Below are positions 1-29,951 of a stretch of 29,951 nt of DNA, one piece after another. Each line of letters starts with the position of its first letter. Within the stretch, counting starts at the first letter, position 1. The notes under the pieces are model-generated. The model was not told where the DNA came from, did not search any database, and was given only the letters and a program-made list of their open reading frames with translations. The position numbers and the translations under genes were made by a program. Origin of the DNA: an uncultured Clostridium sp. GTDB lineage: Bacteria; Bacillota; Clostridia; Lachnospirales; Lachnospiraceae. The DNA lies in assembly GCA_900547035.1 (NCBI GenBank), contig URFM01000044.1, positions 1-29,951 of the forward strand. The letters run 5' to 3'.

Positions 1-34
1 TCAAGGTTTTTTAAAGAATTTTGACATAAAAAAT

Positions 35-55
35 AGGTAGTATTTGACACTACCT
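35..55. promoter_or_regulatory. Inverted repeat just upstream of the LemA-like gene
   Basis: AGGTAGT (35-41) and ACTACCT (49-55) form a perfect 7-bp dyad with a 7-nt spacer. A TTGACA lies at 21-26 and another inside the dyad at 44-49. No good -10 sits at normal distance from either, and no T-run follows the dyad, so it is not an obvious terminator. It may be an operator or a leader hairpin. Its role is inferred only. Confidence 0.35.
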
Positions 56-77
56 CTCACGGAACGGAGGAATGAAA

Positions 78-878
78 ATGAATTTTTCCCTCATCTTAGG
101 TCTGGCCGCCGCCGGCCTCATCCTGCTCCTGATGATCGGCTTCATCCTTGCCTACAACCGCCTGCAAAGGCTTTCCGTAAAGGTAAATGAAGCCGCCTCC
201 GGCATCGATGTGGCTCTGGAAAAACGCTGGGATTTGTTAAATGAGCTTTTGTCAGCGGTGAAAAAATACCTCTCCCACGAGTATGAAACCCTTACAGGGG
301 TAGCAGCTCTGCGCAGCGGCACGGAAACGGAAATTCAAAGGCTAAAGCAGCAGGCGGACGTCTCAGCCGAAACGCTGCACAGCATTGACCAGGAAATTGA
401 CCTCCAAAACCAAAACATGGAAAAAATACGAAGCCAGTTGGATGCGCAGCATGGAAGGGGCTCCAGCTTTCGAAGCCGCTGGGAAGCCCGCAGCCAAAAC
501 AGCCGGCCGGTTCCGGATTCCCAAAGACAGCTCCGCCAGGCAGACCAAAACAGGAACTTAGCCGTCAGCCAGAAAATCGACGCCCTGACCTCCCTCCACC
601 GGGATTTAAACAGCGTAACCGCTGGAATCAACGCCCTGTATGAGCAGTATCCCTTGCTGAATTCCTGGATTTCCCTGGACCAGTACCAGCGGGCGGCCTT
701 CCAGGCGGAGGAGCATCTCCAGGCGGCCAGACGGCTGTACAACTCCAACGTTTCCCTTTACAATCAGACCGTTCGGACCATCCCCTGGGTCCTTGTGGCC
801 TCCCTTTGCCACATGAAGGAGGCTCGGTTCTACGAGGTAGAGGAGAGCAAACGAAATTTTGAAGGAAATCTTGACTAA
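78..878 (+). CDS. LemA family membrane protein with a long glutamine-rich insert
   Basis: The protein (266 aa) opens with one hydrophobic membrane segment (about residues 4-27). It is followed by the LemA-type helix, with AYNRLQRLSVKVNEAASGID and then WDLLNELLSAVKKYLSHEYE. The C-terminal third also fits the family: YPLLNSWISLDQYQ, then AARRLYNSNVSLYNQTV and a proline before the last hydrophobic stretch. Between these halves (about residues 78-165) is a charged, Gln/Arg/Ser-rich insert that makes the protein longer than the roughly 180-200 aa usual for LemA. The ATG at 78 is preferred over the ATG at 72, because GGAGG (66-70) lies 7 nt before 78 but only 1 nt before 72. LemA proteins are membrane-anchored helical proteins of poorly known function. 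It is followed after 9 nt by a DUF3137 gene, a common partner, so the two are probably co-transcribed. Confidence 0.8.
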   Translation: MNFSLILGLAAAGLILLLMIGFILAYNRLQRLSVKVNEAASGIDVALEKRWDLLNELLSAVKKYLSHEYETLTGVAALRSGTETEIQRLKQQADVSAETLHSIDQEIDLQNQNMEKIRSQLDAQHGRGSSFRSRWEARSQNSRPVPDSQRQLRQADQNRNLAVSQKIDALTSLHRDLNSVTAGINALYEQYPLLNSWISLDQYQRAAFQAEEHLQAARRLYNSNVSLYNQTVRTIPWVLVASLCHMKEARFYEVEESKRNFEGNLD

Positions 879-887
879 GGAGGGAAT

Positions 888-1850
888 ATGAGCGAAACGT
901 CTTTAGAAGCTTTACAAAAAAAGGCCAAAAACGCGTATCTTCTGGCGATTTTCCTCTCAGCCGCACTCTTCTTTGCAATCATTTCCGTGTTATTTTTCCT
1001 TCTTCTGACCAGCCCATCCGGCATCGTCTATTTAAAGGAGAGCCCTGCTGAAATGCTTGTCGGCCTGTTGGCCCTGCCCGCTCTTTTATGCGTGGGACTT
1101 TATGGTCTGATTTACTGCCTCTTTGTCCGGAGAACCTACGAAACCTTCAACCGGGCCTTCAAGCAAACCTATGTGCTTCAGACCATTTATACCTTAGGAG
1201 GATTCGACAAGCTGAACTACTCCCCCGCAGGCGGCTTCAGCTACAATGAAATCCGCGACAGCTTTGTGGTAAACAGCGGAGAATACAAATATTTTAAAAG
1301 TGAGGACCAGCTTTCCGGAACCCTTTTCTCCATTCCTTTTTCCTACTGCGACGTGGTTACCCAGTACTTAAAGCGCAGCGGAAAGAAATCGGAAATCCGC
1401 ACCATTTTCCAGGGACAAATCATACGCTTTTCCCTGCCTGAGGATTCCAAATGGAGCTTCGGCCATCTGCAGATTTTTGAGAAAGAATTTCTCTCCAGCT
1501 TCAAGGGCCGCACGGCTCCCTGCCAGATTCAGACCGAACAGGAAGCCTTCAACAAGAGATTTGAGGTATTTGCCGCAGACGAGCACAATGCCTTCTATCT
1601 CCTTACTCCGCGGATGATGGAGCAAATCACCCGTTTTGCGGACTTTGCCCACTGCCAGATTGCCCTTACCTTTGTAGGGGCTTCCCTGTATGTGGCCGTT
1701 GACCGCCCTCACAATATGTTCAACGCTTCTGTCCGCCAGCCTCTTAAAAAGCAGCGCCAGCTGATTTTAGAGGATGGAAACCTTTTAAAAAAAGCCGGGG
1801 AAATGCTGATTTTCGGGACGGAGGCTTCTTCTATCAACAATCAGGAATGA
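888..1850 (+). CDS. DUF3137 domain membrane protein
   Basis: This 320-aa protein has two N-terminal membrane segments (about residues 17-43 and 55-80) and a soluble C-terminal domain. The soluble part has features I associate with DUF3137: a FEVFAADEHNAFYLLTPRMM block, then FVGASLYVAVDRPHNMF. The biochemical function of the family is unknown. It often sits next to LemA genes, as here, where a GGAGGG ribosome binding site lies in the 9-nt gap after the LemA-like gene. The two products may act together at the membrane, which is an inference from context only. Confidence 0.75.
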   Translation: MSETSLEALQKKAKNAYLLAIFLSAALFFAIISVLFFLLLTSPSGIVYLKESPAEMLVGLLALPALLCVGLYGLIYCLFVRRTYETFNRAFKQTYVLQTIYTLGGFDKLNYSPAGGFSYNEIRDSFVVNSGEYKYFKSEDQLSGTLFSIPFSYCDVVTQYLKRSGKKSEIRTIFQGQIIRFSLPEDSKWSFGHLQIFEKEFLSSFKGRTAPCQIQTEQEAFNKRFEVFAADEHNAFYLLTPRMMEQITRFADFAHCQIALTFVGASLYVAVDRPHNMFNASVRQPLKKQRQLILEDGNLLKKAGEMLIFGTEASSINNQE

Positions 1851-1851
1851 T

Positions 1852-1867
1852 TCTGCCCCAGGGCAGA
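1852..1867 (+). other. Small perfect hairpin in the DUF3137-Sel1 gap
   Basis: TCTGCC, a CCAG-type loop and GGCAGA form a short perfect stem immediately after the DUF3137 stop. Only three T residues follow, so it is at best a weak terminator or an RNA processing/stability hairpin within an operon. Confidence 0.35.
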
Positions 1868-1891
1868 TTTCATAAGTGAAAGGAGAGTATG

Positions 1892-3136
1892 ATGGGAAAA
1901 TTTTTCAGCGATGATGTGGAAACAGCCTTACAGTACATTTACTACGACAACCGTCTCAGGCTTCACCGGGGACAGGAGGGCTTCGACCTTCTGGTCAAGG
2001 CCTCGGAAGCCGGCGACGGAGATGCGGACTGCGTGCTGGCCCGCTGCCTAAGCGGCTATCAGTACGTATGGCCGGGACACCATTTCCCAGTGGACGACAA
2101 AAAGGTGACGAATCTGATTCACCGTTCCATTGAGCGGGGAAGCGCCCTGGGAATCCTGGTGGCCAAGCGCAGCGGCCTTTTTACCCCTGTCTGGCAGAAA
2201 AAAGCTCCCATTTCCTTGAAGGAAGCCTTTAAACAGGTACTGGATAAGGCGGCGGGAGGGGATGCCTTCTGCCAGTACACCATAGGAAACACCTATTTCT
2301 GGTGGGATTTTCTTTCCGTTGAAGAAAAAAGCCGGAACGATTTTCCCAGCCAGGAAGCCTTCCGTTCCTATATGATCGAAAACATTACCAAATGTGAGGA
2401 TTGGTTCTGGCGGGCTTTTAAAGGCGGCATGTACCTGGCGGGAAATAATCTGGAACATTATTACCGGAATGGCGACAAAGGCTATGTGGACCCCCAGCCG
2501 GAAAAAGCAGCCCAAATTTTCCCCATGGGCGCCGAGATGGGCTATCCGCCCCACCAGATTTTCTATGCCAACGACCTGGAGAAAGCCGGAGAAAAGGAAA
2601 AAGCACATTACTGGAGAGTTCAGGCAGCCGAGGGGGGACAGCCCGGCCTCTGGTATGCAATCGGTATCGACTTCTACGATGGAAAAGGGGTAGAGAAGGA
2701 TCCTCAAAAAGCCTGTGCGTGTTTTAAGAGATCCATAGAAGAAGAACATAATGCGTATGCCTACGATATGATGGGAGTTTGTCTGTTTTTGGGCATTGGA
2801 ATTTCCCAGGACCGAGCCAAGGCCTTCGAGTATTTTTCCACGGGCAGACAGCTATTGGAGGGCAATACCTTCGGCTACCAATTTCTGGCCCACTGTTATC
2901 TGGATGGCCTCGGCACAGCCCAGGACTATCAGGAAGCATACCGGCTGGCCTGGGAAACCAAAGATAAACCCCGCAGTCTTTACGTGCTGGGCCGCATTTA
3001 CTGCGAGGGCTTAGGGATGCCCCAGGATATTGCCATGGGCGTGGAATTTTTAGACCGGTCCGGCATTGCCGATGCTAAAGAGGAGCGGAAGCACTACAAA
3101 AAATCCCTCTTTGGGCGGTGGAAACGGGTGAATTAA
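1892..3136 (+). CDS. Sel1-like repeat (SLR/TPR superfamily) protein
   Basis: The 414-aa protein has no signal peptide or membrane segment. Its C-terminal half carries Sel1-type repeats of about 35 residues, for example YAIGIDFYDGKGVEKDPQKA, MMGVCLFLGIGISQDRAKAF, FLAHCYLDGLGTAQDYQEAY and VLGRIYCEGLGMPQDI. More degenerate copies precede these. Such repeats form alpha-solenoid scaffolds for protein-protein contacts. Two adjacent ATG codons (1889 and 1892) are possible starts. The AGGAG at 1881-1885 is better spaced for 1892. The gene follows the LemA-like and DUF3137 genes after 38 nt and may belong to their operon. No partner or specific role can be read from the sequence. Confidence 0.8.
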   Translation: MGKFFSDDVETALQYIYYDNRLRLHRGQEGFDLLVKASEAGDGDADCVLARCLSGYQYVWPGHHFPVDDKKVTNLIHRSIERGSALGILVAKRSGLFTPVWQKKAPISLKEAFKQVLDKAAGGDAFCQYTIGNTYFWWDFLSVEEKSRNDFPSQEAFRSYMIENITKCEDWFWRAFKGGMYLAGNNLEHYYRNGDKGYVDPQPEKAAQIFPMGAEMGYPPHQIFYANDLEKAGEKEKAHYWRVQAAEGGQPGLWYAIGIDFYDGKGVEKDPQKACACFKRSIEEEHNAYAYDMMGVCLFLGIGISQDRAKAFEYFSTGRQLLEGNTFGYQFLAHCYLDGLGTAQDYQEAYRLAWETKDKPRSLYVLGRIYCEGLGMPQDIAMGVEFLDRSGIADAKEERKHYKKSLFGRWKRVN

Positions 3137-3229
3137 TCAATCCCCTTAAATTTTTCAGGTCTGGCTGCAAAGTTTTCGCTTTCGGTTCAGCCTCCTATTG
3201 CTCTTAAAAGTGAAAGGAAACGAAGATCT

Positions 3230-3988
3230 ATGCTTTACAATGAACGTGCGGAAATCATCCTGCAGCAGTTACAGCTGCAGTCTACCGTTAAAGTAAATGA
3301 ATTAAGCCAGCTCCTGAAAGTATCCGTGGACACGGTGCGCAGGGATTTAAAAGCCATGGAACAGGCGGGGCTGATTAAATGTCTGAGAGGCGGAGCCTGC
3401 CTTCCGGAGTCTCTCCCATCCCTGTCCAACTTCCAGGGACGGGAAGTAATCCACAGCGATTTGAAGCGGGAGGCGGCCAAAAAAGCTCTTCCCTACATCA
3501 AAGAAGGAGATATTGTCGCCATGAATTCCGGCACTACCAATACCATCCTGGCTCAGGAGATGATGGGAATCAATCTCCCATTTACCGTTGTCACCAACAA
3601 TTTCGCGGCGGCCAACGTGCTGATGAAGCATCCCTCCATCCGGCTGATTTTCATTGGAGGCCAGACGGATTATCTGGAACAGTCCACCTTCGGCCCCTCG
3701 TGCCTTTCACAATTTGAAGCCTTCTTCCCGGACCTGGCGTTTTTATCCATCAACGCCGTCAACTATAAGGACGGCTTCACAGATTTTCGTCTCAACGAAA
3801 TTCCCGTCATCCAATGCCTGGTGGAACAAGCCAGGCAGCGAATTGCCGTCATGGATTCCAGCAAGCTTGGAAAATGCTCCAAAGCAAAAGTTCTGGGACC
3901 CGACCAAATCGACGTTCTGGTGATGGATGACAACATTTCCCCGGAAGTAAAAGAAAAATATCAGACAAAAGGAATCTTCATCTCATAA
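3230..3988 (+). CDS. DeoR/GlpR family transcriptional regulator
   Basis: The 252-aa protein has an N-terminal DeoR-type winged helix-turn-helix with KVNELSQLLKVSVDTVRRDL, then MEQAGLIKCLRGGA. Its C-terminal sugar-phosphate-isomerase-like sensor domain has EGDIVAMNSGTTN, FIGGQTDYLEQSTFG and IAVMDSSKLGK. Family members bind phosphorylated small molecules and usually repress a neighbouring catabolic operon through repeated DNA sites. Here a terminator follows the gene. The phosphonate operon then starts from its own promoter, whose first transcribed bases are five AGCAA repeats. I infer that this protein controls that operon, possibly with a phosphonate intermediate as ligand. The likely ribosome binding site is AAAGGAAA, about 10 nt before the ATG. 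Confidence 0.88.
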   Translation: MLYNERAEIILQQLQLQSTVKVNELSQLLKVSVDTVRRDLKAMEQAGLIKCLRGGACLPESLPSLSNFQGREVIHSDLKREAAKKALPYIKEGDIVAMNSGTTNTILAQEMMGINLPFTVVTNNFAAANVLMKHPSIRLIFIGGQTDYLEQSTFGPSCLSQFEAFFPDLAFLSINAVNYKDGFTDFRLNEIPVIQCLVEQARQRIAVMDSSKLGKCSKAKVLGPDQIDVLVMDDNISPEVKEKYQTKGIFIS

Positions 3989-4014
3989 GAGACTGCCCCG
4001 GCGGTCTCTTTTTT
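3987..4014 (+). terminator. Rho-independent terminator after the DeoR gene
   Basis: A 10-bp stem (AAGAGACTGC with GCGGTCTCTT, one G-U pair) with loop CCCG is followed by six T residues. It overlaps the stop codon and separates the regulator from the phn genes. Confidence 0.9.
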
Positions 4015-4048
4015 ACATGGATTTTAAATACATTTGCCACAATCCTGC

Positions 4049-4077
4049 TTGTTTGTATGGAGCTGTCGGACTATAAT
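4049..4077 (+). promoter_or_regulatory. Promoter of the phosphonate operon
   Basis: TTGTTT (4049-4054), a 17-bp spacer and a perfect TATAAT (4072-4077). Predicted transcription start is near 4084, inside the first AGCAA repeat unit. A reverse-oriented CTGCTTG just overlaps the -35 and resembles the downstream repeats. Confidence 0.7.
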
Positions 4078-4080
4078 TCA

Positions 4081-4130
4081 AGCAAAAGAAAGCAAAAAGA
4101 AGCAAATTAAAGCAAAAACAAGCAAGGAGA
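4081..4130 (+). repeat. Five tandem AGCAA repeats at exact 10-bp period (likely operator)
   Basis: AGCAA begins at 4081, 4091, 4101, 4111 and 4121, that is five units each exactly 10 bp long. The first four read AGCAAA and the fifth runs into the phnX ribosome binding site (AGCAAGGAG). One unit per helical turn places all copies on the same DNA face. DeoR-family regulators of Gram-positive bacteria often use direct repeats, so the array is a good candidate operator for the adjacent regulator. Binding at +1 to +45 would block transcription start or early elongation. Confidence 0.6.
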
Positions 4131-4135
4131 ACACC

Positions 4136-4951
4136 ATGAACGAAGCGAAAAAAATCGGAATGCTCGTATTTGACTGGGCCGGCACCACCGTTGATTACGG
4201 CTCCAGCGCCCCCGCGGAGGTATTTCGCCGGGTATTTACCGTGGAAGGAATCCACCTGACCAGAGAAGAAATCAACAAGCCTATGGGATTGGAGAAAAAG
4301 GCCCATATCCGTGCTCTTCTGGGATGCGAATCAGGCAGCAGCCAGTGGAAAGCCCTTCACGGCGCAGACTGGACCGAGGAGGATGTGGAACGTCTTTACC
4401 AGGCCTTTGAGGCGGAGCTGTTCCAGGTTGTGGCGGAGTACAGCGCCCCCATTGCAGGGGTTGTGGAGACAGTGGAACAGCTCCGCAGCCAGGGACTGAA
4501 AATCGGTTCCACCACCGGATACAATTCCCACATGATGGAACAGGTCATTCCCAAAGCCCGCCAGCTGGGCTATGAACCGGACTGCGTTGTAACGCCGGAT
4601 GTGACCGGATACGGAAGGCCCACCCCCTTCATGCTCTTTGAGTGCATGCGCAGGCTGCAGGTCTATCCCCCGGAAACCGTCGTCAAAGTCGGAGACACCA
4701 TCGCGGATATCCTGGAAGGCAAAAACGCCGGGGCCTGGAGTGTGGGAATCCTCACCGCTTCCAATCTCCTGGGCCTGACAGAGGAAGAATACCAGGCGAT
4801 GGACCCGGAAACCCTCCGCCAGAAAAAATGCCTGGCCGCCGACCGCTACCGGGAATCCGGAGCGGATTTGGTCATCGATTCCATCACGGACCTTCCCCTG
4901 GCTGTTGAGGAAATCAACCGCAGGCTGGCCAAAAAGGAGGCGGAGCAATGA
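4136..4951 (+). CDS. phnX: Phosphonoacetaldehyde hydrolase (phosphonatase)
   Basis: This HAD-superfamily enzyme splits the C-P bond of phosphonoacetaldehyde to acetaldehyde and phosphate. The 271-aa protein has the phosphonatase nucleophile motif DWAGTT (Asp13). In the cap it has MGLEK, whose Lys54 matches the Schiff-base lysine of characterised PhnX. Later motifs are KIGSTTGY, the GRPTPFML loop and KVGDT. Its length is normal for the family. The start at 4136 follows AGCAAGGAG. The reading frame is open further upstream into the promoter, but those residues do not belong to the family. The next gene overlaps by ATGA. There is no phnW transaminase next to it, so its substrate may come from the neighbouring dehydrogenase instead. 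Confidence 0.95.
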   Translation: MNEAKKIGMLVFDWAGTTVDYGSSAPAEVFRRVFTVEGIHLTREEINKPMGLEKKAHIRALLGCESGSSQWKALHGADWTEEDVERLYQAFEAELFQVVAEYSAPIAGVVETVEQLRSQGLKIGSTTGYNSHMMEQVIPKARQLGYEPDCVVTPDVTGYGRPTPFMLFECMRRLQVYPPETVVKVGDTIADILEGKNAGAWSVGILTASNLLGLTEEEYQAMDPETLRQKKCLAADRYRESGADLVIDSITDLPLAVEEINRRLAKKEAEQ

Positions 4952-6078
4952 ACCGGTATTACAATCCCGTCCGCACCTTAGAAGGTCCGGGAAGCTTAAG
5001 CAGCCTTCCGGAGATTCTGAACGGAATGGAGCCGGACAGCAAGAGAATCCTCCTTCTGGTATGGAGCGAGGAGGTTTTAAAAAATCCGGCATTTTCCTTC
5101 CTTCTGGACCAGAAATCCGGCTTTCAGACCCTCCCCTTCTCCTTTCAGGCTTCCAATCCTACGGTGGAGCAGCTGTTTGAAACCTATGAAGCCACAAAGG
5201 AGTTCGCCCCTGCCGTTGTAATCGCCGTAGGAGGAGGCAGCATCATGGATGTGGGAAAATCCCTTTGCTGCCTGTACGGACATTCCCTTTCCAATGTGGA
5301 CGCCCTCAGGGAGCTGATTGTTACCAAGGCCTACGGCACGCCGGCCGCCCGCTGGATTGGAATCCCCACCACGGCCGGGACCGGAAGCGAAACCACCTGC
5401 TGGGCCACCATCTGGGACCCATCCCAGGATGCCAAGCGCTCCGTGGAATGCCATGAAAACTACGCCTGGGCCGCTGTGGTAGATTCGGACCTTACCAAAG
5501 GGATGCCCTTAAAGCTTGCCGTCAGCTCCGGCCTGGATGCGGCGGCCCACGGAGTAGAGAGCTACTGGGCCAAAGGGACCAACTGCGTATCCAGAGCAAT
5601 GGCACTTTCCGCCATCCGGATGATTATGGAGAATATGGAAGGACTTCTGGCCGGAAAGGAAACCGCCCGGGAGGCCATGGCAAGAGGGAGCATGATGGCA
5701 GGCCTGGCATTCAGCAACACCAAAACGACTGCCTGCCACTCCATCTCCTATCCCCTGACCATGCACTACTCCATCCCCCACGGGGCTGCGGTCAGCATGC
5801 TGCTGGCCCCTCTTCTGAAACGCAATCTTCCGGCAACCAAAGGAAGTGAAGCTCTGTTAAACGCTCTGGGCGTTTCGGACGTGGATGAACTGACAAGAAA
5901 AATCCGCAGGATTCTAAAAGAATCCGGCCAGCCCTCCACCTTAAAAGAATGGGGCGTAAAGAAAGAGGATTTGCCCCGCCTGGCCGCCCTTGGAATGACC
6001 AAAGGCCGGGCAGACAACAACCCCGTCGCCATCGATGTCCCCATGATTCAGGAAATTTTGGAAGAGATTTATGAATAA
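4948..6078 (+). CDS. Iron-containing alcohol dehydrogenase, phosphonate-associated (phosphonoacetaldehyde reductase / hydroxyethylphosphonate dehydrogenase)
   Basis: The 376-aa protein is a group III metal-dependent alcohol dehydrogenase. It has the nucleotide-binding motif AVGGGSIMDVGK, a TTAGTGSE segment, and metal ligands Asp197, His201, His264 and His278 in the correct spacing (14 residues between the last two). The opening RYYNPVRTLEGPGSL fits the phosphonate-linked subfamily that includes phosphonoacetaldehyde reductases such as PhpC. The gene is coupled to phnX by an ATGA overlap, with GGAGG 7 nt before the start. Beside a phosphonatase and a phosphonate importer, it most likely oxidises 2-hydroxyethylphosphonate to phosphonoacetaldehyde. 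The reverse reduction is also possible. The family call is firm; the substrate is inferred. Confidence 0.85.
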   Translation: MNRYYNPVRTLEGPGSLSSLPEILNGMEPDSKRILLLVWSEEVLKNPAFSFLLDQKSGFQTLPFSFQASNPTVEQLFETYEATKEFAPAVVIAVGGGSIMDVGKSLCCLYGHSLSNVDALRELIVTKAYGTPAARWIGIPTTAGTGSETTCWATIWDPSQDAKRSVECHENYAWAAVVDSDLTKGMPLKLAVSSGLDAAAHGVESYWAKGTNCVSRAMALSAIRMIMENMEGLLAGKETAREAMARGSMMAGLAFSNTKTTACHSISYPLTMHYSIPHGAAVSMLLAPLLKRNLPATKGSEALLNALGVSDVDELTRKIRRILKESGQPSTLKEWGVKKEDLPRLAALGMTKGRADNNPVAIDVPMIQEILEEIYE

Positions 6079-6118
6079 CCATCACATTCTTATCACCATA
6101 AAAAGGAGAATTAAAACC

Positions 6119-7114
6119 ATGAGAAACCATAAGAACGCAATCCGCCTCATCCTGTCCTCCGCTCTTGCCCTGTCCGTGCTCTCCGGCTGTTCTTCCCAGA
6201 GCCAGGAGACAGCCGCCGATCCCGCGAATGCTGCCAACAGCGCCAGCGCCGAAAGCACGGAAACCGCTGAAACCCTTTCCGCCGGCGGAGAGGACGGCGT
6301 GTTCACCATCGCCTACGCTCCCAACGAGTCCACCACGGAAAGCGCCGACGCCCGCAACGGCCTGGCGGAGGATTTAAGTGAATTTTTATGCTGTCCCGTA
6401 GAGGAAATCCAGGCCAGCGACTACAACGCCATCATCGAGGCCCTCCGCACCGGCAGCGCGGACATGGCTTATATGGGTTCTCAGGCCATGGCCCTTGGCG
6501 TGGAGCGCACCGACTTGGAGCCCATCGTCATGAAAGCCGAGGATGGGGACCCGGAAAAAGCCATCTACCACTCCGTACTGATTACCAACAGCGCCAACAG
6601 CGAGATCGATTCCATTGAGGACATCAAGGGCAGGACCATGGCCTTTGTAGACCCGGACTCCACCTCCGGCAATCTGATTCCCACCGCTGAGATTATCCAG
6701 GCCTTTCCCGATGACGACCTGGATTCCGACAAGCTCCACACCAACGGAGATTTCTTTGAGGCCGTCAGCTTCTCCGGCTCCCATCAGGCCGGACTCCAGG
6801 CCATCGTGAAAGGCGATGTGGACGTGGCCCCCATCTCCGACCAAATCCTGGCCTCCGAAATCGCCAACGGCAACGCCGCGGAGAGCGATGTGAAGATTAT
6901 CCATGAGTCCGGCGCCATTCCCACCGAGGCCATGGTAGTAGCGGAACATGTGACCCAGAAGACCAGGGACCGGCTCACCGAGTTTTTGACCTCCTACGAC
7001 AATGAGCAGTATTTTACCGACGTCATCAAAGTGCCGGGAGCCCGCTTCATTGAGTGCGATATGAGCGATTATGAAGATATTATTGAACTGAACAAAATCA
7101 TCAACGAGTTTTAA
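6119..7114 (+). CDS. phnD: Phosphonate ABC transporter substrate-binding lipoprotein
   Basis: The 331-aa protein begins with a lipoprotein signal (positive residues, a hydrophobic stretch, then LSGC with Cys22 as the lipidation site). A low-complexity Ala/Ser/Thr/Glu linker follows. The binding domain has family motifs: FTIAYAPNE, YNAIIEALRTGSADMAYMG, and a DPDSTSGNLIP segment that forms part of the phosphonate pocket in PhnD-type proteins. The start at 6119 has AAGGAG upstream. An ATG at 6071 is in frame but lacks a site and would disturb the signal peptide. The gene sits between the dehydrogenase and the ATPase gene. The exact phosphonate bound cannot be told from sequence alone. Confidence 0.92.
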   Translation: MRNHKNAIRLILSSALALSVLSGCSSQSQETAADPANAANSASAESTETAETLSAGGEDGVFTIAYAPNESTTESADARNGLAEDLSEFLCCPVEEIQASDYNAIIEALRTGSADMAYMGSQAMALGVERTDLEPIVMKAEDGDPEKAIYHSVLITNSANSEIDSIEDIKGRTMAFVDPDSTSGNLIPTAEIIQAFPDDDLDSDKLHTNGDFFEAVSFSGSHQAGLQAIVKGDVDVAPISDQILASEIANGNAAESDVKIIHESGAIPTEAMVVAEHVTQKTRDRLTEFLTSYDNEQYFTDVIKVPGARFIECDMSDYEDIIELNKIINEF

Positions 7115-7140
7115 GGGAGAAAGAACCCCAGGAGGAACAT

Positions 7141-7947
7141 ATGGAACCGATTTTAAAATTTGAGCAGGTATCAAAAGATTATCCAAACGGCGTACACGCG
7201 CTGAAAAACGTATCCTTTCAGGTAAAGGAGGGGGAATTCATCTCCATCATCGGCCCCTCCGGGTCGGGAAAATCTACCCTCCTGCGGGCCATCAACCGCC
7301 TGATTCCCATAAGCGGCGGCTCCCTCTGGCTGGACGGCCAGGAGGTGTCCCGTCAGCGGGGACAGAATCTCAGGAAGCTCCGCCGCAAAGTGGGCATGAT
7401 TTTCCAGAACTACAATCTGGTCTACAGCCTCTCCGTTCTCCAAAACGTGCTCCACGGCCGTCTGGGCTACATGAAGGGCTTAAAAGGAGTATTTGGTCTC
7501 TACAGCGAGGAGGATAAAAAAGAAGCCCTGGAGCTTTTGAACGAGCTGGGGCTGGAATCCTTCTCCTACAACCGGGCCTCGGATTTATCCGGCGGTCAGA
7601 AGCAGCGGGTTGGGATTGCCAGAGCCATCATGCAGAAGCCGAAGCTTCTCCTGTGCGACGAGCCCATCGCATCCCTGGACCCCTCCAGCGCCAAGACCAT
7701 CATGGACCTCCTGCGGGATATGACGGGCCGCAGGGGAATCGCCTGCATCGTCAATCTCCACCAGCTGGATGTGGCCCTGACCTACTCCACCAGGATAATC
7801 GGCCTGTGCAAAGGCCAGATTGTATTTGACGGCGCCCCGGAGGATTTGACCGATGCAGATATTGAACGGATTTACGGAACCTCGAAGGAAAATCTCATGT
7901 TGGGAGGAAAGAGCCATGACCAGGAAGATACCCTTAACTGCGCTTGA
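7141..7947 (+). CDS. phnC: Phosphonate ABC transporter ATP-binding protein
   Basis: The 268-aa ATPase has Walker A GPSGSGKST (about residues 38-46), a Q-loop in MIFQNYNLV, the signature LSGGQKQRVGIARA and Walker B LLCDEPIASLDP. The Q-loop and Walker B regions are typical of PhnC. It powers phosphonate import with PhnD and PhnE. AGGAGG lies about 5 nt before the start. The 3' end overlaps the first permease gene by 32 nt. Confidence 0.95.
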   Translation: MEPILKFEQVSKDYPNGVHALKNVSFQVKEGEFISIIGPSGSGKSTLLRAINRLIPISGGSLWLDGQEVSRQRGQNLRKLRRKVGMIFQNYNLVYSLSVLQNVLHGRLGYMKGLKGVFGLYSEEDKKEALELLNELGLESFSYNRASDLSGGQKQRVGIARAIMQKPKLLLCDEPIASLDPSSAKTIMDLLRDMTGRRGIACIVNLHQLDVALTYSTRIIGLCKGQIVFDGAPEDLTDADIERIYGTSKENLMLGGKSHDQEDTLNCA

Positions 7948-8716
7948 GATCCGGCGGATGTATACGGGCTTTCTCATTGCCGCTGTCATCCTCTTTGTGG
8001 TGTGCAGCGTTCTCACGGAATTTAACCCCATGACCCTCATTGCCGACGGGGACGCCTTCTGGGAATTTATTACCCAGGACTTCCTGCCTCCCGCTCTTCC
8101 CAAGGCCAGCCGCATACCCGGGATTTTCTCCAGCATCCTGGTTACCCTGGCTCTTGCCATGTCCTCCACCACCGTGGCCGCGGTCCTGGCATTTTTCGTC
8201 TCCCTCTTTGGAAGCGAAAAAGTCTCTCCCTTCCCCAGGGCAGCCAAAGCCGTCCGGGGTTTTGCCACCTTCCTGCGCAACATTCCGGCCCTGGTATGGG
8301 CCTTCATCCTCTTCTCCTCTCTGGGCATCGGCACCGGCGTAGGATTTGTGGCCCTGTGCATCACCAGCTTTGCCTTTATGGTGCGGGCCTTCGTGGAGAC
8401 CATGGAAGACGTATCCCAGGACTGCGTGGAGAGCCTTCAGGCCGTAGGCGCCACCTTTCCCCAGAGAGTCAGCCAGGCCATCCTGCCCTCCTGTCTGAGC
8501 GGATTCCTCTCCTGGTTCCTTTACTGCGTGGAGGTCAATATCCGCGCCTCCACCATCGTAGGCATGGTAGGAGGCGGCGGCGTGGGACTCACCCTCTTCT
8601 CCTATATCAAAAGCTTCCGCTATGACATTGCCCTGACCATCATCCTGATGATTGCGGCTATGGTGATTTTAGTGGACCAGATTACAAATAAACTTCGAAA
8701 GGAGCTCTTAAAATGA
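7916..8716 (+). CDS. phnE: Phosphonate ABC transporter permease (intact copy)
   Basis: The 266-aa membrane protein has about six hydrophobic segments and the complete permease coupling loop ESLQAVGATFPQRVSQAILP, which corresponds to the EAA motif. It is followed by VEVNIRASTIVGMVGGGGVG, the conserved PhnE C-terminal motif. The start at 7916 is chosen for the GGGAGG at 7902-7907. An in-frame ATG further upstream lies inside phnC and has no site. The gene overlaps the next permease by ATGA. Because the second permease is broken, this copy may have to work as a homodimer. Confidence 0.93.
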   Translation: MTRKIPLTALEIRRMYTGFLIAAVILFVVCSVLTEFNPMTLIADGDAFWEFITQDFLPPALPKASRIPGIFSSILVTLALAMSSTTVAAVLAFFVSLFGSEKVSPFPRAAKAVRGFATFLRNIPALVWAFILFSSLGIGTGVGFVALCITSFAFMVRAFVETMEDVSQDCVESLQAVGATFPQRVSQAILPSCLSGFLSWFLYCVEVNIRASTIVGMVGGGGVGLTLFSYIKSFRYDIALTIILMIAAMVILVDQITNKLRKELLK

Positions 8717-9347
8717 TGCAGCAGGATTTGGCAGAGTGCGCCCTGCCCCTTAAATCTCAGAAAACAGCCGCAAAGGGTACGTCCCGTATTCCGGTAACAT
8801 GCAGACAGAGAAATCCTTTCATTCCCAGATTTCTCTTCGGGACCGTCATCCTTACCATCCTAAGCCTTCTCTACCTGGAAATCGACTGGATTAAAATGTT
8901 CTTTCGCATCCCGGAAATCGGCGTGGTATTCTGGGAACTGGCCCACCTGGACTTTTCCAATATGGATCTGATTGCCTCCTCTCTGATAGAAACCATCTCC
9001 ATCGCGGTTTTGTCCCTGCGCTACAGCCTGGTACTTGGAATCTTTTTTGGAATGCTGGCAGCCCGGAATATTTTCCGGATTCCGGCTCTATCGGTGTTTA
9101 CCCAGTCTTTCTTCACCTTCCCGCCGCTCTCTCCCAGATTGTGGCCTGGGCCGGCATGCGCCTGGAGACCAATTTTTCCGAATGCGCCATTTTAGGCATG
9201 GTAGGTGCCGGCGGCGTGGGATACGTCATCTCCAACAGTCTCCAGGGATACGACTACGGCACCGCCGGGGTCGCCATTCTTCTGGTCTTTCTGGTGGCTT
9301 ATTTCATTGAGCGGATTTTTGTGAGGATTAAGAAAAAGTTCTATTGA
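8713..9347 (+). pseudogene. phnE: Second phosphonate permease gene, frameshifted with an internal deletion
   Basis: Residues up to about 135 (8713-9120) look like a PhnE N-terminal half, including IETISIAVLSLRYSLVLGIF and GMLAARNIFRIPALSVF. After SFFTF the reading frame becomes nonsense and stops at 9195. The next frame resumes with LPAALSQIVAWAGMRLETNF, then CAILGMVGAGGVGYVISNS, a normal PhnE C-terminus, and ends at 9347. Aligned with the intact phnE upstream, about 70 residues are missing between FFTF and LPAALS. These include the EAA-type coupling loop. The frame offset requires a deletion of 3n+1 nt, for example 208 or 211 nt. The result cannot be rescued by a simple frameshift. A real deletion or an assembly error are both possible. 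Confidence 0.85.
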
Positions 9348-9362
9348 TTTTTTCCTCACGCA

Positions 9363-9407
9363 AAAAGGCATGACAAAAGGGAATCTTTCCCCTTTGCCAT
9401 GCCTTTT
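9363..9407. terminator. Bidirectional terminator between phn operon and ECF gene
   Basis: AAAAGGCATG (9363-9372) pairs with CATGCCTTTT (9398-9407). A second stem, CAAAAGGGAA with TTTCCCCTTTG, lies inside. Runs of A on the left and T on the right allow termination from both sides, as needed for the convergent genes. Confidence 0.8.
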
Positions 9408-9433
9408 CAAGCCTGGTTTACTATATCGCCGTC

Positions 9434-10054
9434 TTATATGACTTTCACCTTTAACAGCATCTTCCCGATCACCGCCACCAGCACCGCCGCCGCAATGGCC
9501 TCCGGTATGCCGGCCGCCGTGACGGTTCCCATAATCAAGCCAAATACAGCCTCAAAAGCCACCTGTCTGGCCTGAGCGTATTCTCTGGCAAACATCACAT
9601 AGATGCTTCCCATCACCGTACCCGTGTTAATCATGGAACCTACAAAACCTGTAACCGCCAGGGAAACGCCTTCATTTACCTTAATTTTCCGAAGGAGAAT
9701 CCACATCCATCCGGCTCCCAGTCCGATGAGAATCCGGCAGCCTACGGAGATCCACACCGCTTTCAGAGCTCCGATGATTCCGCTCATGCTCATAAAGGGC
9801 GAAAATGCAAAGGACGTCAGGGTTGGCGCGATGGTATTGCTCACCAGAGAGCAGACGCCAAAGGTAGCCCCCAGAATCACTCCGGCCCAGGGTCCAAGCA
9901 AAATAGCCCCCAAAATCACCGGGATATGCACGGTTGTCGCCTTAATAATGGGGAGCTGAATCATTCCCAGAGGCGTATTGGCCAGCAAAATGACCACAGC
10001 CATCATAAGTGCGACACTTGCAAGATAACGGGTGTCTTTCTTTCTCTTATTCAA
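9434..10054 (-). CDS. ECF transporter S component (pantothenate-type vitamin uptake likely)
   Basis: The 206-aa protein is almost wholly hydrophobic with about six membrane segments. It has the conserved ECF_trnsprt pattern: KATTVHIPVILGAILLGPWA, then GATFGVCSLVSNTIAP and FSPFMS. S components bind a vitamin and use a shared ECF energy module encoded elsewhere. The sequence most resembles the pantothenate-type group, but the substrate is not proven. The start is a TTG at 10054, supported by AGGAGG 8 nt upstream. The N-terminus then reads as a short basic stretch before the first membrane segment. It is the only minus-strand gene here. Its leader holds a strong promoter and a conserved terminator-like RNA element. 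Confidence 0.85.
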   Translation of the reverse strand: MNKRKKDTRYLASVALMMAVVILLANTPLGMIQLPIIKATTVHIPVILGAILLGPWAGVILGATFGVCSLVSNTIAPTLTSFAFSPFMSMSGIIGALKAVWISVGCRILIGLGAGWMWILLRKIKVNEGVSLAVTGFVGSMINTGTVMGSIYVMFAREYAQARQVAFEAVFGLIMGTVTAAGIPEAIAAAVLVAVIGKMLLKVKVI

Positions 10055-10135
10055 TTTTTCTTCCTCCTTGCTACTGTTCTTTTCCTAAGATACAATGCAA
10101 CTTTGTCAGGACGGTGGCTTGGGACATCCGATGTG

Positions 10136-10219
10136 AAAAAAGGGGCAAAAGCATGCTTATAAGCAAGCTTAACGCCTGTTTTTGCCCCTTTTTTCCCGCC
10201 GTCCTTAACTTAGACGTCT
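10136..10219 (-). ncRNA. Structured RNA element, copy 1 (leader of ECF gene; unknown family)
   Basis: Read on the minus strand, AGACGT (10219-10214) is followed by AGTTAAGGACGGCGGG. A perfect 15-bp stem comes next (AAAAAAGGGGCAAAA, 10194-10180, with TTTTGCCCCTTTTTT, 10150-10136). Its 29-nt loop carries ACAGGCG and an inner hairpin, GCTT-GCTTAT-AAGC. The 3' arm ends in six U, like a terminator. A promoter ends 2 nt before the element, so a free RNA of about 80 nt is possible. The same element occurs at 13613-13696 with compensatory stem changes. In this copy the conserved AGGACGGCGG could also pair with CCACCGTCCT downstream (+ strand about 10109-10118), making an alternative outer stem suited to attenuation. 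Confidence 0.7.
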
Positions 10220-10221
10220 TG

Positions 10222-10251
10222 ATTATAAACACTATCCACACCCCTGGTCAA
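10222..10251 (-). promoter_or_regulatory. Promoter for the ECF gene / structured RNA
   Basis: On the minus strand: TTGACC (10251-10246), an 18-bp spacer and a perfect TATAAT (10227-10222). Predicted start is near 10215. A DnaA-box-like 9-mer (CTATCCACA on the + strand, 10232-10240) lies between the two hexamers. Confidence 0.75.
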
Positions 10252-10513
10252 CCTTATTTTTGTTAATTTACATAAGTTTATCCACAATTTGTGGATAAAT
10301 TGTGGATAAGTGGGAGTAAGGCGCCTCTATTTCCACAACCAATCAGAAAAAACCTTGATTTTACAGCAAATTTTCCACTGTGCATAACTTATTTTTGTAA
10401 ACACTCCTCTTTTGTGGATAAAATCCTTGTCCACAATCTACCCACATTCTATCCACAGGGATTCCACAAACCCCTCCACACCGTTTTCTACATTCTTTTT
10501 AAACTTATCCACA
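10232..10513. other. oriC: Replication origin, DnaA-box cluster upstream of dnaA
   Basis: Perfect TTATNCACA boxes are at 10278-10286 (+), 10290-10298 (-), 10301-10309 (-), 10379-10387 (-), 10413-10421 (-) and 10505-10513 (+). Boxes with one mismatch are at 10232-10240, 10427-10435 and 10449-10457 (+). The dense cluster directly upstream of dnaA is the usual first half of a Firmicute origin. It may also autoregulate dnaA. The 566-nt gap 10055-10620 contains only this cluster, the ECF leader and the dnaA promoter. Confidence 0.93.
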
Positions 10514-10545
10514 ATCCCTCTCCGGAAGGAATTTTGCTATTTTCA

Positions 10546-10574
10546 TTGAAAAACTTCCCTCTTTAGTATAAAAT
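10546..10574 (+). promoter_or_regulatory. dnaA promoter
   Basis: TTGAAA (10546-10551) with TAAAAT (10569-10574) at 17-bp spacing, or TATAAA (10567-10572) at 15 bp. The DnaA boxes end 32 bp upstream. AGGAG (10609-10613) precedes the ATG at 10621. Confidence 0.65.
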
Positions 10575-10620
10575 AGATTTAGATTGGGCTTTTCTGCAAT
10601 ATAGTTTTAGGAGACTGAAA

Positions 10621-11991
10621 ATGATCGATAAAATAAAAGAAAATTGGGATCAGATCTTATTAAATTTGAAGGAAGAGCATGAAATCATGGACGTTTCATT
10701 TAAAACATGGCTTCTGCCCTTAAAACCCTACTCCTTCAAAAACAATACATTGACCATCATTGTTCCGGAGCAGACCTTCCTCACCTTTGTAAAGCGAAAA
10801 TACGGCCTTCCTTTGATGGTCACGGTTTCCGAATTTCTCGGAGTAGAGTGTAAAATTGATTTTCAGCTGAAGGATACCGTAGAGGAAGATTCACCTGCCA
10901 AGCAGCCGCAGCTGATTGAAAAAAATATGAACGTGGTAAGCCCCCAGGTAATTCAGAGCGCCAACTTAAATCCAAAGTACACCTTTGACACCTTCGTCGT
11001 TGGCTCCAACAACAATCTGGCCCATGCGGCGGCCCTGGCAGTAGCGGAATCTCCCGGTGAAATTTACAATCCTCTTTTTATTTACGGAGGCGTGGGTCTT
11101 GGAAAAACACACCTGATGCATGCCATCGCTCACTTCATTTTAAAAAACACCCCGGATGCGAAAATTCTTTACGTCACCTCTGAAACCTTTACCAATGAGC
11201 TGATTGACGCCATCCGGAATAAGAACAATACCACCACCACGGAATTTCGTGAAAAATACCGCAACAATGATGTCCTGCTCATCGACGATATCCAGTTCAT
11301 CATCGGAAAAGAGAGTACCCAGGAGGAGTTCTTCCATACCTTCAACACCCTCTATGAGTCGAAAAAGCAGATTATCATCTCCTCCGATAAACCGCCGAAA
11401 GAGATTGAAACCCTGGAGGAACGGCTCCGCTCCCGCTTTGAGTGGGGTCTGACCGTGGACATCCAGTCCCCGGATTATGAAACCAGAATGGCGATTTTAA
11501 GAAAAAAAGAAGAACTGGAAGGCTACAACATTGACAATGAAGTAATAACCTACATTGCCACCAACATTAAATCTAATATCCGGGAGCTGGAAGGCGCCTT
11601 AACTAAGGTTATGGCCTACTCCCGGTTAAACAAGTGTGAGATTAATTTGAAGATGGCGGAGGAAGCCTTAAAGGATATTATCTCCCCCGGTGCTCAGCGG
11701 GAAGTGACGCCCGAACTGATTATTCAGATCGTGGCCGAGCATTTCGGCCTGACTCCTCAGGATATCGCATCCCAGAAGAGGACCAAGGAAATCGTCTACC
11801 CCAGACAAATTGCCATGTATTTATGCCGCGACATGCTGGCCACTCCCCTTCAGACCATCGGAAGCTTCCTGGGCGGCAGGGACCACACCACCATCATTCA
11901 CGGCGCGGACAAAATCTCCTCTGACCTGAAAAAAGACGAAACCCTGAAAAATACCATAGAGATACTGAAAAAGAAAATTAATCCACAATAA
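10621..11991 (+). CDS. dnaA: Chromosomal replication initiator protein DnaA
   Basis: The 456-aa protein binds DnaA boxes, oligomerises with ATP and opens the origin. An N-terminal helicase-loading domain (about 1-85) is followed by a short linker. The AAA+ core starts at NPKYTFDTFVVGSNN, with Walker A GGVGLGKTH (Lys162, Thr163) and Walker B LLIDDIQFI. The C-terminal DNA-binding domain has PRQIAMYLCRDML and the signature GGRDHTTIIHG (Asp421 to Gly427). Length and architecture are normal. A DnaA-box-like sequence overlaps the last codons (11979-11987), so the gene lies between two box clusters. Confidence 0.98.
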   Translation: MIDKIKENWDQILLNLKEEHEIMDVSFKTWLLPLKPYSFKNNTLTIIVPEQTFLTFVKRKYGLPLMVTVSEFLGVECKIDFQLKDTVEEDSPAKQPQLIEKNMNVVSPQVIQSANLNPKYTFDTFVVGSNNNLAHAAALAVAESPGEIYNPLFIYGGVGLGKTHLMHAIAHFILKNTPDAKILYVTSETFTNELIDAIRNKNNTTTTEFREKYRNNDVLLIDDIQFIIGKESTQEEFFHTFNTLYESKKQIIISSDKPPKEIETLEERLRSRFEWGLTVDIQSPDYETRMAILRKKEELEGYNIDNEVITYIATNIKSNIRELEGALTKVMAYSRLNKCEINLKMAEEALKDIISPGAQREVTPELIIQIVAEHFGLTPQDIASQKRTKEIVYPRQIAMYLCRDMLATPLQTIGSFLGGRDHTTIIHGADKISSDLKKDETLKNTIEILKKKINPQ

Positions 11992-12268
11992 CCTGTTTAT
12001 ACCCTGTGGACAGGCTGTGGATAAGAAAGGAAACTGTTAATCCTTCAGAACGTTTTTTAGCATCCTGTGGACAACCCTCCGGTTTTCCCTTTTTTTCAGC
12101 CAGGATTTCCACATCCTTTTTAACAGGTTCAAATCCTTTATTTTCAGGTTCAGAAGGACTTTTACACAAACCCACAGCCCCTACGGCGATTGCTACGAAA
12201 ATTTACTATTTATTTCTATCTCACAGGCATTCATAATCCACATCAACTGAGAAAGGAAGTTATCAACA
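11979..12268. other. oriC: Second origin region between dnaA and dnaN (DnaA boxes and AT-rich stretch)
   Basis: The 280-nt gap has no gene. It holds a perfect box at 12016-12024 (-). One-mismatch boxes are at 11979-11987 (+), 12066-12074 (-), 12160-12168 (+), 12234-12242 (+) and 12260-12268 (+). The AT-rich segment at about 12195-12236, after a GC-rich patch (12168-12190), is a candidate unwinding element. By analogy with Bacillus subtilis, box clusters on both sides of dnaA form a bipartite origin. The exact opening site is inferred. Confidence 0.75.
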
Positions 12269-12271
12269 ATC

Positions 12272-13393
12272 ATGAAGCTGAAATTTCAAAAAGACGCTTT
12301 AGTTAACGGCATTAATATTGTAATGAAAGCAGTTCCCTCCAAAACTACCATGTCCATTTTAGAATGTATTCTGGTAGATGCCAGCGGAAGCGAAATCAAG
12401 CTGACAGGAAATGATATGGAACTTGGAATTGAAACAAAAGTGGAAGGAGATATTTTAGAACATGGACGGATTGCCCTGGATGCGAAACTTTTTTCTGAAA
12501 TTACCAGAAGACTTTCCAGCGAAAGCGCTGCCGAGGTAATCATTGAATCCGACAGCCAGCTAAGCACCACCATCCGATGCGAAAATTCTATATTTAAGAT
12601 TCAGGGACGGGACGGCGAGGAATTTGCCTACCTTCCATATATTGAAAAGGACCGTTATATCTGTCTGTCGCAATTTACCTTGAGAGAAGTGATCCAACAG
12701 ACCATCTTCTCCATATCTCCTAATGACAGCAACAAGATGATGTCCGGCGAACTTTTTGAGGTCAATGAAAATCAGCTTCAGGTGGTTTCTTTGGACGGTC
12801 ACCGGATTTCGATCCGGCGGGTTCGCCTGAAAGATCATTACGATGACATGAAAGTCATTGTGCCTGGAAAAACATTAAGTGAAGTCAGCAAGATTTTAAG
12901 CGGAGATAATGAGAAGGAAGTTCTGATTTACTTCAGCGAAAACCATATTCTCTTTGAATTTGACAACACCGTAGTAATTTCACGTTTGATTGAGGGAGAT
13001 TATTTTCGCATCAGTCAGATGCTTTCCAGCGATTACGAGACCAAGGTAACCATTAATAAGAAGGAATTTCTGGATTCCATTGAACGGGCAACCATCCTGA
13101 TCCGGGAAAATGACAAAAAACCGCTGATTATTAATATTACGGAACACACCATGGAATTGAAGCTGAATTCCAGCTTTGGTTCTATGAATGCCGAACTTTT
13201 CATCCATAAAACAGGTAAGGATATTATGATTGGATTTAATCCCAAGTTCCTCATCGATGCTCTGCGGGCCATCGACGGGGAGGAAATCAGTATTTATCTG
13301 ATGAATCCCAAGTCCCCCTGTTTCATAAAGGATGACGAGGAGACCTACATTTATCTGATTCTGCCGGTAAATTTTAACGCGGCAGCCGTTTAA
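12272..13393 (+). CDS. dnaN: DNA polymerase III beta subunit (sliding clamp)
   Basis: The 373-aa protein has the three-domain clamp fold, recognisable from MKLKFQKDALVNGINIVMKA, SKTTMSILECIL, EFAYLPYI, VSLDGHRISIRR and the C-terminal ending YIYLILPVNFN. As a ring dimer it holds polymerase and other proteins on DNA. AAAGGAAG precedes the ATG. The TAATG stop leads straight into the small S4 gene, so the two are probably coupled. Confidence 0.98.
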   Translation: MKLKFQKDALVNGINIVMKAVPSKTTMSILECILVDASGSEIKLTGNDMELGIETKVEGDILEHGRIALDAKLFSEITRRLSSESAAEVIIESDSQLSTTIRCENSIFKIQGRDGEEFAYLPYIEKDRYICLSQFTLREVIQQTIFSISPNDSNKMMSGELFEVNENQLQVVSLDGHRISIRRVRLKDHYDDMKVIVPGKTLSEVSKILSGDNEKEVLIYFSENHILFEFDNTVVISRLIEGDYFRISQMLSSDYETKVTINKKEFLDSIERATILIRENDKKPLIINITEHTMELKLNSSFGSMNAELFIHKTGKDIMIGFNPKFLIDALRAIDGEEISIYLMNPKSPCFIKDDEETYIYLILPVNFNAAAV

Positions 13394-13404
13394 TGGGAGG
13401 AACA

Positions 13405-13614
13405 ATGGAAACAATTAAGCTTAGAGGCGAATATATTAAGCTGGGCCAGGCTCTGAAAGCGGCTGGCCTGGCGGAAACCGGTGTGGATGCGAAATATGCC
13501 GTAGAAGACGGCCTGGTTCAGGTCAATGGCCAGGTGGTTCTCCAGAGAGGCAAAAAGCTGGTAGGCGGCGATGTGGTGACCTATCATGGGGAGACGATTC
13601 AAATTGTAAACTAG
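13405..13614 (+). CDS. yaaA: S4 domain RNA-binding protein, YaaA type
   Basis: This 69-aa protein is almost only an S4 domain: EYIKLGQALKAAGLAETG, VEDGLVQVNGQVVLQRGKKL and GDVVTYHGETIQI. It is the small S4 protein usually found between dnaN and recF in Firmicutes; its role is not well known. The start at 13405 is preferred over 13393 because GGGAGG (13395-13400) lies 4 nt before it. The upstream ATG overlaps the dnaN stop and has no site. Its stop codon touches the second copy of the structured RNA element. Confidence 0.9.
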   Translation: METIKLRGEYIKLGQALKAAGLAETGVDAKYAVEDGLVQVNGQVVLQRGKKLVGGDVVTYHGETIQIVN

Positions 13615-13696
13615 ACGTAACAGTTCAGGACGGCGGGAAAACAAGGGTAAGAACAGACGCCAGACTTGTTTGTAAGTTTGCCATTACCCTTGTTTT
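13613..13696 (+). ncRNA. Structured RNA element, copy 2 (between S4/yaaA and recF)
   Basis: AGACGT (from 13613), then AGTTCAGGACGGCGGG, then a perfect 13-bp stem (AAAACAAGGGTAA, 13638-13650, with TTACCCTTGTTTT, 13684-13696). Its loop carries ACAGACG and the inner hairpin ACTT-GTTTGT-AAGT (13664-13677). Relative to copy 1 (10219-10136), three pairs in the main stem and one in the inner stem differ in a compensatory way, while the loop blocks are nearly identical. No good promoter is visible directly upstream. It probably lies in the dnaN-recF transcript, where it could attenuate recF. Confidence 0.7.
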
Positions 13697-13720
13697 CATA
13701 TTTGAAGTAAGGAACATTCC

Positions 13721-16766
<3,046 letters not shown>

Positions 16767-16826
16767 TTTGCTGTTCAGATGAGTGCCATATCAAACGATA
16801 GACTGCAAAGGTAAAGGAGATAAAAT

Positions 16827-19376
16827 ATGGAACCAAATGTATTTGACAAGGTTCATGACGTAGATTTGAAAAAGACCATGGAGCAATCCTACATCGACTA
16901 CGCCATGAGCGTCATCAGTGCCCGGGCGCTTCCCGATGTAAGGGACGGATTAAAGCCGGTTCAGCGGCGGGTACTTTATTCAATGATCGAACTGAACAAC
17001 GGACCGGATAAGCCTCATCGTAAGTGCGCCCGTATCGTCGGTGATACCATGGGTAAATATCACCCCCATGGAGACAGCTCCATCTATGGAGCACTGGTCA
17101 ATATGGCCCAGGACTGGTCCACCCGCTATCCCCTGGTAGACGGACATGGAAACTTTGGTTCCGTAGACGGAGACGGCGCGGCGGCCATGCGTTATACCGA
17201 GGCCCGCTTAAGCCGGATTTCCATGGAAATGCTGGCGGATATCGGAAAAGATACCGTGGACTTTGTGCCAAACTTTGATGAGACGGAGAAGGAACCCACG
17301 GTGCTTCCCTCCCGCTATCCCAACCTTCTGGTAAACGGGGCATCCGGCATCGCCGTAGGAATGGCCACCAATATTCCTCCTCACAATCTGAGAGAGGTTA
17401 TCGGTGCTGTGGTGAAGATGATTGACAACCGGGTGGAGAACGACCGGGATACCACCATGGAGGAAATCATGGAAATCGTAAAGGGGCCAGATTTCCCTAC
17501 AGGAGCCACCATTTTAGGCCGCCGGGGCATCGAGGAGGCCTACCGCACCGGCCGTTCCAAAATCAAGGTCCGGGCGGTGACCAATATCGAGACCATGGCC
17601 AACGGAAAGTCCAGGATTATTGTGACGGAGCTTCCTTATATGGTCAACAAGGCCCGCCTGATTGAGAAGATTGCCGACCTGGTAAAGGAAAAGAAGATTG
17701 ACGGCATCACCTACATCGGCGATGAGTCCAATCGGGAAGGCATGCGCATCAATATTGAGCTGAGAAGGGACGTCAATGCCAATGTCATTTTAAATCAGCT
17801 CTTTAAGCATACCCAGCTTCAGGATACCTTCGGCGTCATCATGCTGGCGCTGGTGGACAATCAGCCCAAGATTTTAAATCTCCACCAGATGCTGGAATAC
17901 TACTTAAAGCATCAGGAGGATGTAGTCCGCAGAAGAACCAAATACGACTTAAACAAGGCGGAAGAGAGAGCCCACATTCTCCAGGGACTGCTCATTGCCC
18001 TGGACCATATCGACGAGGTCATCCGCATCATCCGCGGTTCTGAAAGCGTAGCTCAGGCAAAAGCGCAGTTGATGGAGCGCTTCGGGCTTTCCGACGCCCA
18101 GGCTCAGGCGATCGTGGATATGCGTCTGCGTGCTCTTACCGGTTTGGAGCGGGAGAAGATTGAAAATGAGTATAAAGAGCTTCAGATTCGCATCGCTGAG
18201 TTAAAGGCAATTCTGGAAGATGAGAAGAAGCTTCTCGGAGTGATCAAGGAAGAAATATCCGTAATGGCCCAGAAGTACGGAGATGACCGCCGAACCTCCA
18301 TCGGCTATGACGACGATGTTTCCATGGAAGATTTGATTCCCGATGAGGACACGGTAGTCGCCATGACTCATTTAGGATATATTAAACGTATGTCCGTGGA
18401 CAATTTCAAGAGCCAGAACAGGGGGGGCAAAGGCATCAAGGGGATGCAGACCATTGAGGAGGACTACATTGAGGATCTTCTCATGACCACCAACCACCAC
18501 TATATGATGTTCTTTACCAATACAGGTCGTGTATATCGTCTGAAGGCTTACGAGATTCCGGAAGCAGGCCGCACCGCCAGGGGAACGGCCATTGTAAATC
18601 TTTTGCAGCTGCTTCCCGGCGAGAAAATTACCGCCATTATTCCCATGCGGGAATACAATGAGGAAAAATACCTCTTTATGTCCACCAAGGGCGGCATGGT
18701 CAAGAAAACGCCCATGTGCGAATATGAGAATGTGCGCAAAAACGGCCTTCAGGCCATTGTTTTAAAAGAGCAGGACGAGCTGATCGAGGTAAAGGCCACA
18801 GATAATACGGAAGATATTTTCCTGATCAGCAAGAACGGAATGTGCATCCGGTTCCACGAAACCGACGTCCGCGTCACCGGAAGAGTTTCCATGGGCGTAA
18901 TCGGTATGAGACTGGACGAGGGGGACGAGGTCATTGGAATGCAGATGGCCAGCCAGGGAGATACCCTGCTGGTTGTTTCTGAAAACGGTATGGGCAAACG
19001 GACGGTTATTTCTGACTTTAATCCTCAGTATCGAGGAGGAAAGGGAGTTCTGTGCTATAAGATTACAGAGAAAACCGGCTGCCTGGTAGGAGCCAAGCTG
19101 GTAAATGACGGCCGTGAGATCATGCTGATTACCACAGAGGGCATTATTATCCGCATGTCGGTGGACGATATTTCGATTATTGGCCGCAATACATCGGGAG
19201 TGAAGTTGATGAGCATCGATGTGGATTCCGATATAAAAGTAGCCAGCATCGCCAAGGTGCGGGAGAGCGTTACCAAGGACAGCAACATATACAATGAAGA
19301 ATATATTGAGGAAGAGCCGGAGGAAGAAGAATCAGAAGGAGAATCGGAGGATGAGCCCGGCGAGTCCGATGATTAA
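16827..19376 (+). CDS. gyrA: DNA gyrase subunit A
   Basis: The 849-aa subunit cleaves and rejoins DNA. The catalytic Tyr123 lies in MRYTEARLS. The quinolone region reads [17 protein letters not shown]: Ser84 is present, but the acidic residue expected at the E. coli Asp87 position is Gly88. The C-terminal wrapping domain has the GyrA box QNRGGKG. The protein ends in a strongly acidic tail rich in Glu, Asp and Ser. The ATG follows AAAGGAG. gyrB lies 60 nt upstream with no terminator between them, so the two are co-transcribed. Confidence 0.98.
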
Positions 19377-19388
19377 GCGCACAGAAAA

Positions 19389-20102
19389 ATGAAACGAATT
19401 ATCTATATGGTTTTTATGAACCTGTTCTGGGCCCCCATCTGGCTTTTTACCATCCACCGGATGGGGTGGCAGGAGGATTCTCATACCAGGCAGGAACGCT
19501 ACGATTATATTGCGCGTATGGTAAAACGGATCATCCGCTATGGGCGCGTGAACCTGGTGATAAAAGGACAGGAAAATATCCCGGATCATGACGGATTTAT
19601 CATTTTCCCAAACCATCAGGGGTTATTTGACATGCTTGCCCTTTTCGCATCCTGCCCCCGCCCCCTTTCCGTCGTTATTAAGAAGGAGGCGGCAAATTGG
19701 ATTCTGGTAAAAGACGTTTTAGCAGCCACCAGAAGCCTTTCCATGGACCGGGAGGACATCAAAAGCCAGGTCAAGGTCATCAGCGAGGTTGGAAAACGGG
19801 TAAAGGCCGGAGAAAATTTCGTTATCTTTGCCGAGGGACACCGCAGCCGCAAGGGCAATGAAATATTGGAATTTAAAAGCGGCACCTTTAAAAGCGCCAC
19901 AAAAGCATCATGTACTATCGTTCCGGTGGCTTTAATCAACAGCTTCCGCCCCTTTGATATTAATTCCTTAAAGCGGGAAACAGTAGAAGTTCACTATCTA
20001 AAGCCCATTGATTTGGAAGAATATTTTTCCATGAATACTGCCCAGATCGCCCAGATGGTGCAGAATCGAATTGAAGAAGAGATTAAAAATACGCTGGCTT
20101 AG
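19389..20102 (+). CDS. 1-acyl-sn-glycerol-3-phosphate acyltransferase family protein (PlsC type)
   Basis: The 237-aa protein has an N-terminal hydrophobic segment (about 4-20). The acyltransferase motif is NHQGLFD, with His76 and Asp81 as the HX4D pair. The glycerol-phosphate-binding motif is FAEGHRSRKG, and a later IVPVALINS segment fits motif IV. It would acylate lysophosphatidic acid or a related acceptor in membrane lipid synthesis. The start lies 12 nt after the gyrA stop, in the same frame, and has no clear ribosome binding site. This suggests coupled re-initiation. A terminator overlaps the stop codon. Confidence 0.87.
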   Translation: MKRIIYMVFMNLFWAPIWLFTIHRMGWQEDSHTRQERYDYIARMVKRIIRYGRVNLVIKGQENIPDHDGFIIFPNHQGLFDMLALFASCPRPLSVVIKKEAANWILVKDVLAATRSLSMDREDIKSQVKVISEVGKRVKAGENFVIFAEGHRSRKGNEILEFKSGTFKSATKASCTIVPVALINSFRPFDINSLKRETVEVHYLKPIDLEEYFSMNTAQIAQMVQNRIEEEIKNTLA

Positions 20103-20116
20103 GCCGGCGTTTTTTT
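20091..20116 (+). terminator. Terminator at the end of the gyrA-acyltransferase unit
   Basis: ACGCTGGC pairs with GCCGGCGT (one G-U), loop TTAG, followed by seven T residues. The stop codon of the acyltransferase lies in the loop. Confidence 0.92.
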
Positions 20117-20244
20117 ATAGGATTCGCCCGTTCAAGGGAAGCTGCTAAAAGATTATTATAGGGCGTCACACTTAAAAAATACTCTTTTGCCAGCGGTAAC
20201 GGCAATCGGATCTTAATTCCGCCTTAATATTAGTATTGTCATCT

Positions 20245-20275
20245 TTATAGCACGGCAAGGTATCTCGTGCTATAA
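20245..20275. promoter_or_regulatory. Perfect 31-bp palindrome over the kdpD -10 region (operator candidate)
   Basis: TTATAGCACG (20245-20254), 11 bp, CGTGCTATAA (20266-20275). The right arm overlaps a perfect TATAAT (20271-20276). The arms lie two helical turns apart, as for a dimeric regulator. No -35 at normal distance is clear, because the TTGTCA at 20236 is 29 bp away; an activator may therefore be required. No T-run follows, so it is not a terminator. Confidence 0.65.
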
Positions 20276-20303
20276 TAAGTTATCTGATGTGAGGAGGGAC
20301 GCA

Positions 20304-22988
20304 ATGTTGGAAAGCTATCAAGCGCAAAATCAATATCACTCAGACTCCCCTCAAAAGGGAAACTTAAAAATCTTTTTTGGATATGCTGCGGGTGTTGGAA
20401 AGACTTATGCCATGCTGGAAGCAGCCCATCAGGCTCAAAAAAGAGGGATAGATATTGTCGTTGGCTATATTGAACGGCATACCCGCCCCGATACATTGGC
20501 ATTGCTGGAAGGGCTGGAGCAGCTACCTGAAAAAATTGTTGAATATAAAGGAATTGAGCTTAAGGAGTTGGATTTGGATGCCGCTTTACAGCGCCGTCCA
20601 ACCATTCTGCTGGTAGATGAGCTTGCCCATAGCAATGCTGCCGGCTGCCGGCATTCCAAAAGATATCAGGATGTGGAGGAATTGCTGCGGGCCGGCATCA
20701 GTGTATATACCACCGTCAATGTTCAACATCTGGAATCCTTAAATGACCTTGTGGCATCAATCACTCACGTTGCTGTCGGCGAGCGTATCCCGGATTCGGT
20801 TTTTGATTCCGCCGACCAAGTGGAGCTGGTGGATATTGAGCCGGACGACCTGATTCTGCGGCTGCAATCCGGAAAGGTATATAAAAAGCAGCAGGCTTCT
20901 CGTGCTTTGAATCACTTTTTTACGAAAGACAATTTAGCAGCTCTTCGTGAAATTGCATTGCGCCGTACCGCTGACCAATTGAGCAAAAAGGCTCAGAGAG
21001 CGGAAAATGAAATTACCGCCAAGGCAGGGGAACATATTTTGACTTGTCTTTCCAGCGCACCATCCAATGCAAAGGTGATCCGCACGGCGGCCCGGATGGC
21101 CGAGGCTTTTCATAGCGGTTTCACGGCGCTGTTTGTGGAAACTCCCGAAACCAAGGAGTTAAAAGGCGAAAGCCTGAAACGCCTTCGGGACAACATGCGT
21201 CTAGCGGAACAGTTAGGAGCGCGGATTGCCACCGTGTACGGGGATGACCCCGCTGTACAAATCGCCGAGTATGCTAAGGTCAGCGGTGTTACAAAAATCG
21301 TGCTGGGGCGAACAAACCACCACGCATCCCTTTTTATGAAAAGCAAAACACTGGTTGATCGTCTTACCGGCAGGATGGAGAATGTGGACGTTTATATTAT
21401 CCCTGATGTTCAGCCTCTATATAAGAAAAAGAGAGCTCTGCTTCACAAACCGGGACAAGAATTTAGTTGGAAGGATTTAGGAAAATCTGTCCTGCTTACC
21501 CTTGCCGCCACGGGAATAAGCTTTTTATTTTATGAACTCGGCCTGCGTGAAGCGAACATTATCATTGTCTATCTGCTGGGGGTTCTGCTTACGGCAGTTT
21601 GGACGAATGGGTATTTCTACGGGATTTTGGTTTCGCTGCTGAGCGTGGTATCCTTTAATTTTTTCTTTACAATTCCACGTTTTTCCCTGACGGCGCTTGA
21701 TCCGAACTATCCGGTTACTTTCCTGGTTATGCTGCTGGCAAGCTGCCTTTCCTGCTCTCTGGCTACCCGCGTAAAGCGGCAGGGGCGGCAATCTGCCCAA
21801 CGGGCCTATTATATGGAACTGCTGATGAACAGCAATCAGAAAATGCAGCAGGGTCAAAGTGAGCGGGAAATCATTCAGATTGCCGCGCATCAACTTCAAT
21901 CCCTTCTGGACCGTCCTGTTTTGTATGCATTGTTAGAAAAGGATCAGCAAATCCATTTCCATGTAGTGCCTGCCGCTGAAACAGAGCAGGTTATGGGCAG
22001 AATGACGGCAGAAGAACTGGGAGTGGCGGACTGGGTAGCCCAAAATGACAAGCACGCAGGCGCTACGACCAATACCTTGTCACATGCTCAAAACCTTTAT
22101 CTTTCTGTTAGAGGTAATCAGGAGGTTATGGCGGTGGTCGGCATACCAGCCAAGTTTTATCCGCCTTTGGATGCTTTTGAAAAAAACCTGATGATCGCTA
22201 TTTTGGATGAGTGCGGACTGATTTTGGAACGACGCAAGCTGCGCACCGAAAAGCAGGCAGCGGAGTTAGAAACCCAGCGTGAACAGCTGCGGGCCAACTT
22301 GCTGCGAGCCATTTCCCACGATTTGCGCACACCGCTGACTGGTATCAGCGGCAATGCCGGTGTGCTGATGAAGAAAAGTTTTTCCCTGGACGAGAGCAAA
22401 AAGCAGGAAATCTACCGTTCCATCTATGATGACGCTATGTGGCTGGTCAACCTGACAGAGAACCTGCTCTCCATCACCCGGATCGAAAACGGTACCATGC
22501 CGCTGCGGCGGGGGGCCGAGCTAATTGATGATATTTTTCACGAGGCACTTTCTCATGTAGACCGGCGAGCGGCAGAACACGAGATCCGCGTGGAGCTTGC
22601 AGACGATATGCTAATGGCCAATATGGACGCCCGCTTGATCGTACAAGTCATTATCAATATCGTGAACAACGCCATTAAGTATACGTCTGAAGGTTCGTAT
22701 ATCTGCTTGTCCGCGAAAAAGGAAAATAGTATGGTTCGTATTGAGATTGCCGATAATGGTCCGGGCATATCCGATGAAGCGAAACAAAAGCTGTTTGATA
22801 TGTTCTATACGGCGAACACCGGCAGCGCCGGGGCGGACAGCCGCCGGGGCCTTGGGCTGGGATTAAGTCTGTGCAAATCCATTGTGGAAGCGCACGGAGG
22901 TTCTATTACTGTTCATGATAACCAGCCCCACGGAGCAGTGTTCTCCTTTACATTGCCTTTAGAGGAGGTAAGGATTCAAAATGTATAA
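20304..22988 (+). CDS. kdpD: Potassium/turgor sensor histidine kinase KdpD
   Basis: This 894-aa protein matches the full E. coli architecture. The N-terminal KdpD domain has a Walker-type GYAAGVGKTYAMLEA and LLVDELAHSN. A USP-like domain follows (about 245-370), then four membrane segments (about 390-490) and a GAF-like region. The kinase core has phospho-acceptor His672 in RAISHDLRTPLTG. The ATP-binding boxes are NIVNNAIKYTSEG, IADNGPGI and GLGLGLSLCKSI. The start at 20304 follows GGAGGG by 5 nt; a GTG at 20289 is less likely. It should sense low potassium or osmotic stress and phosphorylate KdpE. The 3' end overlaps kdpE by 8 nt. Confidence 0.97.
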   Translation: MLESYQAQNQYHSDSPQKGNLKIFFGYAAGVGKTYAMLEAAHQAQKRGIDIVVGYIERHTRPDTLALLEGLEQLPEKIVEYKGIELKELDLDAALQRRPTILLVDELAHSNAAGCRHSKRYQDVEELLRAGISVYTTVNVQHLESLNDLVASITHVAVGERIPDSVFDSADQVELVDIEPDDLILRLQSGKVYKKQQASRALNHFFTKDNLAALREIALRRTADQLSKKAQRAENEITAKAGEHILTCLSSAPSNAKVIRTAARMAEAFHSGFTALFVETPETKELKGESLKRLRDNMRLAEQLGARIATVYGDDPAVQIAEYAKVSGVTKIVLGRTNHHASLFMKSKTLVDRLTGRMENVDVYIIPDVQPLYKKKRALLHKPGQEFSWKDLGKSVLLTLAATGISFLFYELGLREANIIIVYLLGVLLTAVWTNGYFYGILVSLLSVVSFNFFFTIPRFSLTALDPNYPVTFLVMLLASCLSCSLATRVKRQGRQSAQRAYYMELLMNSNQKMQQGQSEREIIQIAAHQLQSLLDRPVLYALLEKDQQIHFHVVPAAETEQVMGRMTAEELGVADWVAQNDKHAGATTNTLSHAQNLYLSVRGNQEVMAVVGIPAKFYPPLDAFEKNLMIAILDECGLILERRKLRTEKQAAELETQREQLRANLLRAISHDLRTPLTGISGNAGVLMKKSFSLDESKKQEIYRSIYDDAMWLVNLTENLLSITRIENGTMPLRRGAELIDDIFHEALSHVDRRAAEHEIRVELADDMLMANMDARLIVQVIINIVNNAIKYTSEGSYICLSAKKENSMVRIEIADNGPGISDEAKQKLFDMFYTANTGSAGADSRRGLGLGLSLCKSIVEAHGGSITVHDNQPHGAVFSFTLPLEEVRIQNV

Positions 22989-23679
22989 ACCTAAAATTCT
23001 CGTGGTAGAGGATGATCCTGCTATCACAAATTTGATTCGTACTACTTTGGATACACAGGAATATCAATATCACACCGCAAAAAACGGCGCAAGCGCGATC
23101 CTGGATGCCGTCTCCTATAATCCCGACGTTATCATTTTGGATTTGGGACTGCCTGATATGGATGGCGTGGAGATTATCAGAAAGGTTCGCGGATGGAGCA
23201 GCGTACCTATTATCATTGTGAGTGCGCGGAGCGAAGATCAGGATAAGGTGGAGGCTCTGGATGACGGAGCAGACGACTACCTGACAAAACCATTCAGCAT
23301 TGATGAATTTTTGGCCAGGCTTCGCGTGTCCCTGCGCCGCAGCCGAACCGACCAGAGTGCCGCGCCTGCCCAGTCATCCCTGTATCAAAATGGAGAATTA
23401 CGCATTGATTACGCGGCGGGATGCGCCTATATGGAAGAAGAGGAAATCCATCTGACTCCCATCGAATACAAACTCCTGTGCGTACTTGCAAAAAACACGG
23501 GAAAGGTCCTAACACACAATTATATTCTGAAAGAAGTATGGGGAACTGCCCTTACCGCCGATATTCCCTCTCTGCGCGTTTTTATGGCAACTCTGCGCAA
23601 GAAAATCGAACGCGACCCATCCTCCCCTAAGTATATCCAGACTCACATTGGCGTTGGATACCGGATGATCCGGCAATAG
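22981..23679 (+). CDS. kdpE: Response regulator KdpE
   Basis: The 232-aa OmpR/PhoB-type regulator has acidic residues in VVEDDPA, phospho-acceptor Asp54 in IILDLGLPDMDG and the conserved Lys in YLTKPF. Its winged helix ends in RVFMATLRKKIERDP and HIGVGYRM. Phosphorylated by KdpD, it should activate kdpFABC, which here starts after a terminator and so needs its own promoter. In E. coli these two genes lie downstream of kdpFABC; here they come first. Confidence 0.96.
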   Translation: MYKPKILVVEDDPAITNLIRTTLDTQEYQYHTAKNGASAILDAVSYNPDVIILDLGLPDMDGVEIIRKVRGWSSVPIIIVSARSEDQDKVEALDDGADDYLTKPFSIDEFLARLRVSLRRSRTDQSAAPAQSSLYQNGELRIDYAAGCAYMEEEEIHLTPIEYKLLCVLAKNTGKVLTHNYILKEVWGTALTADIPSLRVFMATLRKKIERDPSSPKYIQTHIGVGYRMIRQ

Positions 23680-23692
23680 ATTTCTCCTTCCT

Positions 23693-23722
23693 AAGCCGTC
23701 CGCTTTTGCGGGCGGCTTTTTT
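23693..23722 (+). terminator. Terminator between kdpDE and kdpFABC
   Basis: AAGCCGTCCGC pairs with GCGGGCGGCTT (one G-U), loop TTTT, then a run of six T. It splits the locus into a regulator unit and a transporter unit. Confidence 0.92.
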
Positions 23723-23767
23723 GTCTTGTGGTGCCTTTATGTGCTTTTAATCCTTGCCGGGAAACAT

Positions 23768-23788
23768 TAAGCGCACCTTCATCGCTTA
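23768..23788. promoter_or_regulatory. Inverted repeat in the presumed kdpFABC promoter region
   Basis: TAAGCG (23768-23773) and CGCTTA (23783-23788) form a dyad 45 bp before the first small gene. TATGAT (23789-23794) overlaps its right flank and could be a -10. A good -35 is not evident, which fits an activated promoter. Assignment to KdpE is inference. Confidence 0.35.
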
Positions 23789-23832
23789 TATGATAGGATT
23801 CTTTCCAGAAAAGCAGAGAGGAGGAAACATTT

Positions 23833-23931
23833 ATGATGGATTGTATTATGCTCGCAGTATTGGCTGGCTGTATTGGTTTCATTATCTTGCTGATTGGCTG
23901 GTGCCGGAAGCAAGTGGATAGAAGCGAGTAA
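23833..23931 (+). CDS. 32-residue single-pass membrane peptide upstream of kdpF
   Basis: This reading frame of 32 codons follows a strong AGAGGAGG (23816-23823). It encodes a start MMDCIM, a hydrophobic segment LAVLAGCIGFIILLIGW, then the charged tail CRKQVDRSE. Spacing, ribosome binding site and position 12 nt before kdpF support real translation. From memory, some other kdp operons have a similar tiny membrane protein ahead of kdpF, often with a Cys near the end of the helix, but I cannot confirm homology. It may be an extra small subunit or regulator of KdpABC. Confidence 0.65.
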   Translation: MMDCIMLAVLAGCIGFIILLIGWCRKQVDRSE

Positions 23932-23943
23932 GGAGGGAGAATC

Positions 23944-24021
23944 ATGATCGTTTTAGGAATCATCGTTTTACTGCTGGGTGTTTATTTGGTCTATGCGCTG
24001 CTTCACCCGGAAAAGTTTTAA
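23944..24021 (+). CDS. kdpF: K+-transporting ATPase small subunit KdpF
   Basis: A 25-residue peptide with a single membrane helix ends in YLVYALLHPEKF, the typical KdpF ending. KdpF stabilises the KdpABC complex in the membrane. The AGGAGGGAG ribosome binding site lies just before the ATG and kdpA follows after 21 nt. It is below the usual gene-calling length and easily missed. Confidence 0.9.
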   Translation: MIVLGIIVLLLGVYLVYALLHPEKF

Positions 24022-24042
24022 GGATAGCAGGAGGGAAACCAG

Positions 24043-25815
24043 ATGTTACAAATTATATTGACCCTTATCATTTATTTGATTCTGGTCATTCCGGCGGGTA
24101 TTTATGTATATCATGTCGCTGCCGGAAAACATACCTTTGCCGACCTGGTATTGAACCGAGTAGACGGCGTTATTTATAAAATATGCGGTATTGACCCAAA
24201 AAACAGCATGAACTGGAAAAAATACGCTGTTTCTTTGGTGGCAGCTAATGGGGTTATGATGCTGATTGGATATTTCATTTTACGGATTCAAAGCATTGGG
24301 CTGTTCAATCCGAATGGAATTGACGGCATGGAGGAATCACTTTCCTTCAATACCATCATCAGCTTTATGACCAATACTAATTTGCAGCATTATTCCGGCG
24401 AGTCAGGATTGTCCTATTTGTCACAGATGTTGGTTATCACTTTCATGATGTTTGTATCCGCCGCCAGCGGTTATGCCGCGTGTGTAGCTTTTATCCGCGG
24501 CCTAGCGGGCAGGACGAAGGATAATGTGGGCAACTTTTTTTCAGATCTCATCCGCATTACAACTCGTGTTCTGCTCCCATTTTCTATTGTCGGCGGCCTG
24601 CTGCTGGTATGGCAGGGCGTGCCGCAGAATTTTTCCGGAAATGTGGTGGTGGATACCATTGAAGGAACAAAACAGGTAATCGCCATGGGGCCGGTGGCGG
24701 CGCTGGAGATTATCAAGCATCTCGGCACGAACGGCGGCGGATTCTTGGGTGCGAACTCGGCGACGCCGATTGAGAACCCGACAATTCTTTCAAATTTGAT
24801 TGAACTGTACTCCATGATGCTTTTACCCGGAGCCTGCGTAATCACATTTGGTAAAATGGTTCGTGATCGTAAGCGTGAGCTGCCATCTGACGCTATTTCA
24901 GACGGCGCAAACGCCGCAATCTCTAAGAAAGCCAATAAAAGCCTGACGGTTTGGATGTATGGACGTGAAGGGCGCAGCATCTTCGCCGCAATGGGAATCT
25001 TGTTTCTGATTGGATTGGGAATCTGCTTCTGGGCGGAAAGTCAGGGCAACCCGGTATTGGCCGGCGCGGGACTCAGCCAATCAATGGGAAGCATGGAAGG
25101 GAAAGAAGTCCGATTCGGCGTGGCCCAGTCCTCCCTGTTTACAACAGTTACCACTTCGTTCACGACAGGTACTGTCAACAATATGCATGACACGCTGACT
25201 CCGCTGGGCGGTATGGTTCCCATGCTTCACATGATGCTCAATGTAGTATTCGGCGGCAAGGGCGTCGGCCTGATGAATATGATTACTTATGCCATTCTGG
25301 CTGTGTTCATCTGCGGTTTGATGATCGGACGCACGCCAGAGTATCTCGGCAAAAAGATTGAAGGGCGGGAGATGAAACTGGCCGCCCTGTGCATTATCAT
25401 TCATCCGTTGCTTATATTGGCTTTCTCCGCATTGGCGGTAGGTACGCAGGCAGGATTGGCTGGCATTACCAATCCGGGATATCATGGACTTTCACAGGTA
25501 CTCTATGAATTTGCCTCTTCCGCAGCCAACAACGGCTCCGGTTTTGAAGGCCTGGCGGACAACACGCTGTTTTGGAATATTACCACAGGCATCGTCATGT
25601 TTTTCGGGCGTTACCTCTCGATGGTATTGCAGCTTGCAATTGCGGGCTCGCTGATGAAAAAGCGGTTTGTCAATGAATCGGCAGGCACGCTTCATACAGA
25701 TACCGTAAGTTTTGCGGTTATTTTAGTATTTGTCGTCTATATTTTTGCAGCGCTGACCTTCTTCCCGGTGCTGGCGCTTGGCCCCGTTGCCGAACATTTG
25801 ACCCTTTGGGCATAA
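24043..25815 (+). CDS. kdpA: Potassium-transporting ATPase subunit A (K+ channel-like)
   Basis: The 590-aa membrane subunit selects and conducts K+. Four pore-loop segments are visible: TNTNLQHYSGE (Gln115, matching E. coli Gln116), GTNGGGFLGANSATPIENPT, TTSFTTGTVNNMHDTLTPLG and ASSAANNGSGFEG. The protein is about 30 residues longer than E. coli KdpA. GGAGGG lies about 6 nt before the start. kdpB follows after 12 nt. Confidence 0.97.
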   Translation: MLQIILTLIIYLILVIPAGIYVYHVAAGKHTFADLVLNRVDGVIYKICGIDPKNSMNWKKYAVSLVAANGVMMLIGYFILRIQSIGLFNPNGIDGMEESLSFNTIISFMTNTNLQHYSGESGLSYLSQMLVITFMMFVSAASGYAACVAFIRGLAGRTKDNVGNFFSDLIRITTRVLLPFSIVGGLLLVWQGVPQNFSGNVVVDTIEGTKQVIAMGPVAALEIIKHLGTNGGGFLGANSATPIENPTILSNLIELYSMMLLPGACVITFGKMVRDRKRELPSDAISDGANAAISKKANKSLTVWMYGREGRSIFAAMGILFLIGLGICFWAESQGNPVLAGAGLSQSMGSMEGKEVRFGVAQSSLFTTVTTSFTTGTVNNMHDTLTPLGGMVPMLHMMLNVVFGGKGVGLMNMITYAILAVFICGLMIGRTPEYLGKKIEGREMKLAALCIIIHPLLILAFSALAVGTQAGLAGITNPGYHGLSQVLYEFASSAANNGSGFEGLADNTLFWNITTGIVMFFGRYLSMVLQLAIAGSLMKKRFVNESAGTLHTDTVSFAVILVFVVYIFAALTFFPVLALGPVAEHLTLWA

Positions 25816-25827
25816 GGAGGAACCAAC

Positions 25828-27891
25828 ATGAGTAAAAGGAATCAGAATCTGGTTACGCCTGAAATTTTCCGCCAGGCAGTTATCGGCTCCTTTACAAAGC
25901 TGAATCCTGTTTACATGATGAAAAATCCCGTCATGTTTGTTGTGGAGATTGGCTTTTTTATCACGCTTGTACTTTCGTTTTTCCCCGGCCTGTTTGGGGA
26001 TATCAATACAGGCACAAATCTGAGAATATATAATAGTATTGTCTGCATTGTGCTGTTTATCACCGTCCTGTTCGCAAACTTTGCGGAGTCGGTAGCGGAA
26101 GGCCGGGGCAAAGCGCAGGCTGCCAGCCTGAAAAAGACCCAGAAGGATACCAAAGCCCGTTTGTTGCTGGAGAATGGTACGGAAAAGACGGTTCTGTCCA
26201 GCGAATTGAAAAAAGGCGATGTGGTTTTGGTAAAGGCTGGCGAGATTATCCCCGGTGATGGAGAAGTCATAGAGGGAATTGCTTCGGTAGACGAGTCGGC
26301 CATCACGGGTGAGTCAGCCCCGGTGGTACGGGAATCCGGCGGCGATTTCTGTTCCGTGACCGGCGGTACGACCATTGTGTCTGACTGGCTGAAAATTAGG
26401 ATCACCTCAGAGGCGGGCAACAGCTTTCTCGACCGAATGATTGCGCTGGTAGAGGGTGCGTCACGCAAAAAGACACCCAATGAGATCGCTCTCAGCACCC
26501 TGTTGGTGTCGCTGACCATTATTTTCCTGATCGTTATTGTAACGCTGTATCCCATTGGATTGTATTCCGGGGTGCAGCTCCAGACTTCAACCCTGATTGC
26601 GCTGACTGTTTGCCTAATCCCCACCACGATTGGCGGGCTTCTCTCCGCCATTGGTATTGCGGGAATGGACCGTGTAACACGGTTCAACGTCATTGCCATG
26701 TCCGGCAAGGCCGTAGAAGCCTGCGGTGATGTGGATACCATGATTCTGGATAAAACCGGCACTATCACCTACGGCAACCGGATGGCCGCTGATTTCTTCC
26801 CCGTAGGCGGTGCTTCCCGCAGCGAACTGATCCGCTGCGCCGCTTTGACTAGCCTGCATGACGATACTCCGGAGGGAAAGTCCACATTGGAGCTCGCCCG
26901 TCATCTTGGAGATAAAAGTAAGGAAATGGAAGGCGCCGAATACATTGAATTTACGGCGCAGACACGGATGAGCGGCGTGAATCTGCCTGACGGCACAAAG
27001 GTCCGTAAGGGTGCATCCGAAGCCATTGAGCAATATGTAAAATCTTTGGGTGGTGTGATTCCAGCCGATCTGCGTGAACAGGTTGATAAAATTTCCAGCC
27101 TTGGCGGTACGCCGCTGACGGTTTGCGAAAATAATCAGGTTTTGGGAGTTATCTATCTGAAAGACACTGTGAAACCCGGTATGGTGGAGCGGTTTGAGCG
27201 CCTGCGAGCCATTGGTATCAAAACCATTATGTGTACCGGCGACAATCCGCTGACCGCAGCGACCATCGCCAAAGAAGCGGGTGTGGATGGCTTTATTGCA
27301 GAATGCAAGCCAGAAGATAAGATCGATGTCATCAAAAAAGAGCAGGCAGAAGGAAAAATTGTTGCCATGACCGGCGACGGCACCAATGACGCTCCCGCTC
27401 TGGCGCAGGCGAATGTGGGCCTTGCGATGAACAGCGGTACAACTGCTGCAAAAGAAGCCGCCAATATGGTTGATCTGGACTCCGACCCCACAAAGATTTT
27501 GGAAGTCGTAGAGATCGGCAAACAGCTTCTGATTACGCGGGGAAGCCTGACGACCTTCTCCATTGCCAATGATATTGCAAAATATTTCGCCATCATTCCC
27601 GCTATGTTTATGATGGCAATTCCACAGCTGGGTGTCTTGAACATCATGCACCTGACGACGCCTTACAGTGCGATTTTGTCGGCGCTGATCTTCAACGCCA
27701 TCATTATCCCCTGCCTGATTCCCCTGGCTATGAAGGGCGTAAAATACCGGCCCATGTCCTCCGGGAAACTGTTGGCAAGAAACATGCTGATCTATGGTCT
27801 TGGCGGCGTCATAACTCCATTTGTGGGAATCAAGATCATTGATACGTTGATTGCTCCGATGCTCACAGCCATCGGCATGAGCGGATTTTAA
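25828..27891 (+). CDS. kdpB: Potassium-transporting ATPase subunit B (P-type ATPase)
   Basis: The 687-aa catalytic subunit drives high-affinity K+ import. It has the phosphorylation site DKTGT (Asp308) and the actuator motif TGES (160-163), whose Ser163 corresponds to the inhibitory phosphoserine known in E. coli. The hinge is [10 protein letters not shown]. Membrane segments and length are normal. AAGGAGG overlaps the kdpA stop. No key residue appears changed. Confidence 0.98.
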
Positions 27892-27908
27892 AGAAAGGTG
27901 GATGCGTG

Positions 27909-28562
27909 ATGAAAGGATCTGTCAAATCTGTATTACATGGTGCGCGTCAAACAATCGGCGTTACGGTTATTTTGATGCTGATCTGCGGGCTTTTGTTCCC
28001 CTGCCTGCTGACAGGGGTGTCCGCTCTGATTTTTCCCCATCAGGCAGGTGGAAATCTGCTCACTATCGATGGGCAAACGGTTGGCGCAGAATATGTAGGC
28101 CAGGAATTTACAGAAGATTATTATATGTGGAGCCGTCCATCTGCGTATCATTATAATGTTTACGCGGAAGGCAAAGATGGAGGCCGGTATTATAACGACG
28201 GAACGGAGTTTTTAGGAATTGGTTCCGGTTCTAACAACTATGCATCAACCAATCCGGCGCTGACGGAACGCGTGAAGGCGGATATCGAAGAATTTTTGGA
28301 GAAAAACCCCACAGTAAAAGGGGAGGATATTCCCACCGACTTGCTGACGGCTTCCGGCTCTGGTCTGGATCCGCACATTTCACCGGCTTCCGCTGAAATA
28401 CAGATCCCCCGGATCGCCGAAGCGTCCGGACTTAAGGAAGAAGAAATCAAAGACATTGTGTTAGAAAACACTCAGGGCAAAGTCTTTGGAATCTTTGGCG
28501 AGGAGAGAGTTAATGTGCTCAAAGTCAATATTGATATCGCACAACGAATGGGAATCTTGTAA
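27909..28562 (+). CDS. kdpC: Potassium-transporting ATPase subunit C
   Basis: The 217-aa protein has one N-terminal membrane segment (about 13-35). The soluble domain has family motifs: YMWSRPSAYHYN, GSGSNNYASTNPAL, PTDLLTASGSGLDPHISPAS and FGEERVNVLKVN. It helps couple KdpA and KdpB. The ATG at 27909 is preferred because AGGTGG (27896-27901) lies 7 nt upstream; a GTG at 27906 is an alternative. Confidence 0.96.
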   Translation: MKGSVKSVLHGARQTIGVTVILMLICGLLFPCLLTGVSALIFPHQAGGNLLTIDGQTVGAEYVGQEFTEDYYMWSRPSAYHYNVYAEGKDGGRYYNDGTEFLGIGSGSNNYASTNPALTERVKADIEEFLEKNPTVKGEDIPTDLLTASGSGLDPHISPASAEIQIPRIAEASGLKEEEIKDIVLENTQGKVFGIFGEERVNVLKVNIDIAQRMGIL

Positions 28563-28575
28563 TAGGGGAATGATT

Positions 28576-29472
28576 ATGGAGAAGATGCACTATTTCAAAG
28601 AATCACAGCGGGAAAAAATCCCATCTCCCGATTTTAAGGATAACGTTACGCTGAAACTCTTGCTGCAATTTCTGTGCGATCTTTGTACATGGGCGCACGC
28701 TACGCCAATCAGCAGCAGCGGTATCAAAAAAGATGAACATAGCTTTTATATCCTCTTTCGCAATTTTGCGTTTTCCGAACAGGATTTCTGGCAGATATTT
28801 GGCGGATATATGGTAGCACTTCATTCAAAGTGGAAAATCGATAATTTTGGTGCGGAGCTTTCTTCGCAGGAAACCGTAGAATTATCGCTCGATCAGAAAA
28901 AGGATACATTTTATGCTGTTCAAAAAACCTGTTCAGGGCGCTATGCAGATAGTATCAGCTCTCTTTGCCTGCAGATTCAATGCAGCAGTAAGGAGGAGGC
29001 TGCTCTGATAGAATTGCTCTGGAAAAGTATGGACCGGCAAACAGGAGTTATTGTGGCGGAATGGGATCTGCGAAAAATCTTTGAACGAGAAAATATCCCG
29101 TGGGTACGGCAGAACACCTGCTACTGCTATGGAAACATCTCAGAGAACCAGGATCAGGAAAAGAAAAAATATCTGGCTGCCTTATCCTTCCCGCGAAAAG
29201 TCAATCTTTGGATGCAATTTCTGGAGAATGGCGTCGATTATGCGGAATTTGAATGGATTTATGACGGTATTTTCAAACAGGAACTGAACAATCGAACCGA
29301 ATGGGAACTTGGCTTGAATGCTGCCCTAAATCAATTGGAGTATTCTTTAAAAATATCCGAATCAGAATTTGAACTTTGCGATGGGATTGGTGAACGGCGC
29401 TATTTCAGCTTTAATAGTGAGCAGAACGCCCAGCGAGTTTTTCTAAAACTGCTATTTCCGGTAAATATGTAA
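28576..29472 (+). CDS. Hypothetical protein at the end of the kdp operon
   Basis: I do not recognise this 298-aa protein. It looks soluble, with no signal peptide or membrane helix. It is rich in aromatic residues and Glu/Lys, with several Cys (for example FLCDLCTWAH and QNTCYCYGN) that do not form a clear metal-binding pattern. The start at 28576 is preferred over 28570 because GGGG (28565-28568) is better spaced. It begins 13 nt after kdpC and before a terminator, so it is probably expressed with kdpFABC. A regulatory or assembly role for Kdp is possible but unsupported by motifs. Confidence 0.7.
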   Translation: MEKMHYFKESQREKIPSPDFKDNVTLKLLLQFLCDLCTWAHATPISSSGIKKDEHSFYILFRNFAFSEQDFWQIFGGYMVALHSKWKIDNFGAELSSQETVELSLDQKKDTFYAVQKTCSGRYADSISSLCLQIQCSSKEEAALIELLWKSMDRQTGVIVAEWDLRKIFERENIPWVRQNTCYCYGNISENQDQEKKKYLAALSFPRKVNLWMQFLENGVDYAEFEWIYDGIFKQELNNRTEWELGLNAALNQLEYSLKISESEFELCDGIGERRYFSFNSEQNAQRVFLKLLFPVNM

Positions 29473-29513
29473 TTTTAATACACTTCGCTATTTTAATCTT
29501 TCATAAAACCAAC

Positions 29514-29548
29514 AGCGCAGGCGGATTCCCGTCTGTGCTCTTAATTTT
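29514..29548 (+). terminator. Probable terminator of the kdp transporter operon
   Basis: AGCGCAGGCGG (29514-29524) pairs with CCGTCTGTGCT (29529-29539) through two G-U pairs, loop ATTC, followed by CTTAATTTT. It lies 41 nt after the hypothetical gene. Confidence 0.65.
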
Positions 29549-29582
29549 GAGTTGTTTGCATTATAGAAGAAGTCTACTATAA

Positions 29583-29771
29583 CCTCCTGAACTGATTAGA
29601 GAGTATGATTCTACGCTGGTATTTTTCTCACATGCAGCCTGCAAACAGGCAGTGTGCGGAAAATGCCCGGTAAAAGTATATGGATCTGATCATATAAGAT
29701 TAGCATGCGAAGAAAAAGCAGAAGGAACAGAAATTGAACTATATAGGCAGGCAGCAGCAAAAGATTTATAG
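29583..29771 (+). pseudogene. Remnant of a 2Fe-2S ferredoxin-like domain (SdhB/FrdB N-terminal type)
   Basis: An open stretch of 62 codons without a start codon encodes EYDSTLVFFSHAACKQAV, then CGKCPVKVYG and LACEE. The CX4CX2C plus later Cys pattern is that of 2Fe-2S domains in succinate dehydrogenase/fumarate reductase iron-sulfur subunits. The expected N-terminal strand and the rest of the protein are missing. A stop at 29580 blocks the frame upstream. The natural C-terminal end (TAG at 29769) suggests a small protein that lost its 5' part. No ribosome binding site or start is visible. The rest of the 29473-29901 gap holds the terminator before it and the tRNA promoter after it. Confidence 0.6.
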
Positions 29772-29816
29772 CTGCCCCCTAAATTAACGAAATTACTTCA
29801 AAATCAGAAAAACAGG

Positions 29817-29845
29817 TTGACAACCATAAAAGCATCCGGTATAAT
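29817..29845 (+). promoter_or_regulatory. Consensus promoter of the tRNA-Ser gene
   Basis: Perfect TTGACA (29817-29822), 17-bp spacer and perfect TATAAT (29840-29845). Predicted start is near 29852, giving a 5' leader of about 50 nt before the tRNA. Confidence 0.9.
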
Positions 29846-29901
29846 ACACTATGCGCTGGAGGCGAGAGCCAAAAGCACAATCATATGGAAGATATGAATT
29901 C

Positions 29902-29951
29902 GGAGAAATACTCAAGAGGCCGAAGAGGCGCCCCTGCTAAGGGTGTAGGTC
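29902..29951 (+). tRNA. tRNA-Ser (GCU anticodon), cut by the window end
   Basis: The sequence starts GGAGAAATA with a D-stem CTC...GAG. The anticodon stem is CGCCC/GGGTG (one G-U) around the loop CTGCTAA, giving anticodon GCT, which reads AGC and AGU. The D-loop AAGAGGCCGAA fits a class II serine tRNA. The variable arm, T-arm and acceptor 3' side lie beyond 29951. Confidence 0.92.

Follow-up and report, generated by a model that had tools for sequence, protein, structure and literature searches.

The two hairpins that recur in the window analysed here, a 29,951-nucleotide stretch of DNA from an uncultured Clostridium sp., represent no riboswitch but degraded copies of a MITE, a transposable element about 153 bp long that cannot move on its own. 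Scattered among related gut bacteria, this small jumping element changes its letters while its cloverleaf persists, and it is not a gene-control switch. A MITE with inverted ends, 8-bp duplications and a cloverleaf fold, with an IS66-family transposase as its most likely mover, is very probably the best overall explanation. The features concerned are the following.

10097..10215, minus strand: copy 1, whole (covariance model R1, 88.9 bits, E 6.7e-27; fold z -5.15)
10198..10215, minus strand: left terminal repeat of copy 1 (fuzzy search, 4 mismatches to GTAACWGTTCAGGACGGC)
10097..10114, minus strand: right terminal repeat of copy 1, decayed (right end of the model match)
10135..10195, minus strand: hairpin A of copy 1 (model positions 21-81)
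10222..10251, minus strand: promoter-like site TTGACC-18-TATAAT (11 of 12 positions agree with the consensus, which says nothing as to function)
9434..10054, minus strand: ECF-transporter substrate-specific component, gene downstream of copy 1 (PF12822, E 9.6e-19)
13617..13697, plus strand: left end and hairpin A of copy 2 (covariance model R1, 61 bits, E 5.5e-18)
13617..13634, plus strand: left terminal repeat of copy 2, perfect (0 mismatches to GTAACWGTTCAGGACGGC)
13637..13697, plus strand: hairpin A of copy 2 (model positions 21-81)
13405..13614, plus strand: yaaA, S4-domain gene upstream of copy 2 (TIGR02988, 58.8 bits, under the cut-off of 84.75)
13721..14806, plus strand: recF, gene downstream of copy 2 (ORF; relatives by protein search)

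The family shows the terminal inverted repeats, target-site duplications and many dispersed copies, as well as the short body without a transposase, that were looked for in a MITE. Both ends of 90 copies carry the 18-bp inverted repeat GTAACWGTTCAGGACGGC, with at most 4 mismatches per end; these copies measure 46-189 bp, and 47 of them 152-155 bp. Target duplications of 8 bp, at least 7/8 identical, flank 38 of the 90 (0.7 expected), as compared with 1-2 matches when the test is shifted by 1-2 bases. The insertion sites are AT-rich across about 14 bp. Among 82 full-length copies placed against mechanically called ORFs, 72 lie outside and 9 inside, with 1 unclear. One scan of GTDB genomes yielded 106 stretches with the element, three of which bear record titles from other phyla. 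Further copies, as the initial annotation had asked for, exist in number, with up to 56 exact ends per genome; C. citroniae WAL-17108 is among the strains rich in copies. Chance matches, namely 24 of 25 viral loci together with L069, L070, L105 and L117, were left out before the counts of ORF placement, gene orientation, promoters and promoter spacing, and L083 was additionally dropped from those requiring ends.

Covariance model R1 was built from 42 other copies, both window copies being excluded. Since this model finds them nonetheless (E 6.7e-27 and 5.5e-18), the window copies are not chance matches, and they lie where they had been placed initially. The three compensated changes reported in the main stem (A-T to C-G, G-C to A-T and C-G to T-A) were confirmed as well. 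The element had been drawn too short, as copy 1 reaches its right terminal repeat at 10097. The block AGACGT is indeed common to both copies, but it lies mostly outside the element, which starts at GT, AGAC being flank. In copy 1, the terminal stem and hairpin A are preserved and hairpins B and C are mostly gone; its 8-bp flanks show 3/8 identity, without a recognisable target duplication. The promoter-like site ends 6 nt ahead of it, and a BLAST search of this copy against plasmids and phages gave no match. Copy 2 starts 2 nt after the yaaA stop codon. The model extends it to 13753, and its right half is taken as lost because this continuation enters recF with many broken pairs; the right end is missing, hence no target duplication is kept. 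The yaaA-recF gap of 30 relatives gave no covariance-model match, the insertion being absent there.

The fold of the element is a cloverleaf, made of a terminal stem and three hairpins. Compensatory changes affect 19 of 56 pairs in an alignment of 42 copies, and reach 40 of 44 in a divergent set fitted to the model. The 42 copies come from the 47 that measure 150-160 bp, each sequence being used once. The apex TAAG/CTTA is paired in 100% of cells; at one of its pairs, 5 of the 42 sequences carry a two-sided change. Its loop reads CTTG in 28, CTCG in 11, CTGG in 2 and CATG in 1. The covariation claimed initially for the inner hairpin GCTT/AAGC did not hold in the 42-copy family, where pairing is found in 85.1% of cells and two-sided changes in no pair. 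The interior is better conserved, and the covariation stronger, than would be expected of an ordinary MITE, which counts against a plain reading of this kind.

In an intact element of about 153 bp, the 18-bp terminal inverted repeat encloses the three hairpins, so that one strand by itself can adopt a four-armed cloverleaf. A transposase made elsewhere would have to bind the ends and move the element, and insertion would leave an 8-bp target duplication at an AT-rich, mostly intergenic site. The fold may be maintained since folded single-stranded DNA or RNA, or correction from arm to arm of the palindrome, helps the element persist. Copies adjacent to promoters may enter a host leader, and copy 1 may do so for the ECF-transporter gene.

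The mover is most likely, by inference, a transposase of the IS66 family, which is defined by GTAA ends and 8-bp duplications. In related genomes, the ends of IS66 elements L182, L187, L188 and L202 are of the GTAA type and exact duplications of 8 bp flank them; both characters are common to them and to the MITE. Some IS66 ends are also 14-15/18 identical to the MITE repeat (L202, L205 and L190; best 15/18, in L205), the remaining ones matching at 8-10 of 18 positions. L202, a complete element with a duplication, also has a second transposase-like frame, which we take to be ISL3-like; the ISL3 family also makes 8-bp duplications. L205, which contains IS66 alone, has no duplication. The MITE differs from IS66 insertion sequences in that it has no transposase, no IS66-derived interior was seen (no match in 13 IS66 loci, best E 0.016), and a search of the loci examined for an autonomous partner, bounded by exactly this repeat 300-6000 bp apart with matching 8-bp flanks, found none. 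An IS66 domain is absent from 4 of the 12 MITE-bearing genomes tested, including the one with most ends (G001). Two IS66 elements are listed with 8-bp duplications in the available portion of a published source (PMC3281130).

Covariation could also arise without selection: changes in one arm of the palindrome could be copied to the other by template switching or recombination, in which case any palindromic MITE would covary. This is a real possibility, although we lean against it. Within clusters at least 90% identical, 15 both-side events stand beside 52 one-sided or mismatched ones, as such a correction would suggest, and some copies have a left-type end on both sides (L085 and L118, for example). 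Hairpin A is inverted in one of 87 copies, which points in the same direction by its occurrence and in the other by its rarity; hairpin inversion as a frequent event was rejected on this count. Conservation that extends to the apex loop and the unpaired linkers, together with the G-U intermediates present in the stems, argues against arm-to-arm correction.

It appears unlikely that the cloverleaf is made and selected as RNA, either a small RNA or a leader stabilising or regulating messages, and merely spread by transposition. Covariation along the entire length is consistent with such a function, as is the three-hairpin interior retained in divergent members whose terminal repeats differ, some of which match the published RNA candidate RF01699. 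Short and incomplete copies lean towards the sense orientation in tandem gaps (9:3 and 13:5), but full-length copies, with 28 sense and 22 antisense, do not depart significantly from balance. Of 114 left ends, 14 are preceded by a strict promoter that stops 3-7 nt short of them, versus 7 of 113 right ends; other offsets give 0-3. This link is weakened by a spacing control: among 85 TATAAT-like sites lying at 3-7 nt, 25 have a -35 box at the correct spacing, as compared with 9 and 15 for two incorrect ones; the same control and the AT-richness over about 14 bp weakened the rule of insertion exactly at promoters. The RNA-strand test, covering five clusters of at least three members (56 of 81 sequences, 14 of 95 full-length elements being left out by length), gave 23 wobble versus 17 A-C mismatch events and was not significant (p 0.21). 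The selected RNA proposed in the initial annotation is thus not supported, because of the duplications, the lack of a significant orientation bias among full-length copies and this non-significant test.

It is highly improbable that the element is a riboswitch or another cis-regulatory RNA controlling transporter genes or those of the dnaA region: copy 1 may stand at the start of the ECF-transporter message and another copy (L276) lies directly before a dnaA-like start, but copies are dispersed with inconstant orientation (28 vs 22) and target duplications, and the recF site is empty in the 30 relatives, so that a riboswitch or a leader of a single gene class was rejected. One exapted copy acting as a cis-regulator is possible. 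The initial statement that no known riboswitch was matched stands, no sign of one being found; the Rfam check of the window gave no family above cut-off, and the sole match on the element was a plastid family on the long hairpin (27.2 bits against a cut-off of 56.8). That the element is a REP/BIME mobilised by a RAYT (Y1) transposase is scarcely credible. REPs are short hairpins with a conserved tetranucleotide, and are not known to have terminal inverted repeats or target duplications; the MITE is likewise a hairpin repeated in many, mostly intergenic copies, but it has 18-bp terminal inverted repeats and 8-bp duplications, and the latter led to the rejection. The initial guess of a "REP-like" or "mobile" hairpin came closer to the truth than that of a selected RNA: the element is transposable, but not a strict REP, given its target duplications and the length of its terminal repeats.

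No sign of a functional RNA is more widely trusted than compensatory base changes. In the present case, what they mark is a transposable element, and the similar-looking RF01699 also has terminal repeats and target duplications, which bears on how structured-RNA candidates are judged in repeat-rich gut genomes. With tens of copies per genome and lineage-specific stems, the MITE offers a natural system in which to ask whether selection or arm-to-arm correction of DNA makes palindromes covary.

RF01699, or Clostridiales-1 RNA, is described as an RNA candidate in the portion of its report available (PMC2864571), and the accessible parts of the literature on it contain no statement of its terminal repeats or duplications. 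Like the MITE, it is a dispersed, multi-copy element with terminal inverted repeats and a hairpin with a similar apex; its copies measure 182-210 bp, many per genome, and 35 of 49 show exact 7- or 8-bp target duplications. In one part of the analysis, 5 of 30 RF01699 loci were left out as lying at contig ends. It differs by its ends, GATRYYRGGGTCAAAAG rather than GTAAC, its GATR...CATC repeats being absent from the window family. Three of 20 divergent MITE relatives match the RF01699 model, one above cut-off; L312, L296 and L319 match both this model and R1, and the window has none with E up to 1. A shared origin is probable rather than proven. We more tentatively suggest, and hold it as rather doubtful, that both belong to one superfamily of transposable elements with a cloverleaf, the fold itself being a working part of them. 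The fold would then be made as RNA and bound by a transposase or host factor, or else be recognised in the form of single-stranded DNA, and would persist through exchanges of terminal repeats and stems; if so, several of the structured RNAs proposed in gut Firmicutes would in fact be mobile elements, and their folding would matter. The bacterial MITEs QMITE2 and Chunjie, as far as described in the part of the source available (PMC10969869), are also short, dispersed and mostly intergenic, with inverted ends, flanking direct repeats and predicted stem-loop transcripts. Compared with that description, the element found here is distinguished by covariation over its full length across lineages, and by divergent members in which the ends change and the three-hairpin interior stays.

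The elements of the window belong to a family of MITEs whose mobility is ordinary and whose cloverleaf, covarying from end to end, is unusual; no published description of this family was found in the openly accessible literature searched. The two copies reported in the initial annotation are present in the window as described, and no Rfam family attains its cut-off there. The fold of each copy beats 200 of 200 shuffles (z -4.77 and -3.46), and z is -5.15 for copy 1 taken at full length. The further copies that the annotation proposed to look for were found. In a scan of the GTDB genomes, AGTTNAGGACGGCGGGAAA picked out 106 stretches; 3 of them bear titles of other phyla, and the remainder have Lachnospiraceae-type or unplaced Clostridia names, frequently with many per genome. 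The viral collection scanned with AGTTNAGGACGGCGGG yielded 25 stretches with a single true copy, as judged by fold and letters. The GTDB stretches, once their sequences were read out, share one common element, composed as follows.

Element left end: GTAACAGTTCAGGACGGCGGGAAA
Hairpin A: follows the left end
Hairpin B: CATCGGATGGACATCCGATG, after hairpin A
Hairpin C: CTTCTTG...CAAGAAG, after hairpin B
Element right end: GCCGTCCTGAACWGTTAC

In the short forms (46-70 bp), little is retained besides the ends. A micro-hairpin, GTGCCC-N-GGGTAT, with a core of about 15-17 nt, is seen at varying places inside the element (L055:2708, L058, L076:7082, L087:5436, L056:205 and other loci). Its 20 sites fall in the loop of B (8, in both orientations), the apex arm of A (7) and the C/P1 linker (1), with 4 unassigned; it is a nested tiny insertion. 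The viral copy (L017:1825-1976, on an IMG/VR contig, adjoining an integrase-like gene) has the same sequence as the L130 copy of C. citroniae WAL-17108, and this contig is therefore probably a prophage with host flank.

Exact ends, two of which make one element, number up to 56 per genome (G001), with 30 in G002. They were present in 18 of 18 genomes picked via loci already bearing the element, in 11 of 17 genomes of the genus of G007, and in 3 of 200 from the family of G002, G002 being among the three. In that family, a covariance model of the element (R1), applied to up to 7 candidates in each genome, matched at least 39 of 397 genomes at E ≤1e-4. A class-wide draw gave matches at E ≤1e-6 in 4 of 291 genomes, all four also among the genomes of the family searches, so the element has been seen in one family only. 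The nearest relative of the host by RecF, among 37 genomes searched, is G007 (82% identity), which carries L039 and bears the title uncultured Enterocloster sp. Elsewhere in the window, the second permease of a phosphonate-type ABC transporter (8713-9310) appears interrupted, being divided between ORF 8713-9195 and ORF 9035-9310 with differing frames; PhnD- and PhnE-like genes are its neighbours. At 20289-28562, a KdpD-like sensor kinase is followed by a response regulator and by what we take to be the potassium-pump genes kdpA, kdpB and kdpC.

The fold was analysed on a MAFFT alignment of 42 full-length copies, window copies left out, with a cloverleaf of 56 pairs. Paired cells amount to 97.4% versus 91.3% after shuffling, both-side changes occur at 19 of 56 pairs versus 9.2, and covariation is 0.191 versus 0.076 shuffled and 0.024-0.055 slid, a value reached by 0 of 500 shuffles; these shuffles ignore kinship, and such counts are not probabilities. 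Hairpin A holds most of the both-side change (13 of 18 pairs), and the terminal stem is also variable (CAGGACGGC, CACGGGGC, CAGCCATGC). In a divergent set of 36 matches including the window copies, whose alignment is a fit to the model and biased toward it, 94.8% of cells are paired, both-side changes are found at 40 of 44 pairs, and covariation is 0.566 versus 0.159 shuffled and 0.059-0.088 slid. One full copy folded as single-stranded DNA gives z -16.

Transposition has left target duplications. Among 90 elements with both ends, the 8-bp flanks are identical at 7 or more of 8 positions in 38 (21 exactly), versus 0.7 expected from shuffled partners, and only 1 or 2 elements pass when the frame is shifted by 1-2 bases. 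Read outward, the element ends are GTAAC. Ends in GTAA, together with exact 8-bp duplications, also occur in IS66 elements of related genomes (L182, L187, L188, L202), and IS66 ends share 14-15 of 18 bases with the MITE repeat in L202, L205 and L190, and just 8-10 in L182, L187 and L188. These like ends and duplications make IS66 the likely mover, but no autonomous element bearing the exact MITE repeat was found among the loci examined, and the IS66 domain is absent from 4 of 12 MITE-bearing genomes, G001 included. L202 has a second transposase-like frame alongside IS66, presumably ISL3-like, and the ISL3 family likewise generates 8-bp duplications; L205, with IS66 alone within 1824 bp and the end closest to the MITE repeat, has no duplication.

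Copy 2 is an insertion absent from the relatives examined, since inspection of 30 relatives revealed no element before recF. R1 found no match in their yaaA-recF gap, its sole match in these 30 loci lying at the far end of recF (L427). The gap could be parsed in five loci (14, 19, 19, 19 and 86 bases) and measures 106 bases in the window; the remaining loci, most of them short, were judged by eye, L424 having just 76 bases before recF. An independent copy was observed in G395 (L276), directly in front of what visual comparison with the window DnaA shows to be a dnaA-like start, with recF 3.3 kb beyond on the same contig. In this divergent copy, hairpin A has the opposite orientation to B and C, the only such case in 87. 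The yaaA-recF gap of G395 (L432) also contains a hairpin-like sequence, of another kind.

Why the fold persists has more than one candidate explanation. Arm-to-arm correction at the DNA level is a candidate consistent with the events inside clusters of 90% identity or more, of which 15 change both sides and 52 are one-sided or mismatched, with the inverted hairpin A, and with the left-type end seen at both sides of some copies. An RNA role, another candidate, would fit the sense lean of short (9:3) and incomplete (13:5) copies and the excess of strict promoters ending 3-7 nt ahead of left ends (14 of 114) over right ends (7 of 113; 0-3 at other offsets). Against it stand wobble versus A-C mismatch events at 23:17 (p 0.21; 56 of 81 sequences, in five clusters) and the orientation of full-length copies in tandem gaps, 28 sense versus 22 antisense. 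In a -35 control, the right spacing occurs at 25 of 85 sites versus 9 and 15 for wrong spacings (p 0.0036 for 25 versus 9 alone), and for sites at greater distance the counts are 25, 16 and 22 of 140. The insertion preference is therefore mainly for AT-rich sites, some of which are promoters; the promoter-like TTGACC-18-TATAAT adjoining copy 1 is one instance.

The family is probably related to a published RNA candidate, Clostridiales-1 RNA (RF01699), which is likewise mobile. The table of PMC2864571 lists the latter as 'y n n, Clostridiales, human gut'; in the main text of that paper 'transposon', 'mobile' and 'inverted repeat' are absent, and the places with 'transpos' and 'repeat' concern other matters. 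A search of the openly accessible literature found no paper calling RF01699 a transposon. In PMC8040213, structured-RNA candidates are described by the thousand for human microbiomes, palindromic ones among them, and the present MITE family may be one of these, unnamed. RF01699 matches 136 of 250 genomes in the family of G002 (109 above cut-off, many with at least 10 matches) and none of 14 control genomes. From 70 RF01699 loci (L335-L404), 48 yield 49 elements in which both ends conform to GATRYYRGGGTCAAAAG, and these terminal inverted repeats reach beyond the Rfam model. Exact duplications flank 35 of the 49 (7 bp in 24, 8 bp in a further 11) versus 1.1 expected. Because of these repeats and duplications, RF01699 is taken as the marker of a transposable element whose length exceeds that of its Rfam model. 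Among 20 divergent loci of the MITE, RF01699 scores 76.3 bits in L312 (cut-off 48) and, below cut-off, 36.0 in L296 and 35.9 in L319, on the same strand and at the same place as R1; conversely, in 6 of 25 RF01699 loci R1 matches where RF01699 does (E <0.1), mostly via hairpin A. We lean slightly towards common ancestry of the two families rather than a shared apex hairpin alone.
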